This document shows, one piece after another, positions 1 through 60,620 of a stretch of 60,620 bases of DNA; the first letter of the stretch is position 1; every line of letters starts with the position of its first letter. The translations under genes and the position numbers were made by a program. Origin of the DNA: Planctomycetia bacterium (GTDB lineage Bacteria; Planctomycetota; Planctomycetia; Gemmatales; Gemmataceae); contig SXID01000259.1 of assembly GCA_005772955.1 (NCBI GenBank), positions 1-60,620 of the forward strand, given 5' to 3'. The notes under the pieces are model-generated. The model did not search any database. It was not told the origin of the DNA and worked only from the letters and a program-made list of their open reading frames with translations.

Positions 1-931
1 GCACAAGATCAACAACGCGCTCGGTCAGGCGCTCATTACCAGGCGTATGGGCAAATCTCGCGTGATCGCGGAGACCGGCGCTGGGATGCACGGCGTCGCC
101 ACCGCGACCGCCGCGGCGCTGTTCGGCATGTCGTGCCGCGTGTACATGGGCAGCGAAGACATTCGCCGCCAGGAGTTGAACGTGTTCCGCATGCGCGCGA
201 TGGGCGCGGAAGTGTTCGCGGTCCAGAGCGGCAGCAAGACGCTGAAGGACGCGACCAACGAAGCGATGCGCGAGTGGATGAGTAGCGTGGAACACACACA
301 CTACATCATCGGTAGTGTGGTCGGGCCACACCCGTTCCCGCAGATGGTGCGCGACTTCCAATCGGTGATCGGCACCGAGACGAAGAAGCAGAGCCTGGCG
401 CAATTCGGGAAGCTGCCAGAAGTGGTGGTCGCGTGCGTCGGCGGCGGGTCGAACGCAGCCGGCATGTTCTACCCGTTCGTGGACGATGCGAACGTCGAAC
501 TCGTTGGCGTCGAAGCTGGCGGACGTAGCGCGGCGGCGGGCGATCACGCGGCCACGCTGAGCAACGGCAAACCGGGTGTGCTGCACGGTAGTTTCAGCTA
601 CGTGCTTCAGGACGACGACGGCCAGACCGCGGACGTTCACAGCATCAGCGCCGGTTTGGATTACCCAGGCGTCGGCCCAGAACACAGTTACTGGCACGAC
701 GTGAACCGCGTCCGGTATTGCAGCGTCACCGACAAGGAGGCGCTCGACGCGTTTCATCTGTGTGGCCGAACGGAAGGTATCCTCCCGGCGCTCGAAACCG
801 CACACGCGGTCGTGGAGGCAATGCGAATCGCAACGACGCGTTCAAAGGACGATGTGGTGGTGGTGTGCTTCAGCGGACGCGGCGACAAGGACTGTGCCGA
901 GGTCGCGCGCCTCGCGGCGAAGAAGTCGTAG
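1..931 (+). CDS. trpB: Tryptophan synthase beta chain (5' end cut off by window)
   Basis: TrpB joins indole to L-serine in the last step of tryptophan synthesis, as the PLP-binding partner of TrpA. The reading frame is already open at base 2, where it reads HKINN, the motif holding the PLP lysine. It continues through the beta-subunit hallmark [20 protein letters not shown] and the glycine-rich phosphate loop [10 protein letters not shown]. About 310 residues are visible; TrpB is usually near 400, so roughly 85-90 N-terminal residues lie outside the window. The ATG at base 47 is internal and is not the start. The gene ends in TAG and is followed by a 14-bp palindrome. trpA lies 2.5 kb downstream on the same strand, separated by four genes. 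Confidence 0.96.
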
Positions 932-968
932 TGACAACGCCGTTGCGCGAACTGTGAGATGATGCCGG

Positions 969-999
969 TTAGCGTTCGCCCCAGCGGGGCGAACGCTAA
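969..999. repeat. Perfect 14-bp palindrome after trpB
   Basis: Arms at 969-982 and 986-999 are perfectly complementary around a 3-nt loop. It can form a strong hairpin between trpB and the nitrilase gene but has no T-run, so it is not a textbook terminator. The right half and the TAAACAAT that follows are nearly repeated at about 7855-7876, which suggests a dispersed repeat family. Confidence 0.7.
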
Positions 1000-1028
1000 A
1001 CAATCCCCTTTCGTAACCATCCAACACC

Positions 1029-1931
1029 ATGCGCACCGCACTCCTTCTCTTCGCGATGCTACTTCCTGTCGTCAGCGCCACGGACACCAAGCCGATGCAA
1101 CCGCCGGTCGCGCCCGCGGTGAAGACCGTGAAGGTCGCGGCGGTTCAGTGTTCGTCCGACATTGGTGACGTGGCAGGCAACACGAAGAAGCTCACAGCTC
1201 TCACGAAGGAGGCTGCGAAAGCCGGCGCGAAGATCGTGGTGCTGCCAGAGACCGCGATCACCGGCTACCTGTCGCAAGACCTCAAAACGAACTGGCACGT
1301 CAAAGGAATGCCGATTGAGAAGCGGTTCGAGAGCAAAGACCCGAAGGACTTCGCGGAAGAAGTGCCGGGCGCGTCAACGAAACACTTCTGCGCACTCGCG
1401 AAAGAACTGAACATCTACCTGACGATCCCGCTGCTCGAAGTGGACTTCAAGAACGGCAAGAACGACCCGCGATACTTCAACACGGTGTGCCTCGCGAACC
1501 CGAAGGGCGAACTGGTCGCGCACTACCGCAAACTGACCCCGTGGCCGTACCCCGAGAAGTCGTGGGCGACGGCCGGCGACCGCGGCGTGCAGACCTACGA
1601 CACGGAGTATGGGCGTGTCGGACTGGGCATCTGCTTTGACGTTCACACCATTCTGGAGAAGTACGAGCCGCACAAGATCTGGTGCCTACTGTACCCGATC
1701 GCGTGGGTGGACACGGAACACCCTGCGGAGTGGATGTGGACGAAGTTGCCGGATCGCGTGAAGCCGTTCAAGCACCACCTGGTCGGCGCGAACTGGAGCG
1801 TGGACAAGAAGCAGGACTGGCGCGGCTACGGGTTCAGCGTGATCATTTCGAACGAGGGCAAGGTACTCGCAAGCGCGAAGAGCCTGTACGGAAGCGAGAT
1901 CGTCTACGCGGAACTGCCCACCGCGAAGTAG
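1029..1931 (+). CDS. Exported carbon-nitrogen hydrolase (nitrilase superfamily)
   Basis: This is a nitrilase/amidase-fold hydrolase acting on a C-N bond; the substrate cannot be told from sequence. The Glu-Lys-Cys triad is visible: E74 in VLPETAITGY, K168 in HYRKLTPW and C202 in GLGICFDV. A hydrophobic N-terminus of about 17 residues looks like a Sec signal peptide, so the enzyme probably acts outside the cytoplasm, which is less common for this family. The length (300 aa) is normal. It starts about 100 bases after trpB and runs the same way, but a palindrome lies between them, so co-transcription is uncertain. Confidence 0.88.
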   Translation: MRTALLLFAMLLPVVSATDTKPMQPPVAPAVKTVKVAAVQCSSDIGDVAGNTKKLTALTKEAAKAGAKIVVLPETAITGYLSQDLKTNWHVKGMPIEKRFESKDPKDFAEEVPGASTKHFCALAKELNIYLTIPLLEVDFKNGKNDPRYFNTVCLANPKGELVAHYRKLTPWPYPEKSWATAGDRGVQTYDTEYGRVGLGICFDVHTILEKYEPHKIWCLLYPIAWVDTEHPAEWMWTKLPDRVKPFKHHLVGANWSVDKKQDWRGYGFSVIISNEGKVLASAKSLYGSEIVYAELPTAK

Positions 1932-1969
1932 TTGTCGTTTAGCCGCAAGCCGAAGGCGAGCGTCCGTTC

Positions 1970-2461
1970 TCAACTCGCCATTTCGTAAACGGGCTTATCG
2001 GGTTGCCCTTCGACCATTACGCGCACGGTCGCACCGGGAATCGTGCGGATCGCCGCGAAGAGGTAGTCCGCGACGCGCTTGCAGGTTTCGATTGCGTCTG
2101 TCGGGTCGTTCGGCGCGAGGACGATCACCACTTTGCCGTCGCGCACGCCCGACCTCTCCGCGTCGATGCGCACCCCCGGACGGTTGTAAAGTTGCTCCGC
2201 TTCGTTCATCTTCCCGACGAAGGCGCTGAGCGTCCCGAACTCGCGCTCTCCCTGTGGGGTGCCCGCGGGGTGAGTCGCCTCCAGTGTCGCCGGTTCGACC
2301 GGCTCGGCCATCAGTCGAACCACCGGCAATGCCGGGCCTTGCACGCGGATCAGTTCGCTGACGCTTGCGGTCGGATCCGATTCAGATATCAGCCTGACCA
2401 CCGGCAGCGCCGGGCCTTGCACGCGGATCAGTTTGCTCCGCTCGTTGTTCGGAGTCGCCAT
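1970..2461 (-). CDS. Hypothetical protein with a 26-residue internal tandem repeat
   Basis: I do not recognise this family. The N-terminal part holds two near-identical copies of ELIRVQGPALPVVRL, 26 codons apart. The DNA copies, starting at 2323 and 2401 on the plus strand, are also nearly identical, so the duplication is recent or under selection. The C-terminal half, from about residue 75, looks globular and alpha/beta. It lies just downstream of the gene at 2480-2917 on the same strand with an 18-base gap, so the two probably form an operon. An ATG one codon upstream (2464) is an equally possible start. Confidence 0.7.
   Translation of the reverse strand: MATPNNERSKLIRVQGPALPVVRLISESDPTASVSELIRVQGPALPVVRLMAEPVEPATLEATHPAGTPQGEREFGTLSAFVGKMNEAEQLYNRPGVRIDAERSGVRDGKVVIVLAPNDPTDAIETCKRVADYLFAAIRTIPGATVRVMVEGQPDKPVYEMAS
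2323..2438. repeat. In-frame direct repeat, period 78 bp
   Basis: Copies of about 37 bp begin at 2323 and 2401 on the plus strand and differ at only a few positions. The period is 26 codons, so reading frame is kept. It lies within the hypothetical gene at 1970-2461. Confidence 0.8.
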
Positions 2462-2479
2462 CACACACCTCTCCGGTCG

Positions 2480-2917
2480 TTAACTGAGTACGTTGACGCG
2501 AACCGCCGGGAACGGACACTCGCCTGGCGCCGGTGGCTCGTGCAGCGACAGGTGATTGCACACCAGATGCACGAAGTAAACTCCCGGTGTCGGGAATGTG
2601 ACATCCAGCTCGAACACCTGTTCGAGCGGCACCGCCCGGTATGCAATGCCGGGGAAGGTGATGCTCACCCGCGGCGGGTTTGGATTCACGACGAAGTTGT
2701 GTTCATCCCGCACTTCCACCGAAAACGGGAACGTGCCCACCGCATCCTCAAGTTGTGTGTACAGGGCCATCGACGTCGGGCGGAAACGGCCGTCTGCACC
2801 CGGAACGAATTGGAGCGTGTGAACCGGCTCGTTCAGATGGAAGGGTAAGCCATTCGCATCGAAATCGACATACGAGCAGAGGGAAGCTAGCCGGAGCTTC
2901 GGCTTCACGCTCGCCAT
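2480..2917 (-). CDS. Hypothetical protein, paralogue of the gene at 24518
   Basis: A 145-aa soluble protein with no signal peptide. It aligns by eye with the protein at 24518-24907: both share an N-terminal LC-x2-VD, a central QL-x3-GT followed by a V/DVR strand, and a C-terminal FxxxGVYxVxL segment. From memory this resembles a small planctomycete-rich family catalogued as DUF6941, but I am not certain of that name. I chose the ATG at 2917, which has an AGAGA-type ribosome site about 8 bases upstream and matches the paralogue's start. A frame extending to 2995 lacks such support. It is the first gene of a pair with 1970-2461. Function unknown. Confidence 0.78.
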   Translation of the reverse strand: MASVKPKLRLASLCSYVDFDANGLPFHLNEPVHTLQFVPGADGRFRPTSMALYTQLEDAVGTFPFSVEVRDEHNFVVNPNPPRVSITFPGIAYRAVPLEQVFELDVTFPTPGVYFVHLVCNHLSLHEPPAPGECPFPAVRVNVLS

Positions 2918-3003
2918 TGCGGTATCTCTTGGGCCTCTCAACACCCGTATCGTAACTCTGATCGCCTCGATTCGCAAGCGCGCCGCTCCGTACAACGCTC
3001 TTC

Positions 3004-3453
3004 ATGCATACCACGATCTTCGCGTTGCTGGCGGTGGGCGCCGGCACGTGCATCGCGCTCCAGGCGTCGGCCAACGGCAAGTTCCGCCAGAACCTCGGCG
3101 ACAACCCGCTATTCGCGGCGTTCTTCTCCATTTGCGGGACCATCCTCACCGCGAGCGTCGCGATGCTGATCCTCCGTCCGCAAGTGCCGGACATGGCCAC
3201 GCTGCGTGAGACGCCGTGGTGGAACTGGATCGGCGGGCCGCTTGGCGCGCTGATTGTGCTGGCGGGGGCCTCGCTCACGCGCGAACTCGGCGCGGCGCTG
3301 TTCATCTCGCTTGTTGTGGGGGGGCAGTTGCTCTGTTCGCTCCTGCTCGATCACTTCGGGTTGATGGGGTTGCAGGAGCAACCGATCACGCTGGGCCGGG
3401 CACTCGGCGCGGCGCTCGTTGTGGCCGGTGTCCTGTGCGTCAAATATCTGTGA
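3004..3453 (+). CDS. YdcZ/DUF606-type small membrane transporter
   Basis: A 149-aa, very hydrophobic protein with four or five predicted membrane helices. It reads like the DUF606 (YdcZ) half-size members of the drug/metabolite transporter superfamily, with an N-terminal helix carrying QASANGKFR and a C-terminal GRALGAALVVAGV. These proteins usually act as pairs or dimers, and their substrates are mostly unknown. It diverges from the gene at 2480-2917 and ends 4 bases before trpA, so it is probably co-transcribed and perhaps translationally coupled with trpA. Confidence 0.82.
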   Translation: MHTTIFALLAVGAGTCIALQASANGKFRQNLGDNPLFAAFFSICGTILTASVAMLILRPQVPDMATLRETPWWNWIGGPLGALIVLAGASLTRELGAALFISLVVGGQLLCSLLLDHFGLMGLQEQPITLGRALGAALVVAGVLCVKYL

Positions 3454-3457
3454 TGTG

Positions 3458-4261
3458 ATGAATCCCATCGACGCTCTCTTTCAGCGACTCCGTACCGCGA
3501 AGCGCGCGGCGTTCATGCCGTTTGTCACCGCCGGTGACCCGGACGTTGCTTTCACGCGCGAACTGCTCCCGACCGCGGCCGATGCGGGCGCCGATCTCAT
3601 GGAGATCGGCTTCCCGTTCTCCGACCCGATCGCCGACGGCCCGGTGATTCAGGCGTCGTACACCCGCGCCCTCGATAAGAAGCTGAAGCTCGCGGACGTG
3701 TTCGCGGCGCTCCGCGACACCACCGCCCGGCCAGCGTGGAACACGCCGCTCGTCGCGATGGCGTCGTACTCGCTGATATTCAAGATGGAACCGTCCGCGT
3801 TCATCGACGCTGCGAAGGCTGCGGGCGTGAGTGGCGCCGTGGTGCCGGATTTACCCGTCGAAGAGGCGGAGGAGTTGTCGAAACTCGCGCGCGATCGCGA
3901 CTTCAAGTTAGTGCTGCTCGTCACCCCGACGACTTCGCCCGAGCGCGCGGAGAAGGTGGTGAAGGCGTGCGGCGGGTTCGTCTACGTGGTGAGCGTGGTG
4001 GGCATCACCGGTGCGCGCGAAGCGCTGCCCGCGGCGCTCCGCGAACAGCTCGCGCGACTGCGGAGCATGACCGACCTGCCGCTGTGCGTTGGGTTCGGGG
4101 TGAGTCGTCCGGAGCAGGTGCGCGACCTGAAGGACATTGCCGACGGCATCATCGTGGGCAGCGCCGTGGTGAAAAAACTGGAAGCCGCCGCGACGGACCG
4201 CGCGAAGGCGCTTGCGGACGTGGCGCAGTTGGTGAAGGAGTTGCGTGCGGCTCTGGGGTAA
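3458..4261 (+). CDS. trpA: Tryptophan synthase alpha chain
   Basis: TrpA cleaves indole-3-glycerol phosphate to indole and glyceraldehyde-3-phosphate and passes indole to TrpB. The catalytic residues are in place: E49 in DLMEIGFPF and D60 in DPIADGPVIQ, the same numbers as in E. coli. The phosphate-binding end (GFGVSRPEQV and IIVGSAVVKKL) is also present. The length of 267 aa is normal. The ATG at 3458 is 4 bases after the stop of the YdcZ-type gene. It is detached from trpB by a nitrilase, a minus-strand gene pair and the transporter. Confidence 0.97.
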   Translation: MNPIDALFQRLRTAKRAAFMPFVTAGDPDVAFTRELLPTAADAGADLMEIGFPFSDPIADGPVIQASYTRALDKKLKLADVFAALRDTTARPAWNTPLVAMASYSLIFKMEPSAFIDAAKAAGVSGAVVPDLPVEEAEELSKLARDRDFKLVLLVTPTTSPERAEKVVKACGGFVYVVSVVGITGAREALPAALREQLARLRSMTDLPLCVGFGVSRPEQVRDLKDIADGIIVGSAVVKKLEAAATDRAKALADVAQLVKELRAALG

Positions 4262-4279
4262 CGAACCCCTGATTCTCCC

Positions 4280-4321
4280 GCCGCTTGCGGCTTTGCTATC
4301 GGCCGCCACGCCGCTTGCGGC
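4280..4321. repeat. Two copies of a 12-nt hairpin after trpA
   Basis: The palindrome GCCGCTTGCGGC occurs at 4280-4291 and 4310-4321. The same 12-mer occurs just downstream of pnp (24452-24463) and downstream of the PIG-L gene (41506-41517). The recurring position after stop codons suggests a small repeat family or a transcript 3'-end structure. Confidence 0.6.
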
Positions 4322-4330
4322 GAGCATCCA

Positions 4331-5368
4331 TCACATCCCCGAAATGACCACCGAGTACCCGCGGTTCTCGATCACCGAGCAGTCGCCGAACGTGTCGAAG
4401 ATGAGCGGCATCACGGCGGTCGGCATCTTCGTGACGATGTAGTACCGGCCGTGCGGCCTCAACAGGTCGCGTGCGCCTTCGATGAACAGCTTGGTGATCT
4501 CCGACTTCGCGTAGTACGGCGGGTTCGCCAGGATCACGTCGAACGCACGTTCTTCCAGACCCTGCAACCGCGTCGCGGTCACGAATCGTGCGTTCGTGAT
4601 GTTGTTGGCACGCGCGTTCAACTCCGCGAGCGCAATCGCACGGAGGCTGCTGTCGATGAACGTGACGCGGCCCTTCGGCCCGGCCATCGCAGATGCGAGA
4701 CACCCGATCGCGCCGTTCCCGCAGCCGAGATCGAGGACGCCGTCGCGTTCCTTGATCTCCGCGACTTCGAGCATCGCTCGCGAACCCGCGTCGAACCGCC
4801 CGTAGCTGAACGTGCCCGGTCGCGTCACGAACTCCATCGGCGCGCCCTCGCCGATCTTCGCGTGGTACGTCATCTCGTGCCGCCGGCGCTCGTCGGACGA
4901 ATCCGTTTTCGTGCTGAAGAACGCCATGCCGTGTTCGCTCGACGGCGTCTCGCCGCACTTGCCGAAGATCTTCTTTTGGAGCTTCGCGAACTGGCTGTCC
5001 CGCTCGTACTCGGAGAGCGTGAGAAACAACCCGCCGGGCGCGAGGACGTGATAGCCCTGCTCGACGACGTCGAGTTTCAGTTCGCGGTCGGCGTGCGCGG
5101 ACGCGGGGAAGATGACCGTGTTGAACCGCGGCGGCAAGTCCCACAGGTCTGCGACGCTGACGACTTCCGCCTTCGCATCGACCTCGGTGATCGTCTCGCG
5201 AACGCGGTCCGTCTGGTGCAGGTCGAACTGTGCGCACGTGACTTCGGCTTCGGGAAGTCCGAGCGCCTTCACCAGATTGGCGACCGGCCACGGCGGGCCG
5301 AGCGCGATGAGGACCGGCGGCTTGACGCGATGCGCGACCGTTGCAAAGAGTTCAGTGAGGTGTTTCAT
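4331..5368 (-). CDS. RsmC/RlmG-like rRNA guanine-N2 methyltransferase
   Basis: A 345-aa, two-domain class I methyltransferase. The C-terminal domain has the SAM motif LDLGCGNGAIG (about 212-222) and the catalytic ANPPYY (281-286) typical of enzymes methylating an exocyclic amine of guanine. The N-terminal half looks like a degenerate second methyltransferase fold, which is the RsmC/RlmG arrangement. The likely target is a guanine in 16S or 23S rRNA; which one cannot be told. The start ATG overlaps the stop of the small gene upstream (5365-5598) by 4 bases, so translation is probably coupled. Confidence 0.85.
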   Translation of the reverse strand: MKHLTELFATVAHRVKPPVLIALGPPWPVANLVKALGLPEAEVTCAQFDLHQTDRVRETITEVDAKAEVVSVADLWDLPPRFNTVIFPASAHADRELKLDVVEQGYHVLAPGGLFLTLSEYERDSQFAKLQKKIFGKCGETPSSEHGMAFFSTKTDSSDERRRHEMTYHAKIGEGAPMEFVTRPGTFSYGRFDAGSRAMLEVAEIKERDGVLDLGCGNGAIGCLASAMAGPKGRVTFIDSSLRAIALAELNARANNITNARFVTATRLQGLEERAFDVILANPPYYAKSEITKLFIEGARDLLRPHGRYYIVTKMPTAVMPLIFDTFGDCSVIENRGYSVVISGM

Positions 5369-5598
5369 GCAGATAGTGTAGCCGCGGAGGGGCTGAAGAC
5401 CGAACGCCGTGCTACGGCTTCTTTACGCTTCGCCTTCTCCACTAGCGCCTCGTAGCGCTCCTTCGCGGTGCGGTCGATGTTGTCGCGGAACTTGGCGAGG
5501 CCGTCCTTCGCCGCCGCGAGTTCCGTGTGCAGGATTTCGACGCGGTGTTCGCGCGAGTGCAGTTCGAGTTCCGCCAGCTCCTTCGCGATCGCCTGCAA
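5365..5598 (-). CDS. Small coiled-coil protein
   Basis: A 77-aa, highly charged protein with leucines spaced for a coiled coil over about residues 3-60. No family was recognised. Its stop overlaps the methyltransferase start (ATGA overlap at 5365-5368), arguing that it is real and translated. The start is uncertain. The first codon used here is TTG at 5598, and the open frame continues upstream into the end of the previous gene with residues that also fit a coiled coil. Translation may therefore re-initiate from the upstream gene. Confidence 0.55.
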   Translation of the reverse strand: MQAIAKELAELELHSREHRVEILHTELAAAKDGLAKFRDNIDRTAKERYEALVEKAKRKEAVARRSVFSPSAATLSA

Positions 5599-5626
5599 CT
5601 GCTCCGCGACCGCCTTGTGGGTGTCG

Positions 5627-6493
5627 TCATTCGTCGTCGTCGTCCCGGCTCGCTTTCTTCGTCAGCTTCTTCCCGGCGCCTTCTTTCTCTTTGCTTTTCT
5701 TCCTTCCTTTCTTGGCCTTCTCGTCATCGTCGTCATCGTCGTCATCGTCATCGTCTTCCTCTTCCTCTTCTTCGTCCACCCCGCCCTCGCCCTCCTCGAA
5801 GCCGTCTTTCACCTTCGGGTTCTGGAGCATGACGATGCCGTAGATACCGACCAGCAGCGGGATGACGCCCATGATCGCTCCGACCATCGCCCACGGGTAC
5901 GACGCCAGTTCCTGCATCTGGCTGGCGCCGAAACAGACCAGAGCGCCCCAGAACAGGGTCACAACGCCAAGCATCATGTAGATGATCGCTTCCTCGGTCT
6001 CTTCCTCGCCGGGTGGTGCATCGTTGAAGACGAGCGGCCACATGCCGTACATGAACATGCCGATACCTGCGATTCCCGTGATTAGCCCTTCGAGGGTGAG
6101 CAGGTTGCTGGGCATAACCAGGAGCGACATCGCGGGGCCGCGGGTGCTCTTCTTGAACTTGTCCTGAACCTCGTTGAAACTCGGCTTGTTCTTCTCGGCG
6201 TCTTCTTTCTCTTTGTCCGTCTCGCCGACGACGCCGTATCCCTTCTTGACCGACGCGTCGTCCTCGTCATCGTCCTCGAACGGCTTCTTGGGTGGTTCGG
6301 GAGCGGTGGGTTTCTTCGGCTCATCGACCAGTTTGAGCGCGCCCACACCGGTCGGCGCTTCTTTCTCGCCCGGTTCCGGGACGAACATTTTGGTGCACTT
6401 CGGGCACTTGACCGATTTGCCGACCTGTATGCGGGCGGGCGTCTTCAGCGTCACCCCGCACTCGGGGTTGGTACACGTGTACGACACGGACAT
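5627..6493 (-). CDS. Zinc-ribbon membrane protein with acidic tail
   Basis: A 288-aa protein of unknown function. The N-terminus is a short zinc ribbon with cysteines C7, C12, C30 and C33 (CPKCTKMF), of the MJ0042 type common in planctomycetes. A charged linker follows, then about four membrane helices in the middle, then a run of Glu and Asp (more than 15 acidic residues), and finally a Lys-rich end. The acidic run is encoded by a GAC/GAT tract at about 5720-5775. The start at 6493 puts the ribbon at the N-terminus; a longer frame to 6553 adds nothing conserved. It is likely the first gene of a three-gene minus-strand unit with 5365-5598 and 4331-5368. Confidence 0.75.
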   Translation of the reverse strand: MSVSYTCTNPECGVTLKTPARIQVGKSVKCPKCTKMFVPEPGEKEAPTGVGALKLVDEPKKPTAPEPPKKPFEDDDEDDASVKKGYGVVGETDKEKEDAEKNKPSFNEVQDKFKKSTRGPAMSLLVMPSNLLTLEGLITGIAGIGMFMYGMWPLVFNDAPPGEEETEEAIIYMMLGVVTLFWGALVCFGASQMQELASYPWAMVGAIMGVIPLLVGIYGIVMLQNPKVKDGFEEGEGGVDEEEEEEDDDDDDDDDDDEKAKKGRKKSKEKEGAGKKLTKKASRDDDDE

Positions 6494-6591
6494 TCGGCAC
6501 TCCCGCGGCGAAGCGGCAAAAACCACAGAACATGATGGGGGATGACAGCGCAAGAATCATCCTACCTAACTGCGACACGCGACGCCAGACG

Positions 6592-7116
6592 CTAGGCGAT
6601 TCCGGCTCGAACCGCAGTCAGCGACACGCGCATCGATGGGAACGCGAGTTCGTCCGGATTCACATCGCGTTGGAGGTGCCACTCGATGCTCGCAACGCCG
6701 TCGAACGCCCCGGCCGCGTCCGGGGTGAGCGCGACCGCGGTAAACACCAAGTCGACCACTGGGTACGTTACGTCGCGGTAGAGGTACGCGTTGGGGGCCG
6801 ACATGATGAAGCGGATGTTCTCGACCTCCAGCCCGACCTCTTCGCGGATCTCGCGGCGGAGCCCGTCTTCGGCGGTTTCGCCGAAGTCGATGAACCCGCC
6901 GGGGATGCTGAGTTTGCCCGCGGCTGGTTCGTGCGCGCGCCGGATGAACAGCACGCGCCCGTCGGGCCGTGACACGAACGCCGCCGCCGCGACCGCGGGG
7001 TTGAAGTAGAAGGTGAACTGGCACGCGGTACAGCGTAGCGGCGTCTGCCCGACGTTTTCGGCCGCGCGAGGGGCACCGCATCGCGGGCAGAACTTGAACA
7101 TTTCGGTCGGGCGCAT
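6592..7116 (-). CDS. Nudix hydrolase with N-terminal zinc ribbon
   Basis: Nudix enzymes hydrolyse nucleoside diphosphates linked to another moiety. The complete Nudix box is at residues 74-96: G74, E80 and then REIREEVGL with metal-binding E92 and E93. An N-terminal zinc ribbon has C10, C13, C29 and C32, as in the NudC-like and ADP-ribose pyrophosphatase-like group. The length of 174 aa is normal. The substrate (NADH, ADP-ribose or another) is not decidable from sequence. A long palindrome lies just upstream of the start. Confidence 0.88.
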   Translation of the reverse strand: MRPTEMFKFCPRCGAPRAAENVGQTPLRCTACQFTFYFNPAVAAAAFVSRPDGRVLFIRRAHEPAAGKLSIPGGFIDFGETAEDGLRREIREEVGLEVENIRFIMSAPNAYLYRDVTYPVVDLVFTAVALTPDAAGAFDGVASIEWHLQRDVNPDELAFPSMRVSLTAVRAGIA

Positions 7117-7130
7117 GGAGTCTCCTAAGA

Positions 7131-7266
7131 CCTACCCCCCGTCCCCCTCCCTAAAGGGAAGGAAGACAACCGCTCGCTGCGCTCGCGGACGAAACGCGTG
7201 CCGATCCCCGCGAGCGGAGCGAGCGTTACTACCCTTCCCTTTAGGGAGGGGGCCGGGGGGTAGGTC
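7131..7266. repeat. Long inverted repeat upstream of the Nudix gene
   Basis: A C-rich arm at about 7131-7167 is matched by its reverse complement at about 7229-7266. Inside these, two more CGCTCGC-type arms pair imperfectly. The whole could fold into a cruciform or a long hairpin. It contains no reading frame of its own and sits beside a gene remnant, so it may be a non-autonomous mobile or recombination-prone element. Confidence 0.6.
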
Positions 7267-7323
7267 GCCGCGGGGTCAAAGGCCAGAAGCCACGCACGCT
7301 CGTCGAGTGCCATCGTCGCGCCC

Positions 7324-7497
7324 TTACGAGTTCAGCGGTTGGCCGCTCCACGCCATGCGTGCCGCTTCGCCGACGGCTTCGCTCAGCGTCGGGTGCGTGT
7401 GCGTGCAGCGGGCGATGTCTTCGGCGCTGCCATTGTACTCCATGATCGTCACGCACTCCGCGATCAGATCGGACGCACCGCTGTGTACGGTCATCGA
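7324..7497 (-). pseudogene. lpdA: C-terminal remnant of dihydrolipoamide dehydrogenase
   Basis: About 58 residues match the extreme C-terminus of LpdA, the FAD/NAD oxidoreductase of 2-oxoacid dehydrogenase complexes. The fragment reads [20 protein letters not shown], then [14 protein letters not shown], and ends at a TAA. The HPTLSE motif contains the family's catalytic His and its dimer-interface context. Nothing upstream of about 7495 resembles the rest of the protein (normally about 460 aa), so the gene is truncated. It is probably a leftover of a rearrangement; a working copy would have to be elsewhere. Confidence 0.75.
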
Positions 7498-7879
7498 CCC
7501 ACGGCCACAAGCGCGCGCCTTGCACATTCAACGCCTTGCCATCTTTCGATTGGGCCGTGACCTCGGAGCAGATCTCGGCCGGGATCGGTCCCGAACGCAG
7601 CAGCGTGAGTGTGGCGTTGCAGGTGTTTCGAGACGCGATGAGTCGGGACCGGCCACTGGGTTTGAAAAAGGAGTTGCGAACTGCGGTGAAGGATACGTAC
7701 GAACGGCAAAGCCAGAAAGCGGCGTGGTATCGATCCATGTGCAAGGACAAACCTTCGGCGAGCAAACCGAAGGTTGTTGCGGCCACGGCTCAACAGAGAC
7801 GGAAATACCGACTCTTGATCGGCTAAAGGAAATCCCTCACGGCGTTGCCCGGAGGGGCGACCGTTAAACAATTCTTCAC
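7498..7879. other. Gene-free stretch between lpdA remnant and oxidoreductase
   Basis: No gene with a recognisable family is seen in these 380 bases. One plus-strand frame (7536-7826, 96 codons, ending in a Lys-rich segment) has an amino-acid make-up less like a shadow frame than most, but no clear ribosome site. The DNA is less GC-rich than the surrounding genes. Near the right end (7855-7876) lies a half copy of the palindrome seen after trpB. It may be the debris of a rearranged or imported segment. Confidence 0.4.
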
Positions 7880-9208
7880 TCACACCTCCCAGCCCTTACG
7901 GTAGTCGCGCTTCACCATCGCGTTCGCTTCCGGCAGGTCGGCGGTCATTTTCTCCACGTCCCAGGTAATCAACTTCCCCGGACCGACGCGGCTCGCCATC
8001 GTGCCCGTCAGCACGAACTCCGTGAACGGCCCCGCGTAGTCGAAACTCGAACTCGGCTCCGCGCCGCCCTTGCACGCCGCGATCAGATCGCCCTTCACGC
8101 CGCCCTTCGATCGCGTCAGCGTCTTCTCTGGGGCCGGGAACGCATCGTGATCCTTCTTGGGCAGCATGCGAGGGTTGCCGCCGTAGGTGTCGGTCGCCAT
8201 CACGCCCTTCGTGCCGATGTACACCGTGCCGCCGTCCACCTTCGCCTCGTGCTTCGCGAGCAACTCCGCGATTTCCTTCGGCCACTTGCTGTCGTAGCTG
8301 TTCACGGTCACGGCCGGCGTCTTCCCGCGTGGCCCGAACTTCCAGCGGAGGTGGTTGTTCTGCGCGAACTGCTCCTTGCTCCCGCCGGTCTGTGCGACGC
8401 ATTCGATGGTGAACGTCTTCGCCTCCGCCAACTTCAGCGCCCAGAACGTGCCGTCGAGAATGTGGCAGCCCATGTCGCCGAGCGTGCCGGTGCCGAACTC
8501 GGTCCAGTTCCGCCAGCCGAACGCGTGCAACCCGCCGTGGTAATCGCGAAGCCCCGCCGGGCCGAGCCATTCGTCCCAGTGAAGCCCTTCAGGCACCGGT
8601 TCGCCTTTCGGTCGGCCCTTGTCGCCGCCGAAGTTGCGCGTCATCAGGCTGTGCGTTTCGGTCACGTCACCGATCGCCCCGGCCCAGATGTACTCGCACA
8701 ACCGACGGTAGCCCTCGCCCGCGTGCCCCTGGTTGCCCATCGACGTGTGAACCTTGTTCTTCTTCGCTTCGGTCGTGAGCGTGCGGGCCTCGTAGATGCA
8801 CCACGTCAGCGGTTTCTCGCAGAACACGCTCTTGCCGGCGCGAATGGCGCGAATCGCGGCCGGCGCGTGGTGGTGATCCGGGGTCGCGATCAGCACCACG
8901 TCGATGTCCTTCGCGTGCTTATCGAACATCTTGCGGTAGTCGTGGAACACCGGCGGGTCTTTGACCTTGTCGCCGAGTTTCTTGATCGCCTCCGCGATCT
9001 TCGTGTCGTCAACGTCGCAGAGCGCGACGAGGCGTTCGCTCGCGGCGGTGCCGGGGTTGCCACCGCCCTGCCCGCCGCACCCGATGACCGCGATACCGAG
9101 TTTCTCGTTCGGTGCGCGAGCGGAAAGAATCATTGGCGCGCCGAACACCGGCAGCGCGGCGATAGCAGTCTGTTTGAGGAACGAGCGACGCGAAGATTTG
9201 CGGGCCAT
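7880..9208 (-). CDS. Gfo/Idh/MocA-family oxidoreductase, TAT-exported
   Basis: A 442-aa NAD(P)-dependent sugar or inositol dehydrogenase-like protein. It starts with a twin-arginine signal (SSRRSFLKQTAI), then has the Rossmann loop VIGCGGQGGG and the family's CEKPLT motif with the conserved lysine. TAT export folds the enzyme with its cofactor before secretion, which is the usual pattern for the many planctomycete Gfo/Idh copies. The substrate is unknown. It is a stand-alone gene on the minus strand. Confidence 0.92.
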   Translation of the reverse strand: MARKSSRRSFLKQTAIAALPVFGAPMILSARAPNEKLGIAVIGCGGQGGGNPGTAASERLVALCDVDDTKIAEAIKKLGDKVKDPPVFHDYRKMFDKHAKDIDVVLIATPDHHHAPAAIRAIRAGKSVFCEKPLTWCIYEARTLTTEAKKNKVHTSMGNQGHAGEGYRRLCEYIWAGAIGDVTETHSLMTRNFGGDKGRPKGEPVPEGLHWDEWLGPAGLRDYHGGLHAFGWRNWTEFGTGTLGDMGCHILDGTFWALKLAEAKTFTIECVAQTGGSKEQFAQNNHLRWKFGPRGKTPAVTVNSYDSKWPKEIAELLAKHEAKVDGGTVYIGTKGVMATDTYGGNPRMLPKKDHDAFPAPEKTLTRSKGGVKGDLIAACKGGAEPSSSFDYAGPFTEFVLTGTMASRVGPGKLITWDVEKMTADLPEANAMVKRDYRKGWEV

Positions 9209-9287
9209 ACAGCACCTGCGGAGGAGAGAAAAGGAAATAGGTGGAGGTTGAGGGTAACCCGGCGCGCGGGTGCGTGCAAGCGGCTCG

Positions 9288-9737
9288 TCAAGTCCGCATC
9301 GCCGCGGCGCGTCGCGTGAACGACTTCAGGTATTCGATTTGCTCCGATGTGATCGCGTGGGCCGGAATCGTGAGAACGGAGCCATCGAGGTGGAGCGCGG
9401 TCCAGGTGTCGCCGGACCGGAACACCTGGAACATGCCGCCGAGCGTGAGCTTTCGCCGCTCGCCGCCGGAAACGATTTCGAGATGCGTTTCGTCCACGAA
9501 CACTTCGACCCTGCGCCCGCCGCGAACGATCAGGTCGAAGAGGAACACGACCAGCCCGCGGTACACCAGAGGCGGAATCAGAAGCAAAAAGAGAAACCAT
9601 ACGGATGCGGTCGTCGCGAGGAACGCGGCCCCGACCATGAAGCCGAGCGACGCGGCAACGGCCGGCAGCCACGGCATGATCTCGACCGCGAGCCGTTGCC
9701 GGCGCGACAGGGTGTACGTGAGACGGAAAGGGGACAT
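9288..9737 (-). CDS. Two-helix membrane protein, YcxB-like
   Basis: A 149-aa protein with two adjacent membrane helices at about residues 22-65, followed by a soluble beta-rich domain of about 80 residues. The layout (short N-terminal strand, helical hairpin, C-terminal LTIPAHAITSEQ) resembles YcxB-like proteins, whose function is unknown. I chose the ATG at 9737; another lies four codons upstream. It follows the serine hydrolase by 22 bases on the same strand, so the two probably share a transcript. Confidence 0.68.
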   Translation of the reverse strand: MSPFRLTYTLSRRQRLAVEIMPWLPAVAASLGFMVGAAFLATTASVWFLFLLLIPPLVYRGLVVFLFDLIVRGGRRVEVFVDETHLEIVSGGERRKLTLGGMFQVFRSGDTWTALHLDGSVLTIPAHAITSEQIEYLKSFTRRAAAMRT

Positions 9738-9759
9738 GTGAAAGCCCACGCCGGACCGG

Positions 9760-10881
9760 TCACTTGTTCTCGAACTGGTCCCGGTAGTACTGGCTCAGCA
9801 CCTTCTCGGCCTCAGCGACCGCCTTACGGCCCTCGTCACCACCCAAGTTAGTGGCTGCCAGGACGGCGACGTTCTGCTTCGGCCGGATGCGGATGCGTGC
9901 GTACCAAAGCGTGTTGCTGCCGTCGTGGGCGAGGTTCCCATCCTGACCGACAATCCATCCCCCGGAGTACCCGAAGCCCTTCGTCGGAGTGTGCAACTGT
10001 GTGAACGACTCGGGCTTGAGCAACTTCCCCTTTCCCTGCGATCCCTGCAAGTGAAGGGCGGCGAACTTTGCCCAGTCGGTCAACGAGGCGTGAACCGTTC
10101 CGGCTGGACCCAGGACCGGTGCGTTATCGCCCTGTGACGGGTCGAGCTTATCCGCAACGAACTTGTGCCCCCACGGCTGGTCGAGTCCGCCCTTCTTGCC
10201 CGGCGCGCCGAAACCCGCGTGAGCCATCCCCAACGGCTTGAACAGCGTGGTCGTCATCAACTCCTCCCACGGCGCGCCCGCGGCTTCCTCGGCCATCGCG
10301 CCCGCGACGACGAACGACGCGTTGGAGTAGACGTATTTCGTCCCCGGCTTGTCGACCGGAGCATCCTTCAGGATGACCGGCAGCAGCGCCATTCGCTGCG
10401 CGCGGGTTGGCTGGTTGCGTGGTCCGCTCCACCAGTCCACGTTCGGCACCACCCCGCCCTCGTGGGCGAGCAACTGCGCGACGGTCACGTCGAGGTAGTC
10501 GGCGTGGATCTTGCCTTTCAGGCCAGGCAGCACCTGCCCGATGGTGGACGTCCACTTGAGCTTCTTCTTCTCGACGAGCAAGGCGATGACGGTGGCCGTC
10601 ATCGCCTTCGTGTCGGAACCGAGGTGGATCAGATCGTCCGCGGTGACCGGCTCTTTCTGGTCGGCTTTGCGAACCCCGACCGCGGCCAAAGTCACGACGT
10701 TCTCGCCCTCAATGATGGCCCCGAACACGGCGGGAACCTTGTGCGCGTCGCGGACCGCGGCAAGCTTCTCCGCGAGTTTGGCGTCTGCTTTCGGCTGCGC
10801 CGAAAGTGGCCACGCACGGACGGTGAGGGCCGCGAGCACCGCGGCGATGGAGAGCAAGTGCCGCGCGCGCAACGGGAGCAT
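9760..10881 (-). CDS. Serine hydrolase, class C beta-lactamase/esterase fold
   Basis: A 373-aa exported hydrolase of the penicillin-binding-protein/AmpC-like fold. The active-site SxxK is S89-D-T-K92, the YxN motif is Y185-S-N187, and the third motif appears as HDGSN at about 319-323 in place of KTG. That variant is common in esterases and D-aminopeptidase-like members, so beta-lactam hydrolysis should not be assumed. It has an N-terminal signal peptide of about 28 residues and a downstream membrane protein in the same direction. Confidence 0.88.
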   Translation of the reverse strand: MLPLRARHLLSIAAVLAALTVRAWPLSAQPKADAKLAEKLAAVRDAHKVPAVFGAIIEGENVVTLAAVGVRKADQKEPVTADDLIHLGSDTKAMTATVIALLVEKKKLKWTSTIGQVLPGLKGKIHADYLDVTVAQLLAHEGGVVPNVDWWSGPRNQPTRAQRMALLPVILKDAPVDKPGTKYVYSNASFVVAGAMAEEAAGAPWEELMTTTLFKPLGMAHAGFGAPGKKGGLDQPWGHKFVADKLDPSQGDNAPVLGPAGTVHASLTDWAKFAALHLQGSQGKGKLLKPESFTQLHTPTKGFGYSGGWIVGQDGNLAHDGSNTLWYARIRIRPKQNVAVLAATNLGGDEGRKAVAEAEKVLSQYYRDQFENK

Positions 10882-10936
10882 GGCAGAGCCTCGGGTTTCT
10901 GAAACCGTTTGCCAGGATACCGATGGTCCAACCGCG

Positions 10937-12892
10937 TCAAGCGGTCGGCTCTTCGAGGTACGTGTACCCCTCCAGGCCGTTCTCGTAGAAGCGAAGGAAC
11001 TGCCGTGCTTCCGCCCCGGTGATGCGCCCGTGCTTCACCGCTTTCTCCACGTCCTTCCGCATCCGGTCCGTTAACTTCTCCGCGCTGTACTGCACGTAGT
11101 TCAACACCTCAGTCACGGTGTCGCCCTTCACCACCGAGTCGATGCTCGCCGTGCCATCGTCGGCCAGCGATACGTGGACCGCGTTCGTGTCCCCGAACAG
11201 GTTGTGGAGGTCGCCCAGAATCTCCTGGTACGCGCCCAGCAAGAACGCGCCAAGGTAGTACGGCTCGTCGGTGATGTGTGGGTGCAGTTCTAACGTGTTG
11301 CGCACGTCTCGCAGGTCGATGAACTGATCAACTTTGCCGTCCGAGTCGCACGTGATGTCGCCCAGCACCCCGCGACGGGTCGGGGCTTCCGTTAATCGGT
11401 GAATCGGCATGATCGGGAACAACTGCTTGATCGCCCACGAGTCGGGCATGCTCTGGAACACCGAGAAGTTGCAGAAGTAGGTGTCCGAAAGCATGTTGTC
11501 CAAACCGTTCAGTTCCTCCGGCACGTAGTCGAGGTCGCGGACGATGCGCTGCAACTTGCGGCCAAACGCCCAGTAGAGTCGCTCCGCCAGTGCGCGAAGC
11601 TCAATCGTGAGGTGGCCCAAGCTAAAGAGCGAAAGCGTCTTCTCCATCTGATCCACGGCGTCGTGGTAGTATTCCAGGAAGTTCTTCTTGTTCAGATCCT
11701 TGAAGTTGGAGTACAGGTCGAGGATCGGTTCCGGGGCGTCTTCGGGCAACGACTCCGGCGCGGTGCATTTGTCGAAGTCGGACGTTCCCAGCACGTCGAA
11801 CACGAGTACCGAGTGGTATGCGACCACCGCCCGGCCGCTCTCGGAGATGATCGCGGGGTGCGGCACACCGGCTTCGTCGCACACGCTCTTGATTCGGTAC
11901 ACCACGTCGTTCGCGTACTCTTGAAGCGTGTAGTTCGTGCTGCTCTCGAACGCGGTCTGCGAGCCGTCGTAGTCGATGCCCAGACCGCCACCCACGTCGA
12001 TGTACTTCAACCCCGCACCCAGGCGATAAAGCTCGACGTACACGCGGGCCGCTTCCGAGAGCGCGTCCTTCACCTTGCGGATGTCCGACACCTGCGAACC
12101 CATGTGAAAGTGCGTCATCTGAAAGCAGTCGCCCAGATCCTTGCTCTTGAGGTATTCGTAAGCCTCCAGCACTTCGGTGAGCGTGAGGCCGAACTTGGAG
12201 CGGTAGCCGGCGGAGCCGCGCCAGCGCCCGCTACCGCGCGACGCAAGCTTCACCCGCACGCCAATCGGCTGACGCACGCCCAGCTCTTCCATGTACTTCA
12301 CGAGCAGTTCGAGTTCCGTGAATTTCTCGACCACGGGGATGATGTTCTTGCCGATCTTGCGCGCCATCACCACCATTCGGATGAACTCGTCGTCCTTGAA
12401 CCCGTTGCAGATGATGGGCGTGTCCAGGCCGTTGGTGAGCGCCAGCACCGCGAGAAGTTCCGGTTTGCTCCCGGCTTCCAGGCCGAAGTTGTGACCCTTG
12501 CCGAAGTTCAGCACCTCCTCGACGACGTGCCGCTGTTGGTTCACCTTGATTGGGTACACGCAGTGGTAGTCACCGGTGTAGCCGTATTCGGTGCGCGACT
12601 TCTCGAACGCGTTGGCGATCTCGCCAATGCGGTGTTGGAGGATGTCCGTGAAGCGGAGCAGAATTGGCGGCTGGATGCCGCGTGTGTGGATCTGATCGAC
12701 GAGGTCTTTGAGGTCGATGCTGCGCTCGGGATCCTTGTCTGGATGAACGGTGACGTGCCCGCTCTTGTTGATCCCGAAGTACCCCTTACCCCAGTTCTTG
12801 ATGCCGTAGGTCTCGAACGCGTCGTGGAGTTTCCAGACTGGGTTGATGTCGGATGCGTCGGGGCCGCGACGGTCGGGGGGCTTGGCCATCAA
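10937..12892 (-). CDS. speA: Biosynthetic arginine decarboxylase
   Basis: SpeA makes agmatine from arginine, the first step of one route to putrescine and spermidine. The 651-aa length fits the family (E. coli 658). The PLP lysine is K116 in YPIKVNQQRHVVEE. The substrate-side regions FGLEAGSKPEL and IDVGGGLGIDYDGS are present, as is a C-terminal segment typical of the large alanine-racemase-fold decarboxylases. Two ATGs (12892 and 12889) are adjacent. No agmatinase or agmatine deiminase gene is seen nearby. Confidence 0.96.
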   Translation of the reverse strand: MMAKPPDRRGPDASDINPVWKLHDAFETYGIKNWGKGYFGINKSGHVTVHPDKDPERSIDLKDLVDQIHTRGIQPPILLRFTDILQHRIGEIANAFEKSRTEYGYTGDYHCVYPIKVNQQRHVVEEVLNFGKGHNFGLEAGSKPELLAVLALTNGLDTPIICNGFKDDEFIRMVVMARKIGKNIIPVVEKFTELELLVKYMEELGVRQPIGVRVKLASRGSGRWRGSAGYRSKFGLTLTEVLEAYEYLKSKDLGDCFQMTHFHMGSQVSDIRKVKDALSEAARVYVELYRLGAGLKYIDVGGGLGIDYDGSQTAFESSTNYTLQEYANDVVYRIKSVCDEAGVPHPAIISESGRAVVAYHSVLVFDVLGTSDFDKCTAPESLPEDAPEPILDLYSNFKDLNKKNFLEYYHDAVDQMEKTLSLFSLGHLTIELRALAERLYWAFGRKLQRIVRDLDYVPEELNGLDNMLSDTYFCNFSVFQSMPDSWAIKQLFPIMPIHRLTEAPTRRGVLGDITCDSDGKVDQFIDLRDVRNTLELHPHITDEPYYLGAFLLGAYQEILGDLHNLFGDTNAVHVSLADDGTASIDSVVKGDTVTEVLNYVQYSAEKLTDRMRKDVEKAVKHGRITGAEARQFLRFYENGLEGYTYLEEPTA

Positions 12893-12990
12893 AGTGAGCC
12901 TTTCCCGCGTTCGCGGGCACGAGGGAACGAAACAATTATTCCATCATACGTTGGGCCGCGCGCTGTGCAACGCGGATCGTGAAATGCTCA

Positions 12991-13008
12991 CGGGGGCTTA
13001 AGCCCCCG
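12991..13008. repeat. 18-bp perfect palindrome
   Basis: CGGGGGCTTAAGCCCCCG is self-complementary. A related, slightly longer palindrome (GGGGC, spacer, GCCCCC) is found at 59011-59039. Both are intergenic and lie just upstream of a minus-strand gene. Confidence 0.6.
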
Positions 13009-13048
13009 CGTCCACCCAATCTGTTTTCCTGGCGCCAAGCGCCGGGCG

Positions 13049-13492
13049 CTATTTCAGATCGAACGGTTCGAGTTGGTTCTCACCTGGTTTGACCGTGACG
13101 ACGATCTTGGAGGCGTCCTTGTCCGAGTAGGCGCTGTTTAGTCGGTCTTGCGTTTCGGGTGGTCCCGTCGAGATCACGCCCTTCTTGGCGGGCACCGTTT
13201 CGGAGCAGATGATCGTGACGAGGTACTCGCCCGTTGGCGCTCCTCCCTTGGTCCCGGTCGTCAGGGCAAACGTGCCGTCTGCCTCGGTGAACCCGGTCGA
13301 AGGGATCGTGTTCACGTCCACCTTCCCCTTTGAGTGGAACGTAACCAGCGCGCCGGCGAGTGGTTGGCCCTTGTGAACAACTTTGCCGCGCACGGGGTTG
13401 AGCGCCTTGGGCGGGGAACACGAGAGGTTGATCATGCTCGTGAGCGCAAGGAGCGACCCGATCCCGAGCAAGCGAAAGCGGAGACAGTGCAT
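13049..13492 (-). CDS. Lipoprotein with transthyretin-like domain
   Basis: A 147-aa lipoprotein with a hydrophobic N-terminus and a lipobox-like NLSCS, followed by a beta-sandwich that reads like the carboxypeptidase-regulatory (transthyretin-like) fold: VRGKVVHKGQPLAGALVTF and then ADGTFALTT. Planctomycetes very often encode this lipoprotein directly after a DUF1559 pseudopilin, as here, and the pair is presumed to work together at the cell surface. The ATG at 13492 is preferred over a TTG at 13525. Confidence 0.8.
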   Translation of the reverse strand: MHCLRFRLLGIGSLLALTSMINLSCSPPKALNPVRGKVVHKGQPLAGALVTFHSKGKVDVNTIPSTGFTEADGTFALTTGTKGGAPTGEYLVTIICSETVPAKKGVISTGPPETQDRLNSAYSDKDASKIVVTVKPGENQLEPFDLK

Positions 13493-13572
13493 GATCGACT
13501 CACGAGCGCGAGTGAGGTTCGCCAAAAGAACGGAACCGGTTCACGTAAACCGGTCCCCTGCGACTTGTGTAC

Positions 13573-14634
13573 TCAGTTGTCCACGACAACCTCGCCACCG
13601 TTCCGGCTGGCGAGCGCCGCGATGATGCCAGGCGCCGTCGCGTCCTTCAGGAACAGCACGGAGCCATCGCCGCGGAGCGTCATGACACCGCTTGTGTGGA
13701 AGGAGTACATCTGGTTCACGTTGGCGACATTGATGGCGTTGCAGCCGCTGTCCGGCGTGAGACTCGTCCCGTTGGTGCCGCGGATGAAAATCGCCGTGTT
13801 GTAGTCGGCCCACGCACTGTTAAGCGTCCACCCCGCCTGATTGACTGCGTTGGGCGTGACCGGCGTCCGGCCAAGGTAGACCTGATGCCGCCCGGCGTCC
13901 TCGGCGAACGCGACCGTGTTCGACAGGCCATCCGTCACGTCGGTTAGCTTGATCCTCCCGGCCGTCAGCATCCCGTTCGCCATCGTGCCCTTGATCCCGA
14001 ACATGCCGCCGTTGTCACTCCCAACGCTGGAACTTGTGGAAGGGGCTGCGGGGCTTGTCGTCGCGCACGCATTGCGGAAGTTGTTGTGGTAACCGCGCAC
14101 TGCGGCGTAGTCCGTTGGGCCGAGGAGGACGCCTCCGTTCGGAAGCCCCTGTGAAGCGAAATACGGTCCGTAGTCGGGCGTTCGGAGCGGGGCCGATGGG
14201 CACTCGAAGGTCTTCACACGCGACGACCCAGAGGGGTTGCTGCCCGTGGGGGACGGCAGGTTGCGCAAATCGATCACCGACAGGTCGGTCTTGGTTCCCG
14301 TGGTGCCCTGGACAAGGTTCCCTTGCTCGACGTTCGGCAGGAGCAGGGTCAAAGGCGAGTGACCCTGAGTTTGAGCGCCCAACGCGTTGCCCGTCGGGGC
14401 CGGGTTGAAGTCGTACGCCCACGGCGGGATGTTGCCCGTCTGGTCGTGGTAACCATGCAACGCCAACCCAATTTGCTTCAGGTTGTTGGAGCATTTCATG
14501 CGTGAGGCCGCCTCGCGCACCTTTTGCACGGCTGGTAGCAAAAGCCCAATCAGGATCGCAATAATGGCGATCACGACCAGTAACTCAATAAGCGTAAACC
14601 CGGCGCGAATCGTACGAAAGCGGATGATGGACAT
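13573..14634 (-). CDS. DUF1559 pseudopilin-like protein
   Basis: A 353-aa surface protein with an N-terminal prepilin cleavage/methylation motif ([19 protein letters not shown]) that would be processed by a type IV prepilin peptidase. A DUF1559 body follows ([17 protein letters not shown] and [13 protein letters not shown]), and the C-terminus has the H-X9-DG signature: His, then [10 protein letters not shown]. These proteins are massively expanded in planctomycetes; their assembly and role are unproven. The ATG at 14634 puts the cleavage site near residue 11, as expected. A lipoprotein gene follows 80 bases downstream. Confidence 0.92.
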
Positions 14635-14784
14635 GGGAAACCCTAATGAGGAGAGTTTTAGGGCATACAAAGACGAGTTTTGGCGATTCACGGGAAGATG
14701 TCAACGAAAATCGTCTCAGCGTCTCGGCGTCTCGCGGGAAAACAGTCACGCACAGCTCATACGCCCTTGATCGACCCGTGTGGC

Positions 14785-17103
14785 TCACTCGCCGGCGTCG
14801 CGGAAGACGCGGTCGAACTGCGAGGCAACTCGGAGAAAGACGTCCAACAAACTGGGGTCGAAGTGGCCGGGCGAACCGTCGGTCATCGTTAGCACGGTGG
14901 TGTGGTGCGATAGCCCCGGCTTGTACACGCGCCGGCTCCGCAAGGCGTCGTACACGTCAGCAATCGCAACCAGGCGAGCGACGAGGGGGATGCCCTCGCC
15001 GGCGAGCCGGTCCGGGTAGCCGGTGCCGTCCCATCGCTCGTGGTGGCTCCTCGCGATGTCGATGGCGACGTGCAAAAAACCGGTTGCGAACGGGTGCTGC
15101 CGCGCGACTTCGTGCAACGTGTCCGCGCCGATGCTGGTGTGCGACTGCATCAGAATCCGCTCGCCCGGCTCGAACGGGCCGGGCTTGTTCAGGATGTGGT
15201 CGGGCAGTGCGGCCTTGCCAATGTCGTGCAACGGCGACGCGTCTTCCAGTACGCGGATGAAGTTCGCGTCGATGGTCGTGGTGTACGCAGGCACCGTTGC
15301 GGCGGCCTCCGCGAGTACGCGACAGTACCGCTGCAACCGGAGTAGGTGCTTGCCGGTCTCCGCAGACCGGTGTTCCACCAGTTTCGCGAGCGCGAGCACC
15401 AGTCCATTGCGGGCGCGGATCAGTTCGCTATCGCGGGCTTCCACCGCCTGTTCCAGTTCCGCGTTCACGGTGAGTAGTTTGCGGTTGAGTACGTCGGATC
15501 GGTCCTGCGATTCCTTCAGTCGGAGCGCGGTTTTTACCCGCGCGCGCAGTTGAATCACGCTGAACGGTTTGGTGAGGAAGTCGTCCGCCCCCGCGAGCAT
15601 GAGGCGGGATAGTTCGTCGCCGCTCGCGGCGCCCGAGAACATGACGACCTTGAGGTTCTGCATCGGCGGGCGCTGGCGCAACTGCCGGAGTACCTCTTCG
15701 CCGCTGAAACCGGGCAGGTCTACATCGAGCAGTACGAGATCGTAAGCGTGCGAGCCAGCCAGCGCGACGGCATCCGGCCCGTTGCCCACGTCATCGCATT
15801 CCAGCCCCTCGGCCCCGAGTGCGACGCGGCACAGCCGACGGATGTCCTGCTGGTCATCCACAATGAGCACACGTCCAGGTGATGTGTGTGTGGTCAGCGG
15901 CAGTCCGACCTGCGACGCGGACGGGAAGGAAGGCGCGGCGGCCGCGGTCAGCCCGATGGCGTGTGGCGAGAGAAACGAAACCAGCGCCCGCATCACGGCC
16001 TCAGCGGTTGCGTACCTCTGCTCTGGGTCAGCGGCCATCATTTTGCTGAGAACCGCGTCCAGGTCCGCGGGCACTGTTGCGCGAAGTGCGCGGGCGCTCG
16101 GCGGCGGGCCGAACGGGGCCATCGCGTCGGCGAACGGCGCCTGCCCCGTGAGCGCATAAAACAGCGTGCAGCCAAGACCAAACACATCGGCGCGCGAGTC
16201 AACCGTGTGGGCGTTGCGTGCCTGCTCCGGGGCCATATACCCAACGGTGCCGAGCTGCGCCCCGGTGCGAGTGATCCGTTCTTCGCCCGGTAGCCGCGTC
16301 AAACCGAAGTCGAGCAACTTCGCCGTCCCGTCAGGCATCACCAGCACGTTACTCGGCTTGATGTCGCGGTGAATCAGCCCGAGCCGGTGCGCCTCAATGA
16401 GCGCGTCCGCGATCTGGTGTCCGATCTGACACGCGAACTCGACCGACAGTGGCACCGCTGCCGCAGCACGTTCCAGGTCCACACCTGGAAGGTATTCCAT
16501 CACAAAATAGGGCAGGGGCGGTGAGTCGGGACCGCGTGTCGGTTCCTCGCCCGCGTCGATGGCCGCGACGATGTTCGGATGCTTCAACCGCCCGACGGCA
16601 CGCGATTCGAGGAAGAACCGCGCGAGCGTGCGTGGGTTGATCTCCGGTGAAGGCTGGAGCACCTTCACCGCGACGGTGGTGCGCAACTGTCGGTGTTCGG
16701 CGCGATACATGACCCCCATGCTGCCGGTGCCGATGAGATCGAGCAGTCGGTAGTTGCCCAGCACCAAGCCGTGCAACTGCCCAGTGAGCACGCGCGTCGC
16801 CTGGAACTCAGTGAGCAAGTTGGTGCGGATGAGAGCGGCGAGAAGGGTGTCGTCGGTCGAAGTGCGGTCCACCGACTGTCGGTCGTCGGTCTTGAGACCG
16901 TCGTAGTCCTCAGTCGAAATGACACCGCTGGCGAGCAGGCGGCGCAAGAGAAGCGGGGGTCTGGCTTCCGGCGGGGACGCGCCCGGAGCAACGGCAAGTT
17001 GAGGGAGATGTGCGGAAGTACCCACGGCGGACGAACTCCTGGGGAGCCGACCGGCGATCCGTCGCAGGGGCGATCCGTTCTCGCGCTCCACGTACCGCAC
17101 CAC
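14785..17103 (-). CDS. Ser/Thr kinase - receiver - HD-GYP fusion protein
   Basis: A 772-aa three-part signalling protein. The kinase domain (about 118-375) has the P-loop GTGSMG (125-130), ATP lysine K147, HRD 245-247, DFG at 265 and APE 291-293, so it looks active. The receiver domain (about 410-525) has acidic D416/D417, phospho-acceptor D460 and K512. The HD-GYP domain (about 560-765) has H626-D627, HHE 687-689 and GYP 695-697, so it looks like a c-di-GMP phosphodiesterase. There is no membrane segment. The fusion would link phosphorylation by a eukaryote-type kinase to c-di-GMP breakdown in one polypeptide. The start is a GTG at 17103 and could be slightly downstream. Confidence 0.93.
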
Positions 17104-17262
17104 CTGTGAAGGTGAGGGGGTATGAGAGCGCCTTGGGTGCCGTTATTATACGTTGTTAACTGAAGTTTATCCGAATAACAGGCCGACTCGGCAAGAGCCG
17201 ATAACCCCACCCGAGAAGCGACTGGTTTTCGCGATCCAGCGCAGAATGCGCGCCTCGCCAAG

Positions 17263-17348
17263 AAGTTCCACGTTCCAGAGTTTCAAGTTGAAAACCCCAA
17301 AGTCTACCGAAGGGTGTTGTTCCTGTTCGCAACTTGAAACGTGGAACT
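17263..17348. repeat. Interrupted inverted repeat downstream of the DUF4058 gene
   Basis: A segment at about 17267-17291 (TTCCACGTT, spacer, TTCAAGTTG) is matched by its complement CAACTTGAAACGTGGAA at about 17330-17346. It is a long hairpin with a 6-base bulge, just past the stop of the minus-strand DUF4058 gene and before the kinase gene. It may be a 3'-end structure. Confidence 0.5.
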
Positions 17349-17355
17349 CTCCGCG

Positions 17356-18045
17356 TCAGCGGAGTTTCATCTGCTTCAGGAGTACTTCGGCCCAGGTACG
17401 GTAGGCGTCGGTGAAGGGCACGTCGGGCGGGGGCACGCCCTTGTAATCGACTTGGTTCGCGAAGGTGCCGAGTTCGTAGGCGCGCGCGAACGCGGTCTGA
17501 AGATCAAGGAGCGCGTCGCGGTCGTCGGCTGCGAGCGGGAGCTTGAATTTTGGCAACTTCTTCTGAAGCGTGGACGTGTAAATCTCGTAGCGGTCGGGCG
17601 TGTTTGAGCGCGTCACGGTGACCGCGTAGTCGTACTCCGGCAGCCCATCGCGCGAGTACGTGAGCAACGGCTTGCCCTGCATGATCAGGTCGATCTCGAC
17701 GATCCCGGCTTTCTGCGCGGCGGCTTGTTGGCGCGCATCGAGGTACGCTTGCCGCCCGGCGGGCGTGGTCTTGTTCGCGGGGCTGACCACTTCGAGCAGC
17801 GTGACGAACTTCCCGTCGGTGCGGTTCCGAATCTCGATGTACTCCTCCGCATACTGCTCGCGAATGATCGACGTGAACAACGGCATTTCGGAAACGTAAG
17901 TGCGCGTGCCAACACGCGCGCGGTAGCGATCCACGAGTCCCGGGAGGAGAATCTGGTAGAGGCACGCGAGCAACTGGTGCTGGAAGGCGGGCCAGAGTTT
18001 GGCGGTTTCGAGGTACGGGTCCATTCCGGGGAACGGGCTAGGCAT
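17356..18045 (-). CDS. DUF4058 family protein
   Basis: A 229-aa soluble protein. It opens with MPSPFPGMDPYLE, diagnostic of DUF4058, and has a conserved core TLLEVVSPANKTT followed by YLDARQQA. The acidic/lysine pattern around EVVSPANK recalls PD-(D/E)xK-type folds, but that is an inference. The family is abundant in cyanobacteria and planctomycetes and has no established function. The ATG at 18045 is right because the diagnostic motif begins there; the upstream open frame holds a different remnant. Confidence 0.86.
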   Translation of the reverse strand: MPSPFPGMDPYLETAKLWPAFQHQLLACLYQILLPGLVDRYRARVGTRTYVSEMPLFTSIIREQYAEEYIEIRNRTDGKFVTLLEVVSPANKTTPAGRQAYLDARQQAAAQKAGIVEIDLIMQGKPLLTYSRDGLPEYDYAVTVTRSNTPDRYEIYTSTLQKKLPKFKLPLAADDRDALLDLQTAFARAYELGTFANQVDYKGVPPPDVPFTDAYRTWAEVLLKQMKLR

Positions 18046-18427
18046 TGAGAGGTACTCCGTGACGGCACCGGTTCCGTGTCGGGACGAGTTCGTGTCCAGA
18101 CCGGCTCGACGGCACCCGCGAGGTGTGGTGGTGAGCATTGTAGCGGATGGGAGGCCACGGCGCGAAGGGTCGAAGTGGGTGAACAGCGCCGAGCCGATGG
18201 ACCCGTCCCCCAACTGGAACGAGAGCGAACTGGAACTTCGCGGGCTTCGAGCACGTTCAACTGCGGACGAAAGCGGTTCGACACGGGCGGCCTCCCGAGC
18301 GGTGAAGAGACCATTGATTGACCAGAGTTGACACTGTATTCGTACGGTTTGGCGAATGTCAATACCTGCAAAACCGATTCTGTCGAATACGTTCCAACTA
18401 TCGCAATTGCAACAGTTTCGGAAGTCC
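18046..18427. other. Gene-free stretch between DUF4058 and aldolase genes
   Basis: About 380 bases with no intact gene. The left half holds the possible leader remnant (18150-18314). The right part (about 18350-18420) is noticeably AT-richer than the genes around it and may carry the promoter of the leftward genes. No repeats seen. Confidence 0.5.
18150..18314 (-). pseudogene. Possible remnant of a planctomycete secreted-protein N-terminus
   Basis: On the minus strand from an ATG at 18314 the frame reads FRPQLNVLEAREVPV, the LExRxVP-type leader typical of large planctomycete surface proteins. After it the sense continues only in another frame (SFQLGDGSIGSALF), and no long protein follows before the DUF4058 start. 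This looks like a frameshifted, truncated leader. It rests on a short motif and could be coincidence. Confidence 0.35.
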
Positions 18428-19549
18428 TCACACCGTCAGCATTCGCACGCGCGAGGCCACGTCCCACCGGCCAACCACCTTGCCGCCTTCGGCCACCAGC
18501 ACGTGATTGTGCAACGCCACGGTCGGGCAGATGTGCCCCGGCAGCGCGTACACCAAGTCGCCCGGCTTGTACGCACTCGCCCCGGCCGTTTCCACGATGA
18601 GATGCTCTTCGTTGTGGCCGACCGTCTTGTATTCGGGGAAGTCGAGCAGCGTGACTCGCTTCTCCAGCACAGGGTCCGCCGCGACGGACTTGTTCCCCAG
18701 GTCGAGCGTGACGCGATTCGCGGTCGGCCGGCTCACCACGCGCGTGATCAGTACCGCGGCCGGGGTGATGCCTGCGAGGTCCGCGTACTTCGGTCCGTAG
18801 CCCGCATCGTGTAGCACGAACGTCCCGGGCGAACACTCAACCCCGGGAACGTCGGTCATCGCGGCGTAGACCGGGAAGCTCGGCGTGCCGCCGCACACGA
18901 GTCGCGGAACCGGGATGCCCTTCTTCTCGGCACTTGCTCGCAGGTCCAACACAGGCTGAATAAACTCGCGCACGGCCTTGTCGCGTTCGGTGCGTTCGGG
19001 CTGGTTGTTGTGGCCGTCGTAAAGCTGGAAGCCGTTCGGCGTGAGACCGGGCAGCGAACCGGCCAGTTCGTAAAGCGCGAGTGCCGCCGGTCCGACCGCG
19101 ATCCCGGTACGGTGCTGGCCCACGTCCAGATCGAGTAGCACGCCGATCTGCACCCCGACCGCGCTCATCGCGGAGGAAAGCTCGCGTGTCATGTTCGGGT
19201 CGTCGATCAGTGCCGAGAACTTCGTGGCTGGATACTTGCGAATCAGAGCCGCCGCGCGATTGATGTTCGGCCCGACCAGCGGGTACGCGATCAGCACATC
19301 CGGCGCGCCGGCGGTCGCGAGCATCTCGGCTTCGGCGATTGTGGCGCACTTGTGTTTCGTCACGCCCGCGTCGAGGAGCATCTTCGCGATCTCGACCGTC
19401 TTGTGCGTCTTCACGTGCGGGCGAAGCCGGGACGGGCTGCCGGCCATCTCGATCACACGCGCGATGTTCTTGCGAATGAGTTCCGGGAAGAACACAAGCG
19501 ACGGGCTGAACACGGTCGCGGCGTCGGAGAGGGTGTAGGCTGGGTTCAT
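18428..19549 (-). CDS. D-threonine aldolase-type PLP enzyme
   Basis: A 373-aa enzyme of the alanine-racemase-like fold III group that contains D-threonine aldolase and D-serine dehydratase. The PLP lysine is K47 in RPHVKTHK. The metal site near the C-terminus is the His/Cys pair H339 and C341 in PGHICPTVALH. Such enzymes cleave or dehydrate beta-hydroxy-D-amino acids; the exact substrate is open. No signal peptide. It is divergent from the gene at 19862. Confidence 0.88.
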   Translation of the reverse strand: MNPAYTLSDAATVFSPSLVFFPELIRKNIARVIEMAGSPSRLRPHVKTHKTVEIAKMLLDAGVTKHKCATIAEAEMLATAGAPDVLIAYPLVGPNINRAAALIRKYPATKFSALIDDPNMTRELSSAMSAVGVQIGVLLDLDVGQHRTGIAVGPAALALYELAGSLPGLTPNGFQLYDGHNNQPERTERDKAVREFIQPVLDLRASAEKKGIPVPRLVCGGTPSFPVYAAMTDVPGVECSPGTFVLHDAGYGPKYADLAGITPAAVLITRVVSRPTANRVTLDLGNKSVAADPVLEKRVTLLDFPEYKTVGHNEEHLIVETAGASAYKPGDLVYALPGHICPTVALHNHVLVAEGGKVVGRWDVASRVRMLTV

Positions 19550-19861
19550 GAGGCGGGATCTCTAGTGGGTGGCTGTGAGGTTGAAGATACCAGAAGGGAA
19601 AGTGAAGTGGGAGACGCTACCCCGTTCGGAAGTCAAATGGTGGTAACGGAATGACCAAGACCGCCGAGGGCGCCACTTTTCTTGCGCACCCCCTTCAAGG
19701 CAACCGGTTGCGAGCGCCGGTTGGCATAACACCAAGCCAGCACGCGAGTGAGTGTGAGGTCCTTGTGGACACCTCCATCGGTTCGGGGTAGCATCCAACC
19801 ACCGACAACCCGAGTTATGCCGACCGGCATCAACAGAGTTCGGCGGCGGAGGGGAGGCGTT
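19550..19861. other. Divergent intergenic region
   Basis: These 312 bases separate two divergent genes and should hold both promoters. A short inverted repeat (AACCGG, spacer, CCGGTT) lies near 19700-19725. A GGAGGGGAGG ribosome site at about 19849-19858 serves the gene at 19862. No gene seen. Confidence 0.5.
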
Positions 19862-20203
19862 ATGTTCGTCGTGCGTGTGGCGGACAACTCCCACTACATG
19901 GACGAGGAGGAGACGTACACGCACTCCGAATACTCGACTTGGGCCGAGTCGGTCGCGGCCGCTCGCCGGTTGGTGGACATGAGTTTGGCCGAGCACTTCC
20001 AGCCCGGCATGAGCGCCGAAAGACTGTACGGCTGGTACACCTCATTCGGTGACGACCCGTACATCGTCTCGCCGCCGGCGGGGGAGCGGTTCTCGGCGTG
20101 GGAGTACGCCAAGCGGCGGTGCGGCGAGTTGTGCGCCAGGGGGAGCGGGCCAGGCGCTGCACCGGACCGGGGGCCGCAGTCCGGTTCAGGGAGCGCGCAA
20201 TGA
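19862..20203 (+). CDS. Hypothetical protein, acidic N-terminus
   Basis: A 113-aa soluble protein starting MFVVRVADNSHYMDEEE, followed by an ESVAAARRLVD helix and a GMSAERLYGWYTSFGDDP segment. I have seen similar small conserved proteins in planctomycetes and other bacteria, but know no function. A strong GGAGG-type ribosome site precedes it. Its stop TGA overlaps the ATG of the next gene (20200), so the two are translationally coupled. Confidence 0.72.
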   Translation: MFVVRVADNSHYMDEEETYTHSEYSTWAESVAAARRLVDMSLAEHFQPGMSAERLYGWYTSFGDDPYIVSPPAGERFSAWEYAKRRCGELCARGSGPGAAPDRGPQSGSGSAQ

Positions 20204-20811
20204 AGGCTTTCACTCGCGGCATCCTCCTGCTGGTCGCCGTTCTGATCGGATCCGCCTCCGAGGTGCGAGGGGTCATCAAGGCGACCTCCTCGTTGGAACT
20301 GTTCGTGAAGGACGGCACGCAGATCGTCCAGGTGAAGGTCACGAAGTTCGATCCCGACAAGAAACGCCTGGTGTTCGAAGTGGAGAAGGACATCAAGGGC
20401 AAGTTAGAGCAGCGCAGCATGAACGTGGTCTGGAAGGTCGATCCCGATTCAAAGTGGGAAGGCATCCGCGTCCTGCCCGAACTGCTCAAACGCTTCGGAC
20501 CCGACCAACAGGCGATCCTCTTCATCAACGACGCGGGCGGGTTCTGGCACAACAAAGGCAACACGAGAAAGAACCCCAGCGCCTTCGGATTCCTCAACGG
20601 CTCCTGGTTCTGCCTTGAGAGTACGAAGCAGGACGACGGTAAACTCCTCTGGCAACTGGCGCAAGGGGAGCCGTACCTGCGCACGACTTTCAAGGGAACC
20701 ACCGCCGAGTTGAACAAGGTGCTGGTCGATCACCTCGCCGACAAGGGCAAGCTGCCAAAGCCAGTCAAGGCAGAACCGGGTTTCGGACCCGAGTACCAGC
20801 CGAAAAAATGA
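20200..20811 (+). CDS. Secreted hypothetical protein, tandem paralogue 1
   Basis: A 203-aa protein with a clear N-terminal signal peptide (about residues 1-20, GILLLVAVLIGSA). No family name known. Its core SLELFVKDGTQIVQVKVT, then FDPDKKRLVFEVEKDIKGK, recurs in the next gene as TQLIFTAKVESFDPEKR followed by HLKGK. Both end with a segment around the motif EPYLR-x-TF and a short GFGP tail, so they are paralogues. It is coupled to the gene before it by a 4-base ATGA overlap. Probably periplasmic. Confidence 0.72.
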   Translation: MKAFTRGILLLVAVLIGSASEVRGVIKATSSLELFVKDGTQIVQVKVTKFDPDKKRLVFEVEKDIKGKLEQRSMNVVWKVDPDSKWEGIRVLPELLKRFGPDQQAILFINDAGGFWHNKGNTRKNPSAFGFLNGSWFCLESTKQDDGKLLWQLAQGEPYLRTTFKGTTAELNKVLVDHLADKGKLPKPVKAEPGFGPEYQPKK

Positions 20812-20876
20812 AACGCGATGTCGCGGTCCACTGTCTTCCGCGAACTCGTTCCAACCTGGTTCACCGGAGAACAATC

Positions 20877-21488
20877 ATGTGGCAACGCTTCGTTCAGGCC
20901 GTGGCCGTCCTGCTGGCCTTGGGTCTCTTCCTGCCGGATCGCCCGGCGAGCGCGTACATCCAGACCCCGATCTCGATGAAAAGCGTCCTGGCCCAAACCC
21001 AACTGATCTTCACCGCCAAAGTCGAGAGCTTCGACCCGGAGAAACGCACCGCCACGTTGACGGTCGATGAACACCTCAAGGGGAAGGTTCCCTTCAAGAC
21101 GCTGCTCATCGCCCTGGACGCAGACAAAGAAGGCGCGCGGGAGTACAACCGCCCCTCGCACCTGCTCAAGCGTCTGGCCGTCAAGCAGACAGTCGTGATC
21201 TTCGCGGACAGCAAGGAGGGAGCGTTCGCGCCGATCCGTCGGGGGAACCTGTTGGTCTTCCTCTACGCGAACGGCACTTGGGTGCAATTCGCCGCTGAAA
21301 CCGCGGACGACGGCCCGGCCCGCCTGCCGTTGCGGTTCCACCACTTTGAACCCTACCTGCGGCAGACGTTCAGCGGCACCGCGGAGGAGATGCGGCAGGT
21401 CGTTGTTGACGGCCTCGCGGGCAAGAAGGATCCACCGGCGCACAACCCCAAGGAAACAAGCGGCTTTGGGCCTGCAATCAAGCGCTAG
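20877..21488 (+). CDS. Secreted hypothetical protein, tandem paralogue 2
   Basis: A 203-aa secreted protein, equal in length to the previous one and clearly its paralogue: same signal peptide, same FDPEK strand-turn, same FEPYLRQTFSGTAEEM region and GFGPAIKR end. Identity by eye is modest, so the duplication is old. I chose the ATG at 20877, which is preceded by CGGAGAAC and starts directly with the signal peptide. A frame reaching back to 20808 has no such support. Confidence 0.72.
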   Translation: MWQRFVQAVAVLLALGLFLPDRPASAYIQTPISMKSVLAQTQLIFTAKVESFDPEKRTATLTVDEHLKGKVPFKTLLIALDADKEGAREYNRPSHLLKRLAVKQTVVIFADSKEGAFAPIRRGNLLVFLYANGTWVQFAAETADDGPARLPLRFHHFEPYLRQTFSGTAEEMRQVVVDGLAGKKDPPAHNPKETSGFGPAIKR

Positions 21489-21742
21489 AACCTGGCTCGC
21501 GACGGTGTGCCGAACCGGGTCGCTGCTCTGTACCGCCGTCGGCCAACTCACCGCAATCCTCGAACGGCTGGAGACACGCGGCGACAGGGATATGTTGCGA
21601 GGCGCCTTCGCCGCATTTTCCGCCCTTGTCACCTAGTCGTCCGCCGGTACATTGCATAAATCCAGAAGAAGTGTGTAATTTAACGTCGTTTCGTAACTGA
21701 TGGCAGGAGTGCGACGCGGCGGGGTTAGCGGAGACCGGGACG

Positions 21743-22012
21743 ATGTCGATCACGAAGGAAGAGAAGTCCGGACTCATCACGCAGTTCCGGCGGGCCGACT
21801 CCGATACCGGGTCGCCCGAAGTGCAGGTCGCCTTGCTCACGAAGCGGATCAACTCCCTCACCGAGCACATGCGGGCGCACAAGAAAGACTTCTCCAGCCG
21901 TCGCGGGCTGCTGAAGCTGGTCAGCCAGCGCGCCGACCTGCTCAAGTACCTGCGCCAGACGGACCGCGAGCGTTATCTCGCAGTCATTGGGAAACTCGGC
22001 CTCCGTAAGTAA
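21743..22012 (+). CDS. rpsO: 30S ribosomal protein S15
   Basis: S15 binds 16S rRNA early in small-subunit assembly. The 89-aa length is exact for the family, and the signatures [16 protein letters not shown] and the motif [15 protein letters not shown] are present. It is followed by pnp, the classic bacterial rpsO-pnp order. The 250 bases upstream contain an AT-rich patch at about 21650-21695 that may hold the promoter. Confidence 0.98.
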
Positions 22013-22039
22013 CCCCGCCCCGCCTTTGGCGGCACGTCT

Positions 22040-22126
22040 CAAGTCGTAAAGTCAAAAGTCGTCAAGTCGGAACGCGGCGTAGTCCGCTCCGACCGGGACT
22101 TTATGACGGCACAACCTTACGACTTG
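22040..22126 (+). promoter_or_regulatory. Long hairpin in the rpsO-pnp spacer (pnp leader)
   Basis: The spacer folds into a nearly continuous stem: 22040-22049 pairs with 22117-22126 (10 bp, perfect); 22051-22060 with 22097-22107 (10 bp, one bulged base); 22066-22071 with 22088-22093 (6 bp); and 22074-22077 with 22084-22087 (4 bp) around a 6-base loop. In E. coli an RNase III-cut hairpin in the same place mediates autoregulation of pnp by PNPase. The position and shape here fit the same use, by inference. Confidence 0.6.
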
Positions 22127-22172
22127 CGACCTCGCAAAACGCTCCTGCCGGACAACGGAAAGGGTCACATCC

Positions 22173-24440
22173 GTGCCGGTCAATCATGCTCGTGTCGAAT
22201 GTCAATTTGGCGGTAAAACTCTCACGCTCGAAACCGGGAAACTCGCGAAACAGGCCCACGGGTCCGTCCTCGTAACTTACGGGGAAACCTGCGTACTGGT
22301 CGCGGCCGTCGAGGGGTCACCGATCCCCGGACGCGACTTCTTCCCGCTTCAAGTCGAGTACCGCGAACGTACCTACGCCGCCGGCAAGTACCCCGGCGGG
22401 TTCATCAAGCGCGAAACGCGCATGAGTACAAAAGAAACGCTCACCTCACGCCTCATCGACCGCCCTTCTCGCCCGCTGTTCCCGACCAACTACTACAACG
22501 AAGTGCAGATCCACTGCACCGTCATCTCCTCCGACAAGGAGAACGACGGGGACATGCTCGCGCTCATCGGCACCTCGGCCGCGCTGCACGTCTCGCACAT
22601 TCCCTTCCTGAAGCCCTACGGCGGTCTCCGCCTCGGACGCGTTAACGGCCAACTCATCGTCCTGCCGACCGCGACGCAGATGGAAGAGAGCGATCTCGAC
22701 CTGATCGTGGCCGCGACCCGTGACGCGGTCTGCATGATCGAAGGGTTCGCACGCGAGATTCCTGAGCAAGAGATGGGCGACGCGATCATGGAAGCGCACA
22801 AGCAGTGCGCCGTTCTGATCGACGCGATTGAGCAACTCCGCACCGAAGCCGGGCTGCCCGCGAAGGTGCTTCCGCCCGCGACCCCGGACAACCCGCTCGC
22901 GGAGGAACTCTACGGCAAGTACGGCCACACCTATCGCGAGAAGTATCTCACGAAGGGCAAGAAGGAGCGCAACGCAGCCCTCGACGTGCTGAAGGACGAG
23001 ATCAAGAAGGTGTACGTGCCCGAAGGCGAGACGAACCCGAAGTACACGAGTGCGCAAGTGTCCGGCGCCTTGGGCGTGGTGCGCGAGCGCATATTCCGCG
23101 AGATCACGCTCGGCGGAACCCGCATCGACGGCCGCGCACCGAAGGAACTGCGCGCCGTATCCGGTGAGGTCGGCGTGCTGCCCCGCACGCACGGCACCGC
23201 GGTCTTCCAGCGCGGCGAAACGCAGGCGCTGGTCGTCGTCACGCTCGGCACCGTCGGCGACGAGCAGAAGGTGGACGGCCTCCAAGACGAGTACTCGAAG
23301 AAGTTCATGCTCGACTACAACTTCCCGCCGTACTCGGTCGGTGAGTGCAAGCCACTCCGCGCCCCCGGGCGCCGCGAGATCGGTCACGGCATGCTGGCCG
23401 AACGGTCACTGAAGGCCGTCGTCCCGCCACGGGAACGGTTCCCGTACACGATCCGCCTCGTGTCCGAAATTCTGGAGTCGAACGGTTCGTCGAGCATGGC
23501 GAGCGTCTGCGGCGGCACGCTGGCCTTGATGGACGCGGGCGTGCCGATCAAGCGCCCGGTCGCCGGCATCTCGGTCGGCTTGGTGATGGAGAAGGATCAC
23601 TTCACGCTGCTGACCGACATCCAGGGCGACGAAGACCACTACGGCGACATGGACTTCAATGTCGCCGGCACGCAGAAGGGCATCACCGGCGTTCAGCTCG
23701 ACATCAAACTCGACGGCGTCACCGAAGCTGTGGTCCGCGGCGCGCTGGAACAAGCGAAGGAGGGCCGGCTGCAAATCCTGAAGGTGATGCTCGCGACGCT
23801 CCCGGCCCCGCGCAAGGACATCAGCCCGTTCGCGCCGCGGCTCATTCAACTGAAGATCAACCCCGAGATGATCGGCAAGCTGATCGGCCCCGGCGGGAAG
23901 ATGATCCGCGCGATTCAGGAAGAGACCGGCGCGAAGATCGACATCGAAGACGACGGCACCGTATCGATCGCGTCGGCCAACGCGGAGAGCGTGGAAGCCG
24001 CCCGGCGCATGGTCGAAGGCTTGACTGCCGAGGTGAAGGTCGGCGCGGTGTACGATGGGAAGGTGATTTCGATCAAGGAGTTCGGCGCGTTCATCGAGAT
24101 CGCACCGGGCCGCGACGGGCTGTGTCACGTGTCCGAACTCGATTCGGGGTTCGTCCAACGGCCCGAGGATGTGGTCAACATCGGCGACAAGGTTCAAGTG
24201 AAGGTGATCGCGATCGACGACCAGGGCCGCGTGAAGCTGTCGCGTAAGGCGCTGCTCGCCCCGAGCGAAGGCGACGCGGGCGGCGGTGATCGCGGTGGCG
24301 ACCGTGGTGGCGACCGTGGTGGCGACCGTGGTGACCGTGGTGGTGACCGTGGTGACCGTGGTGGTGATCGCGGCGGGCGCGGTGGCGACCGTGGTGGCCC
24401 TCGCGGAGGCGGTGGCGGGCGCGGCGGGCGCCGCGACTGA
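22173..24440 (+). CDS. pnp: Polyribonucleotide nucleotidyltransferase (PNPase)
   Basis: PNPase degrades RNA 3' to 5' with phosphate and can add tails in reverse. This 755-aa protein has two RNase PH domains, the second with [13 protein letters not shown] and QLDIK carrying the metal-binding Asp residues. A KH domain (about 555-615, [13 protein letters not shown]) and an S1 domain (about 622-695) follow. The tail of about 50 residues is made of GGDR and GDR repeats ending in RGG motifs, not usual in short-tailed PNPases and likely RNA-binding. The start is a GTG at 22173. It follows rpsO, and a long hairpin lies in its leader. Confidence 0.97.
24282..24435 (+). repeat. GGDR-coding minisatellite at the 3' end of pnp
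   Basis: Units of 9 and 12 bases (GGTGACCGT and GGTGGCGACCGT variants) are repeated about a dozen times in frame, giving an Arg/Gly/Asp-rich tail. Such a tract can change length by slippage. It is not a CRISPR: units are short and there are no spacers. Confidence 0.85.
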
Positions 24441-24517
24441 GGTTGAATCGTGCCGCTTGCGGCGTCGCGGGCACACCGGGAGGCGAGAGCCTCCCGGTTT
24501 CGTACCAGGAAAGAGCG

Positions 24518-24907
24518 ATGCCGGGAATACCGAGCGCGAAGGCGCTGTACCTGTGCGAAGAGGTTGATGTCGAGGGAGACAGTTTCAACCTGTACGCGCT
24601 GCTCGACGCCCTACGCCCTCGTCAGTACCCGCACGTTGAGCCGTCGTTCGTCTGCTTCGCGCAACTGCGCGGCGGTCTGGGCACCGTGCGGTGTCACATC
24701 GACGTGCGCAACGCAAACACCTACCAACTCGTTTACAACACGAACGTCTACCTCGTGCATTTCACCGATCGGAGTGTACTGCGTCAGTTGGCGATCACCA
24801 TCGAAGGGTGCAAATTTGCCTTACACGGGGTTTATCTCGTCGAGTTGTACTGCGATAATGCGTGGGTAGCAGACACCGTATTGTTACTCCGGGAGGCGCA
24901 GACGTGA
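24518..24907 (+). CDS. Hypothetical protein, paralogue of the gene at 2480
   Basis: A 129-aa soluble protein with no signal peptide. It shares with the protein at 2480-2917 the pattern LC-x2-VD near the start, CFAQLRGGLGTV in the middle, a DVRN-type strand and HGVYLVELYCDN near the end. The ATG at 24518 has an AGGAAAGAG ribosome site; the frame upstream belongs to the 3' region of pnp. Its stop overlaps the GTG start of a 65-codon gene, so the two are coupled. Possibly the DUF6941 family (name from memory, uncertain). Confidence 0.78.
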   Translation: MPGIPSAKALYLCEEVDVEGDSFNLYALLDALRPRQYPHVEPSFVCFAQLRGGLGTVRCHIDVRNANTYQLVYNTNVYLVHFTDRSVLRQLAITIEGCKFALHGVYLVELYCDNAWVADTVLLLREAQT

Positions 24908-25101
24908 GCGACGAAACCCCGAAACTGCGGCGGAAGCGGTCCCCGTACACGGAAAACACCGGCATCCTGTTTCAGTTCGTCGATAAAGACACACCGCTCG
25001 ACCATACCCGCGAGCGGAAGGGCCGGCCGCAGCGCAGCCCGTCGCTGCCGCCGCTTGACGAGGCGAAACCGGACGGTGACCAACCGCCGCCTGCGAAGTG
25101 A
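24904..25101 (+). CDS. Small basic hypothetical protein
   Basis: A 65-aa, hydrophilic, Pro- and Lys/Arg-rich protein probably disordered outside a central YTENTGILFQFVDKD strand. It starts with a GTG whose GTGA overlaps the previous stop, which argues for coupled translation. The other paralogue locus also has a small companion gene after it (1970-2461), but the two companions do not resemble each other. Confidence 0.6.
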   Translation: MSDETPKLRRKRSPYTENTGILFQFVDKDTPLDHTRERKGRPQRSPSLPPLDEAKPDGDQPPPAK

Positions 25102-25245
25102 ACCACACCCACACGCCGCCCGCGATTCGTCGCGGGCGGCGGCGTTTCACGGCAACCTCCCCCGTTCGCGCCCTTGCCAGGCTTCGCACCGCGCCTTAAC
25201 CGTGTAGCTTGACGGACGCACGCGGAATGTCGAGAGGGCGCGCCA

Positions 25246-25968
25246 TTGATCGTCGTCGAACACCTCACCAAGTACTACGGCGAATACCATGCCGTGCGCG
25301 ACGTGTCGTTCTCCGTCGAGAAGGGCCAGGTGGTCGGGTTCCTCGGCCCCAACGGGGCCGGCACATCCACCACGATGCGAATCCTCGCGGGGTTCCTCAC
25401 CGCGAGTTCCGGCAAGGCCACCATCGGCGGCAAGGACGTGTTCTGGGATCCGATCGAAGCCCGCCGGCGCATCGGCTACATGCCCGAAAGCTGCCCGCTC
25501 TACGGTGACATGCGGGTTGACGAATACCTCCGCTTCCGTGGCGGGCTTAAAGGTCTGAGCCGCACCGAATGCAAGAAGCGCATAGGCTACGTACTCGAAC
25601 GCTGTTGGCTGAAGGACGAGAGCCGGCAGATTATCGGTACGCTGTCGAAGGGCTACCGGCAGCGTGTGGGCTTGGCCGACGCGCTGCTCGCCGACCCGCC
25701 GGTGCTGATCCTCGACGAACCCACCGCGGGCCTTGATCCGTCGCAGATCCGCGAGACACGCAAACTGATGCGCGAACTCGGGCAGATGCACACGATGCTG
25801 CTGTCCACGCACATCCTGAGCGAAGTCGAAGCGACGTGCGACTCGGTCATCGTGATCTACCAGGGGCAGGTAGTCGAAGACGGGTCGCTCGCCGCCGTGC
25901 GCCAGCGGCACAAGAACAAGCCGCTCGAAGACATCTTCGTGCAGTTGACCGGCCAAGAGGGAATCTGA
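25246..25968 (+). CDS. ABC transporter ATPase (GldA-like) lacking the Walker A lysine
   Basis: A 240-aa ATP-binding subunit of an ABC-2 type exporter, first of a three-gene unit with 26140-27123 and 27189-29771, resembling GldA/GldF/GldG systems. The ABC signature LSKGY (133-137), Walker B LILDEP (D157, E158) and switch His H189 are intact. The Walker A loop, however, reads GPNGAGTSTT, with Thr at residue 40 (codon ACA, 25363-25365) where nearly all ATPases have Lys. One base change from AAA or AAG would explain it. It starts with TTG at 25246, after a GAGAGGG ribosome site; no ATG is in frame. Confidence 0.9.
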   Translation: MIVVEHLTKYYGEYHAVRDVSFSVEKGQVVGFLGPNGAGTSTTMRILAGFLTASSGKATIGGKDVFWDPIEARRRIGYMPESCPLYGDMRVDEYLRFRGGLKGLSRTECKKRIGYVLERCWLKDESRQIIGTLSKGYRQRVGLADALLADPPVLILDEPTAGLDPSQIRETRKLMRELGQMHTMLLSTHILSEVEATCDSVIVIYQGQVVEDGSLAAVRQRHKNKPLEDIFVQLTGQEGI

Positions 25969-25981
25969 CCGCCGCGGGCTT

Positions 25982-26110
25982 GCCGGAACCAGGGTCTCAC
26001 GACCCTGGCTACGAACAGCCGCCCTTCCAGGGCTAAGAATCGGTTTTCTGTTTTCAGCCCCGGATGGGGCGGCTGGTCGTAGCCAGGGTCGTGAGACCCT
26101 GGTTCCCGGC
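25982..26110. repeat. Large palindromic element inside the ABC operon
   Basis: Arms of about 42 bases (25982-26023 and 26068-26110) are reverse complements with only two or so differences. Each arm contains a smaller palindrome (AGGGTC, spacer, GACCCT). The 44-base centre also pairs partly. It sits between the ATPase and permease genes, 30 bases before the permease start. A related sequence is found at about 46050-46120. Confidence 0.75.
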
Positions 26111-26139
26111 GAGTGCAGTAAGCGGAACGAGAGCCAACA

Positions 26140-27123
26140 ATGCGAGCAACGTGCAGTCTGATCCGCCGCGAGTTTGCCGCGTACTTCACGGGGCCGATCG
26201 GGTACGTCGCGCTGTTCGGCTTCCTCGTGCTGAACGGGTTGCTGTTCTGGCTCGTGGTCGGATTGCTCACGGAGAAGGGGCCGCGCGGCATCGAGTACCC
26301 GATGCAGGTGATGCTCGGCGGGGCCGAAAATCCGCAAGATGTGCTCGTCGCGGGCGTGCTGTTCTGGGGTTTGTTCCCCGCGGTGACGGGCATCATCACG
26401 TCCAGGTTGATCGCGGAGGAACGCGGTACCGGCACCCTTGAATCGCTCCTCACCGCGCCGATACGCGACTGGCAGGTTGTGTTCGCCAAGTTCGTCGCGT
26501 GCTTTGCCTTCTACCTACTGCTGTGGAGTACCACGCTCGTTTACATCCCCGTGCTGGCGGACCTGAAGGCGGACTGGCAAGGGAACGTCACGCTCTTCGC
26601 GGCCATGCTTGTCGTTGGCATCCTGTTTATCGGGATGGCGAAACTCGGCTTCTGGTTTGCGTTGAACGGGCGGCTCGTGCTTCTGTTGGGAGTGAGCGGA
26701 GTAGCGCTCGCGGCCGCCGGCGGCTACCTGCACGCCACGTATGACGCGCGGCACCTCGTTCACCTCACCTGGAACATCGACGCGCGCCCGATCCTCACGT
26801 CGTATCTCGGCATGGTACTCGCCGGTGCGATGTTCCTCGCGCTCGGGTTGCTCGTCTCCAGTTGGGTGAAGAGTCAGTTGGTCGCGTGGATGCTGTCGCT
26901 GTTGCTCGGGCTGGGGTTCGTGCTGCCGGCGGCGCTGCGGTGGCAGGTCGATTCGGGGAGCGACTGGGACGCGCTGGTGTACTACCTCAGCGTGCCGGAA
27001 CACTTCCGCCGCGACTTCACCCGCGGCGTGATCGACACGCGCCCGCTCGTGCTGTACGTCACCGTCACGCTGTGCTGCCTGTACCTGACCGTGCGCAGCC
27101 TGGAGGCGCGACGACTGCGGTGA
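26140..27123 (+). CDS. ABC-2 type permease (GldF-like)
   Basis: A 327-aa membrane protein with about seven hydrophobic segments, the transmembrane subunit of the ABC system. Near residues 85-115 it has the family stretch GLFPAVTGIITSRLIAEER followed by GTGTLESLLTAP, typical of the GldF/NosY-like permeases that start with a cytoplasmic RREF element. It lies between the ATPase and the GldG-like gene and ends 65 bases before the latter. In the gliding-type systems these proteins export or support surface components; here the cargo is unknown. Confidence 0.88.
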   Translation: MRATCSLIRREFAAYFTGPIGYVALFGFLVLNGLLFWLVVGLLTEKGPRGIEYPMQVMLGGAENPQDVLVAGVLFWGLFPAVTGIITSRLIAEERGTGTLESLLTAPIRDWQVVFAKFVACFAFYLLLWSTTLVYIPVLADLKADWQGNVTLFAAMLVVGILFIGMAKLGFWFALNGRLVLLLGVSGVALAAAGGYLHATYDARHLVHLTWNIDARPILTSYLGMVLAGAMFLALGLLVSSWVKSQLVAWMLSLLLGLGFVLPAALRWQVDSGSDWDALVYYLSVPEHFRRDFTRGVIDTRPLVLYVTVTLCCLYLTVRSLEARRLR

Positions 27124-27188
27124 TGCAACGCTCGCATTCGGCTTGCAGCTAACCAAACACCCACCGAACACCGAACACCGAACACGCT

Positions 27189-29771
27189 ATGGCCGATACA
27201 CGCCAACGAACGACTTTGGGCAGCCGGTTCCGGTTCCTTGTCCGCGCACTGGGTCTGACCGGCCTCGCCGTGGTCGTGACCGGAGTCGCGCTCGCAGTGG
27301 CCTCGTTCCCGTCCGTCGATCTGAACTCGTGGGCCGGGTGGAAGACGATCCCCAACGTACTCGGGGCCGCAACCAAAGGCGCGCACGGCAGCCTCGCACA
27401 AGGGGCCGCGTGGGCGCTTGTCGCTGGTCTGGCCGCGGTCGTACTCGCGTTGCTCGTCGATGTCGTTGGGCTGCTCGCCGGCGCGAGCGGGCGCGCCGCG
27501 GCTGGCACCACCGCGACCGTCGGCGCGGTCGCCGCGATCGTCCTCCTCGTTCTGGTGAACTGCTACTCGTTCACTCACTCCGGGCGGTATGACTGCACCC
27601 GCGACCAGCGGTTCACACTGCCCCCGGAACTCGCCGCCGATCTGAGCAAGATTCGCGCGGCCGCACCGACCACGATCGTCGTTCACCAGACACACAACTT
27701 CGGGCGGCTCGCGCCCCATCGCGATTCGTACACGAAGGCCGCCGAGGAGAAGGTAACGGAGAAGGTGCGCGACCTCGTGGACCGGTTCCGCGAGTTCGGT
27801 CCGCAGTTCAAGGTGGTCGTGTTGGACACGGAAGCATTCGGTTACAAGGACCAACTCGACGCGCTCACGACGGACGCGCCGGAACTGAAAACCGCTATCG
27901 AAGCCGACCCGGAGAACGGCATCTTCTTCCACGCGAACAAGCGCGTGCAGCGGCTCTCTTTCAACGAGTTCATGCAACTCGACAAGACCGCGAGCAAGGA
28001 AGCCGACGGCGGGCGTGCCAACCTGGTGCTGCTGCCTCAGGGGATTGACGCGTTCGCGCGGCGCGTGCTCGCGGTACAAGAACGCCGCCCGAAGGTCGCG
28101 GTGTGCGTCGTTCACGAGGCGCTGGGTACGACGCGGGGCGACGGCTGGCGCGCACGGTACGGCATGGTCGGGTTGCGGAAGGCGCTCACCGACGCCGGGT
28201 TCGACGTCACGGACATCGTGCTGAAGAAGTGGGGAACGCCCGGCGGCCCGAAACCGGCCGCGGACACCGCCGAAGAGAGTACGCTTGAGCGACTGGAAGC
28301 GGAACTTCGGAGCGCGAACGCGACCCTTCGTTCGGCCCGCGCCGAGCGCAACGTGCGCGACGCCGACACCAAGAAAATCGCGGAGGCGAAGGGGAAGCCC
28401 TGGGCCGAGCGGGTACTCGCGTACTCCGACTATGTGGTCGGCACTCCGCCCGAAGACTTCGAGCCGCAGATCCTCGAAGTTGTTGAGAAACTGACCAAGC
28501 GCGCACGGGAACGGTTCACCGAAGCGGAGCGGAACCAGAAGGAACTTGAAAAGCGACTGGTCGAAAATCTGAAGGACGAGCGGCACCTGCAGTACCGCCG
28601 GATGACGGACGTGTCCGCCAAACTGACGAAGCAACTGGCTGATGTGGACCTGCTCATCGTCTCGCGGTTCACTACCGAGGACGCGCTCGAAGGGCAGGAG
28701 ATCGACCCCGAACTGCACTCGCTGAGTGCGGAACAGGCGCAGGTCGCCAAGGAATTCATGAAGCAGGGCAAGCCCGTGCTCGCGTGCCTCGGACCGATCT
28801 CGCCGCAATTCGCACCCGAACAGGGAGAGTCGTTACCCGAGTTCAACGCGCGGGTGAACAAAGAACTGAGCACATCGCTGACCGCGCAGCCGGAAGAGCT
28901 TGAGAAGTTGCTCACCGATCGCGGGATCGTACTTGGCCGCACGGTGGTTCTGTTCGACGGGGAGACCAAATCTCTCACGTCCGACCGGTTCGGGAGCGGC
29001 CCGGTCGAGGTGCCGCCCCTGACGTTCACCGAATCGCCCGCGGCCGACGCGAAGCTCAAGCCCAACCCGATTGCGAACGCGGTCCGGCTGACCGGGCGCA
29101 CCGCCGAGAACGCGCTTGAACTCCGGTTCCGTGCCGTGCGCCCGGTCTCGTTGACCCCGGCCGCGCAGGCGCGGCAACCGTTCGCGGCGGAACTCGTGCA
29201 GACCGCGCCCAACAGTTGGAACGAACTGCGCCCGTTCCCACTGATTCTGCCACGCGGCCAGCGCCGCATTTTGGTGTATGCCCCGGAGTTCGACCCGCCC
29301 GCGAAAGGCGACGCGGGCAAGGGCACGAGCGACGAGGAGAAACGCGGTCCGTTCACCATCGGCGTGGCTGTCGAGAACAAGATTCCCGCGTCGTGGGTGT
29401 ACGAGGACTACGAATCGCGACAGTTGGCCGCAGTCCTCAATCCGTTCGACACCGCTGCCGCGCTGGGCTTGATGCAAGCCGCCGAGCACGGCGACCGGCC
29501 AACGCAGCGGACGGTCGTGTTCGGCAGCGGCCACGTGTTCGGCGGCCCGGAACTGAAACCGGCGCAGGAGAAGTTACTGCTTCACACGGTCAACTGGCTG
29601 ACCGCGCGCGAAGACCGGTTGCCCAAGTCCGAGTTGCCCGCGTGGCAGTACCCGCGGGTCGCGATGTCGGAGAGCGAGAAAACCCTGTGGCGCTGGGGCG
29701 CCGCTGTCGGGATGCCGCTGGTCGCGGCCTACGCGGGGTTGCTTGCGATGATGCGCCGCCGGATGCGCTGA
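27189..29771 (+). CDS. GldG-like ABC-associated membrane protein
   Basis: An 860-aa protein with three membrane helices near the N-terminus (about 20-130), a large extracytoplasmic part, and one helix at the C-terminus just before MMRRRMR. After the third helix it has RYDCTRDQRFTLP, the GldG-type pattern preceding the substrate-binding-like domain (DUF7088/GldG). The middle (about 370-480) is charged and helical, probably coiled coil. It completes the GldA-F-G-like unit. Longer than typical GldG (about 550 aa) because of inserted regions. Confidence 0.82.
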   Translation: MADTRQRTTLGSRFRFLVRALGLTGLAVVVTGVALAVASFPSVDLNSWAGWKTIPNVLGAATKGAHGSLAQGAAWALVAGLAAVVLALLVDVVGLLAGASGRAAAGTTATVGAVAAIVLLVLVNCYSFTHSGRYDCTRDQRFTLPPELAADLSKIRAAAPTTIVVHQTHNFGRLAPHRDSYTKAAEEKVTEKVRDLVDRFREFGPQFKVVVLDTEAFGYKDQLDALTTDAPELKTAIEADPENGIFFHANKRVQRLSFNEFMQLDKTASKEADGGRANLVLLPQGIDAFARRVLAVQERRPKVAVCVVHEALGTTRGDGWRARYGMVGLRKALTDAGFDVTDIVLKKWGTPGGPKPAADTAEESTLERLEAELRSANATLRSARAERNVRDADTKKIAEAKGKPWAERVLAYSDYVVGTPPEDFEPQILEVVEKLTKRARERFTEAERNQKELEKRLVENLKDERHLQYRRMTDVSAKLTKQLADVDLLIVSRFTTEDALEGQEIDPELHSLSAEQAQVAKEFMKQGKPVLACLGPISPQFAPEQGESLPEFNARVNKELSTSLTAQPEELEKLLTDRGIVLGRTVVLFDGETKSLTSDRFGSGPVEVPPLTFTESPAADAKLKPNPIANAVRLTGRTAENALELRFRAVRPVSLTPAAQARQPFAAELVQTAPNSWNELRPFPLILPRGQRRILVYAPEFDPPAKGDAGKGTSDEEKRGPFTIGVAVENKIPASWVYEDYESRQLAAVLNPFDTAAALGLMQAAEHGDRPTQRTVVFGSGHVFGGPELKPAQEKLLLHTVNWLTAREDRLPKSELPAWQYPRVAMSESEKTLWRWGAAVGMPLVAAYAGLLAMMRRRMR

Positions 29772-29816
29772 GCCGGGCCTTATGCCGGGTGGAGCGCGCT
29801 GGTTTGATCGTCGTCA

Positions 29817-29896
29817 TCACGCTCCGCGTGATGTGGCGTGAGGAGGCTCACGCGGAACCACTTGCGACGCGAAGACCTCACGCGGAGCGTGAGGAC
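29817..29896. repeat. Pair of GCTCCGCGTGA-type palindromes
   Basis: TCACGCTCCGCGTGA at 29817-29831 and CCTCACGCGGAGCGTGAGG at about 29878-29896 are each palindromic and share the same core in opposite orientation. They are intergenic, after the GldG-like gene. Confidence 0.55.
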
Positions 29897-30017
29897 TACG
29901 ATGAAGAACACTTCTTTTTCCCGTTTTCGCTTCAGACCGACCGACATCTGCCGTTCACACGCGGCGCGGTATACCCATCTCACTTCCCCATCAACCCTAT
30001 TTCAAACAGAGAAAGCC

Positions 30018-30710
30018 ATGTCTGTGAAGTTCATGAAACCCGTGCTGAACGTCGTACTGGTGGACGTGAACGCGGCCGTTGTGCGGGCGTGGCGGGCCGC
30101 GTTCGCCGACACACCAGAAGTCGAGATCACACACGGTTCAATGCTGGCGCAAACGGTCGATGCCTGGGTCACACCAACCAACTCCAGCGGCCAGATGGAC
30201 GGCGGCCTGGACGCCGTCATCAAGCGGTTCCTCGGTTCCCAGATCGAGCGCCGCGTTCAGGCCGAGATCGGCAAACGCTTCAACGGGTCGATGCCGATCG
30301 GCGCTGCGACCTGCGTCTCGACCGACGCGGAACTCCCGAAGTACCTCATCTCAGCGCCCACCATGGTGACCTCGTCAGAGAACGTCAGCAACACGTTCAA
30401 CGTGGCGCTGGCTTGTGCGGCGGCGTTCCAGGCGATCCACCAGCAGAACGCGCGAATCCCGGCCAGCATCACGTCGGTCGCGATTCCGGGGCTGGGTGCC
30501 GCGACCGGGCGCGTCCCGCCGCGGGTGTGCGCGAACCTGATGTGGACCGGTTACACGCTGTTCAACGACCACGACTTCCACAACTTCGACTCGCTGCGCG
30601 AAACGCTGGATGAGCAACTCGGTGCGATCGGCCCGCGTCTGGAGCGCGACCGAGTGCGTGTGAAACCGCCCGAGATGATCGAGGAACACACCGACGGCTG
30701 CTGCCACTGA
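30018..30710 (+). CDS. Macro-domain protein
   Basis: A 230-aa protein with a macro domain, a fold that binds or hydrolyses ADP-ribose derivatives. The signature AWVTPTNSSGQMDGGLDAVI is present, with the later FNVALACAAAFQAI strand-helix; this variant of the binding loops is typical of phage-tail-associated and stand-alone bacterial macro proteins, so the ligand is uncertain. The protein ends in a short tail finishing with Cys-Cys-His, which might bind metal. The ATG at 30018 is preceded by AGAGAAAG. No ADP-ribosyltransferase partner is seen next to it. Confidence 0.85.
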   Translation: MSVKFMKPVLNVVLVDVNAAVVRAWRAAFADTPEVEITHGSMLAQTVDAWVTPTNSSGQMDGGLDAVIKRFLGSQIERRVQAEIGKRFNGSMPIGAATCVSTDAELPKYLISAPTMVTSSENVSNTFNVALACAAAFQAIHQQNARIPASITSVAIPGLGAATGRVPPRVCANLMWTGYTLFNDHDFHNFDSLRETLDEQLGAIGPRLERDRVRVKPPEMIEEHTDGCCH

Positions 30711-30729
30711 GATACGAGTGCCAGTTATC

Positions 30730-30793
30730 GCGTAGGCCCCGCTGGGGCCGTGCTTTTCCTTGGTGGGAAACACGGCCCCGGCGGGGCCTACGC
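30730..30793. repeat. 23-bp-arm palindrome between macro-domain gene and fabH
   Basis: Arms 30730-30752 and 30771-30793 match at 22 of 23 positions around an 18-base loop that can also pair internally. It lies between two convergent genes (macro-domain gene on plus, fabH on minus) and could act as a bidirectional transcript end, though no clear T-run follows. Confidence 0.7.
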
Positions 30794-30813
30794 TTAACTG
30801 TTGTTGAAGTGAT

Positions 30814-31815
30814 TCAAAGGGTGACGAGCGCGCTGCTCCAGGTGAGACCGCCCCCGAAGGCGACGAGCAACACCGTGTCGCCAGCCTTGCAGCGGCCGGT
30901 TCGCAGTGCTTCGTCCAGCGCGATGGGGACGCTCGCGGCCGACGTGTTCCCGTACCTGTCCAGATTCACCATCACCTTATCCGCCGGGAACCCGCTCGTC
31001 TCAATCGCCGCGTCGATGATTCGCTGGTTCACCTGATGCGGAATCAGCACCTCGATCCCGTTGAGGCCGAGTTCGCGCGCGTCTATTTCCGCTTGCTCGA
31101 TCAACTCCACCATGCGAGTCACTGCGAACCGGAAGACTTCGCGCCCGCTGATCCGCATGTGTTCTAACCGCTGAACCTGCGGCGGGCCGGGCGGCGGTAC
31201 CGGGGTGACGCGGCTCGGCACCTGAATCAGTTCCTGACGCGCACCGTCGGAATAGAGCCGGACCTTGCGAACACCCGTGTTCACCACTTGTGTGCCGCTG
31301 AGAACCACGGCCCCGGCCCCGTCGCCGAACAGGATGCACGAGTTGCGGTCGGTGAAGTCGATGATGCGTGTCAGCACCTCCGCGCCGATCACGAGCGCGT
31401 GCCTGACTGCGCCCGTGCGGATGAACTGCGAACCAACCGAGAGGGCATACAGGAAGCCCGAACACGCAGCGGCAATGTCGAACGCCGGGATCGGCCGGCA
31501 GCCGAGAGCGGTCTGGATGAGGTTGGCGGTCGCGGGGCACATCAGATCGGGTGTGACGGTCGCACAGACGATGAGATCGATGTCCTCCGGGTTCAGCCCG
31601 GCGGACTCGATCGCATTTCGCGCGGCGTTCGCGCCGAGCGAGGCAGACGTTTCGCCCAACCCCGCGAACCGGCGCTCGCGGATCCCGGTACGCGTGCGGA
31701 TCCACTCGTCCGATGTGTCGAGGTTCAGTACGTCGGTAAATTCTTCATTGGGGACTACGCGAGCGGGCAGGCAACTACCTGTCCCGCGGAGGGCAACCCC
31801 GAGCAGTTGGGTCAT
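30814..31815 (-). CDS. fabH: 3-oxoacyl-ACP synthase III
   Basis: FabH condenses acetyl-CoA with malonyl-ACP to start fatty acid synthesis. The Cys-His-Asn triad is visible: C118 in DIAAACSGF, H260 in LIPHQVNQR and N290 in RYGNTSAASV. The length of 333 aa and the C-terminal AFGGGLTWSSAL (glycine-rich) are as expected. No other fab gene is adjacent, so it may be a stand-alone copy. Confidence 0.95.
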   Translation of the reverse strand: MTQLLGVALRGTGSCLPARVVPNEEFTDVLNLDTSDEWIRTRTGIRERRFAGLGETSASLGANAARNAIESAGLNPEDIDLIVCATVTPDLMCPATANLIQTALGCRPIPAFDIAAACSGFLYALSVGSQFIRTGAVRHALVIGAEVLTRIIDFTDRNSCILFGDGAGAVVLSGTQVVNTGVRKVRLYSDGARQELIQVPSRVTPVPPPGPPQVQRLEHMRISGREVFRFAVTRMVELIEQAEIDARELGLNGIEVLIPHQVNQRIIDAAIETSGFPADKVMVNLDRYGNTSAASVPIALDEALRTGRCKAGDTVLLVAFGGGLTWSSALVTL

Positions 31816-31973
31816 CGCGGAACCACGGTTAACGGCGTCGACTCGGCCACAAGTAGGCCGGGTGATCTAGGTAGCAAAATTCCGGGTGCGCTGCCAGTTG
31901 CGGCGCACGGGCAGTTGTGGAGTTTCACTGGCGCGGTATCATCTTATCTTATCGACACCAGAGAAGGGTAAGC

Positions 31974-32408
31974 GTGAGCGATAAGTTGCAAGGTGACGCG
32001 GGCGAACCTTGGTACGCCGAAGGGCTGGCGTTCGAATGTACCCAGTGCGGAAACTGCTGCACCGGTGCGCCCGGGTTTGTGTGGATCACCGATGAGGAAC
32101 TCGCGTCGCTCGCCGCGTTCCTTGGCCAACCGCTCGATGAGGTCCGCGACCTGTATACCCGCAAGGCACGCGGGCGTCGCACAATCCGCGAAAAGGGCAA
32201 CGGCGATTGCGTCTTCTATGACCGTGCGAAGGGCTGCACCGTGTATCGCGTGCGGCCGGCGCAGTGCCGCACGTGGCCGTTCTGGGACAGCAACGTCGGA
32301 ACGCCCGAAGACTGGAAACACGCCTGCGAAGCGTGCCCCGGTGCGGGGAAGGGCGACGTGATCCCGGTCGAGGAAATCTCCCGCCGACTCAAGGTCATCA
32401 AGATCTGA
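31974..32408 (+). CDS. YkgJ-family cysteine-cluster protein
   Basis: A 144-aa protein with the CxxCxxCC cluster of the YkgJ/UPF0153 family (C22, C25, C28, C29) plus later cysteines in GDCVFYDRAKGC, PAQCRTWPFW and HACEACPGAG. The cysteines probably bind Zn or an Fe-S cluster; the function of the family is not settled. It starts at GTG 31974 with GAGAAGGG upstream. A second, different cysteine-cluster protein follows 72 bases downstream. Confidence 0.82.
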   Translation: MSDKLQGDAGEPWYAEGLAFECTQCGNCCTGAPGFVWITDEELASLAAFLGQPLDEVRDLYTRKARGRRTIREKGNGDCVFYDRAKGCTVYRVRPAQCRTWPFWDSNVGTPEDWKHACEACPGAGKGDVIPVEEISRRLKVIKI

Positions 32409-32480
32409 AAGCCTCACCGAGTACCCGCTCAATTACCGAACTGGGCGCGGCAAGAAGAAGTAAAAGTATTCAGGTGCCTC

Positions 32481-32975
32481 GTGACCGATGACGTGCGGAA
32501 GGACGTGCTCGCGGTGTACGCCACTGCGGACGCGGCCGTGGGCGCCGTCGCACCGCGCTGCGACGCCTCCGGACGCTGCTGCCGGTTTACCGAGTACGAG
32601 CACACGCTCTTCATCAGCGCGTTCGAGGCCGAGATTCTGCTCGACAACGCCCCGTTTTACGAACAACCTGTATCGCGCGACGGGTGTCCTTTCCAGATTG
32701 AAGGCCTCTGCACCGCGCGCGACACGCGCCCTCTCGGGTGCCGCATCTACTTCTGCGACGCGAACTATCAGGCACGCATGGCGGAGATCACGGAAGAATC
32801 GCTCGCGAAACTGAAGCAAATCGCGGACGCGCACGGCACCGGTTGGCACTACGCACCCCTGCATCACTTCCTCGACGCGCCGCGCGCGGCGCGGCCAAAC
32901 GATCACGTCGGCGATAGCATGACACCGCCCGCGACACGGGTGCCGCTACCCGTCGTTCATCACTCCGGGGGCTGA
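32481..32975 (+). CDS. Second cysteine-cluster protein, YkgJ-like
   Basis: A 164-aa protein beginning at GTG 32481. It has CDASGRCCRF (C27, C33, C34), then CPFQIEGLCTARDTRPLGC and FCD, a pattern related to but looser than the YkgJ cluster next door. It is likely a distant paralogue binding the same kind of metal centre. The last 30 residues are Pro-rich and poorly conserved-looking. Likely co-transcribed with the gene at 31974. Confidence 0.75.
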   Translation: MTDDVRKDVLAVYATADAAVGAVAPRCDASGRCCRFTEYEHTLFISAFEAEILLDNAPFYEQPVSRDGCPFQIEGLCTARDTRPLGCRIYFCDANYQARMAEITEESLAKLKQIADAHGTGWHYAPLHHFLDAPRAARPNDHVGDSMTPPATRVPLPVVHHSGG

Positions 32976-33002
32976 TGCCGCCCGGCTCGCCAGGAGATTC
33001 GC

Positions 33003-34235
33003 ATGTTCCGCTTCCTTGCTGCTTCTCTCCTCACACTCACGCTCACACTTTCACTCTCCGCTGCTGACTGGCCGCAGTTCCTCGGGCCGAACCGCGACAA
33101 CAGCACGAGCGAACCGGTCGCCGCTTGGAAAGGCGACCTCAAGCCAATCTGGACGAAGCCGGTCGGCGAATCGCACAGTTCGCCCGTCGTGGTCGGGGGG
33201 GTCGTGTATGCGTTCTACCAGCCAAAGGGGAAGAACGCCGACGCGCTGGCCGCGTTCGACGCGAAGACCGGCGAACGGAAGTGGGAGAAAAGCTACGACC
33301 GGACGGAGTTCAAGCCGCTGTTCGGCAACGGGCCGCGCGGCACGCCGTCCGTCAGCGGCGGCAAGGTATTCACCTACGGCGGAACCGGGATCGCCGCGTG
33401 CTGGGACGCGAAGACCGGTGCGATCGACTGGAAAGTGGACACGCTCAAGGAGTTCGGCGCGAAGAACCTGTTCTTCGGCGTGTCCACCTCGCCACTCGTC
33501 GTTGGCGAGACGGTGGTGCTGATGGTCGGCGGGAAGGGCGCGGGCATGGTCGCGTTGGAAGCGAAGACCGGCAAGACCGCGTGGCAGGCGACCGACGAAC
33601 CGGCCAGTTACGCGTCGCCGGTCCAAGCGGGCAAGCAACTCGTCGTGCTCACCGGTGCGAACCTGCTTGGCTTGTCAGTGAAAGGCGAGAAACTGTGGAG
33701 CGTCCCGTTCGAGGGGAAGGTCGGGAACCTGATCGAGTCGTCGGCCACGCCGCTGGTGGTTGGCGACATGGTCATCGGGAGCACAATCACCGGCGGCGCG
33801 ATTGGGTTGAAGGTGACCGAGAAGGACGGCAAGTATGCGACCGAGAAGGCGTGGTTCAACAAGGCGCTGAACTGCTACTTCTCCACCCCACTGGTGGTCG
33901 GCGAGCACCTGTACATGATCAACGGCGGGGCGTCGTTCACCAACCCGCAGATCGTGCTGCGGTGCGTCGAGTTGAAGACGGGGAAGGTATTGTGGGAGAA
34001 GAAGGACGTGGGCAAGTACCACGCGGCGGTCCTCCGGTGCGGCTCGGCGGGCAAGGAGCAACTCCTGATGCTCGACGACACCGGGTTCCTCACACTGTTT
34101 GAGGCAAACGCGAAAGAGTTCAAGGAACTCGCCCGGTCGAAGGTGTGCGGCAACACCTGGGCGCACCCGGCGCTTTTGGACGGTAAGTTGTACCTGCGCG
34201 ACGAGAAAGACCTGATGTGCTTTGAATTGAAGTAG
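33003..34235 (+). CDS. Exported PQQ-like beta-propeller protein
   Basis: A 410-aa protein with a signal peptide (about 1-20) followed by ADWPQFLGPNRDN, the usual start of planctomycete outer-membrane-assembly (BamB-like)/PQQ-repeat propellers. Repeated units such as ALAAFDAKTGERKW and GTGIAACWDAKTGAIDW give about seven blades. There are no PQQ-dehydrogenase active-site motifs, so it is probably a binding or scaffold protein and not an enzyme. Sited between the cysteine-cluster pair and a small membrane protein. Confidence 0.86.
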   Translation: MFRFLAASLLTLTLTLSLSAADWPQFLGPNRDNSTSEPVAAWKGDLKPIWTKPVGESHSSPVVVGGVVYAFYQPKGKNADALAAFDAKTGERKWEKSYDRTEFKPLFGNGPRGTPSVSGGKVFTYGGTGIAACWDAKTGAIDWKVDTLKEFGAKNLFFGVSTSPLVVGETVVLMVGGKGAGMVALEAKTGKTAWQATDEPASYASPVQAGKQLVVLTGANLLGLSVKGEKLWSVPFEGKVGNLIESSATPLVVGDMVIGSTITGGAIGLKVTEKDGKYATEKAWFNKALNCYFSTPLVVGEHLYMINGGASFTNPQIVLRCVELKTGKVLWEKKDVGKYHAAVLRCGSAGKEQLLMLDDTGFLTLFEANAKEFKELARSKVCGNTWAHPALLDGKLYLRDEKDLMCFELK

Positions 34236-34334
34236 GTACCGCTTGTCGAGCGGCACGCTTCTGCTTCGTATCGCAACACCAGTTGCGTAGCCGCCCGCCC
34301 AGGTAAGGCGGGTCTACCGAAAACAGGTGCCACC

Positions 34335-34892
34335 GTGACCGGCGGTCTGATCCTCGCGGCGGGTCTGGTGCTGGTCGGACTGGCGACGGCTGTTCGCCAG
34401 CGTCGGGTACTGCGCACGATCGCCGACGAACCATTTCTTCCGGCCGAGGACCGTGCGTACCGGCGCGGGCAGGCCCGTCGGCGAGCGGCCACGTCCGGGT
34501 TGCTCGTCCTCATTGGCGGGTTGATCACCGGCTACTACCTGTCCGGCATGGATGCGCGCATGGACGCCATCCCGGAACGCGACAAGGTCGGTGCCGCGCC
34601 CGACGCCGAACCCAACCCCCAGGCCGACTCGGACCGACAGTTCACAAAACTCGTCGGCTTCTACTGGATCGCGGTGATGGGACTGGTGTTCCTGGCCGTG
34701 TGCCTCGCGGTCACCGACTTCTGGGCGACACGCAAATACTGGATGGCACGCTACAAGGAACTGAAGACCGATCACGAAGCTAAACTGCAACGCGACCTTG
34801 CGGTGTATCGGCAGCAGAAGTTGAACGCGCGCGTACCGGGTTTGAAGCCGCCCGCTGCGGACGACACCGCGACCGACGAACCGCCGGTGTGA
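34335..34892 (+). CDS. Two-helix membrane protein, unknown
   Basis: A 185-aa protein with an N-terminal hydrophobic stretch, a second helix at about 55-70 and a third at about 105-130, and charged loops and tail. I recognise no family. It starts at GTG 34335. The cytoplasmic tail (about 135-165) is Lys/Glu-rich and may be helical. It follows the propeller gene by about 100 bases with a GC-rich hairpin between them. Confidence 0.65.
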   Translation: MTGGLILAAGLVLVGLATAVRQRRVLRTIADEPFLPAEDRAYRRGQARRRAATSGLLVLIGGLITGYYLSGMDARMDAIPERDKVGAAPDAEPNPQADSDRQFTKLVGFYWIAVMGLVFLAVCLAVTDFWATRKYWMARYKELKTDHEAKLQRDLAVYRQQKLNARVPGLKPPAADDTATDEPPV

Positions 34893-34948
34893 GGCAAGGG
34901 CGTGAAGATAATCTCCCGGAAGGCAGACGGGACGCCTGCACCACAAGA

Positions 34949-36199
34949 CTACACGCGGTGAGGTGGGCGGTTGTATTTCTGATCGAGTGCCCTTCGCATG
35001 TCGGGCGAGACACTGATGGGCGAGTAGAGAAGCCGACGCAGCGCTCGCCAGTGCGGTGTGTGGAGCATCGCGCGGAAGCCGGGTTCGCCGATCGGATTGT
35101 TACTCAGATCGAGGAGCGCGACACGGTCCAGATGCGGACTTTTGGCCAAAATCCGCGCGCCTTCGTCCCCGATGTTGCAGTTCGCGAGCGTCAGCACGGT
35201 CTGGTTCGCCAAGTGCGGGCAGTGCGCCAGAACCGCGGCGCCCGCATCGTCCAGCGCGTTCGCGTCGAGGTGAAGCTCTTCGAGTCGCACGGTTGCAGGG
35301 TCGGCGTTGAGCCTGCGCGCGAAGATAGTTTGCAGCCCGGTGAAGGTCAGTCCGTTCAGGGCGAGATCGAGAACCGGCACGCGGAGCAGGTCGTGCGCGC
35401 GCGATAGCGAAAACAGACGCGGCGCGCCAACATCGTTGTCGCTCAGCCCCAATCGCCGGAGCGCGGCCAGGCGTTCGGACCCGGCCAGCGCCTCCGCGCC
35501 GGCAGGGCCGAGCCGGTTCTCCCGTAGTTCGAGCCGTTTCAGGTTTGTAAGGTACGGCGACGCAGCCAGCGAGCGAGCGCCCGTTTCGCCGATCTCGTTC
35601 TCACTCAGGTCGAGTTCCGCGAGGCCCGCAAGGTTGGGCGAAGTCGCGAGTTGTTCGGCCGCGTCGTCGGCGAGTCGGTTGCGGGCCAGGTGCAACACCT
35701 TGAGACCGGTGAGATGCGGTGAACTCGCGAGCGCACGCGCGAGCGGTTCGCCGGCGCGCTGCGCGTACACCGTGAGCGCCGCCAGACGACTGAGATACGG
35801 GCACTGCGTCACGGCCGGAAGACTCCCGCCCACGTCGAGCAGGTGAATGTGCCGTACCGGGGCCGCGTCAAAGATTTCGTCCGCGTGTCGCAGGAGTTGC
35901 CGCGCCTCGACCTTCACCTCATTGACGAACCCGCGGCGAAACACCGGCCCGGTGACCAGTCCGCGGAACGGGGCTTCCCACTCGTCCCGATGTGCGGCCA
36001 GGAGGTGCCGTTCTTCCATGCGCAGGTTGTTGGCTTCGCGATCGTGTTCTGACATGTGCGCGAGCGCGAGCTGTACGCGGATAAATCGCCCACGCGGATC
36101 GCCCTCTTCGTCGAGCCAGTCGGCGAAGATGAGCCGTTGCGCGTCGTCGTCCGGGTACGCTCGAATGCGCTGAAGGAACGCTTCCGCTTCGGTCTGCAT
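34949..36199 (-). CDS. TIGR02996-type leucine-rich-repeat protein
   Basis: A 416-aa protein. Residues 1-45 (AFLQRIRAYPDDDAQRLIFADWLDEEGDPRG) match the TIGR02996 'repeat-companion' domain, essentially limited to Gemmata-like planctomycetes. From about residue 130 onward at least eight leucine-rich repeats of the ribonuclease-inhibitor type follow (for example LKVLHLARNRLADDAAEQLA and LAELDLSENEIGETGARSLA). Such repeats bind proteins; the target is unknown. The ATG at 36199 is chosen because the domain begins there; the open frame upstream runs through palindromic repeats. Confidence 0.88.
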   Translation of the reverse strand: MQTEAEAFLQRIRAYPDDDAQRLIFADWLDEEGDPRGRFIRVQLALAHMSEHDREANNLRMEERHLLAAHRDEWEAPFRGLVTGPVFRRGFVNEVKVEARQLLRHADEIFDAAPVRHIHLLDVGGSLPAVTQCPYLSRLAALTVYAQRAGEPLARALASSPHLTGLKVLHLARNRLADDAAEQLATSPNLAGLAELDLSENEIGETGARSLAASPYLTNLKRLELRENRLGPAGAEALAGSERLAALRRLGLSDNDVGAPRLFSLSRAHDLLRVPVLDLALNGLTFTGLQTIFARRLNADPATVRLEELHLDANALDDAGAAVLAHCPHLANQTVLTLANCNIGDEGARILAKSPHLDRVALLDLSNNPIGEPGFRAMLHTPHWRALRRLLYSPISVSPDMRRALDQKYNRPPHRV

Positions 36200-36390
36200 G
36201 TCGGGTTCCGCGTGAACGGGTGCTACCAGTTTAGCACGCCGGTGGCGCCTTGTGTTCGCCCGCGGGTTGGGGTAGTGTGGAAGTGTTCTCGCGGTCGGTT
36301 TAGCTCGGTGGTTTCCACCAGGGCGATGTTGCGTCGCCCGAGCGAATGCTATCCGATGCGTCGCGGGGAAGGCTGTTCCAGCACCGCTTT

Positions 36391-36475
36391 CGGGCGAAGA
36401 TGAAGTTCTTCGCCGACGGTCTGGGGCAACCCCGTGGGACGTGGTTCCGTCGGCGAAGAACTTCATCTTCGCCCG
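36391..36475. repeat. Perfect 29-bp inverted repeat
   Basis: Arms at 36391-36419 and 36447-36475 are fully complementary around a 27-base loop, which itself contains a small GGGG/CCCC hairpin. Flanking sequence (36369-36390 and 36476-36496) extends the pairing imperfectly. Intergenic, upstream of the LRR gene. Confidence 0.8.
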
Positions 36476-36574
36476 GCGGTGCCGTGAGCCTTCCGCGCCA
36501 CAGGTCGAGAAGTAGACGATCGCGAGAACGCGCACGGACCGAGGGTGAAAGCCCTCGGCCCGCGTTGCTTGTTG

Positions 36575-36657
36575 TGGGGCAGGCCGCTGGCCTGCCGTAT
36601 GCTTCGGCAGGCCGCTGGCCTGCCGTAGGCTTCGGCAGGCCAGCGGCCTGCCCCACA
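36575..36657. repeat. Array of three GGCAGGCCGCTGGCCTGCC units
   Basis: Three copies, about 28 bases apart, the third inverted, form a large nested palindrome that begins GTGGGGCAGG and ends CCTGCCCCAC. It lies just beyond the stop of the DUF1552 gene. The units resemble REP-like elements. Confidence 0.75.
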
Positions 36658-36664
36658 CTGATTC

Positions 36665-37984
36665 TCACACCAACCCGGTCAGCGCGCCCGCGGCGCAGTG
36701 GTTCGGGTTGCCGAACGTCTTCACGTTGTGCCCGAAGCCGTGCGCCAGCGACATCAGCAACCGGTTGTGCGCCACCTTCGGGTACTTCAGCGACCGGCCC
36801 ATCTTGAAGTCCAGACCGCCGCCGACCATCACGAACGGGATGTTGTCCATCGTGTGCGAGTTGCCCTTACCCAGTTCGTTCGTCCAGACAATGAGCGTGT
36901 TGTCAAGCAACGAGCCACTGCCGCCCGGCTCCGGCGTTTCAGCCAAGCGCTTCGCGAGGTACGCGACCTGCTCGCAGTACCATTTGTTGATCTTCACCAG
37001 TTTCTCTTGCGCCTTCTCGTTTGTGTCCGGCTCGTGCGAAAGCTCGTGGTGGCCTTCGTTGATGTCGAGCCATTTCATGCGGGCGCCGCCCACCGAGTTC
37101 GTGATCTGGTAACTCGCGACCCGCGCGAAGTCGGCATGGAAGCTGTTCACCAACAGGTCGATTTGCGCCTTGCTGATCTTCGGCATGTTGTCGTTGTCTT
37201 TGCGGATGCCCGGTTCCATCTTCGGAACCGCGTGGCCCACGACAGCGTTCTTCTGTTCCTTCAGTTCCTTTTCCATGTCGCGTACGAACGCGGCGTGTTC
37301 TTCGAGCAGTTTCTTGTCCGCGGCGCCGACGTTGTTACCGACCTTCTTCAAGTCGTCTTTGATGTCATCGAGTACGCTGGCGAGCGCTTCGCGGTCTTTC
37401 ACGCGGCCGTACAGTTTGTTGAACATTTGGTACGGGTCGTCGATCGGCGTGATCGGCTTGTTCGCGCCCGCGTAGCTCCAGCGTGTCCAGGTGTCGGCGC
37501 GGTCGGGGACCATCACGCCCATTTCGAGCGAACCGAATCGCGTCTTGGTGGCCGCGTCCTTCTGGAGATGGTTCTTGATCTCTTGATCAACGCTGATGCC
37601 TTTCGCCCAGCCCGCGGGCGTGTCGGAACCGCCTTGCACGTTGCCGGGGTACAGTTCGATGCCGGTGAGCAAGCAGCCGATGCCGCGCATGTGGCCGTCG
37701 CCGTCGCCGCGGATGCGGTCGCAGACGCCGTGCAGCGTGAGCACCTGCTTCTTGAACGGTTCGAGCGGTGATAGGATTTGCTTCAGCTTGAAGTTCGTGC
37801 CTTCCTCGTCGGGCCAGAAGTCTTTCGGGACGACCCCATTCGGGCTGAACACGAAGACGATCCGCTGCTTCCGCTTCGCCTGGTTTGCGAACGCGAGTCC
37901 CGGCAGGTTGAGCAGGAAGGGCATGGCCGCGGCGCTGATGCCGAGGTCTCGCACGAACTCGCGCCGGTTACGGGTCAGGGGCAT
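36665..37984 (-). CDS. DUF1552 protein, exported
   Basis: A 439-aa planctomycete-type surface protein. The N-terminus is a twin-arginine-like signal ([16 protein letters not shown]), then the DUF1552 body: [20 protein letters not shown], then [17 protein letters not shown]. In planctomycetes and verrucomicrobia DUF1552 genes are nearly always next to a DUF1592 cytochrome c gene, as here (38063-40390, same strand, 78 bases apart). The pair is related to the DUF1501/DUF1549 systems thought to act on polymers at the cell surface; the biochemistry is unproven. Confidence 0.93.
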
Positions 37985-38062
37985 TGAAAGGAACTCCAGT
38001 CAGGCGGGTGTTGCGGGTAGGTTAGCGCCGACCCCGCAGGGGTCGAGGCGTTCCAAGGCAAT

Positions 38063-40390
38063 CTATTTAGCAGGCGGCTTCGCTTCTGTCTTCGCCAGTG
38101 CGCCAGTGGTTGCGATCTCCACGATCAGTTTTCGCATACTGAGGCCGTTGTCGGCAAACGTTTTCCGCAGTTCTTCGGGTTTCGCAAGCCCGTAGGCGCG
38201 CACGGGTTGCTTCACGAAGTAGTGGAACGCCTGCTGAGCGAAAGCGTAGTGCGTCTCGTCGCTCGAGGCGAGGAACTTCGCCAACTCCTTCGCGCCGGTG
38301 AACTTCACGGTGGTGCCGGCTCGCGTGTCGTAACCGCCGCTCGCGTCCACGGGCTTGTCCTTCTCCTTCTCACGGTATCGACCGACCGCGTCAAAATGCT
38401 CCAGCGAGAACCCGAGTGGGTTCATGATCGTGTGGCAACTCGCGCACGCGTTCGCCTTCGTTTGCAGCAAGACGCGCTCGCGTGTGGTCAGGTTGGGGTG
38501 CAGTTCCGGGACGAGCGGCGTGAATGCCTCCATCGGCGGCTTGATGCCGATACCGAGCAGCCCGCGACCGACGAACACGCCGCGGTGAATCGGTGAGGTT
38601 TCGCCCGTGTACGCCAGCGACGAGAGAACGTAAGGGTGTGTCACCACACCGGCCCGCTTGTCGGCTTCGAGTTTCACTTTCTTGAAGCCCGCGTCCGGCG
38701 GAAGGTCCGCGCCGTAGAACTTCGCGAGCCGCCCGTTCAGGTAGGTTTCGTCCCCGAGAAACATCTGCCGGAAGTCGGAAGTCGGACTCCACACCACATC
38801 GTCGAGGAACAACTCCAGCGACGTGCGGAGGTCGGCCGCGAGCGCCTCGTCGAAGCCCGGGAACCGCTTCGCGTCCTTCGGCAGTTCCTTCGCCTGATCG
38901 AGCTTCAGCCACGTCAGGAGGAAGTCGCGCAACTTCGCTTTTGCGCGCGGATCACTCAACATGCGGTCGGCTTGCTTCGCGACTTCTTCGCGCGTGCCCA
39001 ACTTGTTCGCGCCGGCCGCGTCGAGCAGTTCCTTATCGGGCGGCGAGTCCCACAGCGCGAATGCCAGCTTCGACGCGGTCGCGTACTGCTCGGGTGCGCC
39101 GTTCGCATCGGGGTACAGGAATCGCGGCGATTTCAGCACGATCAGCACGACGCGTTTCACGGCGAGTTGCGCGTCGTCGCCAGCGGCTTCAAACTGACGG
39201 TCGATGAACAGCGACTGTTCCGCAGCGTTCAGTGGTCGGCGGAACGCGCGCTCCGCGAACGTCTTGCAGAACTGCTTGTACTTCGCGACGCGATCCGTCG
39301 CGCCGGGTTGCACGCCGGTCAGGTCTTGCAACTTCGCGACGATGTACGCGGCCGTTTCGAGCGCGCCTTCGGTGGTCGCGGCTTCCCATTCCTTCGACAC
39401 GGTGGTGCCGCGTTCCCAGCCGAAACTGCGGTCGTCCGGCGGGAACGGCGCTTCGATCACCGCGACTTCCGGGAACTTCTGCGGCGTGAGGAAGCGGCTC
39501 GCGACCGGTTCGAGAGCGCGCCCCGGGCGCTTCCAGTTGAGCGAAATGAACGCGGGCTTCACCGGCGGGTTCGGGTTCTTCTTCGAGTCATCCACGCCCT
39601 GCTTCGCCTTCGAGAACTCCAGTTTGATCGGATACGCGCGCCCCGCGAGCAGAAAGATGTTCGTCTTGAACTCGGTGCCGTCGCCGGACTTCACCCAGGC
39701 ATCAATGACTGCTTTCCGGTTGTCGTTCACCCACAACCGCAGCGCGTGGTCGGTCTTCACGACGAACTCGTACACGCCGGTTTCGGGCGCCCACACCGAG
39801 CCGTCCCACCGGATGCAGAACGTGTTCGGGTCGAACTTCTCCTTTGGCTCGATGTCGGCCTTTGGCGCTTCCTTGCCGAAGTCGAACCGCACTTCCGCGT
39901 CGGTGCGGTCGATCTGCCGCTTGTTCGGCTGGAGGTTGCGCGCGTTGAAGTATTCGCCTCGGAGTCCCTGCTTGTCATCGAGCTTCGGTGGGAACCGGAG
40001 GCTGCCGATCACGTCCGCAATGCTGTTGCGGTACTGCTTCACGGTGAGCCGCGACAACTCCACGCGTGGCGGGTTCAACTTTGCCTGCGCGTTCGGCGAG
40101 TAGAACGCGTCGTACACGTATTCGGCGACGCGCTTCGACTCGGCCGCGTTGAGCATATCCGGTGAACCGTCGGGCATGGTGAGATCGATCACATGCGCAA
40201 GTTGCGCGAGCGACTTGTCCCCAATCAGCGGTTGCGGGTATTGTTTTGCGCCTTCGCCTTTCGCACCGTGGCACTTCGCGCACATCTGCCGGTAGATCGT
40301 CTCGCCGCTCTTCTCCTGTGCGGGAGAGAACGACGCGAGCGCGACGATCGCGACGAGCGCGGACCCGAACTTCGGCAAGGAGGAGGTCAT
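38063..40390 (-). CDS. Cytochrome c / PA14-like / DUF1592 surface protein
   Basis: A 775-aa exported protein. A signal peptide is followed by a c-type heme site CAKCH (C37, C40, H41), then the DUF1587-like region, a PA14-like carbohydrate-binding domain (about 140-290, RGEYFNARNL to YPIKLEFS), then DUF1592, DUF1588 with a second CxxCH (C649, C652, H653) and DUF1585 at the end. Two heme sites suggest electron transfer linked to a bound glycan. I chose the ATG at 40390, which has AAGGAGG close by in the complementary reading and starts with the signal peptide. It is transcribed ahead of DUF1552. Confidence 0.92.
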   Translation of the reverse strand: MTSSLPKFGSALVAIVALASFSPAQEKSGETIYRQMCAKCHGAKGEGAKQYPQPLIGDKSLAQLAHVIDLTMPDGSPDMLNAAESKRVAEYVYDAFYSPNAQAKLNPPRVELSRLTVKQYRNSIADVIGSLRFPPKLDDKQGLRGEYFNARNLQPNKRQIDRTDAEVRFDFGKEAPKADIEPKEKFDPNTFCIRWDGSVWAPETGVYEFVVKTDHALRLWVNDNRKAVIDAWVKSGDGTEFKTNIFLLAGRAYPIKLEFSKAKQGVDDSKKNPNPPVKPAFISLNWKRPGRALEPVASRFLTPQKFPEVAVIEAPFPPDDRSFGWERGTTVSKEWEAATTEGALETAAYIVAKLQDLTGVQPGATDRVAKYKQFCKTFAERAFRRPLNAAEQSLFIDRQFEAAGDDAQLAVKRVVLIVLKSPRFLYPDANGAPEQYATASKLAFALWDSPPDKELLDAAGANKLGTREEVAKQADRMLSDPRAKAKLRDFLLTWLKLDQAKELPKDAKRFPGFDEALAADLRTSLELFLDDVVWSPTSDFRQMFLGDETYLNGRLAKFYGADLPPDAGFKKVKLEADKRAGVVTHPYVLSSLAYTGETSPIHRGVFVGRGLLGIGIKPPMEAFTPLVPELHPNLTTRERVLLQTKANACASCHTIMNPLGFSLEHFDAVGRYREKEKDKPVDASGGYDTRAGTTVKFTGAKELAKFLASSDETHYAFAQQAFHYFVKQPVRAYGLAKPEELRKTFADNGLSMRKLIVEIATTGALAKTEAKPPAK

Positions 40391-40502
40391 GCGTTGGCGT
40401 CGTGAAGGACAGAGCGAAAGTGTGGCCGGGCGGGAGAGTCGCATTCTGATGTTAGTGTGTGGATGGTCGGCGCGGAAGTCAAGGCGAGCGCTTGCATCGA
40501 AA

Positions 40503-40527
40503 GAACACAGGGCTTCCGCCCTGTGAT
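40503..40527. repeat. Hairpin between divergent genes
   Basis: CACAGGGC, a 4-base loop and GCCCTGTG form an 8-bp perfect stem in the 200-base region between the DUF1592 gene (minus) and the PIG-L gene (plus). It could be an operator-like site or a structural repeat. Confidence 0.45.
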
Positions 40528-40589
40528 CCAATTGCGGCACGTTTCATGGTATAACCGCACGCATCTCCCATCCTTTCAGGAGTTCTCCG

Positions 40590-41498
40590 ATGCGATGGCT
40601 TCTCCCCCTTGTGTTGCTGACCGCGGGCGTGTTCGCGATTCCCGACGCGGCGGTTCGCGCGGCGGATCCGCCCGCGAAACTCCGCATCATCGTGTTCGGT
40701 GCGCACCCCGACGACGCCGAACTGAAGGCCGGCGGCACCGCGGCGAAGTGGGCCAAACTCGGCCACGAGGTGAAGATGGTATCCGTCACCAACGGCGACA
40801 TCGGGCACTGGCGCGAGGCCGGTGGTCCGCTCGCCAAACGGCGAGTGGCGGAAGTGCAGAAAGCCGACAAGTTGCTGGGTGTCGCGTGCGAGGTGCTCGA
40901 CATTCACGACGGCGAACTCGAACCGAATCTGGAGAACCGCAAGAAGATCACGCGACTCATTCGCGACTGGAAAGCGGACATCGTCATCGCGCATCGCCCG
41001 TGGGACTACCATCCGGACCACCGTTACGTCGGTGTGCTGGTGCAAGACGCCGCGTACATGGTCGCGGTGCCGCACTTCTGCCCGGACTCGCCGCCGCTGA
41101 AGGCCAACCCGCTGTTTCTCTACGCGAGCGACGGCTTCCAGAAACCATATCGCTTCAAGGCGGATATCGTGGTTAGCACCGATGATGTCATCGAAACCAA
41201 GTTCGACGCGCTGCACGAACTCGAATCACAGGTCTACGAGGGCGGGGCGCTGGGCAGCGAGACCGAGTTCCGGTTGGTGCCGAAAGGCGACGCGGAGCGC
41301 AAGAAGTGGTTCCGCGAGAAGCACTACTGGTCGAAGCGCGACGCAGAGATTGCCGACAAGTACCGCGACGAACTCGTAACGTACTATGGCGCGGAGAAGG
41401 GGAAGAAGGTGAAATACGCGGAGGCGTTCGAGGTGTGCGAATACGGGCGCCGGGTCAACGCGGCGCAGATCAAGAAACTATTCCCCTTTTACGAATGA
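40590..41498 (+). CDS. PIG-L family deacetylase, exported
   Basis: A 302-aa zinc-dependent N-deacetylase of the LmbE/PIG-L group, with a signal peptide (about 1-25). The zinc motif AHPDDAE is at 38-44 (H39, D42) and the second zinc His lies in YHPDHR (H141, H144). The substrate is probably an N-acetylglucosamine-type sugar; family members act on many. It has an AGGAG ribosome site. The next gene, on the same strand, is a 2-hydroxyacid dehydrogenase. Confidence 0.93.
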   Translation: MRWLLPLVLLTAGVFAIPDAAVRAADPPAKLRIIVFGAHPDDAELKAGGTAAKWAKLGHEVKMVSVTNGDIGHWREAGGPLAKRRVAEVQKADKLLGVACEVLDIHDGELEPNLENRKKITRLIRDWKADIVIAHRPWDYHPDHRYVGVLVQDAAYMVAVPHFCPDSPPLKANPLFLYASDGFQKPYRFKADIVVSTDDVIETKFDALHELESQVYEGGALGSETEFRLVPKGDAERKKWFREKHYWSKRDAEIADKYRDELVTYYGAEKGKKVKYAEAFEVCEYGRRVNAAQIKKLFPFYE

Positions 41499-41542
41499 TT
41501 CTTCCGCCGCTTGCGGCTTCGCACCACCCACGAGACCCACCC

Positions 41543-42469
41543 ATGCCTCTTCCCCGTGTACTCGCCGACCTTCCCGTTTCACCGGTCGTCCTTGAGTTGC
41601 TCGGCGGGCGCGTCGATCTCGTGCCGTGGGACGCCACCGGGCGCATCGACGCAATCTACACCTACGGCCACCCCATTGTGGACGCTGCGATGATGGATCG
41701 CTTCGCGGGGCTGAAACTCATCAGCAACTTCGGTGTGGGCGTCGATCACATCGACGTGAAGGCCGCGACAGCGCGAAACATCCCCGTGGGGAACACACCG
41801 GGCATCCTCGACGGTGCGACGGCTGATCTGGCTTTCGCGCTCATACTCGCTGCCGGGCGGCGCATCGTCGAAGGCGACCGCTACGCCCGCGGACCGGATT
41901 TCCTGCGATACGACCCCTCGTTCATGCTCGGCCGCGAGGTTCACAGCAGCACGCTCGGTGTGTTCGGCATGGGCCGGATCGGGCGGCAGGTCGCGAAACG
42001 CGCGAACGGCTTCGGCATGAAGGTGCTGTACCACAACCGCAACCGCAACGACGAAGCCGAGATCGCCCTCGGTGCGAAGTACGCCAGCAAGGATGAACTG
42101 CTCGCAGGCTCCGATTACGTGGTGCTCACAGTGCCGCTCACGGCCGAAACGCGTGGCTTCATCGGCCGCGCCGAACTCGCGAAGATGAAGCCCACCGCGA
42201 CGCTCGTGAACGTCGCACGCGGCGCGGTCGTCGATAAGGACGCGCTCGCGGAAGCGATGACGGCAAAGCGAATCTTCGCGGCGGCACTCGATGTCACCGA
42301 CCCGGAACCGCTGCCGCGCGATCACCCGTTGCTAAAGCTCGCGAACGTCATCATCACGCCGCACCTTGGCAGCGCCACCGAAGAGACCCGCCGGCGGATG
42401 GCGGAACTTTCCGTCCTGAACCTGTTCGCGGGGTTGGAGGGGAAAGAGTTGCCGTTTCGCGTGAGGTGA
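41543..42469 (+). CDS. D-2-hydroxyacid dehydrogenase (glyoxylate reductase type)
   Basis: A 308-aa NAD(P)H-dependent reductase of 2-oxoacids. The dinucleotide loop GMGRIG is at 142-147 and the catalytic Arg-Glu-His are R226 (VNVARGAVV), E255 (DPEPLP) and H274 (ITPHLGSAT). By its short N-terminal domain it resembles glyoxylate/hydroxypyruvate reductases. The ATG at 41543 follows a conserved 12-nt hairpin located after the PIG-L stop. Confidence 0.92.
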   Translation: MPLPRVLADLPVSPVVLELLGGRVDLVPWDATGRIDAIYTYGHPIVDAAMMDRFAGLKLISNFGVGVDHIDVKAATARNIPVGNTPGILDGATADLAFALILAAGRRIVEGDRYARGPDFLRYDPSFMLGREVHSSTLGVFGMGRIGRQVAKRANGFGMKVLYHNRNRNDEAEIALGAKYASKDELLAGSDYVVLTVPLTAETRGFIGRAELAKMKPTATLVNVARGAVVDKDALAEAMTAKRIFAAALDVTDPEPLPRDHPLLKLANVIITPHLGSATEETRRRMAELSVLNLFAGLEGKELPFRVR

Positions 42470-42534
42470 AAAGGGCCACTACGACCGTCGTCACTGTTTG
42501 CGAAACGCCTGTCCCAGGTTGAACGGAGAACCTC

Positions 42535-43287
42535 ATGTCTCGCTCGCGCTTCTTGTTCCTGTTCACGGTCGCGTTTGTGTTCGCCCCCGTCATCGCGCGG
42601 GCCGCGGACGAACCGCAGGACATCATCGCGAAAGCGATCAAGGCCCACGGCGGCGAGGAACTGATCACGAAGAACAAGGCTGGGCAGTCGAAAACCAAGG
42701 GCAAGATCCATCTCCCCGGTGTGGGTGAAGTCGAGTACACCCAGGACGTTTCCTACATGATCCCCGACAAGTTCAAGGACTCGATGGAACTGAAGATCGG
42801 CGGAAAGAGCATCGCCGTTCTCACGTTGATTAACGGCGACAAGATGACCATCGAAGTGGATGGCAAGGCGATCGATGTACCCGCCGGCGCGAAGGACTCG
42901 ATAAAGGAGATCGGCCACGTGATGCAGGTGGCACGCCTCGTCACGCTGAAGGAGAAAGGCTACGAGCTGAGCATCATCGGCGACGACAAGGTGGACGGTA
43001 AGAAGGTGGTCGGCGTGCGTGTCACGAAGAAGGGCCAGAAGGACGTGAGCGTCTACTTCGACAAGGAAACGGGGCTGCTCGCAAAGCTCGAATTCCGCAC
43101 CGTGGATCAGGTGAGTGGGAACGAGATCACCGAGGAGCGGATGCCGTCGGACTACGCGAAGAACAAGGACGGGTTGCAAGTGCCGAAGAAGGTCACCATC
43201 AAGCGCGACGGCAAGACGTTCCTCGAAGCCGAGGTGCTGGAAACGAAGTACTTCGAGAAGCTCGACGACGCCGATTTCAAGAAGTAA
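42535..43287 (+). CDS. Exported lipoprotein-sorting-like protein
   Basis: A 250-aa secreted protein with a signal peptide (about 1-23, ending ARA). The mature part starts DIIAKAIKAHGGEELI, the usual opening of planctomycete LolA/LolB-like 'outer membrane lipoprotein-sorting' proteins, and consists of regular beta strands with alternating charge. It has no lipobox. The fold can carry lipids or lipoproteins across the periplasm, but this is inferred from the pattern. It is followed 11 bases later by the sugar isomerase gene. Confidence 0.75.
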   Translation: MSRSRFLFLFTVAFVFAPVIARAADEPQDIIAKAIKAHGGEELITKNKAGQSKTKGKIHLPGVGEVEYTQDVSYMIPDKFKDSMELKIGGKSIAVLTLINGDKMTIEVDGKAIDVPAGAKDSIKEIGHVMQVARLVTLKEKGYELSIIGDDKVDGKKVVGVRVTKKGQKDVSVYFDKETGLLAKLEFRTVDQVSGNEITEERMPSDYAKNKDGLQVPKKVTIKRDGKTFLEAEVLETKYFEKLDDADFKK

Positions 43288-43298
43288 GAGTTTTTGCC

Positions 43299-44195
43299 AT
43301 GCCGCTGCGAATCTCCGCGTTCCCGAAGTGTTACCTCGACCGCATCGCGGGCGCGCGCACCATGACCGTGTTTGAATGGGTCACCATGTCGCGCGCTCTG
43401 GACTGCGATGGCCTCGAAATGTACGAAGGGTTCTTCACAAGCCTCGAACCCGGTTACCTCGATTCCGTCGGGGACGCGATCTGCGATACCGGGCGCCAGA
43501 TGCCGATGCTGTGCTGCTCCCCGGACTTCACCAACCCCGACCCTGACGCCCGCAAGAAGGCTATCGAAAAAGAAGTCGAGATGGTCCGCGTCGCGCGGCG
43601 ACTCGGCGGCCCGGGAACCGTGTGCCGCGTCCTGAGCGGTCAGCGATATCCGGACGTGTCGCGCGAGCAGGGACTGGAGTGGGTCGTCGAGTGTATCAAC
43701 GCGGTGCTTCCGGTCGCGCGCGAGTGCGACGTGATTCTTGGCCTGGAGAACCACTACAAGGACGGTTTCTGGAAGTACCCGGAGTTCGCGCAGAAGAAGG
43801 ACGTGTTTCTCGATCTGGTTAACGCGATTACGGACCGCACGCACTTCGGTGTGCAGTACGACCCATCGAACGCGGTCGTTGCCGGCGATGATCCCATCGA
43901 ACTGCTTCGCGCCGTCGCCAACCGCGTCGTGAGCATGCACGCGAGCGACCGGTATCTCGCGGACGGTGCCACACTCGACGATCTCCGCGCCGCCGACGGC
44001 ACCGTCGGCTACTTCGACAAACTGCGTCACGGCGTTACGGGCAAGGGGCTGAACGACTTCCCTGCGATCTTTGGCATTCTCGCAGAGAACAACTACAGCG
44101 GGTGGGTGAGCATCGAGGATGGCATGAACGGCATGGGCGAAATGGCTGAATCGCTCGCGTTCCTACGCTGGATCACGGGGAAGTATTTCCCGTGA
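43299..44195 (+). CDS. Sugar phosphate isomerase/epimerase-like TIM-barrel protein
   Basis: A 298-aa protein of the xylose-isomerase-like/AP-endonuclease-2 barrel family. Metal-binding acids appear in CDVILGLENHYKDG, HFGVQYDPSNAVV and VVSMHASDR, with a final GWVSIEDGMNG. Such enzymes isomerise or epimerise sugars or inositol derivatives. No signal peptide. Its 3' end overlaps the 3' end of the convergent FHA-GAF-HD-GYP gene by 23 bases. Confidence 0.88.
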   Translation: MPLRISAFPKCYLDRIAGARTMTVFEWVTMSRALDCDGLEMYEGFFTSLEPGYLDSVGDAICDTGRQMPMLCCSPDFTNPDPDARKKAIEKEVEMVRVARRLGGPGTVCRVLSGQRYPDVSREQGLEWVVECINAVLPVARECDVILGLENHYKDGFWKYPEFAQKKDVFLDLVNAITDRTHFGVQYDPSNAVVAGDDPIELLRAVANRVVSMHASDRYLADGATLDDLRAADGTVGYFDKLRHGVTGKGLNDFPAIFGILAENNYSGWVSIEDGMNGMGEMAESLAFLRWITGKYFP

Positions 44196-45789
44196 AAGCG
44201 ATCGCTTCACCGGTCAACGTCCTCACATCACCCTCGTGGGTCGTGGGTGGGCCCGGTGGCCGGACCAGTTCCGGGTCTTTCAGTTCGCTGTCGGGGAGCA
44301 GTTCGCTCATCGCGCAGATAATCTCCTCACGCATCCGCACAAAGGTGGCCGCCGCGACCGGGTCGAACTGCTTGCCCGACTCCCGCTCCAGCTCCGCGAA
44401 CGCCCACGACTGGCCCTTCTTGTTCTTGTGGTACGGCCGGTTCGAGGTCATCGCGTCAAATGCGTCCGCGACCGCGACGATGCGAGCCAGGAGGGGAATC
44501 ACCTCGCCCTTCAAGCCGTCCGGGTAGCCGCCACCGTCCCACCGCTCGTGGTGGCTTCGCACGATCGGGATGATCGGCTCCAACTCCGGGATCGACGACA
44601 GGATCTCCGCTCCCTTTGTCGTGTGCGTCTTCATCAGGTCGTATTCTTCGGGTGTCAACCGGCCCGGTTTACGGAGGATCGCGTCATCGATGCCGATCTT
44701 GCCGATGTCGTGGAGCGGGCCACCGATCTTGATCAGTTCAATCTGGTCGTCGGGCAGTTCGAGTTTCTCGCCGAGCATGGTCGCGTACCGCGTCACGCGC
44801 TGCGTGTGGTTGCCGGTGTAGTCGTCGCGGAGTTCGACCGCCTGCGCGAGTACTGTCACCGTCTTGAGGAACTGCTCCTTCTGGCGACGCAGCAGTTGCG
44901 CGCTCTCGATGGCAGCGGACACGTGTGCGGCCAGCGCGTCGGCCAGGTGCAGGTCGTCCTCCGTGAATGGGTTCTGCCAGAAACTGCGGTCCAGATGCAG
45001 CACGCCCAGTCGCTTCCGCGGGGTACGGAGAAGTACACATAAAACGCTCGCCATCGCGCCATCGGTGATGCTCTGCGATGTCTTCGATTCTTCGTCCGCG
45101 GTCAGAGTGCTGTAGAGCAACGAGACGCCGCTGGCGTAACACCGCCGGGCGAGTTTCTTCGAGTAGTGGAAGCGCCCGGGCGGTTCGCCCAGGCCTGAAG
45201 CCAGCACGCGTAACCGCAACATCGGGTCGGGACCGTCGCTCTCGGCCAGCACGATTGCGCCGCGCTGCGCCTCCAGCACGCTCACCGCGTCGTTGAGGAC
45301 CGCGTTGAGGAGCTGGTCCTCGCTCATCAGGTTCACGAAGTGGTGACCGGCGCGGAGCAGCGCGAACATCTGTTCGCCGGCGCGGGGCATGTGGTTGCGG
45401 TCGAACGCGAGCCGCCGGATACCCTCGTCGAAACTGGAGCAGGTCGACGCGACGACGTGCTGGTTCGACGGTGGCCCTTCGACAGTCGCCTCGTTCAGTT
45501 CGACGATGACCGCGACCTTGCCGAACTGGACGATGTCGTGTGCCTTGAGTGCCTGGTCGCCGTGTCCGATGCGCACGCCGTTCACGTAGGTGCCGTTCGT
45601 GCTTTCGAGGTCGCGCACGGACCACCCATCGTCGCCGTGGCGCACTTCCGCGTGCTGGCGGCTGACGGAGCTGTCGTCCAGAACGATTTCAAGCGACCCG
45701 AGCCGGCCGGCGCGCAGGAGCGTATCCGATTCCCAGACCTGCCCTTTGATCTCGGGGCTGACGCCACGCAGTCGTAAAGGATGTTTCAC
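44173..45789 (-). CDS. FHA - GAF - HD-GYP signalling protein
   Basis: A 538-aa cytoplasmic protein. An FHA domain at about 25-95 (GRLGSLEIVLDDSSVSRQHA, then STNGTYVNG) should bind phosphothreonine. A GAF sensor lies at about 150-300. An HD-GYP domain at about 310-490 has H360-D361, HHE 413-415 and GYP 421-423, a predicted c-di-GMP phosphodiesterase. The FHA end suggests control by a Ser/Thr kinase such as the fusion protein at 14785-17103, but this link is only an inference. The C-terminal tail is Pro-rich. Confidence 0.93.
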   Translation of the reverse strand: MKHPLRLRGVSPEIKGQVWESDTLLRAGRLGSLEIVLDDSSVSRQHAEVRHGDDGWSVRDLESTNGTYVNGVRIGHGDQALKAHDIVQFGKVAVIVELNEATVEGPPSNQHVVASTCSSFDEGIRRLAFDRNHMPRAGEQMFALLRAGHHFVNLMSEDQLLNAVLNDAVSVLEAQRGAIVLAESDGPDPMLRLRVLASGLGEPPGRFHYSKKLARRCYASGVSLLYSTLTADEESKTSQSITDGAMASVLCVLLRTPRKRLGVLHLDRSFWQNPFTEDDLHLADALAAHVSAAIESAQLLRRQKEQFLKTVTVLAQAVELRDDYTGNHTQRVTRYATMLGEKLELPDDQIELIKIGGPLHDIGKIGIDDAILRKPGRLTPEEYDLMKTHTTKGAEILSSIPELEPIIPIVRSHHERWDGGGYPDGLKGEVIPLLARIVAVADAFDAMTSNRPYHKNKKGQSWAFAELERESGKQFDPVAAATFVRMREEIICAMSELLPDSELKDPELVRPPGPPTTHEGDVRTLTGEAIAFTGNTSP

Positions 45790-46137
45790 GACGCAACTCC
45801 TTCACCGAGCGACTTGCCCCAGTTTTCCGGTTCGACATGATTGGATTAAGTGTATCACGCATGCCACCCGCGCGCGGGTCAGGAAATCTGTGAAAGACAG
45901 ATTTTGTGGAGCACACTTTTTCTGGCACATGCATTCCCGTGCCGCGAGTGCCCGAAATAAAGGTTCGTTGGGGCAAGAGGGGAAGATTCAGGGACGAGTA
46001 AGGAGGCATGGGGAAGGCAAGAGTCGGGCACGGGCGCGGGCACCCGTCTTGGTTTTAGCCCCGGAGGGGCGTTGGATGGTCGCCAGGGGTGAAGCGCGCG
46101 AATGCGAGCGCAACCCCTGGAACCACGCACACGGAAG
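45790..46137. other. Gene-free stretch with repeats
   Basis: About 350 bases without a gene. Near 45840-45860 it is AT-richer and may hold the promoter of the FHA gene. At about 46050-46120 it holds a copy of the palindrome family also found at 25982-26110: a TTTTAGCCCCGG start followed by an inverted repeat (46083-46090 with 46113-46120). Confidence 0.5.
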
Positions 46138-47247
46138 TTACAGCACCTCGCGCACCTCCACTTCCCCGCCTTCCTTCCAGTCAAACAACATCAGGTCCGC
46201 CGGTTGCCCTGCTTCGATCTTCGTTACCGGAAGTCCCAGCAGTTGCCGCGGACGCGCGGACGCCAGACTAATTGCGTCGGCCAGACTCAGCCCCGCCATG
46301 CGGATCACGTTCGCCACGCACACGTCCGTGAAGTGACCGCTGCCCGCCAGGAACGGCGTCCCCGCTACCACGATCTTTCCCGACGCGAGCACCTCCAGAT
46401 CGGTGCCCCACTCGCGGTACTTCCCCGGAGGCATCCCCGCGAGGCTCCCCGCGTCCGACGTGATGAGCAATCGGTTCACGCCCTTTACGCGGCTAATGCA
46501 CTTCACCAGCGTCGCGGGCAAGTGGTGGCCGTCGGTGATGATGCTCGCGTGCAAGTCGTCGCACGCCAGTTGCTCCCAAAGGTAGTTGTCGTGACGCGGT
46601 AGCACCGCGTGGCAGCCGTTGCCGAGGTGCGTGCTGGTCCGCGCGCCGGCCGTCACCGCGTCGCGAATCTGCTGCCCGGTCGCGGCTGTGTGGCCGATCG
46701 CGACCACGATGTTCGCTGCTGCCAGCTTCTCGATAAACGCCAACGCGCCAGCGCGTTCCGGCGCGACCGTGACCATGCGAATGCGCCCGCCGGCCGCGTC
46801 CTGCCATTTCTGGAACTCGTCCCAGTTCGGGTCGCGGGCGTGTTCCTTCGGGTGCGCGCCGCGCGGGCCGTCGTCGCCGGACAGGTACGGTCCTTCCAGG
46901 TGGAAGCACGGCATCCGGCGCGCAAGTTCGGCGTCCGTGTCCAGCGCCTTTGCGAGTGTGGCGAACCCGTGGTGCAGCGACCCGTAGCTGTTCGTGATGA
47001 GCGTGGGCGCGAACGCGCCTATGCCGTGCTTGCGGCACACGTCCGCGACCGTGCGCACCTGTTCCGGCGTCAACGATGGCGAGTTGAAACTGATGCCGAG
47101 ACAGCCGTTGATCTGCGGATCGAAGAGCGCAGGCGCGATCCACACTTCCGGCGATTGGTCAGACTCGGTTACGGTCGTGATGCGGCCGTCTTCGACCGCT
47201 ACCGCAATGGGCAAGTTCGTGGCGTGGTGGCGAGCGTGAAAGATCAT
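46138..47247 (-). CDS. nagA: N-acetylglucosamine-6-phosphate deacetylase
   Basis: NagA removes acetate from GlcNAc-6-phosphate in amino-sugar recycling. In this 369-aa amidohydrolase the metal ligands are visible: E118 (HLEGPYL), H186 (IGHTAAT) and H207 (HLGNGC), with catalytic D265 (ITSDAGSL) and DGHHLPA. The first ligand region reads FDPQINGCLG, matching the NagA form and not the HxH of other amidohydrolases. No nagB or nagE was found beside it. Confidence 0.92.
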   Translation of the reverse strand: MIFHARHHATNLPIAVAVEDGRITTVTESDQSPEVWIAPALFDPQINGCLGISFNSPSLTPEQVRTVADVCRKHGIGAFAPTLITNSYGSLHHGFATLAKALDTDAELARRMPCFHLEGPYLSGDDGPRGAHPKEHARDPNWDEFQKWQDAAGGRIRMVTVAPERAGALAFIEKLAAANIVVAIGHTAATGQQIRDAVTAGARTSTHLGNGCHAVLPRHDNYLWEQLACDDLHASIITDGHHLPATLVKCISRVKGVNRLLITSDAGSLAGMPPGKYREWGTDLEVLASGKIVVAGTPFLAGSGHFTDVCVANVIRMAGLSLADAISLASARPRQLLGLPVTKIEAGQPADLMLFDWKEGGEVEVREVL

Positions 47248-47334
47248 CGCTTTTACCTGTAGTGCGGTTCCCGTTCGATAGCTAAATTAGAGCGCAAGAT
47301 GCGTTCACTTCACCACAGATCGAGGACGTGTGCC

Positions 47335-48057
47335 ATGTCTCGACGCGCAATTCCACTGTCCGCGATCGCGGTTCTGTTCGCGGTCCCGCTGCTCGCGGCG
47401 CCGGTGCCGCCGGCGCCGAAGGTCGACGACTCCGTTTCACCCGCCGCCGTCAAACTCCTCCAACACCGGAAGGTGCAGAAGGAACTGAAGATGACCGCCG
47501 AACAGCGGATCGTCATCCTCGATGGGGTAGCCGATCTCGAAGAGGAGTACGAGAAGAAACTCGACCAACTGTCGCGGCAGCCGAACGCGGCCGAGGAAGC
47601 GTACGACAAACTCGACCGGGAACACCGCAAGGGGATCGACAAGTTGCTCGGCGAGTCGGCTGCGAAGAGCCTGAACGCACCGCAACGGAAGCGCCTCGGT
47701 CAACTCGACTGGCGCATCCGCGGCGTGGGTGCGTTCACCGACCCGAAGCTGGAGAAACTACTCCAACTCACCGACGCGCAGAAGAAGAAAGCCGCGGATC
47801 TCGTTGAGCGGCAGAAGGGCGAGGTCAACACCTACTTCGACAATCTCGGCAACGAGGACGACGCGAAACGCAAGACCGACCTGTTCGCGACCCGGAAGGG
47901 CTTCCTCAAACAGATGGAAGACTTGCTGACAGCGGACCAGAAGACCGGCTGGGCCGCGATGCTCGGCGACGCGGCACCCGGGTTCGCGACCGATGACCTG
48001 TGGCTCCGCATCGAGGAAGATTTCGATCTGGCGCTGCCGGGTGTGATTGGGAAGTAG
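47335..48057 (+). CDS. Exported helical protein, unknown
   Basis: A 240-aa secreted protein with a signal peptide (about 1-20, LLAAPVPPAPK). The rest is predicted mostly helical and charged, with two repeated stretches of the form LLQHRKVQKELKMTAEQR and LLQLTDAQKKKAADLVER, about 100 residues apart; such 'L-x-L-T-x-x-Q' repeats are found in many planctomycete proteins of unknown function. The ATG at 47335 starts directly at the signal peptide. Confidence 0.7.
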   Translation: MSRRAIPLSAIAVLFAVPLLAAPVPPAPKVDDSVSPAAVKLLQHRKVQKELKMTAEQRIVILDGVADLEEEYEKKLDQLSRQPNAAEEAYDKLDREHRKGIDKLLGESAAKSLNAPQRKRLGQLDWRIRGVGAFTDPKLEKLLQLTDAQKKKAADLVERQKGEVNTYFDNLGNEDDAKRKTDLFATRKGFLKQMEDLLTADQKTGWAAMLGDAAPGFATDDLWLRIEEDFDLALPGVIGK

Positions 48058-48526
48058 AGAAGGCGGTGGGCCAGCGGCCGGAAGGTCGGGCAAATCCGCG
48101 AACACCGTCATCAGTGGCAGTGGGCATCCTCCAAGATGCCCACTGGTGTAGCCACAAACCCTTACGATTTCAGCGGCTCGTAGTGCGCCAACCCTGCGGG
48201 TCGTGTCTCGAAACGCCGACAATTCAAGCAAGATATCACTTCTGGCCGCCATTGCAAACTGCCACCTTCGACGCGTGAATCACCGGGGAATGCGGTGTCT
48301 CCGCTGGTGCTGCTGTGGTAAAAGTGTGGCATTGGCCTCGTGACCCCTTCTCGGAAGTGAACTGGGACGCGGTTCGTGTATCGTCGCCCAACCCGAGGCG
48401 CTCCGCATGACGGGCGCCCGGTCCTGTTTGTCTGTCGTTCGGCGACATCATCCAGAAGGGAATCACGGTCGAAGTTATCCTCATTGCGTCTGACACTGTC
48501 GGACAACCCGTAGGAGACCGCGTCGT
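48058..48526. other. Gene-free stretch upstream of ROK kinase
   Basis: About 470 bases with no gene that I can support on either strand. The right part (48200-48520) is less GC-rich than the surroundings and may hold the promoter of the kinase gene. No long repeat was seen. Confidence 0.45.
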
Positions 48527-49195
48527 ATGAAAATTCTGTCAGTCGACATTGGAGGAACGAACGTCAAAATCAAGGCGTCGGACCAGAACGAGATTCGCAG
48601 ATTTCCTTCAGGCCCGGAGTTATCCGCGCACCAAATGGTCCGAGGAGTGCTGGAACTGGCCAAGGACTGGAACTACGACGTCGTGACCGTCGGCTACCCC
48701 GGACCCGTTGCGCACGACAAGATCCTCAAAGAACCGGTCAACCTGGGCAAGGCCTGGACGGAGATCGACTTCGCCGCGGAATTCGGCAAACCAACGAAAG
48801 TGATAAACGACGCCGCGATGCAGGCGTTGGGGAGCTACGAAGGGGGGCGAATGCTCTTTCTCGGGCTGGGAACCGGGCTGGGTAACGCGCTCATCCTCGA
48901 CGGTGTCATCGCTCCCATGGAATTGGGCCACCTGTATTTCAAGAAGAAGAAGTCGTTCGAGGATTTCGTCGGGGCGCGGGGTCTGACGCGCCTGGGGAAA
49001 AAGAAATGGCAGGGGGCCGTTTTCGAGGTCGTTCAGAAACTCAAGGCCGCCCTGATTGCCGACTACGTCGTTCTGGGGGGCGGGAACGCCAAGAAGCTCA
49101 CTCAACTGCCCGAGGGCTGTCGCCTGGGCAACAACGAGAACGCGTTCATCGGTGGCTTCCGCCTCTGGAAAACTCAGGAGAAGGAGCCGTCGTGA
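48527..49195 (+). CDS. ROK-family sugar kinase, polyphosphate glucokinase-like
   Basis: A 222-aa kinase. The phosphate loop DIGGTNVK is at 7-14, the catalytic Asp is D95 (VINDAAMQAL), the second glycine loop is FLGLGTGLGNALI, and ExGH (E132, H135) is present. The ROK zinc cluster CxCGxxGC is absent, and the short length fits the polyphosphate/ATP glucokinase group. Substrate not certain: glucose or another hexose. Confidence 0.87.
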   Translation: MKILSVDIGGTNVKIKASDQNEIRRFPSGPELSAHQMVRGVLELAKDWNYDVVTVGYPGPVAHDKILKEPVNLGKAWTEIDFAAEFGKPTKVINDAAMQALGSYEGGRMLFLGLGTGLGNALILDGVIAPMELGHLYFKKKKSFEDFVGARGLTRLGKKKWQGAVFEVVQKLKAALIADYVVLGGGNAKKLTQLPEGCRLGNNENAFIGGFRLWKTQEKEPS

Positions 49196-49297
49196 GCCGG
49201 CAAGTGAAGCGGCTTCAACAGGCACTGGATGGTGCGGGTTCGGTGAGCCGTGGCGCGTCCCAAACGAGATCGCTATCGAAATGCGTCGGGCCACGGT

Positions 49298-50005
49298 TCA
49301 GTTCGCGGAGGGCTTCGTGGTCCGCTCCCACCCGGCAGACAGGACTCCCTCTGCGACCAGCAGCGCCCCGATAATCCCTTCGATGACCGAGTCGGCGGCC
49401 TCGTGCGTGGTGACCGCTCCGGTCACCACGCGTTCCCCGCCCCGTGAACCGTGTTCGCCGTGAAGCCCACGCGTGGTCAGAGCGCCGTGCTGCTGAACGG
49501 CATCGAGCATCTTCGCGCGCACGGCCGGCTCGCGTCCGACCTCGCACACCACCCGCAGATGGTAACTGGTCTCGGCTCGCGTGCGGGCTTTCATCCAGGC
49601 CTGCAACCGCATCCGCGCGGGGCGCATCAACACGTGCAGCGTCAGAACGGCCCCGGTTCCGATCACGGCCGGGATCAGAAATCCCGATCCGGCCAGCACG
49701 CCGATCGCGGCGCAGCACCACAGCGTCGCGGCCGTGGTGAGTCCCTGGATCGACATCCCGTCGCGAATGATGACCCCGCCGGCGAGGAACCCGATCCCGC
49801 TCACCACCTGACCGGCAACGCGGGTCGGGCTGCCCTCGTTATCGACCAGTTGGGCGAGCGACACGAACAGCGCCGCCCCGCCCGCGACGAGGGCGTTGGT
49901 CCGCAACCCGGCCTCGTGGTGGTGTCGCAACTCCCGTTCCGCGCCGACGATCGCACCGAGGGTGAACGCGGTGCCGATACCGGCAGTGAATGTCAGTGTG
50001 TCCAC
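49298..50005 (-). CDS. MgtC/SapB family membrane protein
   Basis: A 235-aa protein with about five membrane helices and a soluble C-terminus. It has the MgtC signature: GAIVGAERE, HHEAGLRTNALVAGGAALF and GIGFLAGGVI. MgtC proteins adjust membrane energy or ion balance, often under Mg limitation, but their exact activity is debated. The start is taken at the GTG 50005, with an AGGGA ribosome site 9 bases upstream. The longer open frame before it looks untranslated. Confidence 0.85.
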   Translation of the reverse strand: MDTLTFTAGIGTAFTLGAIVGAERELRHHHEAGLRTNALVAGGAALFVSLAQLVDNEGSPTRVAGQVVSGIGFLAGGVIIRDGMSIQGLTTAATLWCCAAIGVLAGSGFLIPAVIGTGAVLTLHVLMRPARMRLQAWMKARTRAETSYHLRVVCEVGREPAVRAKMLDAVQQHGALTTRGLHGEHGSRGGERVVTGAVTTHEAADSVIEGIIGALLVAEGVLSAGWERTTKPSAN

Positions 50006-50194
50006 AGGCAAATCCCTGCGTGAGGTTTTGGGCGAGTCGGATGGCGGGAGTAATACCTCGGGGGGACGGGTGGCAGCAAGTGCGAAGTCGAACGCGAACG
50101 CCTCCGGCCACAAGGCCGGGGTGTATCATTGTGGGGCGAGTCGGGCAACGCGTTGGGCCGCGTGACGGTTGTGGCCACCACGATCGCGACCCGT

Positions 50195-50464
50195 TCACTT
50201 TGCGCCCACTGCTTTGTGGGCCATCTCTTGCAGGAACCGCGCGTAGTCGGCGTCCCTGCCTTGCGGGCGGAACTTGTTGCCGCGGGGGCTTGTACCGTAG
50301 AGGAATTCGTAGAAGACCAGTCCGCCGAGGTATTCGCCCGCGGAGTTGGCGTGGTGGTTAACGTGAAACGCGTGCGTCTGGTCGGGGGTTAGAGGAGTGT
50401 TGGCGAGTGACTCGCCCCACCCGTGCCCTGCTGTTGTGAGTGGTGGCACCCACCACTGACCAGA
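50195..50464 (-). pseudogene. C-terminal remnant of an SGNH-hydrolase-like protein
   Basis: The frame ends in NSAGEYLGGLVFYEFLYG and then DADYARFLQEMAHKAV, a pattern I recall as the end of a larger planctomycete SGNH/esterase-like protein. A stop lies in frame at 50465-50467 and nothing resembling the catalytic N-terminus is found. It is therefore a truncated fragment, possibly still expressed from a GTG at 50449, but more likely a pseudogene. Confidence 0.5.
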
Positions 50465-50477
50465 TCAAAAGGTACTG

Positions 50478-50509
50478 AAAAGGCACGACTCATTGGCATT
50501 ACGAGTCGT
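50478..50509 (-). terminator. Rho-independent terminator of tRNA-Ala
   Basis: On the minus strand, ACGACTC and GAGTCGT (50503-50509 and 50485-50491) form a 7-bp stem with an 11-base loop and are followed by GCC and a TTTT run at 50478-50481. It lies just downstream of the tRNA. Confidence 0.7.
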
Positions 50510-50517
50510 AAGTCGAG

Positions 50518-50590
<73 letters not shown>

Positions 50591-50707
50591 TCGGTTGAAA
50601 GTAACGTAGCGGCACGCCGAGAGTGTGTCAACCCTCCCGTTGAGCTAGACGCGAACGCCCCGCTATCGCACAATCACCCCATTGCAGAAGCAGCCCGGAG
50701 GTAAGTG

Positions 50708-51844
50708 GTGAAGAAGCACGCGGTGAAGTGGTTGGTCCCGTTCCTCAAATATGGCATCGGGTTCGGCCTGCTCGGGTTGATCATCTCCAAGTACTGGGAT
50801 CCGAAGACGACCACAAAAACCGACCCGGCGACAGGGTTAGAAAAGACCCTTGTCACGCCCGGCATCGGGGAACTGCTCCAGGGGTCAATCGAGTTCGAAT
50901 GGCTCGCCGCCGCGGCGCTCCTCATGGCGACCGCCGCCGCTCTTCAGATCTACCGCTGGTATCTCCTCGTTCGCGCCCTCGACCTGCCGTTCACCGTGCG
51001 CAACGCCTACCGGCTCAGCCTCGTGGGCATCTTCTACAACACGTTCATCCCCGGTTCCGTCGGCGGCGACCTCGTCAAGGCGTACTTCATCGCGCACGCC
51101 CACCCGGAACGGAAGTCGCGGGCCATCGCCTCGGTCATCGCCGACCGCGCACTGGGGCTGTTTGGACTCATCCTGTTCGTCGCGGTACTTGGATCCATCG
51201 CGTGGGCGGGGGGCGACACGCGCATCGTCGCCAACCCGGATCTTCAGCGCATCGTGAAGATCATGGCCGGGATCGCGGGCACCAGCATGGCCGGGTTCTT
51301 GCTGTTGGGATTCCTCCCGCAGCGCCGCGTCGACCGGTTCGCGAGCCGACTGAAGTGGGTGCCCAAACTCGGCAACTCGCTGTCCGAAATGTGGTATGCG
51401 GTGTGGGAATACCGGCAACGGCTGAAAGTGGTCGCGATCGGGGTGGCGCTATCGGCCGTGTCGCACTTCGGACTGGTGTTCGCGTTCCACAGCGCCTCCC
51501 GCGTGTTCCAGCCGCCCCGCGAACTCGCACCCACCGAACTCGCGACACTATCCGAACACATGGTCATCGCGCCCATCGGGTTCATCGCGCAGGCGATCCC
51601 GATCACGCCGGGCGGGGTGGGTGTGGCCGAGGGCGTGTTCGCGTGGCTGTACAATTTGTCCGATCGACCCGAGGCTCGCGGCGCCACCGCCCGGCTCTCG
51701 CTCCGGTTGGTGGAGTGGCTCATCGCCTTGACCGGGTACATCGTCTATCTGCGGATGCGAGCCGAGGTGCGCGAGGTGCAGCACGAAGTGGAAGAGGACG
51801 AAGCGAAGAAACAGGGCACCCCCAATGGCGAGCGGGGACCGTAA
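50708..51844 (+). CDS. Lysylphosphatidylglycerol synthase-like membrane protein (UPF0104)
   Basis: A 378-aa protein with eight or so membrane helices and the family pattern YRLSLVGIFYNTFIPGSVGGD plus ITPGGVGVAEG. It has only the flippase-type membrane part of lysyl-PG synthases, with no synthase domain, so it likely moves or helps make a lipid. Two GTGs (50705 and 50708) are possible starts; the second has the better 6-base spacing from GGAGG at 50697-50701. The Glu/Lys-rich tail is cytoplasmic. Confidence 0.85.
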   Translation: MKKHAVKWLVPFLKYGIGFGLLGLIISKYWDPKTTTKTDPATGLEKTLVTPGIGELLQGSIEFEWLAAAALLMATAAALQIYRWYLLVRALDLPFTVRNAYRLSLVGIFYNTFIPGSVGGDLVKAYFIAHAHPERKSRAIASVIADRALGLFGLILFVAVLGSIAWAGGDTRIVANPDLQRIVKIMAGIAGTSMAGFLLLGFLPQRRVDRFASRLKWVPKLGNSLSEMWYAVWEYRQRLKVVAIGVALSAVSHFGLVFAFHSASRVFQPPRELAPTELATLSEHMVIAPIGFIAQAIPITPGGVGVAEGVFAWLYNLSDRPEARGATARLSLRLVEWLIALTGYIVYLRMRAEVREVQHEVEEDEAKKQGTPNGERGP

Positions 51845-51931
51845 GCCCAGTGGCACTTACTTTGTGATCTTCTGCCTTCGCGGCGCAAGCCCTTTGGCTT
51901 GTGCCACGAAGACCTCGCATTTCTCCCCGCG

Positions 51932-54001
51932 TCACTTCTTCTTCGGCGCGCCTTCAACGACGACAGTGATCGGCACGGCTGCGTAGGTCGGCACCGGGCG
52001 CAAGATCGCGTTGTTCCCGCCCTTCGGCACCGGCGCGGCGCTCTGACCGCGAAGCACCAGCGTGTGCGTCCCTGGCGGCAGGTTCGCGGGGATGTCCACG
52101 CTCACCTTCAGTTCGGTGCTGCCCGCCGCCGCGGTCCCGACCGGCGGGAACGGCTGGTTCCCCATCGGTCGCGGGCCGAAGTTCGGTGTCGCCGCGATGA
52201 CCGCGATCCCGTCCTTGAACGTGTCCTTTCGCGTCACCTTCAGCGTCACGTCGATCTTGCCACCAGCCTTTGCGGCGAACTCCGTTTCGGTGGGGACGAG
52301 CGTGAATGGCGCTTCCCCGCGAACCGCGAAGGCAAGGCCGTCGCCGCGGTCCATACGCGTGATCATCGGCGTGTTCGGGATCTGGTTCTGTTGCACGCCG
52401 ATCGCGGGCCACGTCACGGTGAATGGTCGCGCGGTGTGTTTCAGATCGCCCGATGTTGCGTTGATCTTCACGAAACCCTCGAAGTCTTCTGCGTTCTTGT
52501 CGCAGGTCAGCACGAGCGTGCCGCGTGTCTGGCCAGCCCCGATGACTTGCTTCGGGCACGTCACGCCTTTCGGCAGTTTGTCGGCGCTCAGTTCGATGGC
52601 ATCGTTGAAGCCGTCGAAGCGGAACACGAACACGGTGAAGACCGCGCTGGTGCCCTTTGCTAGCGTGCCCGCGTCCGGGAGGTACTGGATCAGTGGCATG
52701 ACCGCGAGCCGGAAGTCGGGCTTCTCCTTCGCGATCCGCAACACGAACTGATCGCGCACGCCGAACTGCACACCGGCTTCGCGTGTGGACACCATCACCT
52801 TGTAGTTGCCGTCTGTGGGCACCGTGAACCGGTAGCGGCCGGGATCGTCGGACTTCGTGTAGAACTGGTTCGGGCTGAGCGTATCCGGGCCGTCGTCCTG
52901 TTCGGTAATCACCTTGCCCTTGTCGTCGGTGAGGATGAAGTACGCGTCTACCGGCGAGCCGATGCGTTCCGCGAACACTTCGAGCATCCACACGTCACCC
53001 TTCGTCGCGGTGAAGTTGTACCAGTGGCGTTCGTTCTTCTTGGCGACGCGCCCCGCGACATCGCACGGAACCTTCACCTCCTGGGCCGTGTCCGCGGTGC
53101 CGTTCTTCGTGTTGTCGAGGATGAGGGGATTCGTACCGGCGAGTACCGGGTGGCCGCCAAGCGAGGTCGGTTCGTGTGCGTCGATCATCGCGGCCGTTGG
53201 AGCGGTGGACCAGTTCGACACCAGTGCGGCTTTTGGCGCGGCGACCGGCGGGAAGACCGCAGGAACCCAGGTCGTTGTCGTGACCGTGAGCCGGTAGAAG
53301 TGGTCCACGCCGCCCGTGGTGTACGCGAACTGCGACAGTCGCACCAAGTAATCGCCATCGGTGGGCGCTTTGAAATCGAGGACCGCGTCGCCGCCGCGAT
53401 AGGCGCGGTTCGATGCGAGCGCCTTGCCGTCTGGCCCGCTCACCATCAGGTCGGCTTGCATCTTGCTGTCGATGCTCGACGTGAGGCAGTACACCACGAC
53501 GTTCTGACCGGCCTTCGCCTTGAACACGACGAAGTCCACATCCGTCGGCGCGCTGATGACGCCATTCACGGTGGTTTCGAGGTCGATCTTCTGCGCCTGC
53601 GGCACGTCGTTGTTCGGTTCGGCTTCGTTCACGTCCGTTATGCCACTCACGACGAACGCTCGCGGGTTGCTCAGCCCGCTCTTGCTCACGACGCGCACGT
53701 CGTGGGTGCCGGTCGCGCCTTTCGGGGCGGTCACTTTGAACTTAATAGTGGTAGCTGGCACGCCCTTCGGCGTCTTCGGATCGACCGTCGCGGCGCCGAC
53801 GCGCTCGGCAGCGAACCCCTTCGCGCTGAACAGCAATTTCTCGTCGCCGTCAAAGCCAGCGCCCGCGAACGTGACGTCCACCGTGTCGCCAGCTTTCGCA
53901 CCGGGCGGGAACACCGTGAGCAACTGCGGACCGGGCTGCGCGCTCGCGTACCCGCCAACGAGTGACACGACGAACGCGGCAACAATGCGACGGAGGAACA
54001 T
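51932..54001 (-). CDS. Pre-peptidase (PPC) domain surface protein
   Basis: A 689-aa exported protein. A signal peptide (about 1-23, YASA) is followed by a beta-domain on GAKAGDTVDVTFAGAGFDG, then two PPC-like beta sandwiches containing the motif EAEPNNDVPQAQKID, and then DGDYLVRLSQFAY, and further Ig-like parts. PPC domains are usually attached to secreted hydrolases, but no enzyme domain is seen. It is a common partner gene of the DUF1549/DUF1501 systems. The ATG at 54001 begins at the signal peptide. Confidence 0.85.
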   Translation of the reverse strand: MFLRRIVAAFVVSLVGGYASAQPGPQLLTVFPPGAKAGDTVDVTFAGAGFDGDEKLLFSAKGFAAERVGAATVDPKTPKGVPATTIKFKVTAPKGATGTHDVRVVSKSGLSNPRAFVVSGITDVNEAEPNNDVPQAQKIDLETTVNGVISAPTDVDFVVFKAKAGQNVVVYCLTSSIDSKMQADLMVSGPDGKALASNRAYRGGDAVLDFKAPTDGDYLVRLSQFAYTTGGVDHFYRLTVTTTTWVPAVFPPVAAPKAALVSNWSTAPTAAMIDAHEPTSLGGHPVLAGTNPLILDNTKNGTADTAQEVKVPCDVAGRVAKKNERHWYNFTATKGDVWMLEVFAERIGSPVDAYFILTDDKGKVITEQDDGPDTLSPNQFYTKSDDPGRYRFTVPTDGNYKVMVSTREAGVQFGVRDQFVLRIAKEKPDFRLAVMPLIQYLPDAGTLAKGTSAVFTVFVFRFDGFNDAIELSADKLPKGVTCPKQVIGAGQTRGTLVLTCDKNAEDFEGFVKINATSGDLKHTARPFTVTWPAIGVQQNQIPNTPMITRMDRGDGLAFAVRGEAPFTLVPTETEFAAKAGGKIDVTLKVTRKDTFKDGIAVIAATPNFGPRPMGNQPFPPVGTAAAGSTELKVSVDIPANLPPGTHTLVLRGQSAAPVPKGGNNAILRPVPTYAAVPITVVVEGAPKKK

Positions 54002-54107
54002 TGGTAACTCTCCAGAGGATGCTTGCAGCGTAATCGGGATAGGCGCCGAGAACAAGTTGCTGCTATGCAGGCGGGTTGCTTCTACACTACACATGGCTTC
54101 ACCTCTT

Positions 54108-54113
54108 GGAGGG
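54108..54113 (+). promoter_or_regulatory. Strong ribosome binding site of the putative selenoprotein
   Basis: GGAGGG lies 7 bases before the ATG at 54121. It supports real translation of the frame, which contains two TGA codons. Confidence 0.75.
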
Positions 54114-54120
54114 CAATTCC

Positions 54121-54456
54121 ATGCGTGCGAGTGTGCTGACCGTCTTCGTGGTGGCGCTGGCAGGGTGTGGGCAGGTGCCTCGCGGGTCGGACGAACCAAT
54201 GGCAACCGACGGGCCGAATCAGGTGGTGCTGAAGGTACCCGGCATGACGTGAGCCAGTTGACCGCAATCCGTGAGGAACAACCTCGCGACTCTACCGTGG
54301 GTAGAGCCCGACACGATCAAGCCGAACGGCAAAACGCGCCAGGTCAAGTTCACCGTAACCGACCGCGCGAAGTTCGACCTGCAAGAAGTGAAGCAGGCGC
54401 TGACGTCGCGCTACTCGGACGGGGTGAAGGTACTCGCCGGCCCGACAGAGAAGTAG
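54121..54456 (+). CDS. Putative selenoprotein: HMA-domain lipoprotein with U-x-x-U site
   Basis: A single frame of 112 codons runs from ATG to TAG with two in-frame TGA codons, 44 and 47. The N-terminus is a lipoprotein signal with lipobox LAGC (C16). From residue 36 the sequence is VLKVPGMT-[TGA]-AS-[TGA]-PQSVRNNLATLP, then VKFTVTDRAKFDLQEVKQAL. This is a heavy-metal-associated domain (MerP/CopZ-like) in which the two metal-binding cysteines of GMTCxxC are exactly the TGA codons. If selenocysteine is inserted, the product is a 111-aa periplasmic lipoprotein with a U44-x-x-U47 site. Two hairpins follow the TGAs (54270-54288 and 54290-54306). It sits alone between a divergent PPC-protein gene and a convergent DUF1501 gene. 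Alternative: a pseudogene. Confidence 0.72.
54270..54288 (+). promoter_or_regulatory. Candidate SECIS hairpin 1
   Basis: A 7-bp stem (54270-54276 with 54282-54288, one G-U pair) with the 5-base loop AACAA. The loop begins 24 bases after the first TGA. A bacterial SECIS needs a G among the first two loop bases; this holds only if the closing G-C pair opens. Confidence 0.4.
54290..54306 (+). promoter_or_regulatory. Candidate SECIS hairpin 2
   Basis: A perfect 7-bp stem (54290-54296 with 54300-54306) and the 3-base loop GTG, with G first. The loop begins 35 bases after the second TGA, within the range quoted for bacterial SECIS elements. No experimental support. Confidence 0.45.
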
Positions 54457-54514
54457 CACCGGTTTTCCCCTCTCTCCTTGCGGGAGAGGGCAAAGACGAC
54501 ACGAACCGCGTCTG

Positions 54515-55750
54515 TCACTTCGCGAAGACTTCCACCGCCTTGAAGCCGTCGCCCACGATCGGCTTGCTGTCCACATCGAGCCATCTGTCGAGCACCGCCG
54601 CGTACACCTGCCGGAAGTCGGTGCCGTGAACCAGATTCCCTTCCTTCAGTCCCTTCAAACTCGGGTGATCGCCAACAACGCCTGACTTCACGTTCCCACC
54701 AACCAGAAACATCGGCGCGCTGGCGCCGTGGTCAGTGCCCTTGCTGCCGTTCTCGTACGCGCGCCGGCCGAACTCGGAAAACGTCATCACGCACAAGCGC
54801 TTACCGTGCCCACGACCGACCATGTCGCGGTAGAACGCGGAGATTGCTTCCGATACTTGCGTGAGCAAGTTGGCGTGCGCCCCGGTCGCACCGCCCTGGC
54901 CCGCGTGCGTATCGAAGCCGTCGATGGAGACGTAGAACAGCCGCGTCCCGATACCCGCATCGATGAGTTGCGCCGCGAGCTTCAGTTTGTTCGCGAGCGC
55001 CGAGGTCGGGTACGGCACCTTCGGCGTGTAGTTCTTGCCGATGCTCGCGAGCTTCTCGCTGCTGGCATATGTGTTCATCTGCGTGCGCGCAACGAAGTCG
55101 AGCAGCGCGGGCGTCTCGGACGTTGAAGGCGCGGAGGACGTGATGACATTCTTCTGCGCCGCGGCGTCGGCCCCGGTCACGGAAACCATCTTGAGTTTGA
55201 AGTCGTCGAGAGACGTGATGCTTGGCACGCGCACCGGTGCGCCCGCGAGCGCGAGCGGCGACGTTTCATTCCCGCTCGCGAGGTGGAATCCCGGCACCGG
55301 TTGCTTCTTGAGCGCTGTTCCGAGCCAGCCCGCGGTGAGCGTTTCGGCAGTGCTGGCCGCGTGCCACACGTCCATGCTGCGGAAGTGCGACTGACTCGGG
55401 TTCGGGTAGCCGACGCCTTGCACCACGCACACCGCGCTGTCGTCGGTATAGAGCTTCGCGAGCGCGCCCATCGCGGGGTGAAGTCCCACGTCATCCGTGA
55501 GCTTCTTCACCTGATCCTTCGCGACGGCGATGGTGGGCCGCAGCTTGTAGTAGTCCGCGTTCGTGAACGGCACGACGGTGTTCAGCCCGTCGTTGCCGCC
55601 TGTGAGCTGCACCACCACAAGAACGGTGTCGCGCGCACCTGGCTTAGCCGCAAGCGGCGCAGAGTACGCCGTGCGCCCGAGGAACGCCGGCACGGTCGCG
55701 CCGAACCCTAGCAGCGAGGAGTCGCGGAGGAAATCGCGTCGCGTGGTCAT
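54515..55750 (-). CDS. DUF1501 protein, exported
   Basis: A 411-aa protein with a twin-arginine-like signal (TTRRDFLRDSSLLGFG) and the DUF1501 body: VLVVVQLTGGNDGLNTVVPF, then HPAMGALAKLY, and SQSHFRSMDVWH. DUF1501 proteins have a sulfatase-like fold and, with DUF1800, are a planctomycete hallmark thought to process surface polymers; their activity is not established. The start at 55750 fits the signal peptide. It follows DUF1800 on the same strand by 85 bases. Confidence 0.92.
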   Translation of the reverse strand: MTTRRDFLRDSSLLGFGATVPAFLGRTAYSAPLAAKPGARDTVLVVVQLTGGNDGLNTVVPFTNADYYKLRPTIAVAKDQVKKLTDDVGLHPAMGALAKLYTDDSAVCVVQGVGYPNPSQSHFRSMDVWHAASTAETLTAGWLGTALKKQPVPGFHLASGNETSPLALAGAPVRVPSITSLDDFKLKMVSVTGADAAAQKNVITSSAPSTSETPALLDFVARTQMNTYASSEKLASIGKNYTPKVPYPTSALANKLKLAAQLIDAGIGTRLFYVSIDGFDTHAGQGGATGAHANLLTQVSEAISAFYRDMVGRGHGKRLCVMTFSEFGRRAYENGSKGTDHGASAPMFLVGGNVKSGVVGDHPSLKGLKEGNLVHGTDFRQVYAAVLDRWLDVDSKPIVGDGFKAVEVFAK

Positions 55751-55835
55751 GGGTATCTCCTGGCGCACGCCTGGTGTAAGCCGACCGGTGAGATTTTCGC
55801 GCGCCAGGCGGTGGATGCTCTCACCGGCCGTGCGC

Positions 55836-57230
55836 CTAATTCAACTGGTACTCGGGCAGTGTCAGAACCAAATGCGTGACGGCCCGCTTGCGGTGGTTCG
55901 CCACATCGTCGTCCGACCAGTACGCGGGGTACTTCACGCCCTTCGCGGTCTTCAAGTAATCGAGCAACTTGGTGCGAGCGCCTTGCGGAGCATCACCTTG
56001 CAGGAACAAACCGAGAAGGAAGTCCACGAGCTTCGCGTCGGTTGCGATGTCGTGCTTGGCCGCGAGTTGGCCAGGGTCGCAGCGCGAACCGAAGCGTGCG
56101 TCTTCGGTCGAAGTGATCGCGAGTGCGAGGTTGTTGCGCCCCAAAAGCGTTTGCGCGTTCAGCCACGCCTCGCCGCCGTCCCAGCCCTTCACCGAGGGCG
56201 GCGCGAACAGCACCTGACCCAACCCTTCCAGTGCCTCCGCGAGCGGCAGCGTGCCCGCTACGCCTTCAAGCGCGCGAACGGTGCCGATGGCGAACTCCAC
56301 CGGCGACTTGATCTTCGCGCGGTAGGAGGACGACGCGAAGAACAGATTGGATCGCAGCATCGTCGCGACGAACTTGCCGGTGTCGAAGTCCGACTTGCGG
56401 TACTGCTCCGCGAGCGGGTCGATCAGCTTCGCGTCAGGCGTATCGGCTTCGCTAATCAGGAAGCGGTAGAGTTTGCGCACGATGAACCGCGCACAGGCGT
56501 CGTGGTCGAGGCACAGCTTCGCGATGTCCTCACCCGTGAACTTCCCCTTCTTGCCGAAGACTTCCTTCTCGCTCGTGTCGTGTTGGCGACGGTTGAGCGT
56601 GCCCTTGCCGTCTTTGATCTCGTAGCCGGTGAAGGCGCGCGCCGCCTGCCGAATGTCGGCTTCGGTGTAGTTGCCGACGCCGAGCGAGAACAGTTCCATT
56701 ACTTCGCGGGCGTAGTTTTCGTTGGGCGCGGCCTTCGTGCTGGTGTTCGTGTCGAGCCACACGAGCATCGCGGGGTCGCTGCCCATCTTGGTCAGCAACT
56801 CGCGGAAACTCCCGAGCGCGTGCGATTGTATTAAGCGGTACTGTGTGAGCATGAAGCAAGCGTTCTGGACCTTCGCGTTACTCGTGGCGAAGTGGTTGTG
56901 CCAGAACAGCGTGAGTTTCTCGCGCAGCGGGTGCCGCGTCTTGAGCATACGGTCGAGCCACCACGCGCTGAGCCGCCCCTGCGGCGCGCCCGGCGGCATG
57001 CTCCTTTCCGACGCCATGAAGTCGGACGTGCGCGTGAAGTCTTCCGATTCCGGCGCGCCGTTCAGCACACGGTCGAGCGTCTTCGCGTGGCCGTCCTTGA
57101 CGCCTGCGTCGAGTTCACTTGCCGTCGCGCCGAACCCGGCGCGACGGTACAGGTGCCCGACCTTCGCGCGGTCCCACGGGTTCTGAGGTGTGGGTGCGAA
57201 AGGTGCCCACGCCAGTTTGGGGTCGAGCAT
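55836..57230 (-). CDS. DUF1800 protein
   Basis: A 464-aa protein of the DUF1800 family. It begins with the LLYRRAGFGAT-like element (here HLYRRAGFGATASEL) and has LREKLTLFWHNHFATS, NENYAREVMELFSLG and the ARAFTGYEI block. There is no obvious signal peptide, so it may be cytoplasmic or exported with its DUF1501 partner (next downstream gene). Function unknown. It is the first gene of the DUF1800-DUF1501 pair. Confidence 0.92.
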   Translation of the reverse strand: MLDPKLAWAPFAPTPQNPWDRAKVGHLYRRAGFGATASELDAGVKDGHAKTLDRVLNGAPESEDFTRTSDFMASERSMPPGAPQGRLSAWWLDRMLKTRHPLREKLTLFWHNHFATSNAKVQNACFMLTQYRLIQSHALGSFRELLTKMGSDPAMLVWLDTNTSTKAAPNENYAREVMELFSLGVGNYTEADIRQAARAFTGYEIKDGKGTLNRRQHDTSEKEVFGKKGKFTGEDIAKLCLDHDACARFIVRKLYRFLISEADTPDAKLIDPLAEQYRKSDFDTGKFVATMLRSNLFFASSSYRAKIKSPVEFAIGTVRALEGVAGTLPLAEALEGLGQVLFAPPSVKGWDGGEAWLNAQTLLGRNNLALAITSTEDARFGSRCDPGQLAAKHDIATDAKLVDFLLGLFLQGDAPQGARTKLLDYLKTAKGVKYPAYWSDDDVANHRKRAVTHLVLTLPEYQLN

Positions 57231-57277
57231 GTTTCTCCCCTGTTAGCGTGCGACCCGGAGGGGCGGCACTGTGCCAC

Positions 57278-58990
57278 TCACTTGCCCAGTTCCCACACCA
57301 GATCGAGTTTGTATTCCTTCGCGGTGATGTCGAGTTCGCCACGGAACGTACCGAGTGACCGCACCCACGCGACCAGTGCCGCGACCTCCTTACGGGCGTC
57401 GTCCAACCCAATGCCGCGTGAAAGGATCGCGTCCGTGATGAACGGCTCTGGTAGCGCCGCGAGCGTGTCGGCCGCACCGGTCGCGGAGAACTTACCGCGA
57501 ATCACGGCGGGGCTGCTTTTCCCCTTCTGAGGCGACTTCAGTTCGGTGATGAGCTTCTTGCACAACTCGACCGTTGTGGCAACGACCAACTCGGCGCCCA
57601 CGATGGCGAAACACGGCTCGAAGTTGAAGCGCAGGCCGTCCGGGTCGTCGGCGAGTTCCTTGTTCTCCGGGAACCGGTACGCGACAATCGTGGTGCCGTC
57701 GTGCTTGTGTTCCGAGATCTTCAGATCGAACTGGAGACTCGCGATGAGCGTGGCCGAGCGGAGCGCCGGTTCGATCGACTTCGCGAACTTCGGGTCTCGC
57801 CCGGTCGCGACGTAGCCGAACGCCGGGAGCTTCTGACCGGGTTGTTTCTTGTACGGCGGTGTGTCGTGATTCGCGACCACGATGCGGTGATGCGGCCCCC
57901 ACATTTCGAGCAGTTCGCCGAGCCGCACGCTACCGGGAAGAACCTTCGACACGTCCTTCTCCGCCTTCTCCAGTTGCCCGCGAATCTCATCGTTGAGCAG
58001 TTTCGCGCGGTTCTTCCACAGGAACCCGACGTCGAGATGAAGGCTGTGCGTGTAGATCGTGCCTGGGGGTTCGAGCAAGGGTAACGAGCCAGGTTCGTCT
58101 TTCGGCGGAACGTGCAACTGGTACTCGGGTGGGAACTCTCCGCGCCCCGCCGGGATTCGCACCGCGAGCCGGAAGCCGGTCGGTTCCTTGTACATGCCGA
58201 CCGCGACGAAGTCGGCGCGCTTGACGCAGTCGATGGTGCCGCCGACCACGAGCGTTTGGAGGAAGTCCTGGCGGGTCGCGTCGAAGAAGTCTTTCGACGC
58301 CTTCGATTGCTTCACGGAAACGAGGTCCAGCCACAGCCACGCGAGCGGGTCTTTCGGTAGGAGCGTGAAGGAGGCACGCCGCGCCTTGTGAACCTGGTTC
58401 TCAGCGCGATCGGCGGTTGCGAGCGCGATGCCGGCCTTCAGCGTCGTCTCGTTGTTCGAGATGAGCACAGTCGCGCCGACTCGGGCCGCTCGCAGGTCGC
58501 CGACCTGCACCACATCCGCACCGGGAAGTTTCGACCGCTTCACCACATCCTTCGCGCCCTGGCGTGCGAACTCGTCTTCAACTGTTTTGAGCACCAACTC
58601 CATCGCCTTCTTCACCTGGGCCTCATCCTTGCCTTGCAAAACGAGAATGACGGGTGCGGGGTCGTCCGCGAACTGGAGGCCGAGCGCGACGCCGTTACCC
58701 GCGAGTTGGTCGAGCAGGTCCGGCCATTTCGCGCCGAGTTCCTTCTCGAACATCGCGAGCAACTGAAACGCGCGCTTCGCGGTGGCGGAATCGTAGATCG
58801 TGCGGTACTGCGGGAGGCGCTGCGCCTTCTGGAATGCTTCGAGTCCGGTGACGGCTTCGACGAGCTTTTGGGGGCTGTCGGAAACGAGGACGATTTGCGC
58901 CGATGGGGGAACGCAGTCGAGCGGGTCCGCGGCCCGAGCCGAACTCGCGACGAACATTAGCGCGAACACTGGCAGGGCGCGACGAAGCAT
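57278..58990 (-). CDS. Large secreted protein, unknown
   Basis: A 570-aa secreted protein with a signal peptide (about 1-20, SSARA). The remainder has alternating strands and helices, including LVSDSPQKLVEAVTGLEAF near the start, and resembles no family that I recognise; similar DUF3352-like proteins in planctomycetes have repeated ferredoxin-like units. I chose the ATG at 58990, since the frame upstream to 59506 is not coding by composition. It lies just downstream of a palindrome and 47 bases beyond the DUF1800 start. Confidence 0.72.
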   Translation of the reverse strand: MLRRALPVFALMFVASSARAADPLDCVPPSAQIVLVSDSPQKLVEAVTGLEAFQKAQRLPQYRTIYDSATAKRAFQLLAMFEKELGAKWPDLLDQLAGNGVALGLQFADDPAPVILVLQGKDEAQVKKAMELVLKTVEDEFARQGAKDVVKRSKLPGADVVQVGDLRAARVGATVLISNNETTLKAGIALATADRAENQVHKARRASFTLLPKDPLAWLWLDLVSVKQSKASKDFFDATRQDFLQTLVVGGTIDCVKRADFVAVGMYKEPTGFRLAVRIPAGRGEFPPEYQLHVPPKDEPGSLPLLEPPGTIYTHSLHLDVGFLWKNRAKLLNDEIRGQLEKAEKDVSKVLPGSVRLGELLEMWGPHHRIVVANHDTPPYKKQPGQKLPAFGYVATGRDPKFAKSIEPALRSATLIASLQFDLKISEHKHDGTTIVAYRFPENKELADDPDGLRFNFEPCFAIVGAELVVATTVELCKKLITELKSPQKGKSSPAVIRGKFSATGAADTLAALPEPFITDAILSRGIGLDDARKEVAALVAWVRSLGTFRGELDITAKEYKLDLVWELGK

Positions 58991-59010
58991 ACACAAGTCT
59001 CCGGGTCGCG

Positions 59011-59039
59011 GGCACCTGGGGCTTACGCCCCCAGGCGCC
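59011..59039. repeat. Imperfect palindrome upstream of the secreted protein gene
   Basis: GGCACCTGGGGC and GCCCCCAGGCGCC pair around a 4-base loop with one mismatch and one bulge. It resembles the palindrome at 12991-13008. Confidence 0.5.
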
Positions 59040-59214
59040 AACCGCGTGACGCCTGCGCAACGAATGTTCGCCCCAGAGTTACTTCGCGTGTGGCGCACGG
59101 GTTTCAGAAAACCGGTGCGAGAGAACCCGATAACAGTTGCGTGTCCGGTCACTGCCTCTGCTACAATCTCACCACATCCTGTTGCGCGTGCCGCTCTACA
59201 ACGTCGCCTCCAAC

Positions 59215-60174
59215 ATGCCACCTCACGACGACAACCGATCTGCTGACCCCGACACGCGGCCCCCGTTCGGCTGGGGTGCGGAGCCGGCACCGGCGCTCGA
59301 CTACGACCCGGACGCGGTGCCTGTTGTGTACCCGATCGCGGCGCTGTGGTGCTGGCGGTGCGGCGAGACCGCCGAACCGGTCGCGGGGAAGTGCCCATGG
59401 TGCGGCACCTGGACCGACGGCGAACCGCCGCCCAAACCCAAGCCCACCCGCTCGCGCGACGAAGACGACGACCCGGAAGACGACTGGCACACCGAAGCCG
59501 CTGCAACCGAGTACGCGATCCCGGTGCGCCGGCCGTACCTGATCCCGCCAGTCGTGATCGTGGTTCTCGCCTACGTCGCGCTACTCGGTTCCCTCATCTT
59601 CTGCGCGGTTTTCGCCGCACTCCAGGGAATGACGACCGCGGACGACATCCAGAGCGCGCAGACGCTCACCGAAGTCGTCACCACGGCACTGACACTCTTC
59701 GCGCTCGCGCTCGTGTGGTCCGCGGCGCGCCAGAAAGTGCCCGAGGGCACAGCGGTGCTCACCTGGGTCGCGACGATGCCGGTGCTATTCGCTCTGCTGT
59801 GCCTGAATCTCGCGTTCTTCACGTTCTTACGCGAACTGCTCCGCCCGATGGGGGCGGTCGAGCCGGAACGTATGAAGATGACAATCGCCACCGTGCTGCT
59901 CATCTGCGTGCAACCGGCGATCGTCGAAGAACTGTTCTTCCGGCAGATGACGCTCGGCGTCTTGCGGAAGTCGATGAACATGCACCTGGCGGTGTGGCTC
60001 ACGGGCGCGGTGTTCGCGGGGGCGCACCTGGGGAACATCCTGGGGATGCCGTACCTGTTTCTGGTTGGCGCGTTCCTCGGTTACGCCCGCGTCTACGGTG
60101 GGTTGACGCTCGCGATGGTATTGCACTTCCTGCACAACCTCGCTGTTGTCACCTACGACGCATACCGGCCGTAA
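59215..60174 (+). CDS. CPBP-family intramembrane protease with N-terminal zinc ribbon
   Basis: A 319-aa membrane protein. The N-terminus is a zinc ribbon (C46, C49, C60, C63), then a charged linker, then about seven helices. The CPBP (Abi/Rce1-like) active site is visible: E237-E238 with R242 (VEELFFRQ), H270 (FAGAHLGN) and H303/H306-N307 (LHFLHNLAV). These metal-dependent proteases often cut signal peptides or lipidated peptides. The ribbon fusion at the N-terminus is a less common extra. Confidence 0.88.
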   Translation: MPPHDDNRSADPDTRPPFGWGAEPAPALDYDPDAVPVVYPIAALWCWRCGETAEPVAGKCPWCGTWTDGEPPPKPKPTRSRDEDDDPEDDWHTEAAATEYAIPVRRPYLIPPVVIVVLAYVALLGSLIFCAVFAALQGMTTADDIQSAQTLTEVVTTALTLFALALVWSAARQKVPEGTAVLTWVATMPVLFALLCLNLAFFTFLRELLRPMGAVEPERMKMTIATVLLICVQPAIVEELFFRQMTLGVLRKSMNMHLAVWLTGAVFAGAHLGNILGMPYLFLVGAFLGYARVYGGLTLAMVLHFLHNLAVVTYDAYRP

Positions 60175-60563
60175 GGCGCTACGTGCATCTGCCACAACCC
60201 CTTCTGGTTGCAGATACACGTAACGTACCTGCTACAACCCCTTCATTCGACCACCTCGACTCATGGATTGTCGTTTTTCGAAGTGACAGCACATATCGCA
60301 CCTGCTACAAAGTCCCTTGTTATGTTTGCCTTGTCTACAAAACTTGAGCAACTAAACCCTGCCGGTAAGTGAGAGACCACACGCCACGATCCAACGGGAC
60401 CGGCGTTTCGTGACCGCACCCCGCTATCATCCATCTCTCGGCACCAAGCCAATCCGAAAGAATCCTATGAGCAAGTATTCCGAGACTGTAGCACCAGGAG
60501 TGCCATTTCTCCGTGTTCGTCCTACCCTGACTATCCGAGCCGTGGGAGTCAGGAGATTGGCGT
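60175..60563. other. Gene-free, repeat-containing right end
   Basis: About 390 bases without a supported gene. It contains the hairpin at 60180-60222 and short direct repeats (CTGCTACAACCCCTT types at about 60190, 60230 and 60302). It is AT-richer than the coding parts and may hold the promoter of the gene at the right edge. Confidence 0.45.
60180..60222 (+). repeat. Hairpin after the CPBP gene
   Basis: TACGTG/CACGTA, ATCTG/CAGAT and CAACC/GGTTG form three stacked stems around a 6-base loop, 6 bases after the stop. There is no T-run. The ACAACCCCTTC element it contains recurs at about 60234 and, more weakly, near 60306. Confidence 0.6.
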
Positions 60564-60620
60564 ATGCCGGGTCCAGGCGAGTACGTTCCCGATGCCACCG
60601 AGGGCATCACCCGTGTTGAA
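60564..60620 (+). CDS. Start of a gene cut by the window end
   Basis: An ATG at 60564 with an AGGAGA ribosome site 7 bases upstream opens a frame that stays open to the end (MPGPGEYVPDATEGITRVE). Only 19 codons are visible, so no family can be named. It could be spurious. Confidence 0.35.
   Translation, partial: MPGPGEYVPDATEGITRVE

Follow-up and report, generated by a model that had tools for sequence, protein, structure and literature searches.

The gene at positions 54121..54456 (forward strand) of the window, as we call the whole stretch of 60,620 nucleotides analysed here, almost certainly encodes a selenoprotein; no experiment has been performed, and insertion of selenocysteine (Sec) is inferred. 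We consider it very likely that the product is a lipid-anchored, secreted metal-binding protein of the MerP/CopZ kind in which Sec replaces both ligand cysteines, made by the ordinary Sec machinery with one downstream hairpin, H2, as SECIS and a second, H1, as accessory stem. The Sec insertion, the metal and the roles of the two hairpins in this assignment are inferred, while the reading frame, the domain, the family-wide exchange of Cys and Sec, the machinery genes, the selection and the hairpins themselves are observed.

A lipoprotein gene with two in-frame TGA codons

The gene runs from an ATG at 54121 to a TAG at 54454-54456 and encodes 111 amino acids, an assignment supported by its relatives. 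As claimed in the original prediction and read directly from the DNA, the frame is broken internally by exactly two stops, both TGA, at codons 44 (54250..54252) and 47 (54259..54261). A GGAGG ribosome binding site lies 8 bases before the ATG (54108..54112), and the translated N-terminus is a short hydrophobic stretch that ends in LAGC (residues 13-16; signal peptide 54121..54168), called from the lipobox consensus with Cys16 as its last residue; both elements had been predicted. By a loose pattern, a lipobox-like motif also occurs in 36 of the 47 TGA-bearing genes of the family described below; in two of these 47, the contig ends before the motif is reached.

Residues 36-94 (54226..54402) form a heavy-metal-associated (HMA) domain. 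With the TGAs read as Cys, the protein matches Pfam PF00403 with an E-value of 8.1e-9 and a score of 36.2 bits, above the cut-off of 24.8, which agrees with the predicted placement of the TGAs on both cysteines of GMTCxxC: Sec44 takes the first and Sec47 the second of these metal-ligand positions, giving GMT-Sec-Ala-Ser-Sec. An AlphaFold model built from a 30-row alignment has a mean pLDDT of 81.4, the blocks for residues 31-100 reaching 86-94. When the model was compared with the PDB, MerP (1osd) ranked first (E = 3.4e-5) as the sole match below 0.001; copper and zinc HMA domains came next.

The sel genes, on which the original prediction depended, were looked for in the genome of the window, and selA, selB, selC and selD are all present. 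The tRNA-Sec scores 71 bits and has the anticodon UCA, and SelB (380.7 bits), SelA (551 bits) and SelD (385.9 bits) each exceed their curated cut-offs, selA, selB and selD each lying on a separate contig. The same genome carries a gene for a formate dehydrogenase alpha subunit (L212, G000:C137:6608-8467; 668.4 bits, just above the cut-off of 666.25). This gene has a single TGA, flanked as SCNRT-U-HAPS, and, 18 nt past it, a hairpin with a GGUCU loop. Such a loop resembles that of Escherichia coli fdhF. Given selABCD and a further selenoprotein gene of the classical kind, the organism very probably makes use of Sec. In the genomes G003, G004, G009 and G018, further molybdopterin-type proteins are matched by the formate dehydrogenase model with E-values from 1.9e-48 to 2.0e-52 and contain one in-frame TGA each, which makes them candidate selenoproteins.

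Among the 66 genomes of the taxonomic family with completeness of 90% or more and contamination of 5% or less, tRNA-Sec was found in all 27 with a TGA form of the gene versus 30 of the 39 without one (Fisher p = 0.008). Five of the 14 TGA-bearing genomes below 90% completeness yielded no tRNA-Sec match at 1e-10, likely because they are incomplete, though this is not shown; one of the five, G009, has a 50.6-bit match that may be another tRNA. Genome G052 has two tRNA-Sec matches over the cut-off, at 68.9 and 61.4 bits.

Exchange of Sec and Cys in a Gemmataceae family

Relatives of the window gene were detected in 11 of the 19 genomes of its genus at an E-value of 0.001. A family profile applied to 95 Gemmataceae genomes matched 49 of them at 1e-6, in 59 places altogether, comprising 20 two-TGA, 27 one-TGA and 12 cysteine forms; the TGA-bearing genes, 47 in total, are spread over 41 of the 95 genomes, and relatives with TGA or with TGC/TGT at the two positions, as envisaged in the original prediction, thus exist. 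All 67 in-frame TGAs of the 47 genes fall on the two CxxC/CxxxC codons, no TAA or TAG lies inside any of the 59 matches, and at both sites the only codons that swap with TGA in these 59 genes are Cys codons. Random stops elsewhere in the gene, named in the original prediction as a sign against it, were not seen: none of the 59 matches has stops besides TGA at the two codons.

The two-TGA forms are UxxU and also UxxxU, such as UPVGU. In all 27 one-TGA genes the TGA is at the first position (UxxC, UxxxC), and because no CxxU form was found among the 59 extracted genes, it is the second Sec that is optional in the family. On a protein tree of 80 columns, with many forks unresolved, Sec number changed at least 14 times. 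As extracted, 21 of the 47 TGA-bearing genes also terminate at TGA (e.g. L107, L112 and L125), so that UGA seems to mean both Sec and stop in one mRNA. One genome, G027, has five HMA relatives (L124, L136, L157, L158 and L163), four with TGA (UASC, UARGU, UPGSC and UPVGU) and one in the Cys form, and gives two tRNA-Sec matches.

Judged from substitution patterns alone, purifying selection acts on the frame downstream of the TGAs. In 36 pairs drawn from 9 close relatives out of the 59 genes, median pN/pS was 0.44 below the second codon outside the hairpins, and 0.22 upstream of and including the CxxC; mean pS was 0.66 below the second codon outside the hairpins versus 0.33 in the 16 hairpin codons.

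These data bear on two explanations that dispense with Sec. A short gene with two stops might be a pseudogene, or the product of sequencing error, with the TGAs as dead stops and no translation downstream; the identical two codons recur in 47 genes of 41 genomes, however, selection continues downstream of them and the matches have no other stops, so that we assign this explanation a very low probability and reject pseudogene and assembly error. Reading of UGA as another residue (Cys or Trp), through near-cognate read-through or a code change, is compatible with the frame, which stays open whatever residue is inserted. Yet TGA alternates only with Cys codons, 21 genes terminate at TGA by extraction, the genome holds selABCD, and hairpins stand much where a SECIS would. 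We consider this reading very improbable, and a code change was rejected on these grounds.

Across the phylum, 392 genomes were sampled, with only 14 candidates per genome scored, and 24 of them gave a match at 1e-9. Under the same restriction, TGA forms besides that of the window were seen in three phylum genomes, with one TGA each in the reported match; the DNA of the motif was displayed for two of the three. In these data the two-Sec form is centred in Gemmataceae, absence elsewhere in the phylum being weak evidence with only 14 candidates per genome scored. All 72 named loci examined matched the HMA profile, with TGA at the cysteines only in Gemmata L034; the patterns that fetched these loci were written with Cys and are biased against TGA forms. 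L198, from a different family of the phylum (G190), has GMTU in its first HMA domain and a second GMTU that starts what looks like a repeat of the domain.

A two-Sec HMA-type protein is an already known, predicted kind. In its accessible portion, a 2026 review (PMC13188914) tabulates 119 selenoprotein families or subfamilies, including in Table 1 NF041115, a 'metal-binding protein (putative mercuric reductase)' with UxxU and two Sec, and also counts a mercuric transport protein and an E1-E2 ATPase with UxxC among selenoproteins. The part available of a 2022 review (PMC9312934) contains the same kinds of selenoprotein, a table in the consulted part of PMC2398784 has 'Mercuric transport protein MerP' among GOS selenoproteins, and a 2016 planctomycete genome paper (PMC4807772, likewise partly available) reports Sec insertion genes in G. 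obscuriglobus.

Like the window protein, NCBIfam NF041115 (UxxU_metal_bind) is a small HMA-type domain with Sec at both metal-site cysteines. The window protein reaches only 30.3 bits against its cut-off of 95, however, and covers only positions 4-46 of the 74 in the profile; it also differs in its lipoprotein signal and longer C-terminal half, and its family includes UxxxU and UxxC. Filing it under NF041115 was rejected on this score. Of the 30 aligned family members, 27 match NF041115 at 0.001 or better, which at the level of profile scores indicates kinship of the domain, not membership; in the genome of the window nothing matched NF041115 over the cut-off. MerP (TIGR02052) shares with the window protein the fold and the character of a secreted HMA protein. 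The usual MerP uses Cys in place of the Sec pair, the score is 30.7 bits against a cut-off of 92.55, on which filing as MerP was rejected, and the mer operon setting is not met, the adjacent genes encoding PPC-domain, DUF1501 and DUF1800 proteins. The GMTCxxC domain is also common to CopZ/Atx1 chaperones and P-type ATPases, where it is cytosolic or fused to pumps, unlike the free lipoprotein described here. As far as searched, the novelty lies in the Gemmataceae lipoprotein family, its UxxxU spacing and the two-stem region treated below: neither a Gemmataceae HMA selenoprotein nor paired hairpins for two UGAs were found in the literature searched, mostly titles and listings, with subscription papers and supplements outside the scope.

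Two hairpins below the UGA codons

Two stems of 7 bp follow the TGAs. H1 (54270..54288, forward strand; loop AACAA) lies 24 nt after TGA 1 and 15 nt after TGA 2, and H2 (54290..54306, forward strand; CUCUACC-GUG-GGUAGAG, loop GUG) lies 44 nt and 35 nt after them, respectively. In UxxU and UxxxU genes alike, the H2 loop stands at a constant 34-35 nt past the second Cys/Sec codon, its distance from the first UGA being 43-47 nt; the centre of H1 drifts by about 2 nt from one relative to another. Compared with dinucleotide shuffles, the 80-nt stretch that follows TGA 1 shows only mild stability (z = -1.69; 10 of 200 shuffles were as stable), and the case for the hairpins therefore rests on relatives and on codon-level controls.

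For the protein-preserving control, each gene was compared with 1000 recodings of the same protein using the codon usage of the same locus, at p < 0.05. In the window, H1 passed with p = 0.002 and H2 with p = 0.001. Among the 20 two-UGA genes, H1 passed in 17, H2 in 19, both in 16 and neither in none; the 27 one-UGA genes gave H1 in 13, H2 in 13, both in 4 and neither in 5, and the 12 Cys genes gave H1 in none, H2 in one, both in none and neither in 11. H2 thus passes in 32 of the 47 TGA genes. Both hairpins together distinguish two-UGA from one-UGA genes (Fisher p = 1.4e-5), and within H2-bearing genes H1 is present in 16 of 19 two-UGA versus 4 of 13 one-UGA genes (Fisher p = 0.0035). Both tests ignore kinship, and the search windows for H1 and H2 were chosen after viewing the sequences. 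A tree-paired test, which with six supported pairs was short of power, gave on average 3.1 pairs for and 0.3 against a link between hairpin and second UGA (median p = 0.25). We think it reasonably likely that the second stem, H1, is truly linked to the second UGA.

Compensatory changes were found in both stems. At least 6 of the 7 H2 pairs were present in 34 of the 47 TGA genes; G038 was set aside, its H2 having failed the recoding control, and the other 33 formed alignment A3. In A3, 97.4% of H2 cells are paired, versus 33-52% in slid controls, a figure inflated partly by construction because the rows were picked for H2 pairing. Thirteen H2 cells are altered on both sides (CG to GC in 3, CG to UA in 6, UA to CG in 2 and AU to GC in 2), and none of 500 shuffles reached as many; one of the five covariation measures, the number of further pair types, was no higher than in shuffles. 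For H1, alignment A4 (23 rows selected for one register, duplicates omitted) showed 10 cells altered on both sides, again reached by none of 500 shuffles, but on two of the five measures the alignment was no better than shuffles. A search of the 19 genus genomes with an RNA model built on H2 and its surroundings (E = 0.01; only 150 first-look candidates scored per genome) found one place each in 10 of them and no other gene; all 10 places are TGA-bearing HMA genes that belong to the model's own alignment.

The published bacterial SECIS model, as given in the accessible portion of PMC13188914, requires a hairpin 16-37 nt past the UGA whose loop has G as its first or second base. H2 resembles it as a small stem whose C-GUG-G loop fits N1 G[G/U] N N2 and differs from it in standing 43-47 nt from UGA 1, with H1 between. 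For UGA 2, H2 offers both the 35 nt distance and the G[G/U] loop, whereas for UGA 1 H1 has the distance without the loop and H2 the loop without the distance. UGA 1 of the window is therefore without a fully fitting hairpin, H2 lying outside 16-37 nt and the H1 loop AACAA having no G in its first two places.

The loops of the relatives differ between the stems. H2 has a G[G/U] loop (C-GUG-G or C-GUG-C) in all 32 genes in which it passes the control. Of the 16 two-UGA genes in which both hairpins pass, 8 have an H1 loop of the G[G/U] type and 13 carry a G within the first two places of that loop. One-UGA genes fall partly into two groups: nine have H2 at 43-47 nt and no significant H1, and nine others, of the types UMSC, UMGC and UFSC (three of them near-identical in sequence), pass with H1 alone, whose loop is GGUCC or AGUCU, that is G[G/U], in 9 of 9. 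Altogether, a significant stem bearing a G[G/U] loop is present in 41 of the 47 TGA genes, this being H2 or, where H2 is missing, H1. Most two-UGA genes possess a further stem, with a loop that is less well conserved.

We propose that ordinary SelA/SelB/SelC/SelD would place both Sec residues in the window protein, with H2, through its C-GUG-G loop, as the inferred SelB-binding SECIS and H1 as a second stem that may aid decoding of the second UGA. H1 is read as a decoding aid because it tends to track the second UGA while its loop is not conserved. In the simplest form, H1 would stall the ribosome at the second UGA while SelB reloads on H2. The base of H1 lies 8 nt below UGA 2 in the window; from the geometry of the ribosome, melting of H1 would begin once UGA 2 reaches the A site, and the ribosome would slow there. 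Such pausing is plausible but doubtful. A further-reaching reading, which we give somewhat less than even odds, is a compact two-stem element: H2 as the distal SECIS would act jointly with H1, a proximal stem dedicated to the task, to insert two Sec residues 3-4 codons apart, H1 being gained and lost with the second UGA.

Two other arrangements must be weighed against it. Our first reading gave H1 and H2 one SECIS role each, H1 (24 nt) for UGA 1 and H2 (35 nt) for UGA 2, with two SelB complexes loaded together. Both distances are within the published 16-37 nt, both hairpins occur in 16 of the 20 two-UGA genes, and the nine UMSC/UMGC/UFSC genes with H1 alone all have the G[G/U] loop. That reading is weakened by the loop of the window H1, which lacks the G required by the published model, and by the nine one-UGA genes that retain H2 and not H1 though their sole UGA is the first; we now see it as possible and somewhat unlikely. 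Alternatively, H2 could suffice as a single SECIS, with H1 incidental or serving mRNA folding, in line with the non-significant tree-paired association and the movement of the H1 centre among relatives. That H1 passes the recoding control in 17 of 20 two-UGA genes and has some compensatory changes in one register counts against such a minor role, which we judge unlikely. The SECIS H2 with an accessory H1 is preferred over one SECIS per UGA because nine one-UGA genes have H2 only; neither alternative is proven.

If the two-stem element is real, Sec number would be tuned by one codon and one stem, and the arrangement would fall outside the published bacterial SECIS model.

A putative selenium metal site and its meaning

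A soft metal ion, or a thiophile like it, is the most likely binding target of the Sec pair; there are no binding data, and the metal is undetermined. Inferentially, the pair may bind a soft metal such as Hg(II), Cu(I) or Ag(I) tighter than Cys, and binding would occur outside the cytoplasmic membrane. Its function as a metal site we hold to be probable, metal binding being itself inferred. The same protein could instead use the Sec pair as a diselenide redox centre, a possible role given that, in the accessible portion of PMC13188914, most uncharacterised selenoproteins are thought to be redox proteins; the fold, however, is that of HMA/MerP and not of thioredoxin, and we consider a redox centre unlikely. 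The original prediction of a selenoprotein with a U-x-x-U metal or redox site is accordingly supported by the sel genes and the relatives, Sec insertion and metal binding remaining inferences.

The neighbourhood does not identify the metal. A divergent gene for a secreted PPC-domain protein (51935-54001, reverse strand) adjoins the Sec gene, and DUF1501 and DUF1800 genes follow it. The PPC-domain neighbour recurs in G009, G013, G018 and G092, in 5 of the 14 loci compared with the window included, and the divergent pairing possibly reflects a shared promoter region. Comparison of the 14 loci revealed no functional partner, only the PPC gene recurring, and no mer or copper genes were found among the three neighbours scanned (PPC, DUF1501 and DUF1800); the metal is a guess because these three are not mer or copper genes.

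Annotation that takes TGA as a stop would truncate such proteins at the first TGA. In its accessible portion, the published SECIS model (PMC13188914) does not cover the decoding of two UGAs 3-4 codons apart. The family offers a natural series in related bacteria, with two, one or no Sec, as UxxU, UxxxU, UxxC or CxxC, and with or without the second stem, and two-UGA decoding is therefore directly testable. For Gemmataceae, the findings point to a selenium-based metal-binding lipoprotein, its binding being inferred.
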